A program made the translations under genes and the position numbers. Below, in pieces: positions 1 through 64,000 of a stretch of DNA of 64,000 nucleotides; position 1 is the stretch's first letter; every line of letters begins with the position of its first letter. The DNA comes from Bacteroidales bacterium (GTDB taxonomy: Bacteria > Bacteroidota > Bacteroidia > Bacteroidales > Muribaculaceae), in NCBI GenBank assembly GCA_014800895.1, contig JAAVFG010000054.1, positions 1 to 64,000 on the forward strand, written 5' to 3'. The notes below the pieces were generated by a model. That model saw nothing but the letters and a program-made list of their open reading frames with translations. It searched no databases and was not told where the DNA came from.

Positions 1-1848
1 GAACCTGTTTCTCCCGCGATGGACTGTGCCCGTGAATGGTTAGGAGCATCCGCTATCCATTCCGGCAATGGGCTGGACGCTCCATATACCGGAGAGAATG
101 TTGTTGTCGGTATCTGCGATATCGGCATTGATCCACTGCATATTGCTTTTCTGGATGATAATGGGAAATCAAGAATAAAAAGAATAACGCAATATAGAGA
201 GAGGGAAGGGAAAAGATTGGTGATTGAGGATGATGAAGCATATCGAAGGTGGCAGACAGACACCGAGGATGAATGGCATGCCACTCATGTGCTGAATATT
301 CTTGCCGGATCCCGATATCCTTATGCAGGAATGGCTCCTAAGGCTGAGATAATTGTCTCTACTTCTCAACTTTCCGATGTCGGACTTCTCTGTGGAGCGG
401 AAGATATATTGGACTATGCCAGGGAAAAGGGTTTACCGGCAGTGATCAATATGTCGATGGCTAATTACCTCGGACCTCACGACGGCAGTTCTCTCTTCTC
501 TCAATATCTTGATATGATCGGGGAGGAGGCGATAGTGGTATTATCAGCGGGAAACGCCGGAAACACTGCCGCGACACACTCCTTTACCTTTACCCCTTCT
601 CAAACACACACCGGTATGGCTGTGTATAATGCCGACTGGAAACAATTTCATCCTTATGGAGCGATCGAAATATGGAGCGCGGACGAGCAAACTTTCAATA
701 TTCGTATCGGTATTCTGGATGCGGACGAACAAATTCCCTTTTACATTTTTCCCTGGCTTTCTCTTAAGGATGGTGAAAGATACACCATAGCCTCCGAAGC
801 TGATATTATCCCGCCCGCTCTATCCTCTTCCACAACTCTTGATGATAAATTCAGGGAGATTTTTACCGGTTGGCTGACTCTATACGGCAATTTAGATACG
901 GAGAGCGGCAGATACTTTGTGCGACTTGAGATTGATGCGCTGACTGAAATATTCTCTTCTCTTGGAGGATGGGCTCGCTATGTGCCTATGATTGAAGTAG
1001 AGGGGATATCAGGCGCCCATGTTGATTTTTATGCTGATTTCTCCCGACTTAATTTCCGCTCGCTTCCCGGGGGGCACGAACCTTCTTCGGCTTTCTCTTT
1101 CTCCGACCTTGCTACAGGACAAAACACGGTCAGCGTGGGTATGTACACCAACCGTCAGACACGTCCTACCCTTTCCGGCGAGATTATTACGGAGAGGAAT
1201 ACCGCCGGAGAAGTATCTCCATACAGCAGTTACGCTACTCTTACGGATGGAAGAGTGATGCCCCATACTGTTGCCCCTGGAGCATCGGTAATTTCCGCTA
1301 TCAGCAATCCTTTTCTTGCCGCCCATCCGGATGCCGAAACACTTAACGCTCGCACTATCAAGGGGACTAACGAATATTACTGGGCAAGCAATACCGGCAC
1401 TTCCATGTCGGCCCCATACACAGCCGGCACTATCGCCTGCTGGCTGGAGGCTAATCCTTATCTTAAGATCGATGATATCTTTCATATTCTCGCCCATACC
1501 AACTATCATGACTTTCCTGACGCTGCTAATCCCCGAAACGGACAGGGATGGCTTGACCCTTATGAGGGAATGAAAGAGGCTTTAAGGTTGAGATCAGGAA
1601 TTAAGGATATAGATTCCACTCTTTCGCATGCCACTCCACGTCTCTCACGCACTTCCGAGGGAGTCACTGTCTGGAATCCTTCCGGAAGTAATATCTCTGT
1701 GGAAATAATTGATATCACTGGAAAAAAATTGGCCACCTTTTCAGGTAGCCAATCTGTTTTCGATATCTCATTATCCCTATTTGAGAAAGGAATATATATT
1801 GCTAAAATCGCGGGGGCGGATATATCTCTAAAGTTTATGATAGCTTAG
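1..1848 (+). CDS. Secreted S8 family (subtilisin-like) serine peptidase with T9SS-type C-terminal tail, 5' end missing
   Basis: Subtilases hydrolyse peptide bonds through an Asp-His-Ser triad. Counting from the first ATG in the window (base 19), the triad candidates are D34 (GICDIG), H87 (WHATHV, in place of the usual HGTH) and S462 (GTSMSAP), with the oxyanion Asn at N179 (SAGNAGN). The frame is open back to base 1, so the N-terminus and any signal peptide probably lie upstream. The last ~75 residues (VTVWNPSG, IIDITGKKLA, FEKGIYIAKI) resemble the type A sorting domain that sends cargo through the type IX secretion system. That fits the Plug and PorG-like genes elsewhere in the window. The subtilase family is clear; the substrate is unknown. 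Confidence 0.88.
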   Translation, partial: EPVSPAMDCAREWLGASAIHSGNGLDAPYTGENVVVGICDIGIDPLHIAFLDDNGKSRIKRITQYREREGKRLVIEDDEAYRRWQTDTEDEWHATHVLNILAGSRYPYAGMAPKAEIIVSTSQLSDVGLLCGAEDILDYAREKGLPAVINMSMANYLGPHDGSSLFSQYLDMIGEEAIVVLSAGNAGNTAATHSFTFTPSQTHTGMAVYNADWKQFHPYGAIEIWSADEQTFNIRIGILDADEQIPFYIFPWLSLKDGERYTIASEADIIPPALSSSTTLDDKFREIFTGWLTLYGNLDTESGRYFVRLEIDALTEIFSSLGGWARYVPMIEVEGISGAHVDFYADFSRLNFRSLPGGHEPSSAFSFSDLATGQNTVSVGMYTNRQTRPTLSGEIITERNTAGEVSPYSSYATLTDGRVMPHTVAPGASVISAISNPFLAAHPDAETLNARTIKGTNEYYWASNTGTSMSAPYTAGTIACWLEANPYLKIDDIFHILAHTNYHDFPDAANPRNGQGWLDPYEGMKEALRLRSGIKDIDSTLSHATPRLSRTSEGVTVWNPSGSNISVEIIDITGKKLATFSGSQSVFDISLSLFEKGIYIAKIAGADISLKFMIA

Positions 1849-1901
1849 AATTTCTATGTCATACCCAAGTATCATAATCTTTTCCCATTCACGCCCGATC
1901 A

Positions 1902-3938
1902 TCAATCTTCGGCATGACCCATCACCTTCGCTATAGAGAAGACATATCGGCTTCCCTCCTTGTATGAGCGGTCGAGATAGAGATCGCTGTCAATAAGGAA
2001 GGCACTCATACGTGCAAGGAAGAGTCCGCTATCCTCTCTGTCAGCCAACTTGTCTACATCCATAAAGCCATCGAACATTACATCTTCATTTCCCTCCGGA
2101 ACTGTCACGCTGGTATTGGTAAAGATAAGATCTACCCTCTTATTTTTATTATTCTCCTTTACATCGAGACGGATTTTCCCTCCCTCGGCTACTCTATTAG
2201 CCGCAAAGAATATATGAGCCACAACATATTCGAGACATTCCTTGTCCGTGCGCACATCTATATCTCCTTCGGGCATATCTATCTCCAAAGCTGCTCCGGA
2301 GTCGAGATTCTTTCTCGCTTTTTCCACTTCATGGAGCACCACCTCGCGCACACTGACCGGACGGACAAACTTCCCTCGTCCGATCTTACCGATAGATGAT
2401 ATGTAACATATATCATTGAGGATATAGCCTAACATCTTCAATATTGAACGGTCGCGCTTGCGACGACCCACTTTCTTGCGATTATCCAGGTCTATCGATG
2501 TTTCCCCGACATTGGCTACATGGTAGTCGCTATAATGCTGATACTTCAGATAGTTACATTCTTCATCAAGATTATGCACCCACTCACCAATGCGGAATGC
2601 CGCCGCGCGATAACGTCCCCAGTAGAAGATCAGCACGAAGAGTATGATAGCGAATATGACCCATCCGATGCAGACGAATGTCATCATCCTCCTCATCGCC
2701 TCCTTCTCCTCCCTATCATTCTCAAACTGAAGATAAGTCTTGTCAGCTTGCAGCTCGCTCACACGGGTGCGTATATCCAATTCCATTGCTCTCTCGGATG
2801 TACTTGATGTGTCGCGGTCAATAAGAAGGGAGTTATAAAGCTGGAGCGCCTCGATCTGGCTTTCCTTGTCGCCGATCCCTTCTGCCGCGGTCTGAAGCCA
2901 ATGGAGAAGACGGAGGCGCTTGGCGGGCTGTTTCTCCACTTCCAACTGCTTTTTCAGGATAGGAAGGGCTATGGCATAGTTCTGCTTTGCCATGGCATAG
3001 GCGAGATCAGCGAGATGCGTATTGTTTTCAGCCTTTGCCACATCCTCATCCATAGCCTTGTAAAGCTGAATCTTATCATAATATTCATCTATCTCTTTGG
3101 GAGTCAGAGCATCATAATTCATGAGCATCTGGCGATAGATGATATATTTATTCGGACTATAGTCGCGATATTGTCTTCCTTTTTTATGATAATCCTTCTC
3201 TAAATTCTCTATCACCTTCAGAAGCTCCTTATCTACCGCTACCGCATTCTTGGCATCCCCTACATTTGAATAGATATTGGCTGAAGCAGAGAGGATAATA
3301 TTATGAATGGCATAAAGCTTGAAATCCGCTTGATTAGTGCGTTCACGGAGCATACCTATATACTCTCCGAGCATACTGCCTTCGATACCGCTGTTGCTCA
3401 GATATTCAACAATAGCGAAAAGTCGGATCACACGATAATTCAAAGGAAGATTTTTCGCTTTCTCCTCCTCTGCAAGAAGCTGGGTGATTCGGGATTCTAT
3501 CTGGCGTGCATCGGCATACTGCACCTCTTCTGCAATCTGGCGGAGACGAATGAATACCGCGGTTTCCTCCTGTTCTTTACTCCGGGGAATAGTGGCTACC
3601 TCCTCATTCAGATAGGCATATATTGAATCCGATGATACCGGCATGAGCGTGGTCATCTGACTCAACTGGCGGATGATGTCAAGACGAACAGCGGTGTTGT
3701 TCTCGCTTTTCGCCACATTATACAGCTTTTTTGCATAGCTGATCTTCTCCTGACGCGGCACGAGATCAAAAAGGTCATAAAGGATGCGGATGGAATCTTT
3801 ACGGCTGGATGTAGATGCCAAGTCACTCTTCAATTGACGTTCTATCTCATCAACCCGGTTAACTTTGGTAGCTCCTGCGCCGGCACATATCAGCAAAAGC
3901 AATAAAGAAAGAAGAAAATGTCTGATCATCGATATCAT
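1902..3938 (-). CDS. TPR-like membrane sensor with degenerate histidine-kinase-like C-terminus (DUF5112/DUF5113 type)
   Basis: The 678-residue protein starts with a signal peptide (LLSLLLLLICAGAGA). About 380 residues of helical, TPR-like periplasmic repeats follow, then one membrane segment near residues 413-440 and a cytoplasmic module. The end of that module has a remnant of an ATPase fold (SGLFLARMSAF, then GSRYVFSI), but I see no HELRTPL-like phosphoacceptor box. It resembles the Bacteroidetes DUF5112/DUF5113 proteins, often read as signalling receptors that do not phosphorylate (family knowledge). It is divergent from the pullulanase gene and has its own consensus promoter. The ligand and output are unknown. 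Confidence 0.7.
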   Translation of the reverse strand: MISMIRHFLLSLLLLLICAGAGATKVNRVDEIERQLKSDLASTSSRKDSIRILYDLFDLVPRQEKISYAKKLYNVAKSENNTAVRLDIIRQLSQMTTLMPVSSDSIYAYLNEEVATIPRSKEQEETAVFIRLRQIAEEVQYADARQIESRITQLLAEEEKAKNLPLNYRVIRLFAIVEYLSNSGIEGSMLGEYIGMLRERTNQADFKLYAIHNIILSASANIYSNVGDAKNAVAVDKELLKVIENLEKDYHKKGRQYRDYSPNKYIIYRQMLMNYDALTPKEIDEYYDKIQLYKAMDEDVAKAENNTHLADLAYAMAKQNYAIALPILKKQLEVEKQPAKRLRLLHWLQTAAEGIGDKESQIEALQLYNSLLIDRDTSSTSERAMELDIRTRVSELQADKTYLQFENDREEKEAMRRMMTFVCIGWVIFAIILFVLIFYWGRYRAAAFRIGEWVHNLDEECNYLKYQHYSDYHVANVGETSIDLDNRKKVGRRKRDRSILKMLGYILNDICYISSIGKIGRGKFVRPVSVREVVLHEVEKARKNLDSGAALEIDMPEGDIDVRTDKECLEYVVAHIFFAANRVAEGGKIRLDVKENNKNKRVDLIFTNTSVTVPEGNEDVMFDGFMDVDKLADREDSGLFLARMSAFLIDSDLYLDRSYKEGSRYVFSIAKVMGHAED

Positions 3939-4020
3939 TTATGCGTCTGATAATCCTGTCGGGGGAATCGATACGATTCGCTTCCCCGGCGGATTATTAG
4001 TTTGTAGTTATAGTTGTCTA

Positions 4021-4052
4021 CAAATTTAATGTTTTTTGAAGTGTCTGGCAAA
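4021..4052 (-). promoter_or_regulatory. Bacteroidales promoter for the TPR sensor gene
   Basis: On the minus strand the sequence reads TTTG (4049-4052), 20 nt, then TAAATTTG (4021-4028). This matches the Bacteroidales primary-sigma pattern. The expected start is near 4014, giving a leader of about 75 nt before the ATG at 3938. Confidence 0.75.
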
Positions 4053-4072
4053 TTATATGGTAAAAATATTGT

Positions 4073-4080
4073 TATCTTTG
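4073..4080 (+). promoter_or_regulatory. -7 element for the pullulanase gene
   Basis: TATCTTTG lies 36 nt before the pullulanase ATG and matches the TAnnTTTG -7 element. No good TTTG element sits 19-21 nt upstream, so it may be weak or activator-dependent. Confidence 0.55.
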
Positions 4081-4115
4081 CATATAGTTTAATCTTAATC
4101 TAATAATATCATTAA

Positions 4116-6149
4116 ATGAGATCTAAAAATCTTTCAAGATTTATGGCATGGGTCTTGCCTCTTTGTGCAGTGGGTGTTGCTTCTCCCTCTTGGGCACAAA
4201 GTGATTATGACTCTCGTTTTATCTCCTATCCTACTTACGGAGGGAATGATCTGGAAATGACCGTGGATAAAGAGGGCACTCATTTCCGTCTCTGGAGTCC
4301 GAAAGCTGAGGAGGTCGTGGTTAATCTGTATGACAACGGTCATACCGGCTCCCCTTTCTCCACGCTCCCTATGAAGTTTGATGCTGCCAACGGCACATGG
4401 ACGGCTTCTGTCGCAAAACCTCTTTACGGGAAATTCTATACTTTTCGCGTAAAGCAGGATGGAAAATGGCTTAATGAGACTCCCGGAGTCTGGGCTAAAG
4501 CGGTAGGTGTGAATGGAAAACGCGCAGCTATTATTGACCTTAACTCCACCGACCCTGAGGGGTGGAATAACGATAAGGGACCTGAGGTAAAGAATTTTTC
4601 TGATGTCATTGTTTATGAGATGCATCATCGTGATCTCTCCATGCACCCCTCTTCAGGTATTGCCAACAAAGGTAAATTCCTTGCGCTGACTGAGGAAGGT
4701 ACAGTGTCCACTGCCGGAGAAAAGACCGGTATTGATCACCTCAAGGAATTAGGAATCACTCATGTGCATATCCTCCCCTCTTATGATTATAACTCCGTGG
4801 ATGAGGCTAATCTCTGGCAGAACACTTACAACTGGGGTTACGATCCTCAGAATTATAATGCTCCGGAGGGTTCATATTCCACCAATCCCTCCAATCCTGC
4901 TGTTCGCGTGAAGGAGATGAAGGAGATGATCAAAGCTCTCCATGACGCCGGCATCGGAGTTATCATGGATGTGGTATATAACCATACTGCCGAGAATGAA
5001 GGTTCTAATTTCGAGCTTACCGCTCCCGGATATTATCACCGCCATCGCAACGACGGCTCATGGTCGGATGCTTCCGGATGCGGTAACGAGACTGCATCAG
5101 ATCGCAAGCAGATGCACGACTATATCGTCAATTCTGTGAAATATTGGGCTGACGAATATCATATCGACGGTTTCCGCTTCGACCTCATGGCTATTCATGA
5201 CACTGAAACCATGAATGATGTGGCTGCCGAATTGAAGAAGATCAATCCTTCTATCTTCGTCTATGGCGAGGGATGGACAGCCGGAGATTCTCCGCTTGCT
5301 CCGGAGCGTAGGGCTTTGAAGGAGAATGTCAGCAAGATGAAAGATATCGCTGTCTTTTCTGACGACCTTCGTGACGCTGTGAAAGGTCATTACACTGATG
5401 CTTCCGACCGCGGTTTCGCTACCGGCAAACCGGGACTTGAGGAGACTGTGAAGATCGGTATCGTGGCTGCTACTCCTCATCCGCAGGTGGACTTCAAGAA
5501 GGGTAACAACTCCAAGTTCCCATATGCCGCCTCTCCCGAGATGATTGTCAATTACGTTTCTTGCCATGATGACCTTTGCCTCACTGACAAATTGCGCAAG
5601 TCAATGGCAGGCGAACCGGAGGAGAATATGCTCGCAGCCGCTAAATTGGCTCAGACTATCGTCTTTACCTCTCAGGGTACTCCTTTCATGTTTGCCGGTG
5701 AGGAAGTATTCCGCGATAAGAAGGGCGTACATAACTCCTATAATCAGCCTGATTCAATCAATGCTATCGATTGGAACAACAAGACTAAATACCGCGACCT
5801 CTTCAATTATTATCAGGGGCTGACCGCTTTGCGTAAGGCTCATCCGGCTTTCCGCATGACTACTGCCGAGGATATCGCCCGCAACCTCGTATTTGATAAG
5901 ATTGACTCCAAGAAGACCCCTAACCTTATCTCTTACTCTCTGAAGAATCATGCTAACGGCGATGAATGGAAGGAGATAAAGGTTATTCTCAACGGCGCTT
6001 CTACGCCGCAGGATGTGAAAGTAAAAGGTGGGAAATGGAAGATTGTTGCCTCTGACGGCAAGATTTCTCCCGATGGCTCTCTCGGCACCTCTGAAGGCGG
6101 CACGTTGACCGTCCCCGCATACTCCGCTCTTATCCTTGCTCAGGAGTAA
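4116..6149 (+). CDS. pulA: Type I pullulanase (GH13 family), secreted
   Basis: Pullulanases cleave alpha-1,6 branches in pullulan and branched starch or glycogen fragments. The 677-residue protein has a signal peptide ending near SPSWAQS, a CBM48-like N-terminal beta domain (FRLWSPKAEEVVVNLYDN), then a GH13 barrel. The YNWGYDP motif marks type I pullulanase. Catalytic candidates are nucleophile D356 (GFRFDLMA), acid E385 (VYGEGW) and D485 (SCHDD). DVVYNHT is conserved region I. The C-terminus is a beta domain ending in PAYSALIL. No TonB or SusD genes adjoin it, so it is not in a typical polysaccharide utilisation locus. A terminator follows at 6177. Confidence 0.93.
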   Translation: MRSKNLSRFMAWVLPLCAVGVASPSWAQSDYDSRFISYPTYGGNDLEMTVDKEGTHFRLWSPKAEEVVVNLYDNGHTGSPFSTLPMKFDAANGTWTASVAKPLYGKFYTFRVKQDGKWLNETPGVWAKAVGVNGKRAAIIDLNSTDPEGWNNDKGPEVKNFSDVIVYEMHHRDLSMHPSSGIANKGKFLALTEEGTVSTAGEKTGIDHLKELGITHVHILPSYDYNSVDEANLWQNTYNWGYDPQNYNAPEGSYSTNPSNPAVRVKEMKEMIKALHDAGIGVIMDVVYNHTAENEGSNFELTAPGYYHRHRNDGSWSDASGCGNETASDRKQMHDYIVNSVKYWADEYHIDGFRFDLMAIHDTETMNDVAAELKKINPSIFVYGEGWTAGDSPLAPERRALKENVSKMKDIAVFSDDLRDAVKGHYTDASDRGFATGKPGLEETVKIGIVAATPHPQVDFKKGNNSKFPYAASPEMIVNYVSCHDDLCLTDKLRKSMAGEPEENMLAAAKLAQTIVFTSQGTPFMFAGEEVFRDKKGVHNSYNQPDSINAIDWNNKTKYRDLFNYYQGLTALRKAHPAFRMTTAEDIARNLVFDKIDSKKTPNLISYSLKNHANGDEWKEIKVILNGASTPQDVKVKGGKWKIVASDGKISPDGSLGTSEGGTLTVPAYSALILAQE

Positions 6150-6176
6150 ATTTAGTAAAATAGTAGTATATACAAA

Positions 6177-6211
6177 GATGAGCCCACCGCATGGCAGGCT
6201 CATCTTTTTTT
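6177..6211 (+). terminator. Intrinsic terminator after pulA
   Basis: Arms GATGAGCC (6177-6184) and GGCTCATC (6197-6204) are perfectly complementary, and a T-run follows. It sits between the convergent pulA and DUF362 genes. Confidence 0.85.
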
Positions 6212-6228
6212 ATGGTGAATACAGGTTA

Positions 6229-7230
6229 TTATTCGATAGTGACGAGATTATATTTCTGCTTTCCTACTCCGAGCTCTTCGGCATGGTCAAGGATGACTGT
6301 GCCGAGACGTGACTCGATGCGTTCAATAAGATGAACCTTGCCATGATCGTCAGATGCTTTGACGAGATCCACACATGCTCTGTCGAGCGCCACGGGATCA
6401 AGAGATGCCAGGACTCCGAGGTCTCCCATCTGGGGAGGCGTGGGATTGCCGTTGCAGTCACAATCTACCGAGAGCTTATTTGCTACATTGATATAGAGTA
6501 TATGGTCGCCCTCATAATCCGCCACTGCCTTCGCTGCTTCCGCCATTGACTCTATGAAGTCTTTCTGCTCGGGAAGATTGCTCCAGAGCGAATCCGGATT
6601 AGCTGTCTTGCCGGCTGTGTGGATGTAGGTCTTGCCGTTTGTGGAGCCGATACCTATTGAAATATTCTTCAGCGCTCCTCCGAAGCCTCCCATCTGGTGG
6701 CCTTTGAAATGTGACAACACTACAAGGAAATCATAATCTGCGAGATTCTTTCCGACTATATCTTTCTTCAGATGTTTTCCTCCTACTACAGGCAATTCCA
6801 TCTCCCCTTCTGCGTCCATGATGTCTACACCTGCAAGATCTACAAAACCATGTTCCTTTGCTGTCTTGAGATGCTGCTCGGTGCTCATGCGATTACCGTT
6901 GTATGCAGTATTGCACTCCACGAAATTTCCCCCTATCTCTCTAACGAATTTGGAGATAAGTGCCGTGTCAAGATGATTTGACTTGTTGGACTCGCCGGTA
7001 GAGATTTTAATACCGATTTTCTTACCCTTCGCTTTGCGTCCGAGTGCTTCATATACCTTGACGATATTCTCCGGAGTCACCTCCTTCATGTAGTAGACAT
7101 TGGGGACGGTGTCCGTACCTTTTCCTTCCTGTCCCGTGCAGGAAGCACATGACTGTGTGCATGACTGCGCATACCCAGCCACGCTGCAGCTGACTGCAAC
7201 GCCTAATAATATTTTCTTCAGAATTTTCAT
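6229..7230 (-). CDS. DUF362 domain-containing exported protein
   Basis: The 333-residue protein has a signal peptide (LLGVAVSCSVAGYAQS) followed by a Cys cluster (CTQSCASC). The DUF362 body contains the conserved phrases LSHFKGHQMGGFGGALKN and LDPVALDRACVDLV. DUF362 proteins are often linked to iron-sulfur chemistry, but their reaction is not established. This version lacks an obvious C-terminal 4Fe-4S ferredoxin pair. It appears to be a single-gene transcript with a -7 element at 7270. Confidence 0.8.
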   Translation of the reverse strand: MKILKKILLGVAVSCSVAGYAQSCTQSCASCTGQEGKGTDTVPNVYYMKEVTPENIVKVYEALGRKAKGKKIGIKISTGESNKSNHLDTALISKFVREIGGNFVECNTAYNGNRMSTEQHLKTAKEHGFVDLAGVDIMDAEGEMELPVVGGKHLKKDIVGKNLADYDFLVVLSHFKGHQMGGFGGALKNISIGIGSTNGKTYIHTAGKTANPDSLWSNLPEQKDFIESMAEAAKAVADYEGDHILYINVANKLSVDCDCNGNPTPPQMGDLGVLASLDPVALDRACVDLVKASDDHGKVHLIERIESRLGTVILDHAEELGVGKQKYNLVTIE

Positions 7231-7269
7231 TGATGTTGATTATATATTAGTTATAAAATATTGAATTTA

Positions 7270-7277
7270 CAAATATA
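7270..7277 (-). promoter_or_regulatory. -7 element for the DUF362 gene
   Basis: TATATTTG on the minus strand matches TAnnTTTG. It lies 40 nt before the ATG at 7230. No TTTG at the expected -33 distance was found. Confidence 0.5.
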
Positions 7278-7346
7278 ATGGATAATCATTATTTTATCCA
7301 TACCGTTTTCTCCGTTTTTATAACCATTATTTCCGAAACACTCTCC

Positions 7347-8798
7347 TTACAATATCGGAGCTACAAGCCGCACAAGGGATTCCATAGTACGTTGCAGTCG
7401 AGGGCGCTCTATCCATGTATTAAGCCGTATCCGTGTGCATTTTGAAAGATCTGAGAAGAATATATCGCGCATCGCACGGTTAGTAGATCTGTCGTAAATG
7501 AACAGATTGGCTTCGAAGTTATTCTCAAAGCTCCGGAAATCAAAGTTGGTTGAGCCTGCTGTGACCAGCGTGTCGTCTACTATCATTGCCTTCACATGAA
7601 GCATGCTCGGCTCGAATAGATAGATTTTTATACCGGCTTTCAGACATTGCGTCACATATGAGAAAGAGGCGTATTGCAACATTTTGGAGTCACTCCTGCG
7701 TGGCATCATTATCCTGACATCTATATTTGCCAGAGCTGCCGCCTCCAAGGCATGGAGCAATCCGTCAGTAGGGAGGAAATATGGAGTCTGGATATATATG
7801 CTCTTTGTGGCTGTGGAGATTGCTTTCTGAAAACATAGAGCGATATTATTATATGCGCCTGTCGGACCGGAGGTGACCAACTGCATTCCTACATGATTAT
7901 GGATATCGCATCCCTTTCCTGAATGATAGTCCACTTTCTGCGTGGTGTTCTGGAAATTCCAGTCTACAAGAAACGAGTATGCCAACGAATCCACAATATC
8001 CCCCCGTAGCCGGAAATGGGTGTCGCGCCATGCCGAGCCGTCGGCTGACCCTTTTTCATACCTGTCGGCTATATTCATTCCTCCGATATAACCGATCTCA
8101 CTGTCTATCACCACTATCTTTCGGTGGTTGCGCCAGTTGATACGGTTGGCGAGCTGAGGGAATGTCACCTTAAAGAAGGGGTGTATCTCTACTCCGTTAT
8201 CTCGCATCCGACGAAAGAACTTGTTCTTTGCTGAAAAGCTTCCTACATGATCATAAATCACCTTTACCTCGACCCCCTCTCTCGCTTTCTCTATCAGAAG
8301 GTCGGAGATCTCAGTGCCGAGCTCGTCATCGGAAAAGATGTAATATTGCAGATAGATACTCCTTTTGGCATGCCTCAGGTCATATCTGAGGGATTCAAAT
8401 TTATCTCTTCCTATCGTAAAGATCCGCAATTCGTTATTTACCGTATATATCGCGGTGCTGAGATTGCGGGCAAGCTTCACCAATGTCTTCTCTTCTGAGG
8501 AGAGGGGCTGCTCTTCAAGATTGACTGTGCGGGGATGGAAACGATTCAGAAGCTTGCGCTTGTTTCTGCGGCTCATGATATGCTGACCGCGTAGGGAGCG
8601 TCCGAAGAAGAGATAGAATATCAAGCCTATACCGGGGAGAAAAAGGAGTGCCAACACCCATGCTAAGGAGCGGATAGGATTTCGATTTTCAGACAAGACG
8701 ACCACCACCATCGTAAAAACGGTGATGGAATATGCAATTAGAATGAGAAGGGTGACCCAGAGCGGTAGCCCTATCCATAACATTATATTCGCTGTCAT
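7347..8798 (-). CDS. cls: Cardiolipin synthase (phospholipase D superfamily)
   Basis: Cardiolipin synthase joins two phosphatidylglycerols, releasing glycerol, at the inner membrane. The 483-residue protein begins with two membrane helices (PLDNc region: LWVTLLILIAYSITVFTMVV, then a segment ending LIFYLFFG). Two HKD motifs follow: H225 in HRKIVVID and H401 in HVKAMIVDD, each followed by a GG or GS-N motif (IGGMN, AGSTNFD). Length and architecture match bacterial Cls. It is transcribed alone and is preceded by an unusual leader (8945-9031). Confidence 0.92.
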   Translation of the reverse strand: MTANIMLWIGLPLWVTLLILIAYSITVFTMVVVVLSENRNPIRSLAWVLALLFLPGIGLIFYLFFGRSLRGQHIMSRRNKRKLLNRFHPRTVNLEEQPLSSEEKTLVKLARNLSTAIYTVNNELRIFTIGRDKFESLRYDLRHAKRSIYLQYYIFSDDELGTEISDLLIEKAREGVEVKVIYDHVGSFSAKNKFFRRMRDNGVEIHPFFKVTFPQLANRINWRNHRKIVVIDSEIGYIGGMNIADRYEKGSADGSAWRDTHFRLRGDIVDSLAYSFLVDWNFQNTTQKVDYHSGKGCDIHNHVGMQLVTSGPTGAYNNIALCFQKAISTATKSIYIQTPYFLPTDGLLHALEAAALANIDVRIMMPRRSDSKMLQYASFSYVTQCLKAGIKIYLFEPSMLHVKAMIVDDTLVTAGSTNFDFRSFENNFEANLFIYDRSTNRAMRDIFFSDLSKCTRIRLNTWIERPRLQRTMESLVRLVAPIL

Positions 8799-8945
8799 CT
8801 CTTTCGCTAAGTTAATACTTTTTCTTGATTATTCTGCTATTTATACGAGTTTTTTCATTTCCTCTCTTATTAGACTTAATCCTCTTAAATCAAGAAAAAA
8901 ATATTATTGATAGTAACACTCCTGAGTAGCAAAGCCTCCAAAAAT

Positions 8946-8977
8946 AAATCGAGGGAATTTCACAACTCCCCCGATTT
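8946..8977 (-). terminator. Hairpin with downstream T-rich tract between DUF3109 and cls
   Basis: Arms AAATCGAGGG and CCCCCGATTT pair with one mismatch. On the minus strand the hairpin is followed by TTATTTTTGG, a terminator-like layout. It could end the DUF3109 transcript, or act on a transcript started at 9024-9031 before it reaches cls. Confidence 0.6.
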
Positions 8978-9009
8978 TTGCTTAACTAAATAAATTCTTG
9001 TTAGATTCA

Positions 9010-9031
9010 CAGTATTAATACTGCAAAATTA
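9010..9031 (-). promoter_or_regulatory. Promoter -7 element abutting a 14-bp palindrome
   Basis: On the minus strand TAATTTTG (9024-9031) is followed directly by the perfect palindrome CAGTATTAATACTG (9010-9023), which covers the expected start site. This placement is typical of a repressor operator (inference). No clear -33 TTTG is present. Confidence 0.5.
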
Positions 9032-9128
9032 ACCCATTTTTGTCTATTTACATAATTAACGTATAAATTATTTAAGTTAATTTATGTTAACGAATTCTTT
9101 TAATTTACCTCTTCTTCCAAAAGTTTTC

Positions 9129-9722
9129 CTATCCTTTCTTCTCCTCTTCCTGTTGTTTGAGCCATTCTCCGGCTACTTTCGCCAGCTCTTCATACCACTC
9201 CTTTCCAAATTTTTTCGTAAGTGGGTCTTTAAGGAATTGATACGCGCGCATATTCTTTTTTCTACCTAATATCCCGGCACATTTACATATCTTCCACTTA
9301 TGGAAATTTACTGCCGTAAACCCGGCATATTCTTTAAGTCGGACCGGATAGAGATAACATGATTCGGGTTTGAAGAATGGAATCTTCCCTTCTCTATGCG
9401 CTTTTTCCAAGGCACAGAGACAGAGTCCGCCGGGGGCATAGGTGGTGAATACGCAGTCCCTGCCGTCTACTATCGATGTGACAAGATCCCCCTCTTCATC
9501 ATAATAACCAGGTCCCTGCTCCTCTATGACTTTCTGCGCTGCGGGAGTAAGCATAGGATAGACTTCCGGAAGAAGCTCACATATTTTCTCATACTCCTCT
9601 TCTGTGAGCGGTGCCCCGGCATCTCCCTCTATACAGCATGCTCCTAAACAGCTGTCAAGATCACAATGAAAATATTTCTCTACGAGATCTAATGAAACTA
9701 ATTTATCATCTATCTGCAACAT
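9129..9722 (-). CDS. DUF3109 family protein
   Basis: The 197-residue cytoplasmic protein is rich in conserved Cys and resembles Bacteroidetes DUF3109: CDLDSCLGACCIEGDAGAP, then LTEEEYEKI, CVFTTYAPGGLCLCALEKA, ESCYLYPVR and WKICKCA. The Cys pattern suggests a metal or iron-sulfur site, like the related YkgJ/UPF0153 zinc- or iron-chelating families (inference). The lysine-rich tail ends EEEKKG. It follows the Plug gene by 43 nt, probably in the ung-Plug transcript. Confidence 0.8.
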   Translation of the reverse strand: MLQIDDKLVSLDLVEKYFHCDLDSCLGACCIEGDAGAPLTEEEYEKICELLPEVYPMLTPAAQKVIEEQGPGYYDEEGDLVTSIVDGRDCVFTTYAPGGLCLCALEKAHREGKIPFFKPESCYLYPVRLKEYAGFTAVNFHKWKICKCAGILGRKKNMRAYQFLKDPLTKKFGKEWYEELAKVAGEWLKQQEEEKKG

Positions 9723-9765
9723 ATTTTTTCTTTCTCTTGAATGTTTTTAATGATCGACACCGATT

Positions 9766-11055
9766 TCATCTTAATGTTATCGTGGCATACCCTATAAGAC
9801 TGTCGAATCTATCTCCGGGACGGTGGGAATATACGTAAACGTTATATTCATTATCCGTCTCATATTTATCTCCTTCTATTATTGATTCCGTGCTCTCCCC
9901 TGTTTTTTTCTCTCCTTCCTTTCTTTTTGCTACATATTGATAATTGTATGCACCCTGCTTGAGAGGAACGGTCAGCTCATATCCTCCCTTTTCTCCATTA
10001 TAATTTAAAAGGTTGCGGGTATCATACCTGTCATGTGTCACCTCTCCGTCAAGATAGATATTCATATCTTGCAGCTCGGGGGTATCAAGAAAAAAATGCA
10101 CTGTCACATAATCGGCACCGATACTTGAATCTGTGGCGTTGTATTCCTTTATAAGGTAACGCCCATGTTGTGTCCGGTCGTATTCATAATTTGAATCCAA
10201 TCGGGGAAAATCAGGCTTTACCCATATGTGATAATTACTTTCCCCATATTTCACGGAATCGACTCCCATTCCGGGAAATAGGACTGAGGTCATCTCAAAT
10301 CGACGGTATTCATTTGAGGCGGAGAAGATTAATTCCGGTAAATGCTCATAAATCAACTGCGCGCCGGAAATTCTCATAGGAGTTTGAAATTCTTTACTTG
10401 TTGACTCACGGTTGTTTTGTGTGACGATTACTTTCAGATCCTGATAAGGGTTTCCGACATCAAACCCCTCTGTGTTTATTTTCAATGATAATTGTTGCCA
10501 ACGGTCATTGACTCCTCTGTCAGTCCTTGTCGACACTTCTCCCGTCACTCCTACCTTTTCTTCCACAATACGGAAGCGTGCCTGAAGCAGAATCTCTTCC
10601 GGCGCATCCCGATCATATATCTGGACCAGATAATTACCTGAGACCGTCGGAGCGAAACCTTCTGACGGTATCTCCAAGCGGTAATTGACATAATGGATAA
10701 AGGTATTGGTGGAATATGCAAAGTCATCTATATCTACAGTGTTAAATCCTTGCAGATATTCCGATTCGATGAGCTTGGATGGCAGCCAATCCGAGTTGCA
10801 ATGGATAAGACGAGCTGATAGATAACGGTTATCTTCGGCTATCTCATCAAAACTTATTATTATCTTCTCATTACTTCCAAGACTTATTATGGGAGGAGAC
10901 ATAAAATCTCCCTCTTTCTCAATTTTCAGAGTGTGGAAGGATGGCTCAAAAATATCCGTATGAGTATTATCTTCCTGTATAGCGGATCCCTTTCCGCAAA
11001 AAGCGATAATTGCAATGAGTAGAATGATTTTACCATTTAATCGGTTGCAAGCCAT
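9766..11055 (-). CDS. Type IX secretion system Plug protein (DUF5103)
   Basis: The 429-residue protein has an N-terminal signal (IILLIAIIAFCGKGSAI) and a beta-rich body with the DUF5103 layout: an Ig-like N-domain (MSPPIISLGSNEKIIISFDE, SARLIHCNSDW), a middle domain, and a C-terminal part ending with QYVAKRK, YVYSHRPGDRFD and LIGYATI. DUF5103 includes the Plug subunit that closes the periplasmic side of the SprA translocon of T9SS (family knowledge). Its start overlaps the end of ung by 26 nt. Presence with a T9SS-tailed subtilase and a PorG-like protein supports an active T9SS. Other T9SS core genes are not in the window. Confidence 0.75.
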   Translation of the reverse strand: MACNRLNGKIILLIAIIAFCGKGSAIQEDNTHTDIFEPSFHTLKIEKEGDFMSPPIISLGSNEKIIISFDEIAEDNRYLSARLIHCNSDWLPSKLIESEYLQGFNTVDIDDFAYSTNTFIHYVNYRLEIPSEGFAPTVSGNYLVQIYDRDAPEEILLQARFRIVEEKVGVTGEVSTRTDRGVNDRWQQLSLKINTEGFDVGNPYQDLKVIVTQNNRESTSKEFQTPMRISGAQLIYEHLPELIFSASNEYRRFEMTSVLFPGMGVDSVKYGESNYHIWVKPDFPRLDSNYEYDRTQHGRYLIKEYNATDSSIGADYVTVHFFLDTPELQDMNIYLDGEVTHDRYDTRNLLNYNGEKGGYELTVPLKQGAYNYQYVAKRKEGEKKTGESTESIIEGDKYETDNEYNVYVYSHRPGDRFDSLIGYATITLR

Positions 11056-11698
11056 GTTCTGTCAAATATTGGTTTGTCTTGGAGAAATGATGATTACCGA
11101 AAAATCCTCTGCTTGCCGATAGCGGCGAAGGATGCACTGATTGAAGCACAAGATGTCTGTTTCTATCGATCATCGCTCCTCTCTTTATAGCATCCGACCC
11201 CCACAAAAGAAACACTATATTCTCTCTCTTTTCATTCAATGCCCGGATGGCGGCATCAGTGAACGTCTCCCATCCAATTCCGGAATGAGATTTTGGTTGA
11301 TGTTCTCTTACCGTCAAAGAGGAGTTAAGAAGTAGGACCCCTTGCTTAGCCCATCTTGTCAAATCGCCTGATGAAGGGATAGGAGCTCCGGTATCCTGAT
11401 TAATCTCCTTGAAGATATTTCGTAATGACGGGGGAATGGCTACTCCATCATTCACGGAAAATGAAAGACCATTCGCCTGTCCGGGTCCATGATATGGGTC
11501 TTGCCCGATTATAACGACTTTGACATCATTAAAAGGACATTGATCGAAAGCAGCGAAAATCTTAGACGCGGGGGGATAAACGTTCAGAGCAGAATTCGAA
11601 TATTCTGCTCTGACAATTTCTGTAAGCCGTTGGAAATATTCCTTTGCAAATTCATCCTGCAAAGCATCTTTCCATCCATCTTCTATTTTAACATTCAT
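11030..11698 (-). CDS. ung: Uracil-DNA glycosylase
   Basis: Family 1 UDG removes uracil from DNA to start base-excision repair. The 222-residue protein carries the water-activating loop GQDPYHGPGQANGLSFSV and the leucine-loop motif HPSPLSASRGF, both diagnostic. LLNSSLTVREHQPKSH is the conserved central segment. Length matches the family (220-230). It begins 11 nt after the tRNA-Arg 3' end and overlaps the Plug gene. Confidence 0.96.
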   Translation of the reverse strand: MNVKIEDGWKDALQDEFAKEYFQRLTEIVRAEYSNSALNVYPPASKIFAAFDQCPFNDVKVVIIGQDPYHGPGQANGLSFSVNDGVAIPPSLRNIFKEINQDTGAPIPSSGDLTRWAKQGVLLLNSSLTVREHQPKSHSGIGWETFTDAAIRALNEKRENIVFLLWGSDAIKRGAMIDRNRHLVLQSVHPSPLSASRGFFGNHHFSKTNQYLTEHGLQPIKW

Positions 11699-11709
11699 AA
11701 AGTTGGAAA

Positions 11710-11784
11710 TGGTATCTCCATAGGGAGTCGAACCCTAATCGTCGGAACCGGAATCCGATATTCTATCCATTGAACTATGGAGAC
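11710..11784 (-). tRNA. tRNA-Arg, anticodon CCG
   Basis: On the minus strand the 75-nt sequence folds as a cloverleaf: acceptor GTCTCCA/TGGAGAT (first pair G-U), D stem GTTC/GAAT, anticodon stem TCGGA/TCCGA around loop TTCCGGT, T stem TAGGG/CCCTA around TTCGACT, discriminator A and an encoded CCA. Loop positions 34-36 are CCG (plus-strand 11749-11751), reading CGG arginine codons. It sits 5 nt after the hairpin that ends the ribosomal superoperon and 11 nt before ung. Confidence 0.95.
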
Positions 11785-11789
11785 AAATA

Positions 11790-11819
11790 AGCCGATGACC
11801 GGATTTGCGGTCACCGGCT
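11790..11819 (-). terminator. Strong hairpin after rplQ
   Basis: AGCCGGTGACCG and CGGTCATCGGCT (minus-strand reading) pair with one mismatch over 12 bp, followed by TTATTTG. It is the likely end of the ribosomal superoperon. The T-tract is weak, so read-through into the tRNA is possible. Confidence 0.7.
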
Positions 11820-11846
11820 TTATCATGTTTGCATTAAATAGCAATC

Positions 11847-12344
11847 TTACTCAGCGGCAGGAGCTTCAGCCTCTGCAGCAGGAGCGTCTGCAGCAGGAGC
11901 AGCCTCAACGGCAGGAGCCGCCTTCTTTGAGCGTGAACGACGAGTAGATTTACCCTTCTTCTCGTTCTTAGCCTCGAGCATGTTTTCATTGAAGTCAACA
12001 AACTCGATCATCGCCATCTCTGCGTTATCACCAAGACGGTTGCCGGTCTTGAGGATACGGAGGTAACCACCGGGACGGTCAGCGACCTTCACTGCAATAG
12101 CACCGAAGAGCTCCTTAACGGCTTCCTTATTCTGGAGATAGCTGAAAACGAGACGACGGTTGGCCATATCGTCTTTCTTTGATCTTGTGATCAGGGGCTC
12201 TGCATACATACGGAGAGCCTTGGCCTTAGCCACAGTCGTGAAGATGCGCTTGTGCATTATCAGAGCAATGGCAAGGTTCTTCAAGAGAGCCTCGCGATGC
12301 CCCTTCTTGCGGCTGAGGTGGTTGAATTTCTTATTATGTCTCAT
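11847..12344 (-). CDS. rplQ: 50S ribosomal protein L17 with Ala-rich tail
   Basis: bL17 contacts 23S rRNA near the peptide exit region. The N-terminus [20 protein letters not shown] is diagnostic. The protein is 165 residues, about 40 longer than E. coli L17, because of a low-complexity tail of Lys/Arg then Ala-Pro-Glu repeats (residues ~128-165). Such tails are common in Bacteroidetes. It is the last gene of the superoperon, 8 nt after rpoA. Confidence 0.97.
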
Positions 12345-12352
12345 CTTGTGAT

Positions 12353-13351
12353 TTAGTCTTTATCTAATTTGTATTTTGAAATATCCATTCCAAAGGAAAG
12401 GTGTAACTTCTCAAGGAGCTCATCAAGCTCGCTGAGCGACTTCTTACCGAAGTTGCGGAATTTTAACAAGTCATTCTTGTTAAATACCACGAGTTCGCCA
12501 AGAGTCTCAACCTCTGCGCTCTTGAGACAGTTGAGGGCACGGACTGAAAGATCCATATCCACAAGCTTGCTCTTGAGGAGCTGGCGCATGTGAAGCACTT
12601 CCTCGTCAAATTCTTCAGGTGTATCCTCCTGAGGAGTCTCGAGAGAAATCTTCTCATCGCTGAACATCATGAAATGCTGAATCAGAATCTTTGAAGCCTC
12701 CTTGAGAGCCTCCTTGGGATGAATAGAACCGTCAGTAGTGACTTCCATCACAAGTTTCTCGTAGTCGGTCTTCTGCTCCACACGATAGTTTTCAACAGAA
12801 TACTTCACATTTTTGATCGGAGTATAGATGGAGTCGATGGCAATCTCATCTACCGGACCTCCGGCGATAAGCTCACGGTTCTCATCGGCAGGCACCCATC
12901 CGCGACCTTTATTAATGTTGAATTCCATTGTAAAACTTGCCGAGGGATCGAGATGGCAAATCACCAGCTCAGGGTTAAGCACCTCGAATCCGGACAGCAC
13001 CTTACCCAAGTCGCCGGCGGTGAACACATCTGTCCCCGACACTGTGACCACTCCCTTTTCAGTTTCGTGATCCTCAGTCAGCTGCTTGAATCTTACCTGT
13101 TTGAGATTCAGAATGATGTTGGTCACATCTTCCTTAACCCCCGGGATAGTATCCAGCTCATGTGCTACACCGTCTATACGGATCGACATGATAGCATAGC
13201 CACCAAGCGACGACAAAAGAATGCGACGCAAAGCATTGCCTATGGTCTGTCCATATCCGGGCTCGAGGGGTCTGAATTCAAACTTACCGAACTTATTGTC
13301 GGCCTCAAGCATAATGACCTTGTCAGGTTTTTGAAATGCTAAAATTGGCAT
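12353..13351 (-). CDS. rpoA: RNA polymerase alpha subunit
   Basis: Alpha nucleates RNA polymerase assembly and contacts upstream DNA and activators. The 332-residue protein has the N-terminal dimerisation domain ([20 protein letters not shown]) and a C-terminal domain ([16 protein letters not shown], then [13 protein letters not shown]). Genes rpsD upstream and rplQ downstream are in the usual alpha-operon order. Confidence 0.98.
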
Positions 13352-13368
13352 GGGTATATTACATTTTA

Positions 13369-13974
13369 TTATTTAGAATACAACTCGACGATCAGCTGCT
13401 CCTTGATTGTCTCAGGAATATCAGCTCGCTGGGGAAGATGGAGGAATTTACCACCCTTCACGCTCTCATCCCATTCAATCCAGGGATATTTGCTATGATT
13501 GAACCCTGCGAGACAGTCAGCGATAACCTCGAGAGACTTTGATTTCTCTCTTACTGCTACAACATCTCCGGGCTTTACGCGGTATGAAGGGATGTTGACT
13601 ACAGCACCATTGACTGTGATATGCTTGTGGAGCACTATCTGACGAGCTGCGGGACGTGTGGGAGCAAGTCCCAAACGATAAACCACATTATCGAGACGAC
13701 TTTCGAGAAGCTGAAGAAGCACCTCACCGGTAATACCCTTTGTGCGGGCCGCCTTCTCGAAAAGATTGCGGAACTGACGTTCCAATACTCCGTATGTATA
13801 TTTTGCTTTCTGCTTCTCGCGCAACTGCAGACCATACTCTGAGGTCTTTCTCCTGCGGTTGGCGCCATGCTGTCCCGGCGGATAATTCTTTTTAGCCAGA
13901 ACTTTGTCATCGCCGTAAATCGCTTCACCGAATTTACGTGCAATCTTTGATTTAGGACCTGTGTATCTTGCCAT
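13369..13974 (-). CDS. rpsD: 30S ribosomal protein S4
   Basis: uS4 binds 16S rRNA early in 30S assembly. At 201 residues it shows [20 protein letters not shown] and the S4 RNA-binding domain ([20 protein letters not shown], then HITVNG). It is followed by rpoA after 17 nt and preceded by a 126-nt gap after rpsK. In other bacteria S4 represses its own operon. See the finding on this gap. Confidence 0.98.
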
Positions 13975-14100
13975 TGTCTTTTTTCCTATTTTTAGCCCAT
14001 GAGCCTGTCCCTTAGCGCAGCCGCGACTGTCGAGAGAAAGTGAAGTGACAGTCTATTCGCATTCAGGACCAAGGCTTAGCGGACTTATTCTAAATTTCTA

Positions 14101-14490
14101 TCAGACTCTTCTTCTTTTGGGAGGACGACATCCGTTGTGGGGAAGCGGAGTTACGTCTACGATCTCTGTAACCTCGATACCTGCACCATGCACTGTGCGG
14201 ATAGCTGACTCACGTCCGTTACCGGGACCCTTGACGTATGCCTTAACTTTACGAAGTCCAAGATCGTATGCGACCTTTGCACAGTCCTGAGCTGCCATCT
14301 GAGCAGCGTAAGGAGTGTTCTTCTTGGAGCCTCTAAAGCCCATCTTGCCCGCTGATGACCAGGAGATAACCTGACCCTCGCTGTTGGCGAGACACACGAT
14401 GATGTTGTTAAAAGAGCTATGCACATGGAGCTGACCGCTTGCGTCAACTTTGACATTCCTCTTCTTAGCTGCGACTGTCTTTTTTGCCAT
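14101..14490 (-). CDS. rpsK: 30S ribosomal protein S11
   Basis: uS11 lies on the 30S platform next to the mRNA exit. The 129-residue sequence contains [18 protein letters not shown] and ends in the conserved [10 protein letters not shown]. It follows rpsM by 12 nt. Confidence 0.98.
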
Positions 14491-14502
14491 ACTTTTATGT
14501 TA

Positions 14503-14883
14503 TTATTTTGTAGCTTTCTTCTTATTTGCAACGGTCTTTTTGCGACCCTTACGTGTACGAGCATTGTTCTTTGTGCTCTGTCCGCGAAGCGGAAGACCAA
14601 GACGGTGACGGATGCCACGGTAGCAACCGATATCCATCAGACGCTTGATGTTGAGCTGAATCTCTGAACGAAGATCTCCCTCTACCTTATACTCACGCTG
14701 GATCACTTCACGGACCGCTGCTGCCTGATCATCTGTCCAATCCTGAACCTTGATGTCACGATCTACTCCCGCCTTGGAGAGAATTGTGTTGGCTGCACTG
14801 CGGCCAATACCGAATATATAAGTCAAGGCGATCTCACCTCTTTTGTTCTGCGGCAAATCTACGCCGACAATTCTTACTGCCAT
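14503..14883 (-). CDS. rpsM: 30S ribosomal protein S13
   Basis: uS13 in the 30S head contacts the 50S subunit and P-site tRNA. The 126 residues begin [20 protein letters not shown] and include the helix-two-turn-helix ([18 protein letters not shown]) and the [14 protein letters not shown] region. A basic C-terminal tail follows. Confidence 0.98.
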
Positions 14884-14920
14884 TTTGTATCTTACAATTT
14901 TATGTGCAAAGGTAATAAAA

Positions 14921-15037
14921 TTATCCCTGACGCTGTTTGAGTTTCGGATTCTTTTTGTTGATTACATACAGTCTCCCTTTTCTGCGTACGATCTTGCTGT
15001 CGGGAGTGCGCTTCTTGATTGATGCTCTTACTTTCAT
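14921..15037 (-). CDS. rpmJ: 50S ribosomal protein L36, zinc-free type
   Basis: This short gene encodes 38 residues beginning [12 protein letters not shown] and ending KLKQRQG, diagnostic of bL36. The four zinc ligands of the classical form (Cys11, Cys14, Cys27, His33 in E. coli) are Thr, Ser, Asn and Leu here, so it is a C-minus form that needs no zinc. It lies between infA (11 nt upstream) and rpsM (37 nt downstream). Confidence 0.96.
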
Positions 15038-15048
15038 ATCTTGTTTCT

Positions 15049-15267
15049 TTATTTATATCGGAATGATATTCTTCCCTTGCTCAAGTCGTAGGGAGACATC
15101 TCTACCCTCACTTTGTCTCCGGGAAGAATCTTTATATAATGCATTCTCATCTTGCCGGAGATATGGGCTGTGATTTCATGCCCGTTCTCAAGCTCGACTT
15201 TGAACATTGCGTTGGACAATGCCTCAAGAATAACGCCGTCTATTTCTATTGCAGCTTGTTTTGCCAT
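15049..15267 (-). CDS. infA: Translation initiation factor IF-1
   Basis: IF-1 occupies the A site during initiation. The 72-residue OB-fold protein starts [20 protein letters not shown] and contains the conserved [20 protein letters not shown] and [18 protein letters not shown]. It sits 23 nt after map, in the usual Bacteroidetes map-infA-rpmJ order. Confidence 0.98.
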
Positions 15268-15290
15268 ATAAACCTTATATGTTAAGCAAT

Positions 15291-16079
15291 TTACTTTAAT
15301 CCTTTTTCTTTGAGAGCAGCCTCGATATAGTCGAAGGTCGTAAGAATCTCGGGCTCCTCACCATTTATAACAATCGTGTGCTCATAATGTGCGGACGGTT
15401 TGCCATCTCTCGTTCGGCATGTCCACCCATCCTCCTGGCTGATCTTGATGTTCTTGCTGCCAAGATTAATCATCGGCTCGATTGCAATACACATGCCATT
15501 CTTCAGAACAGGTCCGATACCACGACGTCCGTAATTAGGAACTTCGGGATCCTCATGCATGCTCTTGCCGATACCATGACCACACATCTCTCTCACAACA
15601 CTGTAACCATGGCGCTCGCAGTAGGTCTGCACTGCATTGGAGATGTCTCCGATGCGCTTGCCCTCCTTTGCCGCTTCAATACCCTTGTAAAGAGATTCCT
15701 TTGTCACCTTCATCAGATTCAACGTCTTTTCATCAACGTCCCCTACCGCGAAAGTATAACAGCTGTCGCCGTTGAAGCCGTTGATTTCCACAACGCAATC
15801 CGTGCCGATGATATCGCCCTCACGCAAAGCGTAATCCGAGGGGAAACCATGTACTACGGTGTCATTAACCTCAATACATAAAGTACCGGGAAAACCATGA
15901 TAACCTAAGCATGAGGGCTTACCCCCGTTATCGAGGATAAACTCTCTTGCTATAGTGTCAAGACGAAAAGTAGTTACTCCTGGTTCGATCCATTTTGCTA
16001 CTTCTCCGAGCGTACGGCTTACGAGATCGCAAGCTATGCGCATCTTCTCAATATCTTCCGCTGTCTTGATATAGATCAT
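15291..16079 (-). CDS. map: Methionine aminopeptidase type I
   Basis: MetAP removes the initiator methionine from new proteins. The 262-residue M24 fold shows the expected metal ligands: two Asp in [17 protein letters not shown], His in [12 protein letters not shown], Glu in [10 protein letters not shown] and Glu in SQEDGWT. There is no N-terminal zinc finger, as in most bacterial enzymes. It lies 25 nt after secY; adk, often placed between them in other phyla, is absent. Confidence 0.97.
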
Positions 16080-16104
16080 TTTATTGCTAACGAATTACAA
16101 TATC

Positions 16105-17442
16105 TTAGAAAGCGCTACTTCCTGTGGTGCGACCTTTGATTCGTCCATCCTTCATCAAGCCGTCATAGTGACGCATGAGAAGATGACCCTCGATAATGCG
16201 AAGCGTATCCAGCACCACTCCTACAAGAATCAACAATGATGTGCCTCCGAAGAAAGAAGCAAAGTTTCTGTTGAGTCCGCAAATATGAGCGATAGAGGGA
16301 AGGATCGCAACAATGCCGAGGAAGATTGAACCCGGAAGGGTGATTCTCGACATAATTGAATCAAGATAATCTACTGTAGGTTTACCGGGCTTAATACCGG
16401 GAATGAATCCGTTATTACGTTTCATATCCTCAGCCATCTGTGCGGGACGCACGGTGATCGCAGTATAGAAATATGTAAATGCTACGATAAGGATGAAATA
16501 TATGAAATTATACCAGAAACCGTACATATCGGTCATCGCACCAAAGAAACCGGTCCTATCGGTTGTGAATCCGACCAAAGTGACAGGGATCAACATAATG
16601 GCCTGGGCGAAGATAATAGGCATCACACCGGCTGCATTCACCTTCAAGGGAATGTACTGGCGAGCGCCACCATACTGCTTGTTGCCAACCACTCTCTTTG
16701 CATACTGCACGGGCACCTTGCGTGTACCCTGAACGAGAAGCACCGCCCCTGCGATTACTGCAAGAAGAATGATAATCTCTACAAGGAAGAGAACGAGACC
16801 ACCACCGGCTGAATTCATCAGACGTCCTGTGAACTCCTGAATGAATGCCTCAGGAAGACGCGCGATGATACCGATAAGGATGATGAATGAGATACCATTA
16901 CCTACACCCTTCTGATCGATTCTCTCACCCAGCCACATAATGAACATGGAACCGGCTGCAAGCACTATGGTCATGTATGCCACAGTCCAAAAACCCATCT
17001 CTACATGTACACCGGCTGCACGCACCTGATACTGAAGATTCATCAGATAGGCAGGACCCTGAAGCACAAGGATAAGAACAGTCAGATAACGGGTGTACTG
17101 ATTGAGTTTCATTCTCCCGCTCTCACCTTCACGCTGCATCTTCTGGAATGCCGGCAATACCATACCAAGTAGCTGTATCACGATTGATGCAGTAATATAA
17201 GGCATGATACCGAGGGCAAAGATAGAAGCCTGAGAGAACGCACCTCCCGAGAACATATCGAGAAGTTGCATCAGACCATCCTGTGTGAATGTCTTAAGTG
17301 CATTGAGGTCGTCAGGATTGATACCCGGCAATACCACGTAGCACCCGAAGCGATAGATTATCACAAGAAGAAGAGTGATACCGATCCTTTTGCGAAGATC
17401 TTCAACGCTCCAGATATTTTTGATTGTTTTTGTAAATCCCAT
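16105..17442 (-). CDS. secY: Protein translocase subunit SecY
   Basis: SecY is the channel of the Sec translocon. The 445-residue protein has about ten membrane segments and the conserved phrases GINPDDL, GMVLPAFQKMQREGESG, IDQKGVGNGIS and RPAQMAEDMKRNNGFIPGI. The C-terminus GRTTGSSAF is short. It follows rplO by 11 nt, as in the spc operons of most bacteria. Confidence 0.98.
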   Translation of the reverse strand: MGFTKTIKNIWSVEDLRKRIGITLLLVIIYRFGCYVVLPGINPDDLNALKTFTQDGLMQLLDMFSGGAFSQASIFALGIMPYITASIVIQLLGMVLPAFQKMQREGESGRMKLNQYTRYLTVLILVLQGPAYLMNLQYQVRAAGVHVEMGFWTVAYMTIVLAAGSMFIMWLGERIDQKGVGNGISFIILIGIIARLPEAFIQEFTGRLMNSAGGGLVLFLVEIIILLAVIAGAVLLVQGTRKVPVQYAKRVVGNKQYGGARQYIPLKVNAAGVMPIIFAQAIMLIPVTLVGFTTDRTGFFGAMTDMYGFWYNFIYFILIVAFTYFYTAITVRPAQMAEDMKRNNGFIPGIKPGKPTVDYLDSIMSRITLPGSIFLGIVAILPSIAHICGLNRNFASFFGGTSLLILVGVVLDTLRIIEGHLLMRHYDGLMKDGRIKGRTTGSSAF

Positions 17443-17453
17443 TGTCAGTTATT

Positions 17454-17900
17454 TTATTTTTTGGTTACGGTGCCACCTGCTGCCACAATGGCCTCCTCTG
17501 CCTTCTTTGAGAAAGCGTTAGCCTCTACCTCAAGCTTGTGAGTAAGAGCGCCGTTACCGAGGATCTTAACAAGTGCATTCTTCGAAACCAATCCGGCTTC
17601 GCGAAGATCAGCTACCGTAATCTTTGCAAGGTTCTGTGCTGCTGCAAGAGCCTCAAGCGCATCAAGATTGATCGCCTTATAGTCAACACGGTTGATGTTC
17701 TTGAAACCGAACTTAGGCACACGACGCTGCAAAGGCATCTGACCTCCTTCAAAACCTACCTTGTGGCTATATCCGGAACGAGACTTTGCTCCCTTGTGAC
17801 CACGAGTAGATGTACCACCGTATCCTGAACCGGGACCACGACCTACACGCTTGTTACCCTTGTTGCTGCCGGGTGCCGGCTGTAAATTATGTAATTCCAT
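17454..17900 (-). CDS. rplO: 50S ribosomal protein L15
   Basis: uL15 is a late-assembly 50S protein with a glycine- and basic-rich N-terminus ([20 protein letters not shown]). The chosen start [12 protein letters not shown] gives 148 residues, the family's usual size and N-terminus. An upstream in-frame ATG at 17945 would lie inside rpmD. Confidence 0.96.
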
Positions 17901-17922
17901 TTCTTGTTTCGCTTTTAATCGT

Positions 17923-18102
17923 TTAAAGTTTCTCCACTTTAACAAGGTGATGAACTTTCTTCACCATACCCATGATTGAAGGAGTATCCTCCTTAATCAC
18001 TGAATGCTGCATCTTGCGAAGACCAAGTGCATCGAGAGTCTCTTTCTGCACTTTAGGGCAGTTGATACGGCTCTTTATCTGAGTTACTTTAATCTGTGCC
18101 AT
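17923..18102 (-). CDS. rpmD: 50S ribosomal protein L30
   Basis: The small gene encodes 59 residues starting [13 protein letters not shown] and including [13 protein letters not shown], diagnostic of uL30. The order rpsE-rpmD-rplO is standard for the spc operon. It begins 8 nt after rpsE. Confidence 0.96.
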
Positions 18103-18110
18103 TTCTTCGA

Positions 18111-18632
18111 TTATTTACCGTTGAACACTTTTTCAACCGAGATGCCACGGTTCTGTGCCACCTGTGCGGGGCTGCGGAGCTCGCTGAGAGCCTCTATTGT
18201 GGCTTTAACAAGGTTGTGAGGGTTTGAAGAGCCTTTTGACTTGGCGAGTACGTCGGTAATACCTACGCTCTCGAGCACTGCACGCATCGCACCACCGGCT
18301 TTTACTCCGGTACCGTGGCTTGCAGGCTTGAGGAAGATACGGCTACCGCCGAACTTAGCCTCTACCTCGTGAGGAATTGTACCTTTGTGAACAGGTACCT
18401 TGATAAGATTCTTCTTAGCAGTCTCAACGCCCTTGGCGATAGCTGCTGTTACCTCGTTGGCTTTACCGAGACCCCAGCCGATTACGCCGTCCTCGTTACC
18501 AACTACTACAATCGCTGCGAAACTGAAAGCGCGACCACCCTTTGTAACCTTAGTTACACGGTTGATGGCTACAAGGCGATCTTTCAATTCCAAATCATTA
18601 GTTGACTTAACTCTGTTAACTTTCTTTGCCAT
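18111..18632 (-). CDS. rpsE: 30S ribosomal protein S5
   Basis: uS5 is at the mRNA entry site and influences decoding accuracy. The 173-residue protein has the dsRNA-binding-like N domain ([19 protein letters not shown]) and the C domain ([20 protein letters not shown]). It follows rplR by 6 nt. Confidence 0.98.
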
Positions 18633-18638
18633 AACAAC

Positions 18639-18980
18639 TTAAAATTTAAGACCTGCCTGACGTGCGCCGTCTGCCAGTGATTTTACTCTACCGTGGAAAA
18701 GATAACCGTTTCGGTCGAAAACTACCTCTACGATACCTTTCTCCTGAGCCTTCTTCGCGATAGCCTCGCCTACCTTTGCTGCAACCTCTGTCTTTGTGCC
18801 TCCCTCGAGACCTTTGGAAGAAGCAGATGCAAGTGTAGTGCCTGCGAGATCGTCGATAATCTGTACATAGATCCCCTTGTTGCTGCGGAATACGCTCATA
18901 CGGGGACGAGCGGCAGTACCGGAGATTTTACCGCGGATGCGGGTTTTGATTTTATTTCTTCTTGCTATCTTGGATACCAT
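18639..18980 (-). CDS. rplR: 50S ribosomal protein L18
   Basis: uL18 binds 5S rRNA in the central protuberance. The 113 residues include [35 protein letters not shown] and [19 protein letters not shown]. It lies 16 nt after rplF. Confidence 0.97.
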
Positions 18981-18996
18981 TGTTTTCCTAATTTAA

Positions 18997-19551
18997 TTAT
19001 TTGGCATTAGCCGACTTTCCTGACTTGCGACGAATAACCTCGCCAACAAACTTGATACCTTTACCCTTGTAAGGCTCGGGCTTGCGGAGGCTGCGGATCT
19101 TGGCACATACCTGACCAAGAAGCTGCTTGTCGTATGACTCGAGAATAATAAGAGGATTCTTGTTACGCTCTGTCTTTGCCTCTACCTTTATCTCTTTAGG
19201 AAGCTTGATGAAGATAGCGTGAGAGAAACCGAGTGCGAGCTCGAGTACCTGACCTGTTGATGTGGCACGATAACCTACACCGACAAGCTCCATCTCTTTC
19301 TTATAGCCCTCTGACACACCTACCACCATATTGTGGATCAATGCGCGATAGAGACCATGCTGAGCACGGTGATCGCGGTCATCTGTGGGACGGCTGAGCA
19401 CTACATGATTATCTTCAACCTTTACATCGATATCAGGATTGATGGCCTGTGAAAGCTCACCTTTGGGACCTTTCACTGTTACTACATTATCCTTTACTGT
19501 TACTGTTACGCCTGCAGGAAGGGCGATCGGTGCTTTACCTATTCTTGACAT
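18997..19551 (-). CDS. rplF: 50S ribosomal protein L6
   Basis: uL6 sits near the factor-binding site of the 50S subunit. The 184-residue protein starts MSRIGKAPIALPAGVTVTVK. Its second repeat ends with the conserved KPEPYKGKGIKF. It follows rpsH by 18 nt. Confidence 0.98.
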   Translation of the reverse strand: MSRIGKAPIALPAGVTVTVKDNVVTVKGPKGELSQAINPDIDVKVEDNHVVLSRPTDDRDHRAQHGLYRALIHNMVVGVSEGYKKEMELVGVGYRATSTGQVLELALGFSHAIFIKLPKEIKVEAKTERNKNPLIILESYDKQLLGQVCAKIRSLRKPEPYKGKGIKFVGEVIRRKSGKSANAK

Positions 19552-19569
19552 AATTTCTTCCTCCTTCTT

Positions 19570-19968
19570 TTAATATACGTAACATAATACCTCACCACCA
19601 ATCTTGCGCTCTTTAGCCTCTTTGTTGGTCATTACGCCCTGAGATGTTGAGATGATAGCGATACCGAGACCGTTGAGTACGCGGGGCATATCTTTGTAGC
19701 CTGTGTACTGACGGAGACCCGGACGTGAAATACGGTGAAGATTCTGGATTGCATTCACCTTGTCGATGGGATCATACTTCAGAGCGATCTTGATTGTGCC
19801 CTGAGGTGTAGGACCTTCCTCAAACTTATAGTTAAGGATATAGCCCTGCTCGAAAAGGATCTTAGTGATTTCCCTTTTCATTTTTGATGACGGAACTTCC
19901 ACCACACGGTGTCCCGCGCGGATGGCGTTTCTCAGTCTGGTCAAATAGTCTGCTATTGGATCAGTCAT
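19570..19968 (-). CDS. rpsH: 30S ribosomal protein S8
   Basis: uS8 binds helix 21 of 16S rRNA and in E. coli is the translational repressor of the spc operon. The 132 residues start MTDPIADYLTRLRNAIRAGH and end with GIAIISTSQGVMTNKEAKE and a GGEVLCYVY tail. A 201-nt non-coding gap with its own candidate promoter separates it from rpsN. Confidence 0.98.
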   Translation of the reverse strand: MTDPIADYLTRLRNAIRAGHRVVEVPSSKMKREITKILFEQGYILNYKFEEGPTPQGTIKIALKYDPIDKVNAIQNLHRISRPGLRQYTGYKDMPRVLNGLGIAIISTSQGVMTNKEAKERKIGGEVLCYVY

Positions 19969-20041
19969 TTTTTTGGTTGTTAAATTGATTCAGATATTCC
20001 GAACAATATTTAATACTCTCTATTTTGCTTACCCTTATATC

Positions 20042-20123
20042 GCAATTTCACCCCGTGATTTCGCGAATAAGCATAAACTTTTGCAAAGTTAATACTTATT
20101 TTTGAAAAAAGGGGTGAAATCGC
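20042..20123. repeat. Inverted repeat flanking the internal promoter
   Basis: Plus-strand arms GCAATTTCACCCC (20042-20054) and GGGGTGAAATCGC (20111-20123) are complementary with one mismatch. A further related half, GTGATTTCGC (20055-20064), adjoins the first arm. Confidence 0.7.
20084..20091 (-). promoter_or_regulatory. Candidate internal promoter in the rpsN-rpsH gap
   Basis: Minus-strand TAACTTTG fits the -7 element, about 115 nt before rpsH. It lies inside a pair of 13-nt inverted arms (20042-20054 and 20111-20123, one mismatch). No clear TTTG lies at the -33 distance. It may give extra expression of rpsH and the genes after it. Confidence 0.45.
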
Positions 20124-20169
20124 TAAAAAAATTTTCATCCGGGAGCGAACCGGCCGGTAAAATGCGAAA

Positions 20170-20472
20170 TTACCAGCTTGCTTTCTTCACTCCGGGGATC
20201 AAACCGGCAGAAGCCATCTCGCGGAACTGTATACGAGAGATGCCGAACTGACGCATATATCCTTTCGGACGCCCTGTGATCTCGCAGCGGTTGTGGAGGC
20301 GCACTTTAGAAGCGTTCTTGGGGAGCTTCTGAAGTTTCTCGAGTGCCTCGTAGTTGATATTGCCGTCTGCATCCGCGAGAGCCGCTTTCTTAAGAGCAGC
20401 TTTCTTCTCTGCATATTTGGCAACCATACGCTGGCGCTTTACCTCACGGGCTTTCATTGATTCCTTTGCCAT
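20170..20472 (-). CDS. rpsN: 30S ribosomal protein S14, zinc-free type
   Basis: uS14 is a late 30S-head protein. The 100-residue form ends [20 protein letters not shown] and then PGVKKASW. It is the long C-minus type without the CxxC zinc ribbon of short S14. Spacing to rplE is 5 nt. Confidence 0.97.
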
Positions 20473-20477
20473 ATCTC

Positions 20478-21023
20478 TTATTTTTCGTTTTTGAAGGGAA
20501 GACCGAATTTCTTGAGGAGTGCGAAGCCTTCCTCGTCGTTCTTGGCTGAAGTCACGAATGTGATGTTCATACCCTGAAGCTTCGGTACGTTATCAATGTT
20601 GATCTCGGGGAAGATGATCTGCTCTGTAACACCAAGAGTGTAGTTACCGCGGCCGTCCATCTTTGAGTTGATACCCTTGAAGTCACGGATACGGGGAAGA
20701 GCTACGCGAACGAGACGCTCGAGGAACTCATACATCTTCTCACGACGAAGTGTCACCATAGCGCCGATAGGCATTTTCTTACGAAGCTTGAAGGCTGCGA
20801 TATCCTTCTTAGAAAGAGTAGGAACTGCTTTCTGACCTGTGATGGCAGTAAGCTCGTTGATAGCAGTCTCGATAAGCTTCTTATCCTGAGTGGCACCACC
20901 CAGACCCTGGTTGATTACGATTTTCTCCAGGCGGGGCACTTCCATAACGGTATCGTATTTGAACTCTTCCTTGAGCTCGGGAACGATTTTGTCCTTATAC
21001 TGTTTGCTAAGAGTTGTTTCCAT
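20478..21023 (-). CDS. rplE: 50S ribosomal protein L5
   Basis: uL5 binds 5S rRNA and contacts P-site tRNA. At 181 residues it has [39 protein letters not shown] and [16 protein letters not shown]. Its start codon overlaps the last base of rplX, which suggests coupled translation. Confidence 0.98.
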
Positions 21024-21343
21024 TATTTAATCTCCTCTCCTGATTTTTTAGAAAAACGTACAGTCTTACCGGCATCATCCTTGCGGCGGCCGATACGAGT
21101 GGGCTTGCCACTCTTGGGATCAAGCACGTTCAGGTTAGAAATATGCACGGGAGCCTCCATCTTAACGAGACCACCCTGCGGATATTTTGCGTTGGGCTTC
21201 ATGCTCTTGGTCACGATGTTAACACCCTCCACGATAGCGCGGTGTTTGTCAACCTGCACCTCAAGCACACGTCCGGTCTTGCCTTTGTCGTCGCCGGCAT
21301 TGACATAGACCATATCACCTTTCTTTATATGCAATTTTGCCAT
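21023..21343 (-). CDS. rplX: 50S ribosomal protein L24
   Basis: uL24 starts 50S assembly. The KOW motif is visible at the N-terminus ([20 protein letters not shown]), followed by [20 protein letters not shown]. At 106 residues it is normal length. It lies 20 nt after rplN. Confidence 0.98.
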
Positions 21344-21363
21344 TTTCTTTTGTGTTAAGACGA

Positions 21364-21729
21364 TTAAAGTACTTCAGGAGCCAATGAAACGATCTTCATG
21401 TTGGTGTTACGAAGCTCACGCGCTACGGGGCCGAAGATACGGGTGCCGCGGAGCTCGCCTGCATTATTGAGGAGCACACATGCGTTATCATCGAAACGGA
21501 TGTAGCTTCCATCGGGGCGACGGATCTCCTTCTTGGTGCGAACCACTACAGCTTTAGAAACTGTACCTTTCTTTACATCAGAAGAAGGAATCGTGCTCTT
21601 AACAGACACTACGATGATGTCGCCTACAGAGGCATAACGACGGCCTGTGCCGCCAAGCACATGGATACAGAGAGCCTCTTTTGCTCCACTGTTGTCCGCT
21701 ACTGTCAAACGTGATTCTGTCTGGATCAT
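21364..21729 (-). CDS. rplN: 50S ribosomal protein L14
   Basis: uL14 contributes to an intersubunit bridge and is the usual docking site of the silencing factor RsfS. The 121 residues begin [20 protein letters not shown] and end [10 protein letters not shown]. It follows rpsQ by 2 nt. Confidence 0.98.
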
Positions 21730-21731
21730 GA

Positions 21732-21989
21732 TTACTTAACTTTTTCGATGATTTCTACCAGTCTCCATCTCTTTGTCTTGCTCAACGGACGAGTCTCCAT
21801 CAGACGGACTGTGTCGCCTACTGAACACTCATTGTTCTCATCGTGAGCGTGGTACTTCTTTGTCTTATTGACAAATTTGCCGTAAATAGGGTGCTTCTCT
21901 TTCCACTTGATTTCAACTGTGATAGTCTTATCACATTTGTTGCTTGAAACAACCCCAATTCTTTCTTTTCTTAAATGTCTTTTTTCCAT
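21732..21989 (-). CDS. rpsQ: 30S ribosomal protein S17
   Basis: uS17 is an OB-fold primary binder of 16S rRNA. The 85-residue sequence contains [20 protein letters not shown] and [20 protein letters not shown]. It follows rpmC by 28 nt. Confidence 0.98.
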
Positions 21990-22017
21990 TTCTTTAAAAA
22001 ACTTTGACGGGGATTAC

Positions 22018-22227
22018 TTACTTAGAAGCAGCAGCCGCAGCTATCTCCTTCTGGCGCAACACTGTCTTCAAGCGGGCAATCTCGCGACGATCCTTTGTGA
22101 TCTTGGCGGGATTGTCTACGGGAGATATCGCGTGCGCTACTTTCAATTCACGATAAGCCTTCTCTGCAGCCTCTATACGAGCTGACAACTCCTGAATGCT
22201 TAATTCCTTGATTTCTTCCTTTTTCAT
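22018..22227 (-). CDS. rpmC: 50S ribosomal protein L29
   Basis: uL29 is a two-helix protein at the exit tunnel where SRP and trigger factor dock. The 69 residues start MKKEEIKELSIQELSARIEA and include DRREIARLKTVLRQKE. A 64-nt gap with a hairpin precedes it. Confidence 0.97.
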   Translation of the reverse strand: MKKEEIKELSIQELSARIEAAEKAYRELKVAHAISPVDNPAKITKDRREIARLKTVLRQKEIAAAAASK

Positions 22228-22291
22228 TTTATTGGTTATTGAGATCAGGGGGCGGACCGGTTAATCCCGATCCGCTCTCTGACCGGTTGTT

Positions 22292-22723
22292 TTAGACGTT
22301 CTGGCTGGGATCATAGTCACGGCGCACTACAAACTTAGTGATCACCGGGAGCTTTTGAGCAGCAAGGCGGAGTGCCTCTTTTGCTACATCGTAGGGAACA
22401 CCCTCAACCTCGATGAGGATACGGCCCGGAGTAACAGGCGCAACGAATCCCTCGGGGTTACCCTTACCTTTACCCATTCGGACCTCTGCAGGCTTCTTGG
22501 TGATAGGCTTATCGGGGAAAATACGGATCCAAATCTGACCCTGACGCTGCATGTAACGTGTTACCGCGATACGGGCAGCCTCAATCTGACGACCTGTGAT
22601 CCATTTTGAATCGAGGGTCTTGATGCCGAACGAACCGAATGCAAGCTGATTACCTCTTTGAGCCTCACCTTTCATGCGGCCTTTCTGCGAACGGCGGTAT
22701 CTTGTTTTCTTAGGCTGTAACAT
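22292..22723 (-). CDS. rplP: 50S ribosomal protein L16
   Basis: uL16 helps position A-site tRNA. The 143-residue protein starts [20 protein letters not shown] and shows the conserved [20 protein letters not shown] and [20 protein letters not shown]. It lies 14 nt after rpsC. Confidence 0.98.
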
Positions 22724-22737
22724 TTTCTAATAGCTTT

Positions 22738-23466
22738 TTATCGGTTGTTGTTTTTCTTGTTACGGAAACCGCCCTTACGGCCACCCTGAGGACGACCGCC
22801 CTCTTTCTGACCGATAGCGTATGCAGGAGTAAGCTCCTTCTTGCCATAGATCTCGCCACGGCAGATCCATACCTTGATACCGATGATGCCGACTTTTGTG
22901 AGCGCCTCAACGAGAGCGTAGTCGATATCAGCACGAAGAGTATGAAGCGGAGTACGTCCTTCCTTGAACATCTCGGAACGAGCCATCTCGGCGCCATTGA
23001 GACGACCGCTGACCTGTACCTTGATACCCTCGGCGCCCATACGCATAGTAGAAGCGATAGCCATCTTAACAGCACGACGGTAAGCTACCTTATTCTCGAT
23101 CTGACGAGCGATGTTAGTCGCTACGATCTCAGCGTCGAGCTCAGGACGTTTGATCTCATGAATGTTGATCTGAACCTCCTTGTCGGTAAGCTTCTTGAGC
23201 TCCTCTTTGAGAGCATCAACATCTTTACCACCTTTACCGATGATCATACCCGGACGAGAAGTGCAGATAGTCACGGTAGCCATTTTGAGCGTACGCTCGA
23301 TAATGATTCTGGAAACGCTTGCCTTTGCAAGACGAGTGCGGAGATATTTACGGATCTTAGAGTCCTCAAGAAGGGTCTCACCGTATTTCTTGCCGCCATA
23401 CCAGTTTGAGTCCCAACCGCGGATAACACCGAGACGGTTGCTTATCGGATTAACTTTCTGTCCCAT
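22738..23466 (-). CDS. rpsC: 30S ribosomal protein S3
   Basis: uS3 lines the mRNA entry tunnel. The 242-residue protein begins [20 protein letters not shown]. It has the KH domain GMIIGKGG and the C-domain [20 protein letters not shown]. The C-terminal tail is basic ([15 protein letters not shown]). It follows rplV by 9 nt. Confidence 0.98.
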
Positions 23467-23475
23467 CTTTACAAA

Positions 23476-23880
23476 TTAAGCTTTATCATTATTGATTGTG
23501 TCAACAAAGATTGTGACATGGTTGGAGCGTTTGCGGATGCGATAGCCACGACCCTGCGGAGCAGGACGAAGACGCTTCAGCATGGGAGCACAGTCAACGA
23601 AAACAGTCTTAACATAGAGCTCGCCGGCCTGAGCCTTGCGCTCATTCTTTGCCTCCCAGTTAGCAACAGCTGAACGGAGAAGCTTCTCTACCTTGTTAGA
23701 GGCCTCTTTATTAGAGAATTTGAGGATGCCGAGAGCTTTGAAAACTTCCTGACCGCGGATCATGTCTACAACGAGACGCATCTTGCGGGGAGACGAAGGC
23801 ACATTGCGGAGCTTAGCGAAATACTCGCTTTTTCTCTCCGACTTAAGGCCATCGGCATATTGTCTTTTTCTTACACCCAT
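23476..23880 (-). CDS. rplV: 50S ribosomal protein L22
   Basis: uL22 has a hairpin reaching into the exit tunnel at the macrolide site. The 134 residues include [20 protein letters not shown] and [20 protein letters not shown]. No insertion is evident in the loop associated with macrolide resistance. It lies 42 nt after rpsS. Confidence 0.98.
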
Positions 23881-23922
23881 TGTATCTATTCTTATTTTAG
23901 TCTTGATTTACTATTAGGGCCA

Positions 23923-24192
23923 TTATTTCTTCTTGTTACCGCCATGACCGCGGAAGGTGCGGGTCGGAGCGAACTCACCAAGTTTATGACCTACCATATT
24001 CTCGGTAACATAAACCGGGATGAACTTGTTGCCGTTGTGAACGGCGAAAGTGTGACCAACGAAATCGGGGGAAATCATAGAAGCGCGGCTCCATGTCTTG
24101 ATGACGCTCTTCTTTCCGCTCTCCTCCATGGCAGCCACTTTCTTCTCAAGCTTCACGCTGATAAATGGTCCTTTTTTAAGCGAACGACTCAT
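23923..24192 (-). CDS. rpsS: 30S ribosomal protein S19
   Basis: uS19 in the 30S head contacts S13 and the 50S subunit. The 89 residues start [19 protein letters not shown] and contain [20 protein letters not shown] and [18 protein letters not shown]. Confidence 0.98.
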
Positions 24193-24211
24193 ACTTACTT
24201 TCTTTTAGCGA

Positions 24212-25039
24212 TTATTTCTTCCTTCTTTCAATTATATACTTCGAAGAAGCCTTCTTCGGAGAACGTGTCTTAAGACCCTTAGCGTAAAGACCTGTACGAG
24301 AACGGGGATGACCTCCGGACTGACGACCTTCACCACCACCCATCGGGTGATCTACAGGGTTCATAACGACACCACGGTTGTGAGGACGACGACCCAACCA
24401 GCGAGAACGACCCGCTTTACCGCTTGACTCAAGGGCATGGTCGGAGTTGCCTACAACGCCTACAGTAGCGCGACATGTAAGGAGGACCTTACGAGTCTCA
24501 CCTGAAGGAAGCTTGATGATCGCATAATCACCTTCACGTGAAGTAAGCTGAGCGAATGTACCGGCTGAACGTGCCATTGAAGCACCCTGACCGGGACGGA
24601 GCTCGATACAATGGATAAGAGTACCGACGGGGATGTTTGCGAGGGGAAGGCAGTTACCTACCTCGGGTGCAGCGTCTGCACCGCTCATAACGATCTGACC
24701 AACTTCAAGACCGTTGGGGGCGATCATATAAGCCTTGGATCCGTCTTTATAGTAGAGAAGGGCGATACGTGCTGAACGGTTAGGATCGTACTCGATGCTC
24801 TTAACTGTTGCAGGTACGCCGTCGTTTGTTCTCTTGAAGTCGATGAGACGCAATTTTCTCTTATGACCGCCTCCACGATAACGAGTGGAGAGATGGCCGG
24901 ATGAGTTGCGTCCGCCAGTGGAACGCTTCCCGACTGTAAGAGACTTTTCTGGTGTGGTAGCAGTGATTGTTCCTTTGAACACACCAATAATCTTGTGTCT
25001 TTGCCCAGGCGTAGTGGGCTTGAATTTTCTTACTGCCAT
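24212..25039 (-). CDS. rplB: 50S ribosomal protein L2
   Basis: uL2 is needed for subunit association and peptidyl transfer. The 275-residue protein shows [37 protein letters not shown] and the conserved histidine loop [14 protein letters not shown]. It follows rplW by 5 nt. Confidence 0.98.
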
Positions 25040-25044
25040 TATTC

Positions 25045-25335
25045 TTAAATGTTGCTATAAAAGTCGATAGTTTGTCCTTCAGCCACTTGAACGTAAGCTT
25101 TCTTGAACGCAGGGCGCTGACCGCGGATAAGACCGCTCTTTGTGTAGCGCTGTTTGCGTTTGCCTGCGTAAAGGGCTGTGTTCACTTTCACTACACGAAC
25201 ATTGTAGAGCTTCTCTACAATATCCTTGATCTGAAATTTGTTGGCATCAGGAGACACTGCGAATGTGTAGCAGTTCTGTTTCTCGCTGTAGGCGGTTGCC
25301 TTCTCAGTTACGATTGGTTTGATCTGGATATCCAT
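25045..25335 (-). CDS. rplW: 50S ribosomal protein L23
   Basis: uL23 is the exit-tunnel docking point for trigger factor and SRP. The 96 residues start [20 protein letters not shown] and include [18 protein letters not shown]. It follows rplD by 12 nt. Confidence 0.98.
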
Positions 25336-25347
25336 CTTTCTGTCTCC

Positions 25348-25983
25348 TTATTTAAAATCATTGATTATTGCGACGCTGTCTTCGGTAAGAATCATCGCAT
25401 CGTTGTTGAGCACTGTGTAGGCGTTCAAGTCAGAAGCCTGAGCCATAAGTGCGTTGGGAACGTTGCGTACTGAAAGAAGTACATTCTGATCCTGATTTGC
25501 GAAAACGAGAAGCACTTTCTTATCCTCGAGCTTGAAGTTCTTTGCAAGATTCATGTAGCTCTTGGTCTTGGGAGCCTCGAATGTGAAGTTCTCCACTACG
25601 ATGATCTTGTTGTCCTTAGCTCTTGAAGTAAGAGCGATCTTGCGTGCAAGTGCCTTTACCTTCTTGTTAAGCTTAGTGCGATAATCGCGGGGACGGGGAC
25701 CGAACACAGTACCACCACCACGGAGTAGCGGAGAGTTGATGTCACCACGACGAGCGCCACCGCCGCCTTTCTGACGACCGAGCTTGCGTGTAGAACCTGA
25801 AACCTCGCTGCGCTCCTTACTCTTGTGAGTACCCTGACGCTGATTGCCGAGGAACTGCTTTATGTCGAGATATAAGGTATGCTCAGCATTTCCTTTCTCA
25901 AGATCGCGAGCGAACACCTCATCATTGAGAGTGATCTTGCGGCCGGTGTCTTCACCGTTGATATTATAAACTGCTAATTCCAT
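25348..25983 (-). CDS. rplD: 50S ribosomal protein L4
   Basis: uL4 reaches the exit-tunnel constriction. In E. coli it also represses the S10 operon. The 211-residue protein has the tunnel loop region [20 protein letters not shown] and [20 protein letters not shown]. Its first base shares position 25983 with the end of rplC, so translation is probably coupled. Confidence 0.98.
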
Positions 25984-26600
25984 TATTTCTCAACTAAAAC
26001 GATTGAACCTTTGTGTCCGGGGATAGAACCCTTAATCATTAACAAATTGTGCTCAGGGATAACTTTGATCACCTGAAGATTCTGAACAGTCACGCGCTCA
26101 TTACCCATGTGTCCTGCCATACGAAGGCCTTTGAACACCTTAGCGGGATAAGAACATGCACCGATAGAACCGGGGGCACGAAGACGGTTGTGCTGACCAT
26201 GAGTAGCCTGACCTACGCCGCCGAAGCCGTGACGTTTAACAACGCCTTGGAAACCTTTACCTTTGCTTGTGCCGACAACGTCAACAAAAGCGCCTTCCTG
26301 GAAAAGGTCCACAGTCAGCGTATCGCCGAGAGCCGGAAGGGTCTCAAACGATTTGAACTCGGCCAAGTGTCTCTGAGGTGCTACGCCGGCTTTCTTAAAG
26401 TGACCCGCCTCAGGCTTGTTGGTGTGTTTGTCGGATTTCTCCATGAAACCTACCTGCACAGCCTGGTATCCGTCGGTGTCCACAGTCTTAACCTGGGTAA
26501 CAACACAAGGACCTACTTCGATAACAGTGCACGGAACATTCTTTCCGTCGGCACTGAAAACGGATGTCATTCCGATTTTCTTTCCTAATAATCCTGGCAT
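25983..26600 (-). CDS. rplC: 50S ribosomal protein L3
   Basis: uL3 reaches close to the peptidyl transferase centre. The 205 residues begin [20 protein letters not shown] and contain [20 protein letters not shown] and [19 protein letters not shown] 91-nt gap containing a strong hairpin separates it from rpsJ. Confidence 0.98.
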
Positions 26601-26636
26601 TTCTTTATGCTATTTGTGGTTGGTTTGGCTGATGAT

Positions 26637-26661
26637 CCGTCCGGAGTCGTCCCCCGGACGG
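26637..26661 (-). promoter_or_regulatory. Stable hairpin in the rpsJ-rplC gap
   Basis: CCGTCCGG (26637-26644) and CCGGACGG (26654-26661) are perfectly complementary across a 9-nt loop. No T-run follows on the minus strand, so it is not a typical terminator. It lies in the leader of rplC, where a ribosomal-protein binding site or RNA-processing site is possible (inference). Confidence 0.5.
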
Positions 26662-26691
26662 ACTCAACCGATATTTTATAGTCTAATAAAC

Positions 26692-26997
26692 TTAAACTTT
26701 AATAGAAACGTCTACACCGCTGGGAAGTTCAAGCTTCATAAGCGCATCTACAGTTTTTGAAGTGCTGCTGTAGATGTCGATAAGACGCTGATAGGATGAA
26801 AGCTCAAACTGCTCACGAGACTTCTTGTTTACGAAGGTAGAGCGGTTCACTGTGAAGATACGCTTGTGGGTCGGAAGAGGGATAGGACCGCTAACAACCG
26901 CACCAGTAGCCTTCACTGTCTTCACGATCTTCTCTGCAGACTTGTCTACGAGATTGTGATCGTAAGATTTAAGTTTAATTCTGATTTTCTGGCTCAT
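26692..26997 (-). CDS. rpsJ: 30S ribosomal protein S10
   Basis: uS10 is a 30S-head protein, also NusE in antitermination. The 101 residues start [18 protein letters not shown] and contain [20 protein letters not shown] and [19 protein letters not shown]. It follows fusA by 20 nt. No tuf gene lies between, unlike E. coli. Confidence 0.98.
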
Positions 26998-27017
26998 ATT
27001 GCTTTTTGACTTGAATT

Positions 27018-29138
27018 TTATTTCAAAAGATCCACTCTACCGTTGCACTCAGTGAGCACGTTCTTGGCAATGGAGTTGCTTACCTCTGCGTAGTGATCGA
27101 AAGTCATGGTTGAAGTAGCACGACCGGAAGTGATTGTACGAAGTGCAGTCACATAACCGAACATCTCTGCAAGAGGAGCTGTAGCCTTAACGATACGAGC
27201 ACCGCTGCGGCTTGTCTCCATACCTTCTACCTGACCGCGACGACGGTTAAGGTCACCGATCACATCACCCATAGACTCCTCGGGAGTCACAACCTCGATC
27301 TTCATGATAGGCTCCATAAGAACGGGACCTGCTTTCTCAGAACCCTTCTTGAACGCCTGGATAGCACAAAGCTCGAATGAAAGCTGGTCAGAGTCAACGG
27401 GGTGGAAGCTACCATCGAGAAGAGTAACCTTGAGCTGCTCCACAGGATAGCCGGCAAGCACACCATTCTTCATTGCAGTCTGGAAGCCTTTCTGTACTGA
27501 AGGGATATACTCCTTAGGCACGTTACCACCCTTCACCTCATCAACGAACTGGAGGCTGCCCTCGAAGCCTTCATCAACAGGCTCCATGCGGACGATGATA
27601 TCTGCGAACTTACCACGACCACCGGTCTGCTTCTTGAATGTCTCACGAAGCTCAACGGGCTTGGTGATAGCCTCTTTGTAAGTAACCTGAGGACGACCCT
27701 GATTACACTCTACCTTAAACTCACGACGGAGACGGTCGATAATGATATCGAGGTGAAGCTCACCCATACCGCTGATGACTGTCTGACCTGTCTCTTCATT
27801 TGTCTCAACGCGGAAGGTAGGATCCTCCTCTGCGAGTTTCTGAAGACCAACGCCGAGCTTGTCAAGGTCTTTCTGAGTCTTAGGCTCTACCGCGATACCG
27901 ATCACAGGATCCGGGAACTCCATACCCTCGAGAACGATAGGATGATTCTCATCACAGAGAGTATCACCTGTGCGGATATCCTTGAAACCTACACCGGCAC
28001 CGATATCACCACAACCGATCTTCTCCATAGGATTCTGCTTGTTGGAGTGCATCTGGAAAAGGCGGCTGATACGCTCTTTCTTACCGGAACGTGTGTTGAG
28101 CACGTAGCTACCGGCAGGAATCTCACCTGAATAAACGCGGAAGAAGCAAAGACGGCCTACATAGGGGTCAGTAGCGATCTTGAACGCGAGAGCTGACATA
28201 GGAGCTTCGGGAGAGGGCTCACGAGTCTCTACATCATCTGTACCGGGAGCTACACCCTCAACGGCACCTGAATCAAGAGGTGAGGGAAGGTAAGCGCAGA
28301 CAGCGTCAAGAAGAGTCTGCACACCTTTATTCTTGAATGAAGAGCCACAAAGCATCGGGCTGATCTCCATAGAGAGAGTACCCTTGCGGATAGCCTTGCG
28401 AATCTCATCCTCTGTGATAGTGGAAGGATCGTCGAAATATTTCTCCATGAGAGCGTCGTCAATCTCAGCAAGAGTTTCGAGCATCTTGTCACGGTATTCC
28501 TCAGCCTCAGCCTGTAGGTTAGCGGGAATCTCCTCTACAGAGTATTCTGCACCCATAGTCTCGTCGTGCCAGAAGATAGCCTTCATAGTAACGAGGTCAA
28601 CAAGACCCTTGAAAGTCTCCTCCGCACCGATAGGAATCTGGATAGGAAGAGGATTAGCACCAAGGAGCTCCTTCACCTGACGGCAAACCTCATAGAAGTT
28701 AGCGCCGGAGCGGTCCATCTTGTTAACGTAGCCGATACGGGGAACATTATATTTATCAGCCTGACGCCATACAGTCTCTGACTGAGGCTCAACACCGTCT
28801 ACTGCAGTAAAAGTAGCTACCGCACCGTCAAGGATACGGAGAGAACGCTCTACCTCAACAGTGAAGTCAACGTGTCCCGGGGTGTCAATAAGGTTGATTT
28901 TATATTTTTCGCCGTCATACTTCCAGAAAGTAGTAGTAGCGGCAGAAGTGATTGTGATACCACGCTCCTGCTCCTGCTCCATCCAGTCCATGGTAGCAGC
29001 GCCATCGTGCACCTCACCGATCTTATGAGTCAGACCGGTATAGAAGAGGATACGCTCGGAAGTTGTGGTCTTACCGGCATCGATGTGGGCCATGATACCG
29101 ATATTACGTGTATACTTAAGTTCGTCGTGTTTTGCCAT
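27018..29138 (-). CDS. fusA: Elongation factor G
   Basis: EF-G drives translocation of tRNA and mRNA. The 706-residue GTPase shows G1 [20 protein letters not shown]2 [12 protein letters not shown]3 DTPGHVDF and G4 NKMDRSGA, and domain IV-V phrases [14 protein letters not shown] and [17 protein letters not shown]. Length is standard. It is in the str position between rpsG and rpsJ, so it is the translation-coupled main copy. Confidence 0.98.
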
Positions 29139-29156
29139 TTTGCTTTACTCCTCTCT

Positions 29157-29633
29157 TTAGAATCTGAAATGTGCGAATGCGCGGTTAGCCTCAGCCATAC
29201 GGTGCATATCTTCTTTACGCTTGAATGCGCCACCCTGATCGTTGAAAGCGTCTACGATCTCGGCTGCGAGTTTGTCGGCCATTGTCTTACCGCCGCGTTT
29301 ACGGGCGAAGATGATGAGGTTCTTCATAGAGATTGACTCCTTGCGATCAGCACGGATCTCGGTAGGCACCTGGAAAGTAGCGCCACCTACGCGGCGTGAT
29401 TTAACCTCAACCTGGGGAGTAACGTTTTCGAGCGCCTTTTTCCAGATTTCGAGAGCGCTCTTCTCTTCGTTAGGCATTTTAGACTTCACAGTCTCAAGAG
29501 CCGTATAGAAAATAGTATAAGCCGTGTTTTTCTTTCCGTCATACATCAGATGATTCACGAATTTAGTCACTCTGACGTCATGAAAAACAGGGTCAGGAAG
29601 TACTACCCTTTTCTTAGGTTTTTGCTTTCTCAT
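29157..29633 (-). CDS. rpsG: 30S ribosomal protein S7
   Basis: uS7 organises the 30S head near the E site. The chosen start [19 protein letters not shown] gives 158 residues, the normal size. An in-frame ATG 75 nt upstream (29708) would add a Lys-rich stretch atypical of S7. The conserved region [16 protein letters not shown] is present. Confidence 0.97.
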
Positions 29634-29773
29634 TGTTGTTTGTTTAACGTTTTTGTTTTTGGCTGCTTTTGCAATCTTCAACGTCGCTCTCTTGCGGCGT
29701 TTACTCAACCATAGCCATCCAATAAATCAAAAACAATAGTTTAGGATTTGATTTGTTGTAAGAGGCGGCTCAA

Positions 29774-30157
29774 TTATTTCTTAGCTGCCTTAGGACGTTT
29801 CGCGCCATATTTGGAGCGACGCTGTGTACGGCCCTGTACACCTGCAGTATCAAGAGTACCGCGCACGATGTGATAGCGCACACCGGGAAGATCCTTAACA
29901 CGACCACCACGTACCATTACGATAGAGTGCTCCTGAAGGTTATGTCCCTCTCCGGGGATGTAGCTGTTCACTTCCTTGCCGTTGGTGAGACGCACACGCG
30001 CCACCTTTCTCATCGCTGAATTCGGCTTCTTAGGTGTTGTGGTGTAAACACGCACACACACGCCGCGGCGCTGAGGACAGGAATCCAATGCGGGAGACTT
30101 GCTCTTGTCTTTAAGAACACTGCGTCCCTTTCTTACTAATTGCTGAATAGTAGGCAT
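29774..30157 (-). CDS. rpsL: 30S ribosomal protein S12
   Basis: uS12 controls decoding accuracy and carries streptomycin-resistance positions. The 127-residue sequence has lysines at 43-44 ([10 protein letters not shown]) and [16 protein letters not shown], all wild type, so no classic streptomycin-resistance substitution is seen. It is the first gene of the superoperon, about 140 nt downstream of the predicted transcription start. Confidence 0.98.
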
Positions 30158-30305
30158 TCTTTGTCTCTTTTATTATTATTGGTTGGTTATCTTCCTATTT
30201 TTATTGATTTCGCACAATCTCACCATTATGCCATAATGCACGCTAAGCAATTTATTATCAATCGCTTAACTTGCATTTGAGGTGACTCTGCGCCTTAAAT
30301 CGGTG
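30158..30305 (-). promoter_or_regulatory. 5' leader of the str-S10-spc-alpha superoperon
   Basis: The roughly 140-nt leader before rpsL contains a near-perfect palindrome CATTATGCCATAATG (plus strand about 30222-30236) and a possible hairpin TAAGC...GCTTA upstream of it. Nothing in it looks like a gene. The rest of the gap, 30338-30470, is AT-rich and shows nothing I recognise. Confidence 0.5.
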
Positions 30306-30337
30306 CAAAGATACTAATATTTAACGGATTACGCAAA
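30306..30337 (-). promoter_or_regulatory. Consensus promoter of the ribosomal superoperon
   Basis: Minus strand: TTTG (30334-30337), 20 nt, TATCTTTG (30306-30313), an exact match to the Bacteroidales promoter pattern. It is the only such site directly upstream of rpsL and probably drives all 33 downstream genes. Confidence 0.85.
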
Positions 30338-30470
30338 TCTTTCCTTAAAAATTTATTCTTTTATCAGAAATTTTTCTGTTTTTAAACATATCCCCTCTCT
30401 TCCCTATATTTTTACTTAATTTTTGGTTAAGGGCGAAAATCAATGAATCTTCCAGGGTTTATCCTTTAAA

Positions 30471-31709
30471 TTAAGCCTTCCCCTTAAATTTTGAAGCATA
30501 GTCGTAGATATACTGGCATATCTCACGGTCAGTATCATTCAACTCAAGTCCGCGACGTGACATCACTCTTTGTGCCGTTGTCATGAATTTATCTATGCTT
30601 ACACTGCTGAAGCCTCCTTCGGGCGAACCTTCACTAAAACTCGGGATGAAGACGCGCGGAAAACCGGCACCATGGAGATTCACTCCTACTCCTACCACTG
30701 TAGCAGTGTTGAACATACAGTTTATTCCTGCTTTTGAGTGGTCGCCCATTATAAGGCCGCAGAATTGCAGGTCAGTGCGCATGAATCTTTGCTGACGGTA
30801 ATTCCAGATACGGATCTTGGCATAATCATTCTTAAGATTGGAGGCGTTTGTACCTGCTCCGATATTACACCACTCCCCTACTACGGCATTTCCCAAATAT
30901 CCGTCATGGGCTTTATTGCTATATCCGAAAACTACAATATTCTGAATCTCCCCTCCTATCTTACAGTAGGGTCCGATAGTGGTGCCTCCATATATTTTCG
31001 CGCCCATCTTGAAGATGGAGTGCTCACCCAACGCAATGGGTCCGCGCAATACGCATCCCTCCATCACTTCGGCATCCTTTCCTATATATATAGGACCATT
31101 CTTCACATTCAGGATGGCTCCTTCCACAACCGCCCCCTCCTCAATAAAGATATTCGGCGAGCCGTTTTCATCCTCGGATTTTCCGATAACTGTGCAGCTA
31201 TCGCTCAAGGGTTGAGATTTTTTTCCGGCTACCATCAGGTGATAGTCATTGATTATCTCTTTCTCATTATTCAGGAAGATATCGAATACAAACTTCAGTC
31301 GGCGTGCGCCTACCCTTACCTCGCGATAGCTGGAGAAGTCCTCCTTGGAGAGATTGGCTAATTTTTCAAAGTCAGAATCTTTCGCAATAAATGCGAGGAC
31401 TGTCTCTCCGTCTGTAATAAGGTCACCCTCTTCTAATTCTGAAATAGCCGCAGCAACATCAGGATCAGGAAGTAGCGAACCGTTAATAAATAGTGCCAAT
31501 GACTCTCCGAGCTCTACGGGCTTATATTTCTCCTGCAGATATCCTACTGTCTTGAATGAGTATTCACCCGGCAGATAGCGCTGCCATTTCTCTTTAATAG
31601 TCATTATACCGAGACGGAAACCACCTACAGGTCGGGTATAAGATAAAGGAAGGAGATTTTCATGCGTCTCGGCAGTGTCGTAAAGCACTATATTTCGGAG
31701 TCCAGTCAT
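30471..31709 (-). CDS. GlmU-like sugar nucleotidyltransferase with left-handed beta-helix
   Basis: The 412-residue protein resembles the Bacteroidetes GlmU-like putative sugar-phosphate nucleotidyltransferases. The N-terminal half begins LRNIVLYDTAETHENLLPLS; the C-terminal half has hexapeptide repeats typical of acyltransferase LbH domains (IYIGKDAEVMEGCVLRGPIA, AVVGEWCNIGAGTNASNLKN). GlmU homologues make UDP-GlcNAc, but the substrate here is not proven. I chose ATG 31709: the ATG at 31745 lies upstream of the predicted -7 element (31734-31741), so it could not be in that transcript. Confidence 0.8.
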   Translation of the reverse strand: MTGLRNIVLYDTAETHENLLPLSYTRPVGGFRLGIMTIKEKWQRYLPGEYSFKTVGYLQEKYKPVELGESLALFINGSLLPDPDVAAAISELEEGDLITDGETVLAFIAKDSDFEKLANLSKEDFSSYREVRVGARRLKFVFDIFLNNEKEIINDYHLMVAGKKSQPLSDSCTVIGKSEDENGSPNIFIEEGAVVEGAILNVKNGPIYIGKDAEVMEGCVLRGPIALGEHSIFKMGAKIYGGTTIGPYCKIGGEIQNIVVFGYSNKAHDGYLGNAVVGEWCNIGAGTNASNLKNDYAKIRIWNYRQQRFMRTDLQFCGLIMGDHSKAGINCMFNTATVVGVGVNLHGAGFPRVFIPSFSEGSPEGGFSSVSIDKFMTTAQRVMSRRGLELNDTDREICQYIYDYASKFKGKA

Positions 31710-31733
31710 TTTCACACTTTTATAATATTTGTG

Positions 31734-31765
31734 CAAAAATAACATTTTATGGATTTATATGCAAA
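31734..31765 (-). promoter_or_regulatory. Consensus promoter of the GlmU-like gene
   Basis: Minus strand: TTTG (31762-31765), 20 nt, TATTTTTG (31734-31741). The predicted start near 31727 leaves a leader of about 18 nt before ATG 31709. Confidence 0.8.
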
Positions 31766-32360
31766 TGGAAATTAGCCTTCTATATTGAAATGTCCGCATT
31801 TCAATATAATTAATAAAAAAAGCTTAGACTGCTTCAAGGGCTGAATACTGTTACCGGGAAGACATAATAAAAAAAATTAATGTATATTGTTACGTTTATC
31901 TTTTTCCTTCGTATTAATAATATAAGATTATGAAAAAGGAAAGATTGAACATAGCATTTTTGGAATTGCCGGGAGTTTGGGAGTTTCAACGTGCATTTAA
32001 TAATTAATCAATCGCTAATCAGTGGGTTACATCATAAATTTAATGCTGTTAAATGTTCTTACCGTTGAATTTCAACAGTTTACGATTTTTGGCTTATCTG
32101 TATTATACTGAATCGTAATTAGATAATAAACTGCATTGAAAAGTATGCTCAGATGACAACTATGCCTTATTATTGTAGACTTACATTGGCGACGACTGGG
32201 GGCGGGAGTCTCTCGGCCGTCAGTCTATCCGGAAATGGGAGAGAGCCGGGGATGCGCCTCTTATGCGTTTATTTAATTAAATATTAGGTTGTTAAAATAT
32301 TAACTCTAAAATATTAGCACCTTTGGATATAATGTATATTATTGATTAACTATATATTAA
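31766..32360. other. Non-coding stretch with repeat copies, left part of the accessory island
   Basis: About 600 bp of AT-rich DNA without a credible gene. It contains a 99-bp repeat copy (31970-32068), one copy of the CGACTGGGGGCGGGAG repeat (near 32174-32211), and the left arm of an inverted repeat whose right arm lies at 32369-32382. Confidence 0.6.
31970..32068 (+). repeat. 99-bp dispersed repeat, copy 1
   Basis: It aligns without gaps to 38577-38675 at about 80% identity by hand count (roughly 20 differences). Both copies keep one open frame of 32 codons ending at the same TGA. 20 of 32 encoded residues are identical, starting RE-GSFN. Confidence 0.75.
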
Positions 32361-32382
32361 ATATTAGAACTCCCAAACTCCA
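31975..32382. repeat. 14-bp inverted repeat bounding a ~400-bp block
   Basis: GGAGTTTGGGAGTT (about 31973-31986) and its exact complement AACTCCCAAACTCC (32369-32382) bound the block. The right arm abuts the truncated end of an outer-membrane gene remnant, so the block may mark an insertion or a deletion junction. Confidence 0.55.
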
Positions 32383-32645
32383 GGTATGAGTTCCTGCAAT
32401 TATTTAATGTCTCTCTCCGCTATTCTCTCCTTAATAACCGCATGGCTCTCCAGCTAAGAGCTAATGACATCTTCGGATGGAATAAGACAAGATCAAAAGA
32501 ATCCTATGCCGGCTACAGTATGAAGCAAACCTTTAACGGACATACCGCCTACGTTTTATTCAGCATCAGCTACCGCTTCGGACGCGACAAGGTGAATAAC
32601 GTATGGAGAGCTTCAAAAGAGGAACAGTCAGGAAGGACAAAATAA
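32361..32645 (+). pseudogene. C-terminal remnant of an outer-membrane beta-barrel (TonB receptor-like) gene
   Basis: The open frame after the TAA at 32358 encodes about 94 residues ending in typical last strands of the Bacteroidetes OMP_b-brl family: SLRYSLLNNRMALQLRANDI, then AYVLFSISYRFGR. The N-terminal >500 residues are missing. The frame is intact from the repeat junction to its stop, and a strong hairpin follows at 32695. It is most likely a decayed receptor cut by rearrangement. Confidence 0.65.
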
Positions 32646-32694
32646 ACTCATATCACCAGTTAAACTATATTAAGCTTAAACCCCTAAAAACAAT

Positions 32695-32738
32695 GACGCC
32701 ATGAAATTTCACAATTTCACGGCGTCTTGTGATTTTTT
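32695..32738 (+). terminator. Terminator hairpin after the receptor remnant
   Basis: GACGCCATGAAATT and AATTTCACGGCGTC pair with one mismatch around a 4-nt loop, with a T6 run at 32733-32738. On the minus strand ATTGTTTTT follows, so it can act in both directions. Confidence 0.75.
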
Positions 32739-32876
32739 AGACTCGTCTACTTTCACAAGTAAAACGGCAATCCTACTAAACCACTAACTTACAAATTTTA
32801 TATCACTATTACTTAAAAGATTTTTGACTTGCCATCTTTATATTGACTGTATCAAATCGAAGTTTGATTACGCCTG

Positions 32877-32907
32877 CAAAGTTAGAAATTTATTTTAATA
32901 CCACAAA
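32877..32907 (-). promoter_or_regulatory. Orphan consensus promoter
   Basis: Minus strand: TTTG (32904-32907), 19 nt, TAACTTTG (32877-32884). There is no gene downstream on that strand before the bidirectional hairpin at 32695-32726. A transcript of about 180 nt is predicted. Confidence 0.65.
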
Positions 32908-33033
32908 ATTGTTGTATCATTTTTTTATATATTTTTGTCCATATTATTTTCTTTTTCATCAAGATTTCAACATTTAAGACAATTATTTCTCACTGTAGAC
33001 TTACATCGGCAGCGACTGGGGGCGGGAGCCTTG

Positions 33034-33160
33034 CTCTGAATGTTGGAAGACCGACGGCTTCGCCGCCGAGTAGTCTCGTCCTGACTTACCCCCCGGCGGC
33101 GGGCGATGCCCTTAGCGGGGGTTAAACAAGGACTCGCTGCTCCGCGGCTACCTTCCGGAT
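33034..33160. repeat. GC-rich hairpin repeat, copy 1
   Basis: Starts CTCTGAATGTTGGAAGACCG and is closely related to 38973-39101. It contains nested hairpins built on CCCCCG/CGGGGG and GGGC/GCCC, and the motif CTCCGCGGCTACC. It resembles REP-like intergenic repeats in style; no open frame is conserved. Confidence 0.7.
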
Positions 33161-33235
33161 CTTCTTGTTCTCCTTTTTTTATTGTCTAAAATTAAATCCT
33201 ACTGTCTAAATTTTCTATATAACAGAATAAACTAC

Positions 33236-33357
33236 ATGTACCGTTTTAGCATATTACAATACCCATTAAATGTACCGTTTTAAGGTATTTTTATTCCGAA
33301 ATGTACTGTTTTAGGATATTTATATTCTGATATGTACTGTTTTATTATTTCTAAAAA
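33236..33357. repeat. Four tandem ~31-nt repeats
   Basis: Units start at 33236, 33270, 33301 and 33332 with the core ATGTACYGTTTTA followed by 16-20 AT-rich bases that differ between units. They overlap the 3' end of the small gene ending at 33280. Confidence 0.7.
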
Positions 33358-33501
33358 TGTCGATAGAAATATCTCGGCAGTGCTAAGCAGAATCATGACT
33401 ACAATAAGCCAATCCACCATATTATGCCATTGACGCGTGTGCAGATTATCATCTAACACACGCGCCATAGCTATTTTAAAATTCTTAATACGAGAAGTCA
33501 T
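33280..33501 (-). CDS. Small single-pass membrane protein
   Basis: The 73-residue protein has a basic N-terminus and one hydrophobic segment (residues ~29-47, VDWLIVVMILLSTAEIFL). I do not recognise the family. It starts 6 nt after the stop of the preceding 59-residue gene. Its last ~25 residues are encoded by the tandem ATGTACYGTTTTA repeats, so the original C-terminus may have been replaced. It is the last gene of the TerB/OmpA cluster. Confidence 0.55.
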   Translation of the reverse strand: MTSRIKNFKIAMARVLDDNLHTRQWHNMVDWLIVVMILLSTAEIFLSTFLEIIKQYISEYKYPKTVHFGIKIP

Positions 33502-33507
33502 TTGGAT

Positions 33508-33687
33508 TTAGTTTTTTCTACCTCTTTTCTTTTTTCCACCCATCAATGCATTGATTACCATACCCCCAATTTTTCTTTCTAATCCTGCACGCGTAGTAGG
33601 GATTCCGGTGGCACGAGATATTTTACGTTTAGCCGCCGTAATTCCGACAGCTCTCTTCCAAGAAAATGATAAACCGGGTATCTTCAT
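33508..33687 (-). CDS. Small basic protein of the TerB/OmpA cluster
   Basis: The gene encodes 59 residues, MKIPGLSFSWKRAVGITAAK to KKKRGRKN, with 14 Lys/Arg and a Lys/Arg-rich C-terminus. Its ATG overlaps the TGA of the upstream 49-residue gene (ATGA), strong evidence of real, coupled genes. Nucleic-acid binding is possible from its charge, but no family is recognised. Confidence 0.6.
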   Translation of the reverse strand: MKIPGLSFSWKRAVGITAAKRKISRATGIPTTRAGLERKIGGMVINALMGGKKKRGRKN

Positions 33688-33833
33688 TCAAACAATCCTA
33701 ATAAATAACAGATTAAACATAATCCAAGAACAAGGAAGGTTAAACAGCCGCTACAGCCACATCCTCCGCTTTTACCATTAAATAACCATTGGAGGAATAA
33801 GGTAGTTAATACACCTTTCCAAAAATCGTTCAT
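33684..33833 (-). CDS. Small Gly/Cys membrane protein of the TerB/OmpA cluster
   Basis: The 49-residue product starts MNDFWKGVLTTLFLQWLF, has a GGCGCSGC cluster and ends in a hydrophobic helix (TFLVLGLCLICYLLGLFE). The Cys cluster between two hydrophobic stretches could bind metal or form disulfides (inference). It overlaps the next gene by 4 nt and begins 5 nt after the coiled-coil gene. Confidence 0.55.
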   Translation of the reverse strand: MNDFWKGVLTTLFLQWLFNGKSGGCGCSGCLTFLVLGLCLICYLLGLFE

Positions 33834-33838
33834 TTCAA

Positions 33839-34087
33839 TTATTTTGGAGCTCTTACTTTATTGAGTTGTGCCTGAGCTATCTGACGCTTTAAGGATTCTA
33901 TATTTCTTTTATGTGATTCAGCCTTATCTATCTTACTTTTACGATATGAAGCTTTAGCGGTGGGAGTACTTGCCGATCTGATACTTCGTGCATAGCTCTC
34001 ATTGTCACGCTTCATTGCTTCCTTTTCACGTGCAACTCGGGCACGCAAATCTATGATCTGCTTCTGATAATATGCTTTTGTACTCAT
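33839..34087 (-). CDS. Small Lys/Arg-rich coiled-coil protein
   Basis: The 82-residue protein starts MSTKAYYQKQIIDLRARVAR and is almost entirely charged helix with heptad-like spacing (KEAMKRDNESYARSIRS, ESLKRQIAQAQ). An in-frame ATG at 34150 would read through a perfect 14-bp hairpin, so the start at 34087 is preferred. No family is recognised. It is separated from the OmpA-domain gene by that hairpin. Confidence 0.6.
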   Translation of the reverse strand: MSTKAYYQKQIIDLRARVAREKEAMKRDNESYARSIRSASTPTAKASYRKSKIDKAESHKRNIESLKRQIAQAQLNKVRAPK

Positions 34088-34113
34088 AATAAAAATATAA
34101 TGGGATATATAAT

Positions 34114-34168
34114 CTGAAAAATGCGAGCCGTAAAAATAGATATTCTGCATACGACTCGCATTTTTCAG
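34114..34168 (-). terminator. 14-bp perfect hairpin between the OmpA-domain gene and the coiled-coil gene
   Basis: CTGAAAAATGCGAG (34114-34127) and CTCGCATTTTTCAG (34155-34168) are exactly complementary. A/T-rich arms and a T-rich stretch after it on the minus strand suggest partial termination or an RNA-processing site inside the cluster. Confidence 0.55.
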
Positions 34169-34174
34169 TTACTT

Positions 34175-35410
34175 TTACTTTTTAGCGGCTGCTGCCAAAG
34201 TATCGTTATCGTTTGCGAGCTTGGTATTTGAGGCATTTGCCACCTGCACACCGATTCCATAGGCATCAGCTACCATTTTCTCAAAGCTTCCAACCTTGCG
34301 GTTTGAACCTACCACAATCTCACCACCCTTTGCACCCTCGGCACGAATTGATGCTAATGTTGCATCATCTTTTGCCGGAGCTTTACAGCTCACGGTAGTG
34401 TATACACGTAGAGAGAGTCCAAAAGTATCCTTAAATTTCTCTTTGAGGCCTTTCACTTTCATTCGCCCATCAATCTTAAAATCTGCCATTATAAATGATT
34501 TTTTAAGTATTTGAAATTCTGTACGGCGATTTACATCTGAGGTAGGATTATTTTTGTCCTTAAGTTCGGAGCTACCTTTACCCACTGCCTCCAAACGAGA
34601 GCCATTAATACCCTCTTTGTTTACAAGAAAATCAACCGCTGCCTTAGCACGAGCCTCAGAAAGAGCCTGATTTGTTGCGTCATCCCCCTCTGCCGATGTA
34701 TGACCCTCAATACGAAGCTTAACCTCATCATTTTGCTTCATCACCTTGGCAAGATCATGGAGAGCAAGCTTGGCATCATCATTAAGTTCCGCCTTCCCTT
34801 GCTCGAATTGTGCAGCGTTGAAGTTTGCTTCGATATCCGCGATTTGTTTCACATAAACTGTATCACGAACTATCACTTCTTTCTCCACAATCTTCTCCAC
34901 TACCTTCTCATCCCTCGGAAGACAAAGCGCAACAACTACACCGGCTATTATCAACCCAAGAATTAACCAAAGCCACCAGGGAAGTCCTTTTTTATTCTTT
35001 CTCACCGGAGGGACATACCCATTGAGGTATTCTAATGCGAATGATCCCTTTTTACCAAAACCCTTTTCCGCCGGATCAAACTGAGCGATCTCGATATCAT
35101 AATTCTTAGCGTGATTAATGAGACGCTCAAAGGAGGGTTTTGTCCACATCTTATTGACAGCAACTTTTTTTCCGTTACCATCCACAAGAATCTCATCCTC
35201 TCTTTTAAAGTAGCCATCCCATGCCATATCCGAATTTTCATCTGCGTCAATGAAAATCTTCTTTGTTCCGTTGTCAGGAGCTAATTCTGCGGGGAAAGCT
35301 TTGATAAGATCCTCCAATGTTGCCTGAGGATACATCACCATATAGGCATGCATAATACCTAAGGCTGTACGGTTCTGAGCCTTACCGTATACTCTTACTT
35401 TACTTGGCAT
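34175..35410 (-). CDS. Multidomain inner-membrane protein with OmpA peptidoglycan-binding domain
   Basis: The 411-residue protein has three visible parts. Residues ~1-135 form a predicted cytoplasmic domain (MPSKVRVYGKAQNRTALGIM, then EDEILVDGNGKKVAVNKMW). A membrane helix (WLWLILGLIIAGVVVAL) follows near residue 150. A coiled linker leads to an OmpA/MotB domain (~200-305: FNAAQFEQGKAELND, RIEGHTSAEGDDATNQALSE, RAKAAVDFLVNKEG). A C-terminal domain of ~100 residues starts KIDGRMKVKGLKEKFKDTFG. The OmpA domain should anchor the protein to peptidoglycan. It lies 5 nt after the TerB-like gene. I cannot name a family for the outer domains. Confidence 0.75.
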   Translation of the reverse strand: MPSKVRVYGKAQNRTALGIMHAYMVMYPQATLEDLIKAFPAELAPDNGTKKIFIDADENSDMAWDGYFKREDEILVDGNGKKVAVNKMWTKPSFERLINHAKNYDIEIAQFDPAEKGFGKKGSFALEYLNGYVPPVRKNKKGLPWWLWLILGLIIAGVVVALCLPRDEKVVEKIVEKEVIVRDTVYVKQIADIEANFNAAQFEQGKAELNDDAKLALHDLAKVMKQNDEVKLRIEGHTSAEGDDATNQALSEARAKAAVDFLVNKEGINGSRLEAVGKGSSELKDKNNPTSDVNRRTEFQILKKSFIMADFKIDGRMKVKGLKEKFKDTFGLSLRVYTTVSCKAPAKDDATLASIRAEGAKGGEIVVGSNRKVGSFEKMVADAYGIGVQVANASNTKLANDNDTLAAAAKK

Positions 35411-35415
35411 AATAA

Positions 35416-35841
35416 TTATTCTTCGTCAGCTTCAAATGAAACTTCAAGCTCCGGCTCACTCTTCACAAGGTCGCAAAGCATAAGCACTGCTGCGTCCTGA
35501 TCAATATCAAGAGCTTCCGCAAGAGCAAGTAGATTATGTACTTCTCCGTATGTAAGCACATTATCGCAAAGTGCCATTTGCATCAATGCCTGGAACACTT
35601 CTCCTGTTTCCTCATCGTTTACTTTCTCGGCATGCTTTACCGCAAAGTCAGTAGCTTTTGCCTCATCCATCATTTTTAATTCCACAAGAGCAGCTGTCAC
35701 ATTCATGTTTAACTCTTTTTCCGGAATTCCAAGTGCCTCAGCAATTTCGCTAAGCGTAGTACGCTCGATATCTGAAAATTCGCCATCAGCCCAAATCATT
35801 GCAGCAAGGATGGACGCTATTGTTATTGTTGGAGTCTTCAT
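35416..35841 (-). CDS. TerB-like protein
   Basis: The 141-residue all-helical acidic protein shows two TerB-type halves, each with an acidic metal-site-like motif: MIWADGEFSDIERTTLSEIA and MALCDNVLTYGEVHNLLALA. TerB domains occur in tellurite-resistance and stress systems and are linked to membrane-associated metal sensing and DNA-processing complexes (family knowledge). It is 5 nt upstream of the OmpA-domain gene and 11 nt after the Lys-rich repeat gene, clearly in one operon. Confidence 0.65.
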   Translation of the reverse strand: MKTPTITIASILAAMIWADGEFSDIERTTLSEIAEALGIPEKELNMNVTAALVELKMMDEAKATDFAVKHAEKVNDEETGEVFQALMQMALCDNVLTYGEVHNLLALAEALDIDQDAAVLMLCDLVKSEPELEVSFEADEE

Positions 35842-35852
35842 GATTTCTGTAG

Positions 35853-36134
35853 TTAGCTAAAAAGACGTTTTAGACGATTTGAGAGAGAGTTCTTCGCCTT
35901 GCGAGCTTTTGCCATGCGCTCTGCAATAGCTTTTCCTTCTTTAGTTCGCTTATCGACTTTGCCTGATGCAGTTCTCTTAAGTGTAGATGTTGTTGATGTT
36001 GTTGTTTTCTTTGTCGTGTTTTTCGCTCCGGCTTTAGCCTTAGCTGCACGTGCTTTGGCAAGACGATCCTTGAGTTCCTTATACTCTTTGGTTCGCTTAT
36101 CCATCTTGCCAGATGCGGTGGTTTTTATAGCCAT
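35853..36134 (-). CDS. Lys/Ala-rich protein with a duplicated TASGK-DKRTKE motif
   Basis: The chosen start MAIKTTASGKMDKRTKEYKE gives 93 residues; the longer frame (36347) would run inside the upstream gene. The protein is two copies of TASGKxDKRTKE + charged helix (DRLAKARAAKAK, ERMAKARKAKNS), joined by a Thr-rich linker. The composition is like small histone-H1-type or nucleoid-associated proteins (inference). It sits 11 nt before the TerB-like gene. Confidence 0.6.
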   Translation of the reverse strand: MAIKTTASGKMDKRTKEYKELKDRLAKARAAKAKAGAKNTTKKTTTSTTSTLKRTASGKVDKRTKEGKAIAERMAKARKAKNSLSNRLKRLFS

Positions 36135-36198
36135 AGTGTATGAAAGTTTATTTCTTATTCCTGATACATTACTATCGTAATTCTGAGTAGATATTTCT

Positions 36199-36585
36199 TT
36201 ATTTACCCGAATTAATGAAGTCAACGAGTTTTGATCCGTTCTGTCTGGTATTGGAACTTTCATTGATTGTGAAGCCAACTTTTGCAGCAATCTCACGGAG
36301 AGCACCAAGGGTATTACCATAAATACGGTATGTTTCGATGCTACCACTGTCTCGCTTCACGATAGTGTATTCACCAATCTCAGCCTGATTTCCTTCTCCG
36401 AACTCCTTGATGAGTTTTGATCCGAAAGTACGAGTGTTCCATTTGGGATCGTATTCGAAGTTTTTAGCTGCGGCACACTCACGAAGTGATCCCAATACGT
36501 TATCGAATATTTTGCATACACGGATTGAGCCGGAATCTTCTACGGTTATGACGTATTCACCGGAAATTGCAGATTTCTTTGCCAT
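36199..36585 (-). CDS. Protein with two tandem copies of a ~55-residue domain
   Basis: The 128-residue protein is an internal duplication: residues ~10-62 (GEYVITVEDSGSIRVCKIFD...FGSKLIKEF) align with ~70-124 (GEYTIVKRDSGSIETYRIYG...NGSKLVDFI). Both share DSGSI, LGxLREIA/CAAA, N-TR and GSKL. I recognise no family. It is the first gene of the TerB/OmpA cluster and is preceded by a perfect 16-bp tandem repeat. Confidence 0.7.
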   Translation of the reverse strand: MAKKSAISGEYVITVEDSGSIRVCKIFDNVLGSLRECAAAKNFEYDPKWNTRTFGSKLIKEFGEGNQAEIGEYTIVKRDSGSIETYRIYGNTLGALREIAAKVGFTINESSNTRQNGSKLVDFINSGK

Positions 36586-36586
36586 A

Positions 36587-36618
36587 TTAAATTATATTTT
36601 AATTAAATTATATTTTAA
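36587..36618. repeat. Perfect 16-bp tandem duplication upstream of the TerB/OmpA cluster
   Basis: TTAAATTATATTTTAA occurs twice head to tail (36587-36602, 36603-36618), ending 2 nt before the ATG of the first cluster gene. Each unit is nearly palindromic. It may be an operator or a translation-control element; no TAnnTTTG promoter was found nearby. Confidence 0.75.
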
Positions 36619-36635
36619 AGTTTTCAATCCAATAA

Positions 36636-36652
36636 GGAGCAACTAAGGCTCC
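36636..36652 (-). terminator. Weak hairpin after the GIY-YIG-like gene
   Basis: GGAGC and GCTCC (minus-strand reading GGAGC-7 nt-GCTCC) are followed by TTATTGG. The stem is only 5 bp, so it is a weak candidate end for the nuclease operon. Confidence 0.35.
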
Positions 36653-36711
36653 ATCCACCCAATTACCCATATTTACTTGTATGGTATCTAAGCCTTATAT
36701 TCAATTATTCC

Positions 36712-37260
36712 CTAAAACTCCTTTGCGATCTTTCTTAAATCCATAAGTTTTTTTCTTACATTCTTAGGAGTTTTTCCGGCATTCTTGATGTTGAGAGGGT
36801 AATAATAACCTTCATTATTATTCAACTCCTGAGATTCTTTCGCTTCTGCATCCGCAGAGTCCTTCGTATTTTCAAATTCGAGAACACAATAATCATTCAT
36901 AAATGTATTGACCTCATTCTCGGCATCAATCATTTTAAGTCCAAGTAACGCGCTCAGTGTCTGACGGAAAGTAGATAATGTCCCACTCTTTACAGTACTC
37001 GGACGATGCGTCTGACAGATATGCCATTTCAATCGCCCGTTGAGTCCTTTACCTTTAGTACTTATACCGAAATATATTGCCACATAGTCTTTCCCTTCGA
37101 ACGTTTTGTGATGAAGCATATTCTGATCTTCTATCGGAAGTTGTGACAGAAGTCTCTCAGCCCTCTCTGTTTCACACCACCACCGATACCATCCCGGTGC
37201 TTCCTTACAGATATTTTGACGTTTATTCAGAATATCTCTGATTTCTTTTACTCTTTTCAT
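36712..37260 (-). CDS. GIY-YIG-like nuclease
   Basis: The 182-residue protein has a GIY-YIG-like order of motifs: GWYRWWCE (GIY strand, residues ~22-29), VAIYFGIS (YIG strand), LNGRLKWHI (conserved Arg helix), then a Glu (SQELNNN) and Asn in YYYPLNIKN. The family cuts DNA using this set of Tyr, Arg and Glu residues. The first motif reads GWY and the second YFG, so it is a divergent member. It follows the DUF6884-like gene by 10 nt, as an operon. Confidence 0.55.
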   Translation of the reverse strand: MKRVKEIRDILNKRQNICKEAPGWYRWWCETERAERLLSQLPIEDQNMLHHKTFEGKDYVAIYFGISTKGKGLNGRLKWHICQTHRPSTVKSGTLSTFRQTLSALLGLKMIDAENEVNTFMNDYCVLEFENTKDSADAEAKESQELNNNEGYYYPLNIKNAGKTPKNVRKKLMDLRKIAKEF

Positions 37261-37270
37261 TTAGAAATTG

Positions 37271-37735
37271 CTATAGTATTGTTTTATTCTTAATTGCCTT
37301 ATTCAATGCCGGTAGTCTTTTTCCCATAGGCATTCCATCCAACGGCAACTGACAATTTGATATACGATGAGAACCTATTAAATAATCAAGATAATTCTTT
37401 CCTGCAAGTATTATGTATTTTGTATCAGCAGAAAATCTTTTAGACAGCTGTTGCCAAACAATATCCGCCCATTCCTTCCTTTCTTTTGCAGAAGCATTAT
37501 TAAGAGTCTGTTCATATTTCAATATAGGCTGGTTAAGAGACAATAAATAATGTTTTGCAGAAAGAATAAAGATTCTATCTTCCCCGACATTAAGCACCTC
37601 TTTCGCATACTGAAGAGATTTCTTAAATAAAGGACTGTCGTATAAATTCTTTGCAAGCACCGGTCCATTTGTAGTATCTATTTTTCTCTTTACGCAAGAA
37701 ATCAATACTATTGTATTTTCTTTACTCTCTGACAT
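37271..37735 (-). CDS. DUF6884-like protein
   Basis: The 154-residue protein matches DUF6884 in pattern: IVLISCVKRKIDTTNGPVLA, LYDSPLFKKSLQYAKEV, IFILSAKHYLLSLNQPI and YEQTLNNASAKERKEWADIV. The domain occurs in phages and mobile regions, and its fold is thought to be related to nucleotide- or base-handling enzymes such as the ArcS/TGT-associated domain; no reaction is proven. It starts 77 nt downstream of the end of a candidate structured RNA. Confidence 0.6.
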   Translation of the reverse strand: MSESKENTIVLISCVKRKIDTTNGPVLAKNLYDSPLFKKSLQYAKEVLNVGEDRIFILSAKHYLLSLNQPILKYEQTLNNASAKERKEWADIVWQQLSKRFSADTKYIILAGKNYLDYLIGSHRISNCQLPLDGMPMGKRLPALNKAIKNKTIL

Positions 37736-37811
37736 TTTAAAATATCATTTATCGATACCCGGCGATCGACCTGCCGCCATCATCGCCCTCAAATGATGAT
37801 AGGTTCAAAAT

Positions 37812-38295
37812 AAAAAAAGCGTGAGAGCCACATCTCGTGTCCGTCCCGCTATCTGAGGCCTTCGCATTGCCCAATGGAGTGGAACGGACAACGACGGAGC
37901 CTCACGCATGATATGATATCGACCGACGACGGATGCTCACGCATCCGCATCATCAGCATTGTAGATCATATCTACATGGGCGTCTATCGCTGTCTCACGT
38001 CCTTGACTCCATTTGAAAGTTGCGAAGTTTCAGATAGCCAAGAAGGAGCGTCGATATACGCTTTTCTTAATTAATTTTACAAGTCGCTCTTCGACTTACA
38101 TATGAAGTTGTTTAAACTAATTTACGAATGTTAAAATTAGGTATATTCTTCATTCTTTTATTCCCCTTTGCGGATCTTTTAGGCTGCTTCCGCCCCTCTC
38201 ATCGGTACCAACCGAGAGGTTGCTACCTCTTCGAGTGACAAAATCAGCGCAAAAATCTCTCGCAAATGTGAATAAAAAATAAGTTTAAACAACTT
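37812..38295 (-). ncRNA. Candidate ~480-nt structured RNA
   Basis: On the minus strand a -7 element TAACTTTG (38302-38309) is followed by a region that folds by eye into many helices: a 15-bp terminal stem (38282-38296 with 38104-38118), hairpins 38081-38097, 37960-37976 (TGTAGAT/ATCTACA) and 37930-37947 (CGGATGC-GUGA-GCATCCG, a GNRA loop), and a final extended stem GCGTGAG/CTCACGC plus TGTCCGT/ACGGACA (37819-37907) with T7 after it. No known RNA family was recognised. Boundaries are inferred. Confidence 0.5.
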
Positions 38296-38296
38296 C
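38104..38296. repeat. 15-bp perfect inverted repeat enclosing 193 bp
   Basis: GAAGTTGTTTAAACT (38104-38118) and AGTTTAAACAACTTC (38282-38296) are exact complements. Inside, further pairing continues on the minus strand (TTTTATTC with GAATAAAA, TTTGCG with CGCAAA), favouring an RNA stem over transposon ends, though a small MITE-like element cannot be excluded. Confidence 0.65.
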
Positions 38297-38301
38297 AATC
38301 G

Positions 38302-38309
38302 CAAAGTTA
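38302..38309 (-). promoter_or_regulatory. -7 element for the ~480-nt RNA candidate
   Basis: Minus-strand TAACTTTG, placing the start near 38295, exactly at the 5' arm of the 15-bp inverted repeat. No TTTG at -33 was found. Confidence 0.4.
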
Positions 38310-38340
38310 ATAAAAATTTTACACTTGCGAAATTTCAATT

Positions 38341-38431
38341 AATAAAAAATGCCAGCTATCCCAAAACTCCTTGGATAGTTGCGAAGTTTCAGATAGCTTC
38401 GGGGATAGCTGACATAATTACGGTATCTTTT
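38341..38431 (-). ncRNA. Candidate ~90-nt small RNA with terminator
   Basis: Minus strand: -7 element TAACTTTG (38438-38445), then a 10-bp perfect stem CAGCTATCCC/GGGATAGCTG (38402-38411 with 38353-38362) followed by GCATTTTTTATT. The stem encloses a 21-nt segment (38377-38397) identical to one inside the larger RNA (38018-38038). Confidence 0.5.
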
Positions 38432-38437
38432 TATGAG

Positions 38438-38445
38438 CAAAGTTA
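38438..38445 (-). promoter_or_regulatory. -7 element for the ~90-nt RNA candidate
   Basis: Minus-strand TAACTTTG, about 27 nt before the terminator stem. The TTTG nearby (38458-38461) is spaced only 12 nt, so the upstream element is missing. Confidence 0.4.
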
Positions 38446-38476
38446 ATATCATTTGATCAAATGTGACTAATCCAAG

Positions 38477-38576
38477 TTAATCCATCTTTTATGACCAGAT
38501 CTTTTTATTTTATCTGGATGTCTCATTATCTTTTTTTGTAGATAATATCCATGGATGAAAATAGCGCTTGAAGATT
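38477..38576. repeat. Duplicated promoter/start segment, copy A
   Basis: Closely similar to 39216-39311, from TTAATCCATCTTTTATGACC through CCATGGATGAAAATAGCGC and GAAGATT. In copy B the last part contains the ATG of the gene at 39303; in copy A the same position is TTG. Confidence 0.75.
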
Positions 38577-38675
38577 CGGGAGACCGGGAGTTTCAATGCG
38601 CATTTAACAATTAATCAACGGATAAACGGTGAGTTGCATAATAAATTCAACACTGTAAAATGTGCTTACTGTTGA
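38577..38675 (+). repeat. 99-bp dispersed repeat, copy 2
   Basis: Gap-free match to 31970-32068 at about 80% identity. It follows directly on copy A of the duplicated segment, so a TTG-initiated frame would run through it to TGA 38673-38675. Confidence 0.75.
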
Positions 38676-38699
38676 ATTTCAAAAATTTACGTTTAGACT

Positions 38700-38965
38700 T
38701 ACATTGGCGGCGACTGGGGGCGGTTTCATTTTGAGATGAGATGCGGAGCGCATCCGGATGGTCTCTGTGTAACATCCAAATCTTTTTAAGGATTTAAAAT
38801 CCCATGGCGTTATGAAAAGATCTAAAAATCCGTGAGGCATCCGCGTCAATCTCCTGATTATCTGTGATTTTGATAATAATATAAGGCAGTTTACATTTTT
38901 ACGGGCATCGAGCCCTCAAAAATTTAGCGGAAGCCGGGAGGCTCCCGCCCCCAGTGCGCCGCTGA
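38700..38965. repeat. Inverted copies of the ACTGGGGGCGGG repeat
   Basis: GGCGGCGACTGGGGGCGG (38706-38723) and a complementary copy CCGCCCCCAGTGCGCCGC (about 38946-38963) face each other across ~220 bp. Direct copies occur near 32174-32211 and 32994-33031. Confidence 0.65.
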
Positions 38966-38972
38966 ATCATTC

Positions 38973-39101
38973 CTCTGAATGTTGGAAGACCGACGGCTCC
39001 GCCGCCGAGTAACCTCGTCTTGTTTAGCCCCCGGCTGCGGGCTATGCCCTTACCGGGGGCTAAACAAGAACTCGCCGCTCCGCGGCTACCATCCGGATCT
39101 A
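38973..39101. repeat. GC-rich hairpin repeat, copy 2
   Basis: Related to 33034-33160. Here the main stem TTAGCCCCCGG/CCGGGGGCTAA is a perfect 11 bp, whereas copy 1 has a mismatch, and a second small stem GCCGC/GCGGC follows. Confidence 0.7.
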
Positions 39102-39198
39102 CCTGTCCTACTGTTCTATTATCTAAAAATAAACAAGGACTCGCCGCTCCGCGGCTACCATCCGGATCTGCCTGTCCTACTATTCTAATATCTAAAAA
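39061..39198. repeat. Two tandem 69-bp units
   Basis: Units 39061-39129 and 39130-39198 both read TAAACAAGRACTCGCCGCTC onward to ATCTAAAAA and differ at only a few bases. Each includes the CTCCGCGGCTACC element of the GC-rich repeat. Confidence 0.8.
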
Positions 39199-39215
39199 AA
39201 TGGGAATAATCTATC

Positions 39216-39311
39216 TTAATCCATCTTTTATGACCAAATATTTTTATTTTATCCGGATGTCTCATTAAATTTGTAGAAAATTTCCATGGATGAAAATAGC
39301 GCATGAAGATT
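39216..39311. repeat. Duplicated promoter/start segment, copy B
   Basis: Copy of 38477-38576 that covers the upstream region and first codons of the gene at 39303. Confidence 0.75.
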
Positions 39312-39905
39312 GATTACCAAAATAAGGAGTTTATTGCAAAACTGACCGAGGCTGTCGAACGCCGCCTTGGGAGAAAGATTGTCTCTCCTCGCGATTTCGA
39401 TTTTCTATCAGCGGAGCTTGCAGACATCGGAAGCAGTGTATCAGCTACTACTTTGAAACGAATCTGGGGCTATAACCGCGATACATCTTCTGCTTATCGC
39501 CCGTATCAATACACGATCACCGCTTTAATACGCTTGTTGGGTTTCAGATCTATTGATGATTATATTAATTCTGATGGTGATGACTCCATGCAGTCTTCCT
39601 CCTTTATCGGGGCAATAGTCACGGCTGATGAATTGGCACCGGATATGATTGTTGACCTCTCATGGGAGCCCGCCCGCCGATGCCGTCTGAAATGTATCGG
39701 CGCAGGAAAATTTGAAGTCATTCTTTCAGAAAGAGGCAAACTCAAACCCGGAGATATCGTAAGATTCATGAGCCTGACCCAGAACGCCCCGTTATATTTC
39801 AACGAAGTGATACGCAACGGTGGCAAAGAAAGATTTGTATATACCGCAGGACAGCGCACCGGAATCCGCTACTCCATACTCGACTCATCGGAAGCAGCCG
39901 ACTGA
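39303..39905 (+). CDS. Uncharacterised Bacteroidales protein with putative N-terminal DNA-binding region
   Basis: The 200-residue protein has a helical N-terminus with SVSATTLKRIWGY (~48-60), a pattern seen in a large family of uncharacterised Bacteroidetes proteins that looks like a helix-turn-helix recognition helix. The C-terminal half (residues ~100-190: DLSWEPARRCRLKCIGAGKF, GKLKPGDIVRFMS) is a small beta domain. Its 3' end overlaps the convergent kinase gene by 37 bp. Its start region is duplicated at 38477-38576. Regulatory role is inference. Confidence 0.65.
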   Translation: MKIDYQNKEFIAKLTEAVERRLGRKIVSPRDFDFLSAELADIGSSVSATTLKRIWGYNRDTSSAYRPYQYTITALIRLLGFRSIDDYINSDGDDSMQSSSFIGAIVTADELAPDMIVDLSWEPARRCRLKCIGAGKFEVILSERGKLKPGDIVRFMSLTQNAPLYFNEVIRNGGKERFVYTAGQRTGIRYSILDSSEAAD

Positions 39906-41221
39906 CTCGCTTCAATATGAGCTTTGTAATTGGCATCAATCTTTCTGTATGCATCATTCATACGCCTGATAATGTATTCTCCTATTACTTTACTCTCTCT
40001 TTTTGCCAAATCATCAGATCCTCCCATTTGCCGCACTGAATAATATACATTTTCCTCCCATTTATTCTTAAAATAATCAGAATTTTTCCTAAGGAGATCT
40101 GACGATTTATTATAGGGATCTATGGTTATCAATTCTTCAATCGCTTCGTCGATACTTTTAATATTCTGCTCACGCGTCATCTGTATCAACTCTTCCGACG
40201 GACCTGCCGGAACAGTAACCTTTACCGTATCCGTACGGTTAATATAGACAGTATTCGTGGCTCCCGTATCCGTACGGTTTATGTAGACAGTATCCGCGGC
40301 TGCCGGAACCGTCACTATTCTTTCCGGAATATTCTTCATAGCTATCTCCGCCTCCTTCCTCTTATTATTCAGGTATATCATCCCGGCGGCTGCGATTAGA
40401 TTGACAAATAAGAACAGGATAACTATCGCCTTCCAATTCGAGCGCTTTCTAAGATGCCGGATGAGATAGGCGGCTGAGGGGCGCAATGCCGGCTCTGGTC
40501 TAAGACATTTATCTACCAGTCGGCGGTAGCGTCTCCCGGGTAGGAGTATCTGCATGATTTTACCTGCCGCATAGATATCGGCACTCATATCTGAGGGTTT
40601 GCCGCTATCAGTTGAGTGTTGCTCTGGAGCACCGAAAGCAGCTGTCCCCGCAGAGTTCTTATACACTACGAAGTCGTCGCCATCGCCGAGACCGAGGTCT
40701 ATGATCTTGACACGGTTTCCTTTATGCGTTATCAGGATGTTATCCGGCTTCAGGTCGCGGTGTGATATTCCCGACTGATGAAGATAATCCAAAGCTTCAA
40801 GCAGACTTATCATCACTTCGCGCCGCATATCAGCATCGGCTTCGGGATGAGCATCGAGCCATTTTCCGAGTTCGGCGCCATCGACATATTCCATCACTAA
40901 CGCCTCCCCTACTCCGGGGATAACATCCCATGATACGATTCTCGCTATCCCCGGATGTTCGAGCCGGCTACCAAGCTCGAATTCCTTGAAAAGAAACCTC
41001 TCCCATTCCGGCATTCCCCTGTATTGCTCCCCTAACGTCTTGATAAAATACTTTCTGCCATAGCGTATGGCAGAATAAAGGGTATATGGTCCGTGATCTC
41101 CTATTCTCTTTACATCGCTCCATTCCGCCACACGCATCCGCATGGCATCACCGTCATATCCAACTGTATTAATTACTGAATTACCGGAGATACTTATTTC
41201 CTTACCACTTTCTCTCTTCAT
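39869..41221 (-). CDS. Transmembrane serine/threonine protein kinase
   Basis: The 450-residue protein has a kinase domain at residues ~35-265: glycine-loop region KRIGDHGPYTLYSAI, catalytic-lysine strand YFIKTL, HRDLKPDN with D156, a DLG metal motif in place of DFG (KIIDLGLGDGDD) and GAPEQHS. A membrane helix follows (AIVILFLFVNLIAAAGMIYL), then an extracytoplasmic tail containing two copies of TVYINRTDT and a helical end. It resembles Hanks-type receptor kinases of Bacteroidetes. Substrates are unknown. The regulator gene converging on it could be functionally linked (inference). Confidence 0.85.
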   Translation of the reverse strand: MKRESGKEISISGNSVINTVGYDGDAMRMRVAEWSDVKRIGDHGPYTLYSAIRYGRKYFIKTLGEQYRGMPEWERFLFKEFELGSRLEHPGIARIVSWDVIPGVGEALVMEYVDGAELGKWLDAHPEADADMRREVMISLLEALDYLHQSGISHRDLKPDNILITHKGNRVKIIDLGLGDGDDFVVYKNSAGTAAFGAPEQHSTDSGKPSDMSADIYAAGKIMQILLPGRRYRRLVDKCLRPEPALRPSAAYLIRHLRKRSNWKAIVILFLFVNLIAAAGMIYLNNKRKEAEIAMKNIPERIVTVPAAADTVYINRTDTGATNTVYINRTDTVKVTVPAGPSEELIQMTREQNIKSIDEAIEELITIDPYNKSSDLLRKNSDYFKNKWEENVYYSVRQMGGSDDLAKRESKVIGEYIIRRMNDAYRKIDANYKAHIEASQSAASDESSME

Positions 41222-41259
41222 ACAATACCCTCAGGAGCACGATATAATATTTCCGACTG

Positions 41260-41267
41260 CAAAATTA
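41260..41267 (-). promoter_or_regulatory. -7 element for the kinase gene
   Basis: Minus-strand TAATTTTG, 38 nt before the ATG. The upstream TTTG is absent at 19-21 nt. Confidence 0.5.
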
Positions 41268-41307
41268 GTAAAACACTTTAGCTAAAGCTCTAAATTTTCT
41301 ATAAAAT

Positions 41308-41339
41308 TTTGTCTATCTCCTCCGAAAATCGTAACTTTG
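41308..41339 (+). promoter_or_regulatory. Consensus promoter for aminopeptidase P
   Basis: TTTG (41308-41311), 20 nt, TAACTTTG (41332-41339). Predicted start near 41346, leader about 53 nt. Confidence 0.8.
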
Positions 41340-41398
41340 AGTCATAACCACAGGAGCCCTCCTCTCTCCCTCTGCTCCGCTTATCAAAACAAGAAAAA

Positions 41399-43195
41399 AT
41401 GACAAACAAACATTTTGATTATCTTACTTCCCTGCGCGAAGTAATGAAAGATAAAGGGATTGATTGTGTCATCATCTCCGGCACAGACCCCCATCAAAGC
41501 GAATTGCCACCCGCCCACTGGCGCGGACGCGAATGGCTCACAGGTTTCGAGTCAGGCAACGGCACAAACGGCACTGCCGTGGTGCTTGCAGATGAAGCTT
41601 ATTGCTGGACCGACTCCCGCTATTTCATTCAGGCTGAGGATCAGCTCAAAGGCTCAGGCTTCAAGATGATGAAGGAGGATGGACCGGATGCCGTAGATCT
41701 CATCGACTGGGTTACCGAAAAGATGAATGCCGGTCAGACCGTGGCTATCGACGGCATGACTTTCTCCGTAAGCTATGCGCAGCGACTTGAACAGGAGCTG
41801 ACAGACAACGGTATCAAATTCAACGATAATTTCCCTCAATTCGACTACATCTACCCCGACCGTCCGGAGCGTCCCAAGAATAAGCTCTTCATACATGATG
41901 AAGCAATCGTAGGCGAGACTGTCGACAGCAAGGTAGAGGATGTGCTCAAGGAGGTAAAAGGGGAATTGGCAAACGCCATCATGCTTTCCGCCCTTGATGA
42001 TATAGCATGGGTCACCAACCTCCGCGCAGCCAATGACATAGCTTTCTCCCCGATTTTCGTGGCTTATCTCTATCTTGACGAGAACCGCCGCGTTCTCTTC
42101 ATTGACAAGGAGAAAATCACAAAGGAGGTGCAGGAGCATCTTGACAAGTATCATTTTGAGGTGGAGCCATACGATTCAGTAATTGAATTTGTGGAGAAAC
42201 TTCCCAAGGAGACCCGTCTGCTGGTTGATCCGATGAAGACAGCCCGCGGTCTCTATGATCATATCGCATGCACACCGGTATTCGGGGGCGATGGAGTTGC
42301 CAAACTCAAAAGCATCAAGAATCAGACCATGCTTGCCAACCTTGAGACAGCGATGGAGAAAGATGGTGTGGCACTGACCAAATTCTTCATGATGGTAGAG
42401 AAAGAGTACCCCTCCGGAAAGCTGACAGAAGTCGAATTAGGGAAACGACTCCGTGCCCTCCGTCTGGCAGACCCGAGTTGTGTGGATGAGAGCTTCGCGC
42501 CAATCCTCGGCTGGAACGCACATGGAGCAATCGTGCATTATGAAGCTACAGAACAGACAGATGTGGCAATCGTAGGAGATGGTCTCCTCCTCGTAGATTC
42601 AGGAGGTCAGTACACCTTCGGCACAACAGACATCACGCGCACCATCGCGCTCGGCACGCCCACTCAGGAGCAGATTCACGACTTCACATTGGTGATGAAA
42701 GGTCATATCAATCTTGCCAATGCGGTCTTCCCCGCCGGCACAAGAGGAGACCAGCTTGATGCCTTGGCGCGTATCTTCTTATGGAAAGAGGGTAAAGCCT
42801 ATTATCACGGCACAGGTCATGGAGTAGGCTTCTTCATCAACTGCCATGAGGGTCCGCAGAATATCCGTCTCAATCATAATCCCACACCGCTCGAGCCGGG
42901 TATGATCACCAGCAACGAGCCCGGACTATACCTTGAAGGTAAATACGGCATCCGGTGTGAGAACCTGATTGTCACCATTCCTGCGATGAAGACAGAGTTC
43001 GGACAATTCTATAAATTCAACGAGATGACCCTCTTCCCATTCGATCTCCGTCTCTTCGAGACTTCAATCATGACCGATCAGGAGATAGAATGGCTCAACA
43101 CCTACCATAAGAAAGTCTTCGACCGTCTCTCTCCCCTCTTGAACGACGAGGAGAAAGCTTGGCTCGCAGCAAAAACTCAACCGTTAAAAAAATAA
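41399..43195 (+). CDS. pepP: Xaa-Pro aminopeptidase (aminopeptidase P, M24B)
   Basis: It removes N-terminal residues preceding proline. The 598-residue protein is the long three-domain form: two creatinase-like N domains and a C-terminal pita-bread domain. Metal-site motifs are visible: LLVDSGGQYTFGTTDITRT (two Asp), GTGHGVGFFINCHEGP (His), ITSNEPGLYLEGKYGIRCEN (two Glu). There is no signal peptide, so it is cytoplasmic. It has its own promoter and a terminator at 43202. Confidence 0.92.
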   Translation: MTNKHFDYLTSLREVMKDKGIDCVIISGTDPHQSELPPAHWRGREWLTGFESGNGTNGTAVVLADEAYCWTDSRYFIQAEDQLKGSGFKMMKEDGPDAVDLIDWVTEKMNAGQTVAIDGMTFSVSYAQRLEQELTDNGIKFNDNFPQFDYIYPDRPERPKNKLFIHDEAIVGETVDSKVEDVLKEVKGELANAIMLSALDDIAWVTNLRAANDIAFSPIFVAYLYLDENRRVLFIDKEKITKEVQEHLDKYHFEVEPYDSVIEFVEKLPKETRLLVDPMKTARGLYDHIACTPVFGGDGVAKLKSIKNQTMLANLETAMEKDGVALTKFFMMVEKEYPSGKLTEVELGKRLRALRLADPSCVDESFAPILGWNAHGAIVHYEATEQTDVAIVGDGLLLVDSGGQYTFGTTDITRTIALGTPTQEQIHDFTLVMKGHINLANAVFPAGTRGDQLDALARIFLWKEGKAYYHGTGHGVGFFINCHEGPQNIRLNHNPTPLEPGMITSNEPGLYLEGKYGIRCENLIVTIPAMKTEFGQFYKFNEMTLFPFDLRLFETSIMTDQEIEWLNTYHKKVFDRLSPLLNDEEKAWLAAKTQPLKK

Positions 43196-43201
43196 TTCAA
43201 T

Positions 43202-43240
43202 AATATTGCTCGGGATGAATCGCTCTTCCCGGGCAATATT
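43202..43240 (+). terminator. Terminator after pepP
   Basis: AATATTGCTCGGGA and TCCCGGGCAATATT pair with one mismatch; TTTAT follows. The next gene begins 24 nt later. Confidence 0.7.
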
Positions 43241-43263
43241 TATAGATAAAGAAGAAATACCAG

Positions 43264-43824
43264 ATGGCAATAATAAGAAGTGTAAGAGGTTTTACACCCA
43301 AGATAGGCAAGGACTGTTTTTTAGCAGACAATGCATGCATCATAGGCGATGTGGAGATGGGAAACGAATGTAGCGTATGGTTTGGGACTGTTCTCCGCGG
43401 CGATGTCAACTCCATCCGTATCGGCGACCGCGTCAACATACAGGATGGCAGTGTGCTTCACACCCTCTACCAGAAATCCACTATTGAATTAGGCAACGAT
43501 GTGAGCATAGGTCACAACGTTGTGATCCATGGCGCTAAAATCCGTGACTACGCGCTAATTGGAATGGGAGCTGTGGTAATGGATGATGCCGAGGTGGGCG
43601 AAGGCGCATTGGTAGCCGCCGGATCGGTAGTGCTCAGCCGCACAAAAATCGGTCCTCATGAGATGTGGGCGGGAGCGCCGGCAAAATTCGTAAAGATGGT
43701 AGAGCCCGAAAAAGCGAAGGAGATGAATGAGAAAATCGCCCGTAATTATCTGATGTATTCCAAATGGTACACCGAAGGAGAAGAGGCTCATCACTACCGT
43801 TATGACCCCACAAAAGAGGAATAA
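43264..43824 (+). CDS. Gamma-carbonic anhydrase family protein
   Basis: The 186-residue protein is a left-handed beta-helix with hexapeptide repeats (ACIIGDVEMGNECSVWFGTV, VNIQDGSVLHTLYQKS, DVSIGHNVVIHGAKI). His residues at HTL, GHN and IHG match the three zinc/iron ligands of gamma-class enzymes. Many family members have no proven carbonic anhydrase activity. It is preceded by the pepP terminator and followed by rpsU with its own promoter. Confidence 0.88.
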   Translation: MAIIRSVRGFTPKIGKDCFLADNACIIGDVEMGNECSVWFGTVLRGDVNSIRIGDRVNIQDGSVLHTLYQKSTIELGNDVSIGHNVVIHGAKIRDYALIGMGAVVMDDAEVGEGALVAAGSVVLSRTKIGPHEMWAGAPAKFVKMVEPEKAKEMNEKIARNYLMYSKWYTEGEEAHHYRYDPTKEE

Positions 43825-43866
43825 GCAAGAAAAAACATCTTTTAAACTGTTTTTTTCTTAAAAAAT

Positions 43867-43897
43867 TTTGTCAGTATAAGAAGATTATATAATTTTG
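43867..43897 (+). promoter_or_regulatory. Consensus promoter for rpsU
   Basis: TTTG (43867-43870), 19 nt, TAATTTTG (43890-43897), giving a leader of about 80 nt. Confidence 0.8.
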
Positions 43898-43983
43898 CAA
43901 CGAAATAGACGCGACAGCGCCCCTGCTGTTGTGGACTGACAACATAGAAAAAGAATAAAAAACATAAAATTAAAAGATTAAAC

Positions 43984-44175
43984 ATGATTATCGTACCAGT
44001 AAAAGAAGGCGAGAACATCGAGAAAGCGCTTAAGAAATTCAAACGTAAATTCGAAAGAACCGGCATCGTAAAAGAGCTCCGCAGCCGCCAGGCTTTCGAG
44101 AAGCCCTCTGTAGCAAACCGTAAGAAAATGATCAAGGCAGTTTACGTTCAGCAGCTTCGTCAGGCAGAGCAGTAA
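43984..44175 (+). CDS. rpsU: 30S ribosomal protein S21
   Basis: bS21 lies near the anti-Shine-Dalgarno end of 16S rRNA. In Bacteroidota it is part of the complex that hides that sequence (published knowledge). The 63 residues start MIIVPVKEGENIEKALKKF and include the basic SRQAFEKPSVANRKK. It is a single-gene transcript bounded by its promoter and the 44201 terminator. Confidence 0.95.
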   Translation: MIIVPVKEGENIEKALKKFKRKFERTGIVKELRSRQAFEKPSVANRKKMIKAVYVQQLRQAEQ

Positions 44176-44200
44176 GCCTCTTTTCATCGGAGATACATAC

Positions 44201-44245
44201 TTCCGGCTTCATCCCCTTTGGATGAAAGCCGGAATTTTCTTTTTA
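44201..44245 (+). terminator. Terminator after rpsU
   Basis: TTCCGGCTTCATCC and GGATGAAAGCCGGAA pair with a single-base bulge, followed by TTTTCTTTTT. Confidence 0.9.
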
Positions 44246-44272
44246 TACTTCTCCTTATCATCAAAGAAAAAA

Positions 44273-45184
44273 ATGATTCCGGAAGAATTCATATCCTATC
44301 TCTCGAACGAGCTCAACCGCAGCCCTTACACAGTGGAGGCATACCTTCGGGATATAAGGCAATTCGCAGAATGGGTCACAAATAATAACCTCGACTCATT
44401 CCAGCCATCAAGTATAACAGTCTCCGATATCCGTGCATGGATCGGCAAATTAGCTTCCAAAAAGACCCCTGCGTCCTTACGAAGGAAGACCCAGAGCTTG
44501 CGCGCCTATTTCCGCTGGATGATGAAGCGCGGACTCATATCCTCCAATCCCGCGGCAGATGTGACATTAGCAAAAAAAGGGAAACATCTTCCGGAATTTG
44601 TCAGAGAGTCGGAGATGGAGATTCTTCTTGAAACCCCATCCTCCGGTTCATACACCGAAACCCGCGACCGGCTGATATTGGAGATATTATATTCCACCGG
44701 TATCCGGCAGGCTGAGCTTCTCGGACTCAGAGATACCGATATCTCCTTCTCTTCCCGCGAAATGAAAGTGACCGGAAAGAGAAATAAACAAAGAATAGTG
44801 CCCCTGCCTCCAGCCCTCCTCCAAAAGATAGAAGATTGGCAAAGGCTGCGCGATGATCACTTCCCGGGTCTCCCCTCCCCCGTGCCTCTTTTCCCGGGAG
44901 AGAAAGGGACACTAAGCAAGATGCAGCTTTACAGAATAGTAAAAAAGGGATTGGGCACAACTACCTCCGCGGCAAAATCGCCTCATATACTGCGCCATAC
45001 CTTTGCCACGGCAATGCTTAACCATGGCGCGAATTTAGACACGGTGAAGGAGATGCTCGGGCATGCGTCGCTCACCACTACCGAGATATATACACATCTC
45101 ACCTTCGAACAGCTGCGCAAGAATTATAATCAAGCTCATCCGCGAGCCGGCAAAAATGATCCTGAAGAGGAAAAATTAAGGTAA
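44273..45184 (+). CDS. xerC: Tyrosine recombinase of the XerC/XerD type
   Basis: Xer recombinases resolve chromosome dimers at dif. The start at MIPEEFISYLSNELNRSPYT gives 303 residues, the normal Xer length; the upstream ATG 44222 is inside the rpsU terminator. Catalytic residues are seen in STGIRQAELLGLR (Arg), HILRHTFAT (His, Arg) and LGHASLTTTEIYTHL (His, Tyr). The order rpsU-xer-hpf is a housekeeping arrangement in Bacteroidales, so it is a core Xer protein and not an island integrase. Confidence 0.9.
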   Translation: MIPEEFISYLSNELNRSPYTVEAYLRDIRQFAEWVTNNNLDSFQPSSITVSDIRAWIGKLASKKTPASLRRKTQSLRAYFRWMMKRGLISSNPAADVTLAKKGKHLPEFVRESEMEILLETPSSGSYTETRDRLILEILYSTGIRQAELLGLRDTDISFSSREMKVTGKRNKQRIVPLPPALLQKIEDWQRLRDDHFPGLPSPVPLFPGEKGTLSKMQLYRIVKKGLGTTTSAAKSPHILRHTFATAMLNHGANLDTVKEMLGHASLTTTEIYTHLTFEQLRKNYNQAHPRAGKNDPEEEKLR

Positions 45185-45211
45185 GGATAACCATAACTCC
45201 CGTTTTTTTGT

Positions 45212-45219
45212 TATATTTG
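45212..45219 (+). promoter_or_regulatory. -7 element for hpf
   Basis: TATATTTG, about 118 nt before the hpf ATG. No TTTG sits at the proper upstream spacing. Confidence 0.45.
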
Positions 45220-45337
45220 CAAAGCCCTCCGGTAAGAGACTGAATCATTTCATAAGGGATATTACCCCGAAAACATATGAAAAGTTTCTATTCTTTACAA
45301 GAAGAGGGGTAAGTGTCACCTGTAAAATCTTTGTATT

Positions 45338-45631
45338 ATGGAAGCGACAATTAAAGCAATTCATTTTGAAATCTCCGACCGCCTCGTCTCCTTCATCAAT
45401 AAGAAAATCGACAAGCTCGTACGCAGATATGAGAGTATCACAGCTGCGGAAGTTAACCTCACGCTCGTGAAGCCGGAAACTATCAAGAACAAAGAAGCAG
45501 GCATAAAGCTTACCGTTCCCGGGCATGCCGATCTCTTCGCAGCCAAGACAGCAGACTCATTTGAGGAAGCGATCGATCTCTCACTCGAGGCTCTGGAGAA
45601 ACAGCTCGAAAAAGAGAAAGGTAAGAAATGA
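45338..45631 (+). CDS. hpf: Short ribosome hibernation-promoting factor
   Basis: HPF/RaiA binds the 30S decoding region and helps store ribosomes as inactive particles. The 97-residue short form shows ATIKAIHFEISDRLVSFINK, INLxLVKPETIKNKEA-type central strand and DSFEEAIDLSLEALEKQLEK. Its TGA overlaps the ATG of mltG. Confidence 0.88.
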   Translation: MEATIKAIHFEISDRLVSFINKKIDKLVRRYESITAAEVNLTLVKPETIKNKEAGIKLTVPGHADLFAAKTADSFEEAIDLSLEALEKQLEKEKGKK

Positions 45632-46689
45632 CCGTAGAGAAAAGAAATAACAGACGTCAGACTCAACAACATAATGTCCCCGGAAGGAAAATTTATCTCC
45701 TTTCGGGGCTTGCCGTTATCATTATCCTTCTCCTCTTCCTCTTATTTCCGTTTGTGATGGATAAGACAAAAGCGGAGGCTCCCATACGTATCCCGCGCAA
45801 TGCCGACAGAGAGATGGTGCGCGATTCGCTTTCTAAGTATTATGGAGAGAAATTTGCGGAGAGAGTTTTGAAGATAGCTCATTTTCCCGATAATGATCCG
45901 GCGCGCAGGAGAGGATATTATCTTATCCCTGCCGGTGTCAACCCTATCTCTGTGGCACGCCGCCTTACGCATGGAGCGCAGACACCGGTGCGCATCACAA
46001 TAAATGGTTTCCGATCATTTGACAACATGACGGAGCGGATAGCATCCCGACTTGATTTCCCTGCAGATTCACTACGTGCTCTGCTAAAAGATCCTGCCGT
46101 GCTGTCACCCTACGGGCTGACCCCCGATCAAGCCTTGGCTCTCTTTGTAGATGACTCATACGAAGTCTATTGGTCGGCTTCCCCGCGCGAAGTGATAAAA
46201 AAGATAGGGGATAATTATAAAGCCTTATGGAATGACTCTCGACAAAATAAAGCCGCAATCTTAGGTCTTTCTCCTGCAGAAGTCATGACGCTTGCCTCTA
46301 TTGTGGATGAGGAGAGCAATGCCACTCAAGAGAAAGGAGCAATCGGTAGGCTATATATCAATCGTCTCCATAAGAAGATGAAACTTCAGTCAGATCCTAC
46401 GGTGCGCTTTGCCTTGAATGACTTCACGATAAGGAGAGTGACAGGTAAACATCTCCAGGTAAATTCCCCATACAATACCTATCGCTTTGCCGGACTTCCT
46501 CCCGGTCCTATCCGCACCACCGGAAAGGAGACAGTCGACCTTATACTCAACAGCGAGCCCAACGACTATATATTCATGTGTGCCAAAGAGGACTTCTCCG
46601 GCACTCATAATTTTGCTACGAATTATGAGGAGCATCTGCAGAATGCCCGTCGTTATCAGAAAGCTCTTGATGAAAGAGGTATCAAATAA
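45628..46689 (+). CDS. mltG: Endolytic murein transglycosylase MltG
   Basis: MltG cuts nascent peptidoglycan glycan strands and limits their length. The 353-residue protein has an N-terminal membrane anchor (LLSGLAVIIILLLFLLFPFV), a LysM-like/YceG N domain and the catalytic region LASIVDEESNATQEKGAIG with the conserved Glu. KLQSDPTVRFAL, LPPGPIRTTG and HNFATNYEEH complete the family signature. Translation is probably coupled to hpf (ATGA overlap). Confidence 0.93.
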   Translation: MTVEKRNNRRQTQQHNVPGRKIYLLSGLAVIIILLLFLLFPFVMDKTKAEAPIRIPRNADREMVRDSLSKYYGEKFAERVLKIAHFPDNDPARRRGYYLIPAGVNPISVARRLTHGAQTPVRITINGFRSFDNMTERIASRLDFPADSLRALLKDPAVLSPYGLTPDQALALFVDDSYEVYWSASPREVIKKIGDNYKALWNDSRQNKAAILGLSPAEVMTLASIVDEESNATQEKGAIGRLYINRLHKKMKLQSDPTVRFALNDFTIRRVTGKHLQVNSPYNTYRFAGLPPGPIRTTGKETVDLILNSEPNDYIFMCAKEDFSGTHNFATNYEEHLQNARRYQKALDERGIK

Positions 46690-46718
46690 GCAGCCACTAA
46701 ATTTAGAGATTCTTCCTT

Positions 46719-47993
46719 ATGTCCCGGCATACGTTCCAACCCCGACATATATTTAGCCTGATTATTCTATCGGTGTCTCTACTGACAGGGATGCCGCTTT
46801 ATGCCAATCCTGAAAATAACGTCGTTTCAAATCCTGCAAAAGGGGAAACTGAAACGACTACACCTCAATTTGTAGACCCGGAATTGGGAGAGGAAGACTG
46901 GGACGATACTGACCTGCAACTCGATTTAGGGCAGGAGGATGATCCCTGGCTCAATGCCCCCCACAGACATATAGAGCGACCCGACTCCAACCGTAACTGG
47001 TGGCATCTGCTTAAAAAAGGGAAACTGAATACCGCCGACACTACTATCCGATATCCTAAATTTCTCAACTTCTGCATGAAGGTATATCGTTGGGCGGATA
47101 AAGCCTTCAACTCCTATGATACAACCTACGTCGTGGGTACCGGCAAAAAATGGAAAGCGCGTATTCTCACCGACGGATGGATGGACTCCTATTACATAAA
47201 TCCCGGTAAGAAAATGCCGATACGTATCATGAGTGATCCCTACTTCAATGTCGGCGGATATATTCAATATATGGCTGTCAGCTTAGGATATTCGGTAGAT
47301 ATGAATAATCTATTCGGGAATGACCCGGCAAACCATCACAAATTCGAATATTCATTCAGTTGCGCCCGATTCAATATAGAAGGTCACTACTGGAAGAATA
47401 CGGCAGCGACATATATCCGCACTTTCGGCAACTATAATAACGGGCATATCATCAAACGTCTCTTTGACGGAGTTCAGTTGAGCGACTTTGAAGTATACGG
47501 ATATTACTTCTTTAACAACAAGAAATTTGCCTGGGGCGCAGCATATAATTATGCCAAGATACAGAAAAAAAGTGCCGGAACAGCTGTAATTGGATTCGGA
47601 TATACCGATACGGATATCACGATGGATCTCAATAAATTACCGGAGGAGTTATCGCCATACCTCAATATACCCCCCGAGGTATATCATTTCCGTTATCACA
47701 GTTATTCCATAATTTCCGGATATTCCTTCAACTGGGTATGGAATAAACATCTGCTCTTCAATGTCTCAGCATTTCCGGGAGTAGGAATCAACATTACTCA
47801 GGCTGACAATCACTCCGGAGCTGCAAAATCATTAGCCTTGAATATCCGCTGGTTGGCATCTCTGACATATAATCTGGATAACTTCTTCATTTGTGCGGTG
47901 GGGAGGCTTAACGGCAACTGGTACTATTCCGGAGGCAACACTCTCTTCTCCTCCGTGGAGAACGGACAGCTCAGTGTAGGCATCCGCTTCTGA
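46719..47993 (+). CDS. DUF4421 family outer-membrane-like protein
   Basis: The 424-residue protein has a signal peptide (FSLIILSVSLLTGMPLYANP), an acidic low-complexity segment and a beta-rich region with the DUF4421 pattern: DTTYVVGTGKKWKARILTD, GGYIQYMAVSLGYSVDMNNL, HKFEYSFSCARFNIEGHYW. Alternating aromatic strands and the ending SVGIRF suggest an outer-membrane barrel. Function is unknown. It lies 29 nt after mltG, possibly in the same transcript. Confidence 0.78.
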   Translation: MSRHTFQPRHIFSLIILSVSLLTGMPLYANPENNVVSNPAKGETETTTPQFVDPELGEEDWDDTDLQLDLGQEDDPWLNAPHRHIERPDSNRNWWHLLKKGKLNTADTTIRYPKFLNFCMKVYRWADKAFNSYDTTYVVGTGKKWKARILTDGWMDSYYINPGKKMPIRIMSDPYFNVGGYIQYMAVSLGYSVDMNNLFGNDPANHHKFEYSFSCARFNIEGHYWKNTAATYIRTFGNYNNGHIIKRLFDGVQLSDFEVYGYYFFNNKKFAWGAAYNYAKIQKKSAGTAVIGFGYTDTDITMDLNKLPEELSPYLNIPPEVYHFRYHSYSIISGYSFNWVWNKHLLFNVSAFPGVGINITQADNHSGAAKSLALNIRWLASLTYNLDNFFICAVGRLNGNWYYSGGNTLFSSVENGQLSVGIRF

Positions 47994-48033
47994 CAGTCAG
48001 CCGAGTGACAATATTTGTAATAGAATAAATAAC

Positions 48034-49086
48034 ATGGGAGAACAGAAAAAATTTTCATCACCGGAAGAGAAATATATGCGCCGCGCCCTTGAATTAGCTA
48101 CTTACGGAGCGGGATTTGTCTCGCCGAATCCAATGGTCGGGGCAGTAATAGTAAGCAGATCCGGACGCATTATCGGAGAAGGCTGGCATCGCAAATACGG
48201 ATGTCCGCATGCAGAAGTGAATGCTGTCAATTCGGTCTCTTCCGAGGATGAGCACCTTCTCCCGGAAGCCACGATTTATGTCACTCTCGAGCCTTGTTCG
48301 CATTATGGCAAAACGCCCCCATGCTCGCTTCTTCTGATAAATAAAGGGATAGGTCGCGTGGTAGTCGGTTCGCCGGACCCTTTCCCGTTGGTAGCGGGCA
48401 GAGGTATCAAGATGCTTCGTGAAGCAGGGATAGAAGTGGTGGAAAAATTTTTACAAAAAGAATGTGACTTCCTCAACAGACGCTTCCTGACCGCCCATAC
48501 CCAGCAGCGACCATATATCCTGCTCAAATGGGCTCAGAGCAGCGATGGTTTCATGGCACCCCTTGATGATGAGGGCAATAGCTATCCTATAAAAATTTCC
48601 ACACCCCTCACCTCTCGCTTGATGCATAAAGAGCGTGCTATTTATGACGCGATAATGATTGGCACTGACACAGTGCTTATTGATAATCCGACGCTCACCA
48701 CGCGCTTATGGCCCGGCACTGATGCTCGTCCCGTTATCTTCGCCTCTTCCCGAATATCGGAGGAAGCAGAGATAATGCGCCGCAATCCTATTCTCCTCCC
48801 TTCATCCTCCCTTTCTGATGCTATGCGTATCTTGTATAAGGAATACGGAGTGACATCCTTAATGGTAGAAGGGGGCGTCAAACTTCTCTCCTCATTCCTG
48901 AAGGAAAACCTCTTTGATGAGATACGGCAGGAGACTTCCCCCATTAACATTATCAAAGGCATTCCTGCTCCATCCCTCCCCTCACAGCTTACATTAATGG
49001 AAGAAAAGATATTGAATAGCAATATAATAAGGAGATATATTAAGGCTCCATCCACTAAAATTTTAGCGGACATTAGACCGTTTTAA
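48034..49086 (+). CDS. ribD: Bifunctional riboflavin biosynthesis protein RibD
   Basis: RibD deaminates then reduces the pyrimidine intermediate of riboflavin synthesis. The 350-residue protein has the deaminase domain with zinc motifs HAEVNA and EPCSHYGKTPPC (plus SPNPMVGAVIV) and a C-terminal reductase domain (RPYILLKWAQSSDGFMA, GTDTVLIDNPTLTTR, VEGGVKLLSSFL). Length is typical. It starts 40 nt after the DUF4421 gene. Confidence 0.94.
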   Translation: MGEQKKFSSPEEKYMRRALELATYGAGFVSPNPMVGAVIVSRSGRIIGEGWHRKYGCPHAEVNAVNSVSSEDEHLLPEATIYVTLEPCSHYGKTPPCSLLLINKGIGRVVVGSPDPFPLVAGRGIKMLREAGIEVVEKFLQKECDFLNRRFLTAHTQQRPYILLKWAQSSDGFMAPLDDEGNSYPIKISTPLTSRLMHKERAIYDAIMIGTDTVLIDNPTLTTRLWPGTDARPVIFASSRISEEAEIMRRNPILLPSSSLSDAMRILYKEYGVTSLMVEGGVKLLSSFLKENLFDEIRQETSPINIIKGIPAPSLPSQLTLMEEKILNSNIIRRYIKAPSTKILADIRPF

Positions 49087-49096
49087 ATGCGAGAGA

Positions 49097-49132
49097 GATG
49101 AAACAGTGAGATATAATCATTTACGTTTCATC
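49097..49132. terminator. Hairpin between the convergent ribD and Abi genes
   Basis: GATGAAAC and GTTTCATC are perfectly complementary across a 20-nt loop; ATCTTTCC follows on the plus strand. Confidence 0.45.
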
Positions 49133-49174
49133 ATCTTTCCGGATTATTCTGATTAATGTCCTATGTGGAAATTA

Positions 49175-49876
49175 TCATAATCCGTTTTTCAACTTATTTA
49201 TCTGAGCGCAGACGCGGTTGATGTGATCTAAACCATATAGCAACGAGTTGCTGTCAATATCCATCCAAGAAAAGAGAGTTTTAATCTTAGTGTAGATGTT
49301 TATCACATAAGATGTGTCGATTGTGGATGTACGGGAGGCGAAACAGATAGTCTCGTGATGTGCTATGCGGTTGCGCAGGGAATTGACCTTATCCAGCTCA
49401 TTGAAGATATAGGTCTGATTATACTGCATCTCTCTTGACGAGCGCGGTTTGTTGGGAAAAATGGAAAGGAGATTACGTCCGGTCACACGGTATTGCACCG
49501 GCGAGAACATGTATTTCCATATACCGAATTCCATTTCAGCCAACAGCTTATGGTGAGTGTAGGACTGCGATTGCTGTAACTTGCGGTGGGCGAAGGCTAT
49601 GATGTCTCGCGTCTTTCTCAAAATCGGTTTTGCGAATACGCCGTCGGACATTATAGAATCACGCAACCATTCATCTCCCAAGTTCTCGGTTAATTTACGG
49701 TCAATGGCATTACGCAATGCGACCTCGAAGCAGCTGACTATGGTAAACATCTCCTGCGAAACCTGAAGATTATAGCGGTAGAGCGTCATCGCCTTTCTGG
49801 TGTCGCCTCCACATGCCTTGACATAACGTTCCATGCGTTGCGGAGACATTATTTTCTCGAAGTCAGCGTATTTCAT
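49175..49876 (-). CDS. Abi family protein (Abi_2/AbiD-F type, HEPN fold)
   Basis: The 233-residue helical protein starts MKYADFEKIMSPQRMERYVK and contains the Abi_2-like phrase QEMFTIVSCFEVALRNAIDR. It has an R-x4-H motif at R168-H173 (SLRNRIAHHETI), the signature of HEPN ribonucleases. Related proteins cause abortive infection against phages, often by RNA cleavage; activity here is not shown. It stands alone on its strand with a leader of about 235 nt from a consensus promoter at 50117-50147. No partner antitoxin is visible. Confidence 0.75.
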   Translation of the reverse strand: MKYADFEKIMSPQRMERYVKACGGDTRKAMTLYRYNLQVSQEMFTIVSCFEVALRNAIDRKLTENLGDEWLRDSIMSDGVFAKPILRKTRDIIAFAHRKLQQSQSYTHHKLLAEMEFGIWKYMFSPVQYRVTGRNLLSIFPNKPRSSREMQYNQTYIFNELDKVNSLRNRIAHHETICFASRTSTIDTSYVINIYTKIKTLFSWMDIDSNSLLYGLDHINRVCAQINKLKNGL

Positions 49877-49906
49877 TTGAAATTAACAATCTTTTCGGTG
49901 TAAAAT

Positions 49907-49937
49907 TTTGTTATTAAGATCAAAAGCACTATTTTTG
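49907..49937 (+). promoter_or_regulatory. Orphan consensus promoter
   Basis: TTTG (49907-49910), 19 nt, TATTTTTG (49930-49937). The start is predicted near 49944, directly before a terminator. Confidence 0.65.
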
Positions 49938-50081
49938 CAGTGTTGAATCCCGGTAGCCCCTGTATATCAAGCTATCGGGTTTTGTTTTTATATAGCAATT
50001 ATACAAATTTTTACGCACATCTGCAACCCTCCGTAAAATGAGCATCGGGTATTCCACCCGATGTCCAACCACTAAATCCAT
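49929..50081 (-). CDS. Possible 50-residue leader peptide upstream of the Abi gene
   Basis: An open frame of 50 codons (MDLVVGHRVEYPMLILRRVA...) lies between the predicted Abi promoter and the Abi gene. It runs antisense through the plus-strand promoter and terminator, which explains some of its sequence. There is no family or coupling evidence; it may be chance. Confidence 0.2.
   Translation of the reverse strand: MDLVVGHRVEYPMLILRRVADVRKNLYNCYIKTKPDSLIYRGYRDSTLQK
49949..49990 (+). terminator. Terminator 5 nt downstream of the orphan promoter start
   Basis: CCCGGTAGC (49949-49957) and GCTATCGGG (49971-49979) pair with one G-U, and TTTTGTTTTT follows. Combined with the promoter it predicts a ~45-nt RNA. 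Confidence 0.7.
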
Positions 50082-50116
50082 GTCAAAATTAAACATTATG
50101 ACGATGAATCATGGTG

Positions 50117-50147
50117 CAAAGATAACCAAAAACCGTCATACTTCAAA
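50117..50147 (-). promoter_or_regulatory. Consensus promoter for the Abi gene
   Basis: Minus strand: TTTG (50144-50147), 19 nt, TATCTTTG (50117-50124). The start near 50110 leaves a ~235-nt leader before the Abi ATG. Confidence 0.7.
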
Positions 50148-50452
50148 ATCAGGGTTATCCTCTCGAGAGAAAACCTAATTACGTCTGAATGAAATTCTTC
50201 CGAGACTGTTCATAGTGTCTTTCTTCTGATTCTCGAGTACATAAAGGTATTACTACACGCAAGCCTATAAAACAATCATTCATCTTATATAATTAAAAAA
50301 ATTTCACCAAATATTTTTGGGAATTATATTTTTGTTAATTTTGCCCATAACAAAATGCAAGATATATCAATCAATTTGATAGATCACGTCTTTTCAGTAT
50401 CCTTTCACATAAACTAAAAGCAATACTTAAGGATAACCCTAACATATAATAC

Positions 50453-52580
50453 ATGAAGTCAAAATTAATTACTCTAATTTTCCTTGTTGCTATAATAGGA
50501 ACAAGTAGAGCGCATGCACAAGAAACAGCAAGCGCACAACCGGATTCTTTACATAAGGAGATTACTTTGGATAATCTTATAGTAAAGGAGACGAGGCGAC
50601 AGCTAAAGGGAGATACTATTTTAATAATGCCCACTTCAGCTCAACGGAGAGCACCCCGCACCGGATATGAACTTATCCGCCTTCTACAGCTGCCCACTCT
50701 CAGGGTCAATACAATTGAAGGTTCGATCTCTACTATGGACGGAGGATCGGTTATAGTGTTGGTAAACGGACGTCCTGTTGAAAAACAGACCCTTACCGCT
50801 CTCCAGCCTAAAGATGTAGCGAGTGTGGCGTTCGTGCAAAATCCGGGAGCGGAATATGGATATGACGAAAACATTGTGGCTGTTATTGAAATAGTCATGA
50901 AAGAGAGGGTAAACGGTTATAGTGCCGGCTTCATGGGAGCTAACGCTGTAACAACACTTAATGGTGAGAATATGGTGTATTATAAAAATACTCATAAAAA
51001 TTCTGAATTTAATGTTTCCCTCATGTCCTCATATACCTCTCTTACCAAACGCCGTATAAATGAGGATGACAATTATCTTATAGGAGATGACTGGACAAAA
51101 ATAGAAAAGAGAGGAATCAACACGCGACTTCGCTTCTCGCAGACTTCCCTCCAATTAGGATACAACTATTTTCTTCCACGGAGTCAACACTTTGATGTTA
51201 CATTCGAGGGGGGTATTCTATCATAGTCCCAAACGCGGTCATAAACAGTTTGTAACAGGTGGAGGACTTCAGGAATCGTACCAGCTTACATCCCCCTATG
51301 AGAAAAATATCATGCCGACCCTCAATATATATTATAAAAAATACTTCTCGGGAGCATCGGCATTGACGGCAAATATAGTGGGAACGTATAAACATACGGA
51401 TTATCGCTATTTAATGGAGGAATCGCTACAGTCTGATATGTCCTCTCCATTTTCATCCTATTCTTATTCCACTTCAGGTAAACGAAGCTCGGCAATCGGC
51501 GAGGTCAGATATTTCAAAAAATTCAGTCAGGCCATAGGTATTAACACAGGTGTGCGTGGCAGTTATGCTTATACTGTAAATGATTATACCGGGAATAATG
51601 ACCTTACCGACCGCTTTCACGATACCAATATTTACGGATTCATTGCGGCATACGGATATTTATTCAACAATAAGCTCTACTACTATGGAGGAATGGGAGT
51701 AACAGGACGCTTACTCAGCCAAAACGGCAACCATTCTTCCCAATGGCTGTGCCGTCCGGAATTCCGTCTTACATATTCTCTTGCCAACTGGCGATTCCGA
51801 CTTGACGGAGTGTTGAGTCAGGTCGCACCTTCCACAGGAGATCTGACGGATGCAGAAGTAATGCTCAATAGCTATGAATTGAGACGAGGGAATCCCGATC
51901 TCAATGATTGGTGGAGGTATAGGATGAATTTTAATGTAAACGGATCAATAGGTCCAATCGGAGTGCAGAATCGTCTTAGTTTCACGACTCAACATCGACC
52001 TGTCATGGGAGAGATATTGAGAGGCAACGCAAACGATAATTCTATCTTTATTTCCACGCTTGCCAATCAGAAGCGCTTCAATGCTTGGTCGGAAACGCTC
52101 ACTTTGTTTGCACAGCTGTTCAATGGCTTTTCAGTATCGGCAGGCGCACAATTCAACGCCTATAATTCACGAGGTAATCACTACTCACGCAATCTCAACA
52201 CCTGGAAGTTTGATTTCTCAGCAGATTGGATTTATAGAAACTGGAGTATAGGCTTGTCATGGAACAGCAATGAGAAATCGCTTTTCGGTGAAACCATCAC
52301 CCGTCATGGAGCTTACAATAATTTATATGTCAATTATTCCATCGGAAATGTAAGACTCGGATTAATTGGTCAATATCTTTTCCTCCATAACGGACCATCT
52401 TTCGGGGAGAGCCTGCGGAGCGATATAATGGTTAAGAACCAGGAGCTGATTGTTCCGGCTCAGGGAAATATGATTATGCTCTCTATCGCTTGGAATATAT
52501 CAAAAGGGAAACAGCGCAGTGAAGCAAAGAAAGACCTCGATAATTCTGATAATGAGTCAAGCATGATGAAATATCAATAA
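50453..52580 (+). pseudogene. TonB-dependent receptor-like outer-membrane protein interrupted by a frameshift at a G6 tract
   Basis: Two frames make one gene. The first (50453-51226) has a signal peptide (LIFLVAIIGTSRAHAQ) and a plug-like domain (ELIRLLQLPTLRVNTIEGSI, VNGRPVEKQTLTALQPKDVA, NPGAEYGYDENIVAVIEI). The second (51192-52580) is the barrel, ending VPAQGNMIMLSIAWNISKG. They join at six G (51208-51213): with five G the reading would be FEGVFYHSP and continuous for about 708 residues. There is no carboxypeptidase-like N domain. The rest of the barrel frame is intact, which suggests a recent or reversible event, or a sequencing error. Ligand unknown; no SusD follows. Confidence 0.75.
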
Positions 52581-52614
52581 AGCACCTTTGTTAACCACAC
52601 TTGTAATATCTGTG

Positions 52615-52650
52615 ATGGAGAGAAAACAATGTTTCCGGTTTTCTCTCCAT
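52615..52650 (+). terminator. 13-bp hairpin after the receptor gene
   Basis: ATGGAGAGAAAAC (52615-52627) and GTTTTCTCTCCAT (52638-52650) are exactly complementary. There is no strong T-run after the stem, but it is the likely 3' end. Confidence 0.6.
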
Positions 52651-52709
52651 TCCACTTATTAATCGGTCCCTTCTGATGATAAAAGAGAAAAAAATGCCAT
52701 TCTGAACTT

Positions 52710-52741
52710 TTTGTAAAAAAGCATCGAATAATATATCTTTG
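52710..52741 (+). promoter_or_regulatory. Consensus promoter for the AAA-ATPase/nuclease gene
   Basis: TTTG (52710-52713), 20 nt, TATCTTTG (52734-52741), 25 nt before the ATG. Confidence 0.8.
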
Positions 52742-52766
52742 TAGTAATTATCAAAAATGATTAGAG

Positions 52767-54329
52767 ATGGAGAAAAAAATGGTGAAATATCCGATAGGTC
52801 AGCAGTCTTTTGAAGTGCTGCGTAAAGGCGGTTTCCTTTACGTGGACAAGACTATGTATCTTAATAAAATCGTGAACGGAAGTCAGTATTATTTCTTGGG
52901 GCGACCCCGTCGGTTCGGAAAATCCCTTTTCTTATCCACTCTCAAATCCTTTTTTGAGGGTAAGCGGGATCTATTCAAGGGGCTATATGCTGATTCAGTC
53001 GATTGGCAGTGGGAAACGTACCCTGTCTTATACCTTGACATGAACACGAGCAAGTATAAGGAGAAGGGTGATCTGGAAAGCGTATTGGATCGTCAGCTAA
53101 GAGAATGGGAAATATTATATAAAGTTGATGTAAAAGATACGCTCCCGGCTCAACGGTTTGCCACGATAATAAAATCAGCTTACCAACTGACCGGGAAAAG
53201 AGTGGTGATACTGGTAGATGAATATGATAAACCGCTTGTAAATAATATTCATGACAGAGCTACTTTTGACAAATACCGTAACGCCCTTGCAACTCTTTAT
53301 TCCAACTTCAAAAGCTCCGCTGATTACATCAGGCTGGTATTTCTCACAGGAGTGAGCCGATTTGGGAAACTTAGTGTCTTCTCTGATCTTAATAATCTCA
53401 GCGATATCTCCTTTACAAATGAATTTGCCGAAATATGCGGTATCACTGAAAAAGAGATCAGAGAAAATTTCCACGACGGGGTATATGACCTTGCTGAAGA
53501 GGATGAGATTAGTTTTGACGAGGAAATTGCAAAACTTAAGAAATGGTATGACGGTTATCATTTCACACCAAAATCTTCCGACCTCTATAATCCCTTCTCC
53601 TTGCTGCAGGTGCTGGCTTACAGACAATACTCCAACTATTGGATATCATCCGGCAATCCATCCATACTCGGAGAGCTGCTGAAGAAGACAGATACCGATT
53701 TGAAGGAGCTTTTGGACACGACATGTAATGAAAATACTCTTAACGGGTTGGATATCGACAATATCTCTCCTGAGGCTCTGCTATATCAGACCGGATATCT
53801 GACTATAAAGTCGTTTGATAAGCGCCGTATGATGTTCCGTCTCGGCATTCCTAATGAAGAGGTAAAACAAGGATTTTTTGAATTTCTCATTCCATACTAC
53901 TCTTCCCTGTCAAAGGCGAAGGTGATGCCCTTTATTTTCAATCTTATTGATGAAATGGAGGCAGGAAAGGTAGACGATTTCATGCTTCGCCTTACCTCTC
54001 TATTCGCAAGTTTCGGCCATGATTTGCAGTTTGATAATGAAAGGAATGTCCAGAATGCTTTGCTTTTGATTTTTTCTTTAGTCGGAATGCATGTGGAAGC
54101 AGAAGTACGCACTTCGGACGGACGTGTGGATATATTCGTCCGTACCACCAACTACTTTTACATTATTGAACTCAAATATGATAAATCGGCTGACGAAGCT
54201 TTGTCTCAAATCGAACAAAAGGAATATTATCTTCCCTGGGCTACTGACAGAAGAACTATTATCGAAATAGGAATAAACTATTCATCAAAGAAAAGGAGAA
54301 TAGAAAATTGGAAAAAACGAATCAGATAG
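52767..54329 (+). CDS. AAA-ATPase-like protein with C-terminal PD-(D/E)XK nuclease domain (DUF1703 type)
   Basis: The 520-residue protein begins MEKKMVKYPIGQQSFEVLRK and carries a phosphate-binding loop variant LGRPRRFGKSLFLSTL (~43-58), a Walker B strand VVILVDEYDKPL, and a C-terminal nuclease core GRVDIFVRTTNYFYIIELKY (Asp, then ExK). This matches the AAA-ATPase_like plus PDDEXK_9 architecture that is abundant in gut Bacteroidetes and often present in many copies per genome. Its role is not established; mobile-element or defence roles have been suggested. It is a single-gene unit. Confidence 0.88.
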   Translation: MEKKMVKYPIGQQSFEVLRKGGFLYVDKTMYLNKIVNGSQYYFLGRPRRFGKSLFLSTLKSFFEGKRDLFKGLYADSVDWQWETYPVLYLDMNTSKYKEKGDLESVLDRQLREWEILYKVDVKDTLPAQRFATIIKSAYQLTGKRVVILVDEYDKPLVNNIHDRATFDKYRNALATLYSNFKSSADYIRLVFLTGVSRFGKLSVFSDLNNLSDISFTNEFAEICGITEKEIRENFHDGVYDLAEEDEISFDEEIAKLKKWYDGYHFTPKSSDLYNPFSLLQVLAYRQYSNYWISSGNPSILGELLKKTDTDLKELLDTTCNENTLNGLDIDNISPEALLYQTGYLTIKSFDKRRMMFRLGIPNEEVKQGFFEFLIPYYSSLSKAKVMPFIFNLIDEMEAGKVDDFMLRLTSLFASFGHDLQFDNERNVQNALLLIFSLVGMHVEAEVRTSDGRVDIFVRTTNYFYIIELKYDKSADEALSQIEQKEYYLPWATDRRTIIEIGINYSSKKRRIENWKKRIR

Positions 54330-54471
54330 GTAATTGTCTTTTTCAATAATTAAAGTCCTCTTGCTTTTCTAATTCGTAAATTGCAACTATTTAATTAAGT
54401 TAATTTATTCTAATGAACGCTAAAGGAGATATTTATTCTTCCATAATGCTCACTATTTCGAGAAGAAATAC

Positions 54472-54479
54472 TAATTTTG
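54472..54479 (+). promoter_or_regulatory. -7 element of the DUF6242-porG-uppS-bamA cluster
   Basis: TAATTTTG, predicted start near 54486. It makes ATG 54503 a better start than 54488. No TTTG lies at the expected distance. Confidence 0.5.
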
Positions 54480-54502
54480 CAAGTTGAATGATATTTTATC
54501 GA

Positions 54503-56044
54503 ATGAAAAGAAAGGCATTACTTCAGTATTTTTCCAAATATATTCCCGCAACCTTCATGCTTGCGGCTATCTCATTATCTGCTGTTTCATGTAATGAGAA
54601 AACAACAGATGAGCCTGAAACAGATGAAACCGAAACAATCATATCCTTGCCTAATGTTGCAGTTTCCTCATTCTCTCTAAAAGGAGAAACCGGGGTAATG
54701 TCGCATCTTGACTCGGTCTTCTTCTCGGTTGATTTGGAAAACGGTGTGATTTTCAACGCTGATTCTCTCCCAAAAGGGGCGAAGATTGATAAACTTGTAG
54801 CCACTATCAAATATTCCGACTACATCACCTCAGCTAAAATCATAATGGATGGAGGCACAACCCGCCGCGATACAATCGACTATATCAAACATGCCGGCGA
54901 CTCCATTGATTTCACAGGTAATGTCCGTCTCGTTATCGCCACTGAGAAAGAGGAGATGAAGAAAACCTACACCATCAAGGTAAACGTGCATAAGGAGAAT
55001 CCCGATTCGCTTGTATGGACAGAGATGGCGCAGTCTCCCCTCCCCTCCCGTTTCGCTTCACCGGTAACACAGAAAAGCGTAGAACTGCATAATAAGGCGA
55101 TTTCAATCATTCAGGAAAATGATGGTTCTTATACTTTAGCCGCTACTGATGATTTATATGCCAACAGTTGGACTAAAGAGGAGCTTTCTTTACCATTCAC
55201 TCCCGATATCCGTTCTTTAGCCGCTTCGGAAAACAATCTCTTCATGCTGGATAATCAGGGAGCGCTCTATTCCTCTCCTGATGGAAAGAGCTGGACCCCT
55301 ACCGGTCAGACATGGGCAAGAATCATCGGAGGATATTCCGACACTGTTTTAGGACTCGCTTTCAACGACACCGGACTCGTTTACGCGCAATATCCAATAA
55401 AAGACTTGAATGTAATCCCGGTGGATGCTGACTTTCCAATCAATGAGATAAGCAACTTCGCCACCCATACAAATAAATGGTCGTCAAACCCCATCGGCTT
55501 CTTCTGCGGAGGCGCACTGTCAGACGGCACCCTCTCAGATGCGGCATGGGCGTTTGACGGCAGCAACTGGATTGCTTTATCCAAAGGAAATTTCCCAACT
55601 CTCAAGGGCGCGTCATTAGTGCCTTACCACGCTTTCCGTGCGACAGGGGCTTCCGGTATCACTCCGGTCGAGATCGATGCATGGTTTGTGATTGGCGGTC
55701 AACTCGCCGATGGCTCATTCAACCGTTGCATCTATATCTCCTACGATAATGGCGTGAATTGGAAGCGCGCAGACAGCGAACTATCCTTACCATCATTTAT
55801 TCCTGCTCTCACATCATTTGACAATATTGTGATGGCATCTTCCAAGGAGTCGAATATCACAGATGCCTGGACCACTTCCGCAAACCTCAAACGTCCCCGC
55901 GTAAGCTGGAGCGTTGACGGCGATATGCTCAAATGGGAATGTCCATACATCTATCTTATCGGTGGATTCAACAATGACATGACCCTTTCCAACACAATGT
56001 GGAGAGGAGTGATCAACCGTTTGGCGTCCGCTCCGATTATTTAA
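54503..56044 (+). CDS. DUF6242-like lipoprotein
   Basis: The 513-residue protein has a lipoprotein-type signal ending LSAVSCNEK, with Cys as the predicted lipidation site. It contains an N-terminal beta domain with a repeated YSDYITSAKI-type strand and a kelch/propeller-like C-terminal half (AASENNLFMLDNQGALYSSP, FVIGGQLADGSFNRCIYISY, LIGGFNNDMTLSNTMWRGVI). It resembles DUF6242, found next to porG and bamA in Bacteroidales. The promoter position favours ATG 54503 over 54488. Function unknown. Confidence 0.7.
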   Translation: MKRKALLQYFSKYIPATFMLAAISLSAVSCNEKTTDEPETDETETIISLPNVAVSSFSLKGETGVMSHLDSVFFSVDLENGVIFNADSLPKGAKIDKLVATIKYSDYITSAKIIMDGGTTRRDTIDYIKHAGDSIDFTGNVRLVIATEKEEMKKTYTIKVNVHKENPDSLVWTEMAQSPLPSRFASPVTQKSVELHNKAISIIQENDGSYTLAATDDLYANSWTKEELSLPFTPDIRSLAASENNLFMLDNQGALYSSPDGKSWTPTGQTWARIIGGYSDTVLGLAFNDTGLVYAQYPIKDLNVIPVDADFPINEISNFATHTNKWSSNPIGFFCGGALSDGTLSDAAWAFDGSNWIALSKGNFPTLKGASLVPYHAFRATGASGITPVEIDAWFVIGGQLADGSFNRCIYISYDNGVNWKRADSELSLPSFIPALTSFDNIVMASSKESNITDAWTTSANLKRPRVSWSVDGDMLKWECPYIYLIGGFNNDMTLSNTMWRGVINRLASAPII

Positions 56045-56069
56045 TCATAATCATTAATATCTCCTTATA

Positions 56070-56753
56070 TTGAAAGGATTGCATAAAATATTGCTCATCT
56101 TTTTTCTTACGCTGATTCCCCTTGGAGTTTCGGCGCAGGAGGATTATCGTTTCGATATAGGAGGCGGTATCGGCATGACCGGCTATCTCGGAGATGCCAA
56201 TACTTCTAACCTTTGGAGCCGCCCCGGATTTGACGCGGAGCTACTCTTCCGCTACCTTCCCAATCCCCGCTGGGGAATAAAGACCAATTTCTATGTCGGC
56301 ACTCTCAGCGGCGACTCCTCCAAAATGACGAATGTCTTCCCCGACGGGAACTCTTATAAATTCTCTACCACCTTCTTCGAACTTGGAGAAATGGCGGAAT
56401 TCAACTTCTTTAATTTCGGTATAGGTGAATCTTACCGGAAATTGAAGAGAATTTCTCCATATATCACAGCCGGTCTTGGTGTGACAGGTTGGAGTGTGGA
56501 AGGAAAATTCGGCGCCGCTCTCAATATTCCTATTGGTGTCGGCGTTAAATATAAACTCTCCGAAAGATGGGATCTCGGTTTTGAATTTCTTATGAAGAAG
56601 ACTTTTACCGACCGTCTCGACGGCGCGGATCTTGATGATCCGCAAGGTATCAAGTCATCGTTCATGAAAAATACCGATTGGTATTCCACCATGACAGTGA
56701 CCATCAGCTATCAATTCAGCAAACGATGTGCCACTTGTAATTACAAAGACTGA
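56070..56753 (+). CDS. PorG-like outer-membrane protein (DUF6089)
   Basis: The 227-residue protein uses a TTG start (56070-56072; no ATG is available before the signal peptide LLIFFLTLIPLGVSAQ). The body is an eight-stranded barrel-like domain: DIGGGIGMTGYLGDAN, YLPNPRWGIKTNFYVGTLSG, YITAGLGVTGWSVEGK, GVGVKYKLSERWDLGFEF. It matches the DUF6089/PorG family, which in Porphyromonas is the outer-membrane partner of the T9SS PorK-PorN ring (family knowledge). It lies 3 nt before uppS. Confidence 0.75.
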   Translation: MKGLHKILLIFFLTLIPLGVSAQEDYRFDIGGGIGMTGYLGDANTSNLWSRPGFDAELLFRYLPNPRWGIKTNFYVGTLSGDSSKMTNVFPDGNSYKFSTTFFELGEMAEFNFFNFGIGESYRKLKRISPYITAGLGVTGWSVEGKFGAALNIPIGVGVKYKLSERWDLGFEFLMKKTFTDRLDGADLDDPQGIKSSFMKNTDWYSTMTVTISYQFSKRCATCNYKD

Positions 56754-56756
56754 CAG

Positions 56757-57539
56757 ATGAACGACATAGCGACATTAACTAAAGACCTTGACCTTGCCCG
56801 CATCCCCGCGCATGTGGCAATCATCATGGATGGTAACGGCCGCTGGGCACGCCAACGGGCGATGATGCGTAGTGAAGGTCATGCAGAGGGGGTGAACAGC
56901 GTAAACCGCATCACCCGCTTCTCTTCCGATTTAGGTATAAAATACCTTACACTATATGCATTCTCCACCGAGAATTGGAAGCGTCCTCAGGCAGAGGTCG
57001 ATGCCCTCATGCATCTCATAGGCTGGACCATCCGCAAGGAGACTCCGGATCTCGTGAAGAATAATGTGAAGATTCATCTGTTGGGCGAAATAGAGCGTCT
57101 GCCGGAAAGCGTGCGCCAAGACCTGGAGGCAGGCAGAGAGGCTACTGAACACTGCACAGGTCTGAATCTTAACATCTGCCTTAGCTATTCCTCTCGCTGG
57201 GAGCTTACAAATGCGGCTCGAAAACTGGCGGAGAAAGTGAAACGCGGCGAACTCTCTCCTGAAGATATCACGGAAGAGAGTATTCAGGCAGAGCTCTCCA
57301 CTGCGGATATACCCGATCCCGATCTCCTTATCCGCACCGGCGGCGAAGAGCGTATCAGCAATTTCCTGCTTTGGCAATGTGCTTATTCGGAACTCTATTT
57401 CACACCCGTGCTATGGCCCGATTTCGACAATGAAGCTTTTGTCGAAGCACTTCGCTCCTTCCAAAACCGGGAACGTCGATTCGGAATGACCTCCGATCAA
57501 GTAAAAGCAAACGATAACCCCCATAATACTATCGATTAA
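56757..57539 (+). CDS. uppS: Isoprenyl transferase (undecaprenyl diphosphate synthase)
   Basis: The enzyme makes the C55 lipid carrier for peptidoglycan and O-antigen. The 260-residue protein has the cis-prenyltransferase motif IIMDGNGRWA with catalytic D25, LYAFSTENWKRP, and the C-terminal DLLIRTGGEERISNFLLWQ. It follows the porG-like gene by 3 nt and precedes bamA. Confidence 0.96.
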   Translation: MNDIATLTKDLDLARIPAHVAIIMDGNGRWARQRAMMRSEGHAEGVNSVNRITRFSSDLGIKYLTLYAFSTENWKRPQAEVDALMHLIGWTIRKETPDLVKNNVKIHLLGEIERLPESVRQDLEAGREATEHCTGLNLNICLSYSSRWELTNAARKLAEKVKRGELSPEDITEESIQAELSTADIPDPDLLIRTGGEERISNFLLWQCAYSELYFTPVLWPDFDNEAFVEALRSFQNRERRFGMTSDQVKANDNPHNTID

Positions 57540-57582
57540 AACGGTTGTTACTAACCCCCAAACCTCTCTCCCCTGACAGAAT

Positions 57583-60246
57583 ATGAAGCATCTTCTGACT
57601 TTCTCACTCCTTACCGCATCTTTGATTACCCCGCTTGGCAGCAAGGCTCTCGATATCAAGCTTGAGCCTAAAGCCGAGGCTGTCGATACTATCTATAATC
57701 CTGATATCATTTATTCGCCGATACCCCGCACTTACGAGATCGGCGGAATAAAGGTGAAGGGTATCCCCGAACAGGAACATTACCTTATCATCGGTTATTC
57801 AGGACTCTCCGAGGGAGATCGTGTCGAGATTCCGGGAGAGGAGATCACCCAGAGCGTGAAACGCTTCTGGCGACAGGGTCTATACTCCAAAGTGGAGATC
57901 AATGTTGAGAAGATTGCGGGCGACAAGGTCTATCTCGAGATTGACCTTCAGCGTCAGCCACGCATGTCGGAGATTCGTTTCGAAGGCATAAAGTCAGGAG
58001 AGAAGAAGGATCTCGAGCAGCGTCTCGGAATGGTGCCCGGTCAGCAGCTGACACCGAATATCATCGCTCGAGCCAAAACCATCACCGAGGATTTTTTTGA
58101 GAAAAAGGGCTTTAAGAATGCCGCCGTCTCCATCACCGAGATACCTGACCTCTCCAAAGAGAATCAGGTCATACTTAATGTGGCGGTCAATAAGAATTCA
58201 AAGGTGAAGGTGCATAAGATCTATATTGACGGCAATGAGATGCTCTCTGACAGAAAGATCAAGAATGCGATGAAGAAGACTAATGAGAAGGGGGATCTCA
58301 TCAAGCTCTTCAGCCAGAAGAAATTCGTGGACTCGGATTTTGCTGACGACCGCAACCGCATTATCGAAAAATATAACGAGCTGGGCTACCGCGACGCGAA
58401 GATAGTAAAAGATTCTATTGCACGCTATGATGACGGCACAGTTGATGTTTACCTCACTCTCGATGAGGGTAAGAAATATTATATCTCCGATATCTCATGG
58501 GTCGGCAATACCGTTTATCCTACCGAGACTCTCTCACAGGTATTAGGTATCTACCCGGGCGATGTCTATAACCAGAAGCTTCTCAATAAGCGCACTTCTG
58601 ACGATGAGGATGCCGTGTCAAGCCTCTATCTTGATAATGGTTATCTCTTCTTCAATCTTGTGCCTATAGAGGAGAAGATTCAGGGCGACAGCATCGCGCT
58701 GCAGATGCGTATTCTCGAGGGACCTCAGGCTAAGATCAACCGCGTGAATATCAATGGTAATGACCAGCTCTATGAAAAGGTGATCCGCCGTGAGCTCCGT
58801 ATCCGTCCGGGTGCCCTCTTCTCCAAGAGCGATATCATGCGCTCCATGCGTGAGATCGCCGCCGGAGGACACTTCAACCCCGAGACGATGAACCCAGAGA
58901 TTCAGCCTAACGAAAATGACGGAACTGTCGATATCACTCTCAACCTTGAGCAGAAAGCGAATGATAAGGTGCAGCTCTCTTTCGGTTGGGGTCAGACGGG
59001 TGTGACCGGACAGGTGGCTCTCTCATTCTCCAACTTCTCCATCAAGAATCTCTTCAACCCGAGCAGTTACAAGGGAATCATACCGCGTGGTGACGGTCAG
59101 ACCTTCTCCATCTCGGCTCAGACCAATGCCAAGTATTACCAGAGCTATAACATCTCTTTCTTCGATCCCTGGCTTGGAGGAAGCCGCCCCAATTCTCTAT
59201 CGGTATCTGTCGACTATAGCCGCTCCACAGGCATCAACTCCGCGTTCTATAACGAAAGCTATATGAACGCCTACCAGTATGCGTATTATAACACCGCCAC
59301 TTATAACCAGAATTATAATCCTTACGCCATCCAGAATGCCTACGATCCCAACAAGGTGCTTCAGCTCGCGGGTGTCAGCGTAGGTTTCGGAACACGCCTC
59401 ACATGGCCCGATGACTACTTCCAGTTCCAGGCTACTTTAGGTTACCGTTGGTATTACCTTAAGAATTGGGATTATCTCGTATATATGCGTAACGGCACAT
59501 CCAATTCACTCACACTTGGCTTGAACCTATCACGCACATCAATCGACAATCCTATCTATACACGTCGAGGATCATCTTTCTCTGTCGACATGACGCTTAC
59601 TCCCCCCGCTTCTCTCTTCGGAAAGAAGAACTGGGCGTTACTGGCAAAGGAAGCAGCCAATACAAATTCTGACCAGCAACAGCGCGAGGCAGCCCGCTCT
59701 CAGCTCTATAAATGGATCGAATATTGGAAACTCCGATTCAAGAGCAAGACATTTACCCCCCTCACCGACCCGAATGGAAACTATACGCTTGTCTTGATGA
59801 CCCGTGCCGACTTCGGTCTTTTAGGATCATGGAACAAGCACATCAAGACCCCCTTCGAGACATTCTATTTCGGTGGTGATGGTATGACGGGAAGCTATAC
59901 CTATGCTACAGAGACTATCTCGATGCGTGGTTATGAGAATGGTCAGTTCACACCGAGCTGGTATGAAGGCTATGCTTATGGCAAATTCACCATGGAGCTT
60001 CACTTCCCCTTCCTCCTCCAGCCCTCCACTACAATCTATGCCATTGCATTTGCGGAGGCGGGTAACTGCTGGACAAGCGTGAGCGACTTCGCTCCCTTCA
60101 ACCTGAAACGTTCCGCCGGCGTCGGTGCGCGTGTATATCTCTCCGTGCTCGGTTTCCTCGGAATTGACTGGGCATACGGTTTTGATAAGGTATGGGGACG
60201 TCGCGGAGGCTCACAGCTCCATTTCGTCCTCGGACAGGAATTCTAA
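57583..60246 (+). CDS. bamA: Outer-membrane protein assembly factor BamA
   Basis: BamA folds barrels into the outer membrane. The 887-residue protein has a signal peptide (LLTFSLLTASLITPLGSKAL), five POTRA domains (~residues 45-440: RQPRMSEIRFEGIKSGEKKD, KVHKIYIDGNEMLSDRKIKN, YYISDISWVGNTVYPTETL, INRVNINGNDQLYEKVIRRE) and a C-terminal Omp85 barrel ending LHFVLGQEF with the terminal Phe signal. The barrel has a Tyr/Asn-rich insertion (~560-600) common in Bacteroidetes. skp/ompH genes follow as usual. Confidence 0.95.
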   Translation: MKHLLTFSLLTASLITPLGSKALDIKLEPKAEAVDTIYNPDIIYSPIPRTYEIGGIKVKGIPEQEHYLIIGYSGLSEGDRVEIPGEEITQSVKRFWRQGLYSKVEINVEKIAGDKVYLEIDLQRQPRMSEIRFEGIKSGEKKDLEQRLGMVPGQQLTPNIIARAKTITEDFFEKKGFKNAAVSITEIPDLSKENQVILNVAVNKNSKVKVHKIYIDGNEMLSDRKIKNAMKKTNEKGDLIKLFSQKKFVDSDFADDRNRIIEKYNELGYRDAKIVKDSIARYDDGTVDVYLTLDEGKKYYISDISWVGNTVYPTETLSQVLGIYPGDVYNQKLLNKRTSDDEDAVSSLYLDNGYLFFNLVPIEEKIQGDSIALQMRILEGPQAKINRVNINGNDQLYEKVIRRELRIRPGALFSKSDIMRSMREIAAGGHFNPETMNPEIQPNENDGTVDITLNLEQKANDKVQLSFGWGQTGVTGQVALSFSNFSIKNLFNPSSYKGIIPRGDGQTFSISAQTNAKYYQSYNISFFDPWLGGSRPNSLSVSVDYSRSTGINSAFYNESYMNAYQYAYYNTATYNQNYNPYAIQNAYDPNKVLQLAGVSVGFGTRLTWPDDYFQFQATLGYRWYYLKNWDYLVYMRNGTSNSLTLGLNLSRTSIDNPIYTRRGSSFSVDMTLTPPASLFGKKNWALLAKEAANTNSDQQQREAARSQLYKWIEYWKLRFKSKTFTPLTDPNGNYTLVLMTRADFGLLGSWNKHIKTPFETFYFGGDGMTGSYTYATETISMRGYENGQFTPSWYEGYAYGKFTMELHFPFLLQPSTTIYAIAFAEAGNCWTSVSDFAPFNLKRSAGVGARVYLSVLGFLGIDWAYGFDKVWGRRGGSQLHFVLGQEF

Positions 60247-60313
60247 AATATTCCGGATTAGAAATCCATCACGGTTAAAAATAGAAATAGAAAACGATAA
60301 AAACAGAAATAAC

Positions 60314-60829
60314 ATGAAAAAGACACTATTAGCTTTCCTCTTCTGCGTAGCGTCAGCCATGACTCTTTGCGCTCAGAAATATGCACTCATCGACATGGAT
60401 TATATCCTTCGCAATGTCCCCTCCTACGAGATGGCTAACGAGCAGCTCAATCAGGTGTCGCAGCGATGGGAGAAAGAGGTCAACGCTATCTCCAAAGAGG
60501 CGGAGACAATGTTCAAGAATTATCAGTCGGAGATGGTTTTCCTCACAGACGACCAGAAGAAAAAGCGCGAGGAGGAGATTGTAGCTAAAGAGAAAGAAGC
60601 GACTGATCTCCGCTATAAATATTTCGGTCCGGAAGGGGAGCTTTACAAGAAACGTCAGTCTCTCGTGAAGCCTATCCAGGAGGATGTATATAATGCCGTG
60701 AAAGCGGTGGCTGAAGAGAAAGGATATGTCACAATTTTCGACCGCGCTTCCTCTCAGAGCATTGTGTATGCGAAGCCCTCTATCGATGTCAGCAATGAAG
60801 TGCTCGCCAAATTGGGATATTCCAAATAA
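60314..60829 (+). CDS. OmpH/Skp family periplasmic chaperone, first copy
   Basis: Skp holds unfolded outer-membrane proteins. The start at MKKTLLAFLFCVASAMTLCA gives 171 residues with a signal peptide, a small beta core (YALIDMDYILRNVPSYE) and long charged coiled coil (EEEIVAKEKEATDLRYKYF), ending VSNEVLAKLG. The longer frame from 60125 would overlap bamA by 122 nt. It lies 67 nt after bamA. Confidence 0.9.
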   Translation: MKKTLLAFLFCVASAMTLCAQKYALIDMDYILRNVPSYEMANEQLNQVSQRWEKEVNAISKEAETMFKNYQSEMVFLTDDQKKKREEEIVAKEKEATDLRYKYFGPEGELYKKRQSLVKPIQEDVYNAVKAVAEEKGYVTIFDRASSQSIVYAKPSIDVSNEVLAKLGYSK

Positions 60830-60925
60830 AATTTGTAATTTTGTCTATTCCCGACGGAATGGTATATTTTAAACTTTTTTATGCCGGGATAGTCAATAGA
60901 GAAGAATATTAAAATTAATAATAGA

Positions 60926-61423
60926 ATGATCAAGAAAATTTTACTTGCCGTTGCGCTCGCTATACCAATGTTCGTTTCGGCTCAGTCTCTCAAAGTAGGT
61001 GTTATCGATACAAACGCCGTGCTCGAAGCTTTACCCGACACTAAGACTGCCGAGGCTAAACTCGCCGAGACTTCCAAGAAATATGAGGATGAGTTTGCAA
61101 AGCTCCAGCAGGAGTTCCAGCGTCTCTACGAGGACTTCCAGAAGATGCCTGAAAACGAGCCCCAGGCTATCAAGGAGCGCAAGACCCGTGAGCTTGGCGA
61201 CATGCAGCAGAAAATTCAGACTTTCCAGGATAATGCTCACCAGGATCTTCAGCGTATGCAGCAGGAATTGATGAGCCCTATCATCGCTAAAGTGCGCAAC
61301 GCTATCGAATCAGTAGGTAAAGAGGGTGGCTATTCAGCCATTTCGGAGACAGGTGTCTTCATCTATTACGCTTCTCCTATCGAGGATATCACCGCAAAGG
61401 TGAAGACTAAACTCGGTCTCTAA
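60926..61423 (+). CDS. OmpH/Skp family periplasmic chaperone, second copy
   Basis: The 165-residue protein has a signal peptide (ILLAVALAIPMFVSAQ), the core KVGVIDTNAVLEALPDTKTA and a coiled coil (LAETSKKYEDEFAKLQQEFQ onwards). It has the same layout as the copy at 60314, 96 nt upstream, but is clearly diverged. Tandem skp genes after bamA are standard in Bacteroidales. A terminator follows. Confidence 0.92.
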   Translation: MIKKILLAVALAIPMFVSAQSLKVGVIDTNAVLEALPDTKTAEAKLAETSKKYEDEFAKLQQEFQRLYEDFQKMPENEPQAIKERKTRELGDMQQKIQTFQDNAHQDLQRMQQELMSPIIAKVRNAIESVGKEGGYSAISETGVFIYYASPIEDITAKVKTKLGL

Positions 61424-61455
61424 TCTCCTCCATTCCTACGGGTGGATAAAATATA

Positions 61456-61487
61456 ACGGAATCCCTCCCCGGGATTCCGTTTTTTTA
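61456..61487 (+). terminator. Terminator after the second skp gene
   Basis: ACGGAATCCC (61456-61465) and GGGATTCCGT (61471-61480) are exactly complementary with a 5-nt loop, followed by T7. Confidence 0.95.
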
Positions 61488-61587
61488 TTATTCTCCTTTT
61501 CTTCCCAATCTCAATATCCTTTTCCGAGCCTTCTCTCCCTCCTATAAAAAAGAAGGCAATCAAGACCCACTCTAATTAAAGAAAAAA

Positions 61588-62403
61588 ATGGTTCAAATCG
61601 GTGTTTTTGATTCAGGCTATGGCGGACTGACTATACTTCGGGAAATGCGTCGTCGACTCCCTCAATACGACTATCTCTATCTTGGCGATAACGCACGCGC
61701 TCCATATGGCACACGCAGTTTTGATGTTGTCCTCGACTTCACCCGCCAGGCTGTAGAGGAATTGTTCTCCCGCGGCTGCCGACTCGTGATCCTTGCATGC
61801 AACACCGCCTCCGCAAAAGCGCTACGCACCATCCAGCAGACTCTCCTCCCGGAGAAATACCCTGACCGGAGAGTGCTCGGCGTGATACGTCCTACTGCTG
61901 AAGTGATCGGAGATGTCACCGCTACCCGCCACATCGGAGTGCTTGCCACTCCCGGTACGATACAAAGCGAATCATACACACTCGAGGTGGCGAAGCTATT
62001 TCCGGATATCAAGGTCAATGAACTGGCGTGTCCGATGTTTGTCCCTCTTGTGGAAAATGAGGAGGCTACGGGACCCGGCGCGGATTATTTTGTGAAAAAG
62101 TATATCGATATGATAATGGAGAAGGATGAGCTGATTGACACACTCGTGCTTGCCTGCACACATTACCCCATCCTCTATCCGAAGATTCGCAGATATGCTC
62201 CCGAAAGAACCCGGGTGATAGCGCAGGGAGATCTTGTGGCTGACAGTCTCGCCGATTATCTGCTGAGACATCCGGAGATCGAGAGCAGATGCTCAAAAAA
62301 TGGAACAGTTGAATTTCTCACCACCGAAAGCGTTGAGAAATTCAACCATCTCGCATCTATCTTCGTAAAGGAAGATGTGGATGCACAAAGAATTTATCTT
62401 TAA
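61588..62403 (+). CDS. murI: Glutamate racemase
   Basis: MurI supplies D-glutamate for peptidoglycan. The 271-residue protein has FDSGYGGLTIL with D8, DNARAPYGTRS, the catalytic Cys in ACNTASAKALR and the second catalytic Cys in ACTHYPILYP. Length is typical. It begins 100 nt after the skp terminator. Confidence 0.95.
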   Translation: MVQIGVFDSGYGGLTILREMRRRLPQYDYLYLGDNARAPYGTRSFDVVLDFTRQAVEELFSRGCRLVILACNTASAKALRTIQQTLLPEKYPDRRVLGVIRPTAEVIGDVTATRHIGVLATPGTIQSESYTLEVAKLFPDIKVNELACPMFVPLVENEEATGPGADYFVKKYIDMIMEKDELIDTLVLACTHYPILYPKIRRYAPERTRVIAQGDLVADSLADYLLRHPEIESRCSKNGTVEFLTTESVEKFNHLASIFVKEDVDAQRIYL

Positions 62404-62433
62404 CTTCTGACAAGATAACTTTAATGAATAATT

Positions 62434-62494
62434 TATCTCAGTCAGCTTCTTAAATTATTACAATATATCTCTGTCAGTTTCTTATCTTATTACT
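62434..62494. repeat. Imperfect 32-bp tandem repeat before the small TPR gene
   Basis: TATCTCAGTCAGCTTCTTA and TATCTCTGTCAGTTTCTTA begin at 62434 and 62466. The second unit runs up to the ATG at 62495. Confidence 0.6.
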
Positions 62495-62770
62495 ATGAAT
62501 TCCGATTTTCAGACATTGAAAGACTCCCTCAAGCTCGCATCCTGGGAGGAGGCAGTCGCCAGGCTTTCCGACTATATCGCCGCTCATCCCGATGCGGAAG
62601 AGGCATATACCCTGCGCGGCATGAAATATTGGGGCGCCGGGAAGCGCAGCCTCGCCATAAATGATTATCTCTCGGCAATACGTATCAATCCCGACTCCTC
62701 CGCACGCCTCGCCCTTCAGGCAGCCACAGAGATATTGGATTACCGCAACAAGGATCTGTATAATCCCTGA
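62495..62770 (+). CDS. Small TPR-repeat protein
   Basis: The 91-residue protein has two TPR-like helical hairpins: ARLSDYIAAHPDAEEAYTLR and GMKYWGAGKRSLAINDYLSA followed by IRINPDSSARLALQ. It has no signal peptide, so it is cytoplasmic and probably binds a partner protein. It follows murI by 91 nt. The partner is unknown. Confidence 0.75.
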   Translation: MNSDFQTLKDSLKLASWEEAVARLSDYIAAHPDAEEAYTLRGMKYWGAGKRSLAINDYLSAIRINPDSSARLALQAATEILDYRNKDLYNP

Positions 62771-62816
62771 CAGTGCCTGCTCTTCCTCTCGTCCGAACGA
62801 CAATCATATCACTCAA

Positions 62817-63221
62817 TCAATGCGTTTCCCACGGAAAGAGCATTCTATCCCTATCTGCCTTTCGTGCCGGCTTCGGAGCGGAATAAGAGAATGTGTTGCA
62901 GCCATATAGCATCAGCGGCTGCTGCAGGCTCCAGCCACGGGTATAATTGCGGACATAGAGCTCCACCAATCCCTTTATGCCGGTTGCCTTTTTGCGGAGC
63001 TCACCTAAAAATTCGGTAAGATCGCAAACTTCGTTGATCACGACTTCCAGCAATACCCTACCCTTCCTGATGATTCGCGCAAAGAGACGATCGCCGTAAG
63101 ATATTGGATTGCGGCTGCCGAACTGATTTGAAAACCGTTGCTGCGAATCGGCATAGACATGCCGGAATTTTGAAGCCCCGTATACACCCTCCCCTAATCT
63201 TTTCTTCGCAATAGCATCCAT
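62817..63221 (-). CDS. Conserved hypothetical protein of Bacteroidales
   Basis: The 134-residue protein starts MDAIAKKRLGEGVYGASKFR and includes DSQQRFSNQFGSRNPISYGD, FARIIRKGRVLLEVV and the terminal RDRMLFPWETH. I recall similar short proteins in Bacteroides genomes but no function. It lacks a signal peptide and membrane segments. It is divergent from the aspartate kinase gene, with a -7 element at 63248. Confidence 0.65.
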   Translation of the reverse strand: MDAIAKKRLGEGVYGASKFRHVYADSQQRFSNQFGSRNPISYGDRLFARIIRKGRVLLEVVINEVCDLTEFLGELRKKATGIKGLVELYVRNYTRGWSLQQPLMLYGCNTFSYSAPKPARKADRDRMLFPWETH

Positions 63222-63247
63222 AATTGTCTAATTTTGTAAGTCAAGGG

Positions 63248-63255
63248 CAAATTTA
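63248..63255 (-). promoter_or_regulatory. -7 element for the conserved hypothetical
   Basis: Minus-strand TAAATTTG, 26 nt before the ATG at 63221. No -33 TTTG at the expected spacing. Confidence 0.5.
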
Positions 63256-63372
63256 TCCGTCATGACTGCTTTTTTATGGCAATCAAATGCTAACAAATAT
63301 TAAAATATACATATTTGCCAATAATACAGATCATAATTAAAACATTTTGTCGCTCTTTTAATGATTTTTATG

Positions 63373-63380
63373 TAATTTTG
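63373..63380 (+). promoter_or_regulatory. -7 element for the aspartate kinase gene
   Basis: TAATTTTG, 26 nt before the ATG at 63407. The nearest TTTG (63346-63349) is 23 nt upstream, slightly long. Confidence 0.55.
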
Positions 63381-63406
63381 CGACTTGAAGCATCAAGATT
63401 AAGACA

Positions 63407-64000
63407 ATGAAAGTATTAAAATTCGGCGGCACGTCTGTGGGTTCGCCCCAGCGCATTAAAGAGGTCGCATCCCTGATCAATGATGGAGAGCGCAAGATTG
63501 TGGTGCTCTCTGCAATGTCAAAGACTACAAATACCCTGATTGAGATTTCTGATTATCTCTACAAGAAAAATCCGGAGGGCGCTAACGATGTGATAAATCG
63601 TCTTGAGCAGCTCTATATGGATCATGTGGATAAACTTTACTCCACAGCTGAATACAAGGAGGCGACTTTAGATGCGGTAAGAGGTCATTTCGACTATATC
63701 CGCAGCTTCACTAAAGATGTGTTCACTCCCCATGAGGAGAAGGTGATCGTGTCGCAGGGTGAGCTTCTTTCCACCCGCATGATGCTCAATCTCCTCCTTG
63801 AGCAGGGTATCAACGCCTGCATGATTCCGGCGCTCGACTATATGCGCACTGATGAGAACGGCGAGCCTGATACGGCCAAAATCAAAGATAAGCTCTCCCG
63901 CCTCCTTCATGAGCTCCCCGAGGCGGATATCTATATTACACAGGGATTCATCTGCCGTAACGCATACGGCGAGGTGGATAATCTCAAACGTGGAGGAAGC
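63407..64000 (+). CDS. lysC: Aspartate kinase, 3' end outside window
   Basis: Aspartate kinase starts the Lys/Thr/Met pathway. The first 198 residues are present: MKVLKFGGTSVGSPQRIKEV, VVLSAMSKTTNTLIEISDYL, HEEKVIVSQGELLSTRMML and ITQGFICRNAYGEVDNLKRG, ending as the GGS motif begins. It resembles the monofunctional LysC of Bacteroides more than the fused ThrA form, but the missing 3' part would decide. The ACT domains are not in view. Confidence 0.88.
   Translation, partial: MKVLKFGGTSVGSPQRIKEVASLINDGERKIVVLSAMSKTTNTLIEISDYLYKKNPEGANDVINRLEQLYMDHVDKLYSTAEYKEATLDAVRGHFDYIRSFTKDVFTPHEEKVIVSQGELLSTRMMLNLLLEQGINACMIPALDYMRTDENGEPDTAKIKDKLSRLLHELPEADIYITQGFICRNAYGEVDNLKRGGS

Follow-up and report, generated by a model that had tools for sequence, protein, structure and literature searches.

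A putative attenuator-type leader RNA in front of accessory genes of Bacteroidales

Introduction

Upstream of a two-gene operon on the minus strand of a Muribaculaceae contig lies a stretch of 484 nt that is rich in hairpins. Does it encode one large RNA, and is this RNA tied to the genes behind it? The window, i.e. the whole stretch of DNA analysed here, comprises 64,000 nt (positions 1 to 64,000 of contig JAAVFG010000054.1, assembly GCA_014800895.1) of a Bacteroidales bacterium. From the letters alone the original prediction described, at 37812-38295, a single RNA of about 480 nt that has a perfect 15-bp terminal stem, matches no known family and could be a mobile RNA element, a regulatory leader or a guide-type RNA next to a nuclease.

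Results

The 484 nt consist of two unrelated things, a MITE-like repeat on the 5' side and a structured RNA on the 3' side. The sequence TTAACTTTGC is found at 38312-38301 (minus strand) upstream of the region, as described. The region as a whole folds far better than its shuffles (z -10.7, 0 of 100 as good), and the same holds for the 3' part taken by itself (z -7.4, 0 of 200 as good). A search of the same genome with 37800-38450 returned three strong partial matches (95-97%), which cover only 38103-38297, and weaker ones to the 3' part, whose copies there are 71-79% identical over the matched parts. As the 195-nt piece and the 3' part match separately, a single RNA of 484 nt was rejected; the 3' part of the predicted molecule (about 37799-38069) stands as a structured RNA and the 5' part (38103-38297) is a repeat.

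This repeat (38103-38297, minus strand) is 193-195 bp long, lies between the promoter and the RNA core and is bounded by terminal inverted repeats of 15-21 bp; the 21-nt arms at 38103-38123 and 38277-38297 are 95% identical. A pattern search for the inverted repeats found intact pairs at four places in the genome and, besides these four short copies, no second kind of pair that could mark an autonomous partner. Within the genus, the repeat plus neighbouring sequence matches in 36 of 61 genomes, and the repeat itself is present in at least nine copies in each of two other genomes. The flanks of the copies are unrelated to one another, and among the nine copies with both flanks readable, which were compared for target-site duplications, only some carry 3-bp A/T repeats at both ends. 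Since the repeat is multicopy and sits in different flanks, the supposed terminal stem is a transposon-type inverted repeat, present in near-perfect form. In being short, multicopy and bounded by terminal inverted repeats, the element resembles a MITE. The suspicion of decayed transposon ends is thus correct for the 5' 195 nt and fails for the 3' part, in which compensatory changes are seen throughout the order and the gene context is conserved. With the MITE in its 5' region, the leader copy of the window may be impaired.

The covariance model R1 has a full-length match to the RNA core at about 37799-38069 (minus strand, as are all parts below) with 216.6 bits and an E value of 1.8e-61, a score from a model built partly from this very copy. 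The core begins with a 5' arm (37971-38069, end approximate), which in a long hairpin is paired to the middle strand and the 3' part; its helices, numbered as in A2, are 33-41/250-258, 44-50/240-246, 62-67/228-233 and 81-86/214-218. The predicted hairpin with a GUGA loop is present at 37931-37946, at the apex, as a helix of variable sequence with compensatory changes (helix 10). The middle strand (GCGUGAGGCUCCGUCGUUGUCCGUUCCACU..., starting with GCGUGAG; 37874-37907) has two alternative partners, the 5' arm and the 3' arm of a terminator-type hairpin (GCGGGACGGACACGAGAUGUGGCUCUCACGC; 37819-37849), and the run of seven T expected behind this stem follows at 37812-37818. From there it is 77 nt to the ATG at 37735, in agreement with the predicted gap. 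Between them, a downstream motif (CAUCAUUUGAGGGCGAUGAUGGCGG; 37774-37798) forms a small hairpin by inspection and covaries with the 3' arm in relatives; its loop GAGGG can, again by inspection, pair with CUCUC of the 3' arm.

Altogether 111 leader copies were collected, of which 107 were aligned (effective number 98.6). Covariation is very strong in these 107 and in the 50 of them used for the long hairpin. One position pair in the 107-copy alignment reads TA in 50, AT in 23, GC in 16 and CG in 15 copies and is paired in 98%; up to four Watson-Crick pair types occur at a single position. In the long hairpin (50 sequences, 54 pairs) 97.1% of the cells are paired, compared to 35-48% in controls slid by 1-3 columns; changes on both sides are seen in 28 of the 54 pairs, and double-change cells number 396 versus 127 in shuffles, all these counts, like the partner-swap statistics below, being given without correction for phylogeny. 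Two pairs stay U-G in 46 and 47 of the 50 sequences, which favours RNA over DNA. Many positions of the leader alignment are invariant. A kissing loop between two hairpins was considered and rejected, as the covarying helix turned out to be nested in the long hairpin. By its covariation, the 3' part is a genuine structured RNA, of a family that is apparently undescribed.

The terminator form is conserved as well. In the 50 sequences 96.3% of its cells are paired and six pairs have changed on both sides, values that none of 500 shuffles reached; in helix 2 of the terminator stem, two of the 13 pairs, both inner ones, do not form in 18 and 22 of the 50 sequences (about 40%). Compared with swapped partners, the 5' arm fits its middle strand with z -17.0 in the 107 family copies and z -11.7 in 27 further copies, and the middle strand fits the 3' arm with z -4.9 and z -6.7, respectively (0 of 2000 permutations each). 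Among 43 further copies, covariation (z -9.0) is seen for a local hairpin within the 5' arm (UUCUUGGC/GUCAAGG) as well. A surprise was that the 3' arm covaries, too, with the stretch from the U-run to the gene (z -4.8 in 106 family copies, z -7.0 in 37 further copies, 0 of 2000 permutations). The 43 further copies comprise 25 of the 26 loci L133-L158 (without L141), 15 of 20 other fetched loci (L164, L166, L168, L170 and L175 were left out) and L127-L129, three diverged copies from the same genome as the window; the other 40 come from other families. All 43 could be parsed for the local hairpin, 37 for the 3' arm and downstream stretch and 27 for partner swaps and the U-run. A U-run (at least five T in 9 nt) follows in 95 of the 107 family copies, being weak in 12, and in all 27 parsed further copies; the terminator-type hairpin and U-run are kept even in copies of very different sequence. 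Mutually exclusive, conserved terminator and antiterminator pairings, as they characterize attenuator leaders, are thus found.

The -7 region TATTAACTTTGC at 38301-38312 (minus strand) is of the Bacteroides type TAnnTTTG, judged by its sequence and by enrichment of the motif in the copies. Of 108 copies, 97 have TA..TTTG at a distance of 50-150 nt upstream from the core; three control windows give counts of 4-9 of 105-107, and the opposite strand gives 11 of 108. The MITE-like insertion has moved the promoter of the window copy farther upstream of the core. On the other side, 104 copies have sufficient flank to be examined for a gene. In 87 of them the start of an ORF of 60 codons or more follows the core by 30-110 nt, compared with 24 of 104 for a control point, and the median distance over all is 56 nt. 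The first downstream ORF lies on the same strand at 97 of 104 loci, the first upstream ORF at 55. Together with the covariation, this arrangement of an upstream promoter motif and a same-strand gene directly downstream, typical of attenuator leaders, supports the regulatory leader among the options of the original prediction.

The genes themselves are diverse. The first and second downstream ORFs (192) form 135 clusters, including 114 singletons, which is not the functionally coherent gene set of a riboswitch. Among 96 first genes (the 97 found minus that of L005, which contains N; the first-ORF caller can mis-assign the first gene and did so for L086 and L090) Pfam identified LRR_5 in 15, DUF6567 in three and DUF6884 in one. 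An ORF of an LRR-type cluster is among the first two at 31 of 104 loci, compared with 0 of 204 upstream ORFs, and signal-peptide-like starts, by a crude hydropathy rule, are found in 50 of 90 first genes versus 41 of 204 upstream ORFs. PADLOC models such as mad2, QatA, SoFic and PDC-M57A match one or two of the 96 first genes each, and an exclusive role in defence was rejected for this reason. As side observations, the leaders L147, L148, L172 and L247, all outside the window's family, stand before a small protein of 72-103 aa with a similar N-terminal region, which by eye looks like a helix-turn-helix, and L005, a diverged leader copy from the same genome as the window, adjoins a gene that appears kinase-like by eye.

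In the window, the first gene (37271-37735, minus strand) encodes a DUF6884 protein (PF21818, E 3.5e-35; PADLOC candidate defence model PDC-M57A, E 1.1e-40), the second (36712-37260, minus strand) a GIY-YIG protein (PF20815, E 6.4e-21). The former protein was found in one of 61 genomes of the genus, its own, and the latter in three of 119 genomes of the family. A special link between RNA and nuclease genes, with homologues always beside DUF6884/GIY-YIG, therefore had to be abandoned: the cargo is rare, DUF6884 is the first ORF behind one of 96 leaders, and the RNA is widespread (103 of 149 genomes of the family). Neither a guide RNA nor a mobile RNA element finds support; the copies in the genome are diverged, and no nuclease or transposase recurs among the first genes in the matches listed (25 of 62 Pfam families).

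With 37790-38085 as query, these 103 matching genomes of Muribaculaceae belong to 25 of 30 genera; identity is mostly 68-79%, and a single genome has as many as eight matched pieces; the covariance model recognizes six full copies in the genome of the window. Across the order the model matches 60 of 295 Bacteroidales genomes (four of the 60 from Muribaculaceae) in 31 families. Among the sequences listed are compact versions of about 180 nt with the same arms and 3' end, weak matches to which are less certain. Since few candidates were scored per genome (six in the order, under strict filters, and five in the family), the copy numbers given are minimum values. When 296 genomes from the whole phylum were sampled, among them two or more further ones of the order, the genome of the window and one weak match (44.6 bits) were all that was found. 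A DNA pattern scan of named genomes gave at least 120 stretches; among the 80 listed, 75 carry Bacteroidales-type names (including Candidatus Minthosoma, which we take to belong here), one is nameless and four bear Firmicutes-type names and may be mis-binned contigs. The family is apparently restricted to the order Bacteroidales, judging from these searches. Isolates in which the model confirmed the leader are Parabacteroides distasonis, Xylanibacter rodentium and Paraprevotella xylaniphila (the latter as a match truncated at its 5' end). A search with the copy of the window matched no plasmid and one phage-labelled fragment, and the DNA pattern matched three viral contigs; carriage by plasmids or phages was rejected on these results.

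No Rfam 15 family reaches its gathering score on the RNA core, in line with the original prediction, which named no known family. In the whole window Rfam identifies only a tRNA and an S4-Bacteroidia leader, both elsewhere; 37600-39300 at E <=10 gives eight matches to unrelated families, all below gathering scores. Among 12 relatives only DUF805 RNA was found, beside L169, and the L165 core gave no match at E <=5. The leader RNA is described in none of the titles and abstracts found by a search that excluded subscription papers and supplements, nor in the accessible portions of PMC8040213, PMC2864571 and PMC11697453; the accessible portion of PMC2965389 contains none of the Bacteroidota terms looked for. 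On this evidence we take the leader RNA for a new family of an attenuator-like kind.

How did one leader come to precede so many genes? Among 14 listed pairs of leaders with at least 85% identity, ten stand before different first genes, three have the first gene or the whole unit in common, and one (L081/L047) fits neither group clearly. Leaders that are 85-92% identical stand before different genes, in L013/L062 the identity stops just before the start codon, and some genes of one family stand behind quite different leaders. A 14.8-kb unit is common to two genomes of different genera (L314:2879-17712 and L315; 92.9% identity) in unrelated surroundings. Its start lies at the leader promoter, about 120 nt ahead of the leader core; it carries two TerD-domain genes and ends behind a P-type ATPase gene, and its two ends have no 9-mer in common, direct or inverted. 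Vertical inheritance is also seen, as L035/L071 have 3.3 kb in common on both sides. The best reading is that the leader travels with accessory operons and can precede unrelated genes. That promoter and leader form a mobile "socket" recombined before new genes across Bacteroidales we consider rather unlikely. If true, unrelated accessory surface, stress and defence genes of one genome would be under a common RNA switch, and the socket would be an RNA-level counterpart of the integron platform.

Discussion

Our analysis suggests, with a probability of roughly two in three, that the RNA is a cis-acting attenuator-type leader of Bacteroidales, a portable module of accessory genes. Transcription would start at a Bacteroides-type promoter belonging to the leader, which would form the 5' end of the mRNA. 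In the putative off state, the 5' arm would fold locally, leaving the middle strand free to form with the 3' arm an intrinsic terminator with its U-run; in the on state, the 5' arm would capture the middle strand in the long hairpin and dissolve the terminator. After read-through, the 3' arm could pair with the motif before the start codon, possibly adding control of translation. The data show the family, its structure, the alternative pairings, the promoter motif and the position before genes. Transcription, termination and the direction of the switch are what we infer here, and because the long hairpin, which ends in A-tract/U-run pairing, might also act as a terminator, the assignment of "on" to one form is a guess. 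The module would be carried by accessory genes, often for secreted or surface proteins and also in stress or defence-like operons; in the window it stands before the DUF6884/GIY-YIG operon, with a MITE inserted near its 5' end.

Several observations speak against attenuation. The U-run is weak in 12 of the 107 family copies, and two of the 13 pairs in helix 2 of the terminator stem often do not form. The downstream motif is transcribed after the U-run, and plain attenuation has no need of it; the gene set is without a common substrate, unlike classical riboswitch regulons. Attenuators and riboswitch expression platforms have in common with the leader a promoter, folds that compete for the terminator strand, a U-run and a gene directly downstream. 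They differ in that nearly all of the leader's ~255 nt form one long duplex, in the lack of a common gene function and in the extra covarying partner past the U-run.

In a rival reading the U-run does not terminate and the RNA instead controls translation or mRNA stability, either by the 3' arm and downstream motif gating the ribosome or by the long duplex serving as an RNase III site. The covarying stretch does lie within tens of nucleotides of the AUG, and the duplex is long; yet a terminator-type hairpin with its U-run is kept despite very different sequence, and we hold this explanation to be improbable. Slightly less credible still is an independent, trans-acting sRNA that ends at the terminator, with the downstream gene a mere neighbour or served by read-through. 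The promoter motif and U-run would suit it, and Bacteroides has multicopy sRNA families such as FopS, with a short single-stranded seed plus terminator and acting in trans (PMC11697453, in the portion accessible). FopS RNAs resemble the leader in their many paralogues per genome, Bacteroides promoter and terminator; as described there, their short 5' seed and action in trans are not what we see in the leader RNA, which is large, built as a long hairpin and located before genes in cis. Moreover, distance and strand relative to the ORF are kept in most copies, and the stretch past the U-run covaries with the RNA, a feature that would be superfluous in an RNA that stops at its U-run.

Leader modules common to unrelated accessory operons are known from other phyla, i.e. 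JUMPstart/RfaH and EAR/LoaP, which together with put RNA are the models of processive antitermination. A loading element of this kind would recruit a factor by which the polymerase ignores later terminators in accessory operons. The leader before accessory operons, including the 14.8-kb unit in two genera, and the many invariant positions are consistent with this idea. However, the leader also precedes short genes, and alternative pairing can explain many of the invariant stretches, so that we regard processive antitermination as quite unlikely. One module for unrelated accessory operons is what the leader has in common with JUMPstart/RfaH and EAR/LoaP, in contrast to which it occurs in Bacteroidales, has no Rfam match and also precedes short genes.

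Very unlikely in our view is a DNA-level element, i.e. a recombination or insertion signal for gene cassettes similar to integron attC sites. The 85-92% identical leaders before different genes and the 14.8-kb unit starting at the leader promoter in two unrelated contexts would fit, but the ends of this unit are without common 9-mers, the conserved U-G pairs and the promoter motif point to RNA, and instead of tandem gene-site arrays one full element was read per locus, in loci of up to ~6 kb. Decay of transposon ends throughout, with no functional RNA at all, is true of 38103-38297 and practically excluded for the 3' part by its covariation across the order and conserved gene context.

A candidate-RNA survey was reportedly carried out by Fremin and Bhatt in 2021. 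Palindromic terminator-like candidates from Bacteroidetes, e.g. HMP2_4205 (132 bp), are given in the accessible portion of PMC8040213; those with a stated length there are 40-132 bp, shorter than the leader, and a partial overlap with the supplement is possible. The Rfam DUF805 RNA (RF03081) is cis-regulatory like the leader and differs in length (68 nt) and structure. Two such RNAs lie downstream of the compact leader copy of L169 (1706-1771 and 2670-2738), each before a gene; they are separate elements and not matches to the leader RNA.

The leader, which many gut Bacteroidales carry, represents a large and strongly covarying RNA family that is absent from Rfam 15 and stands before genes for BspA-type LRR surface proteins, before candidate defence genes and before a Ter-type operon. 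Its signal, if found, would open the way to a layer of control that accessory genes of dominant gut bacteria have in common, and with members in cultured species the mechanism is testable at once.

Some minor features surround the locus. In a small separate unit at 38349-38448 (minus strand), a promoter-like box, TATTAACTTTGC (38448-38437), is combined with a terminator-like hairpin of 67 nt and its U-run (fold z -3.9); the hairpin has TCTGAAACTTCGCAACT in common with the RNA core. A loop-pattern scan of the 111 loci found the unit only here, and none was among the matches listed from 61 genomes of the genus; as it accompanies no other leader copy, a role of the hairpin as trans-acting decoy was set aside as a curiosity. 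The segments 38459-38576 and 39198-39311 are 87-93% identical; the gene at 39303 thus has its start, together with the region upstream of it, duplicated. The adjacent 38577-38694 recurs with ~81% identity, both at 31970-32087 and on three other contigs; of these repeats, C17:44213-44327 lies just upstream of another leader copy. Two tandem 69-bp units (39061-39198) are located beside an imperfect inverted repeat (39001-39086), and a Ser/Thr kinase gene at 39869-41221 (minus strand) matches the PADLOC models PD-T4-6 and mad6.
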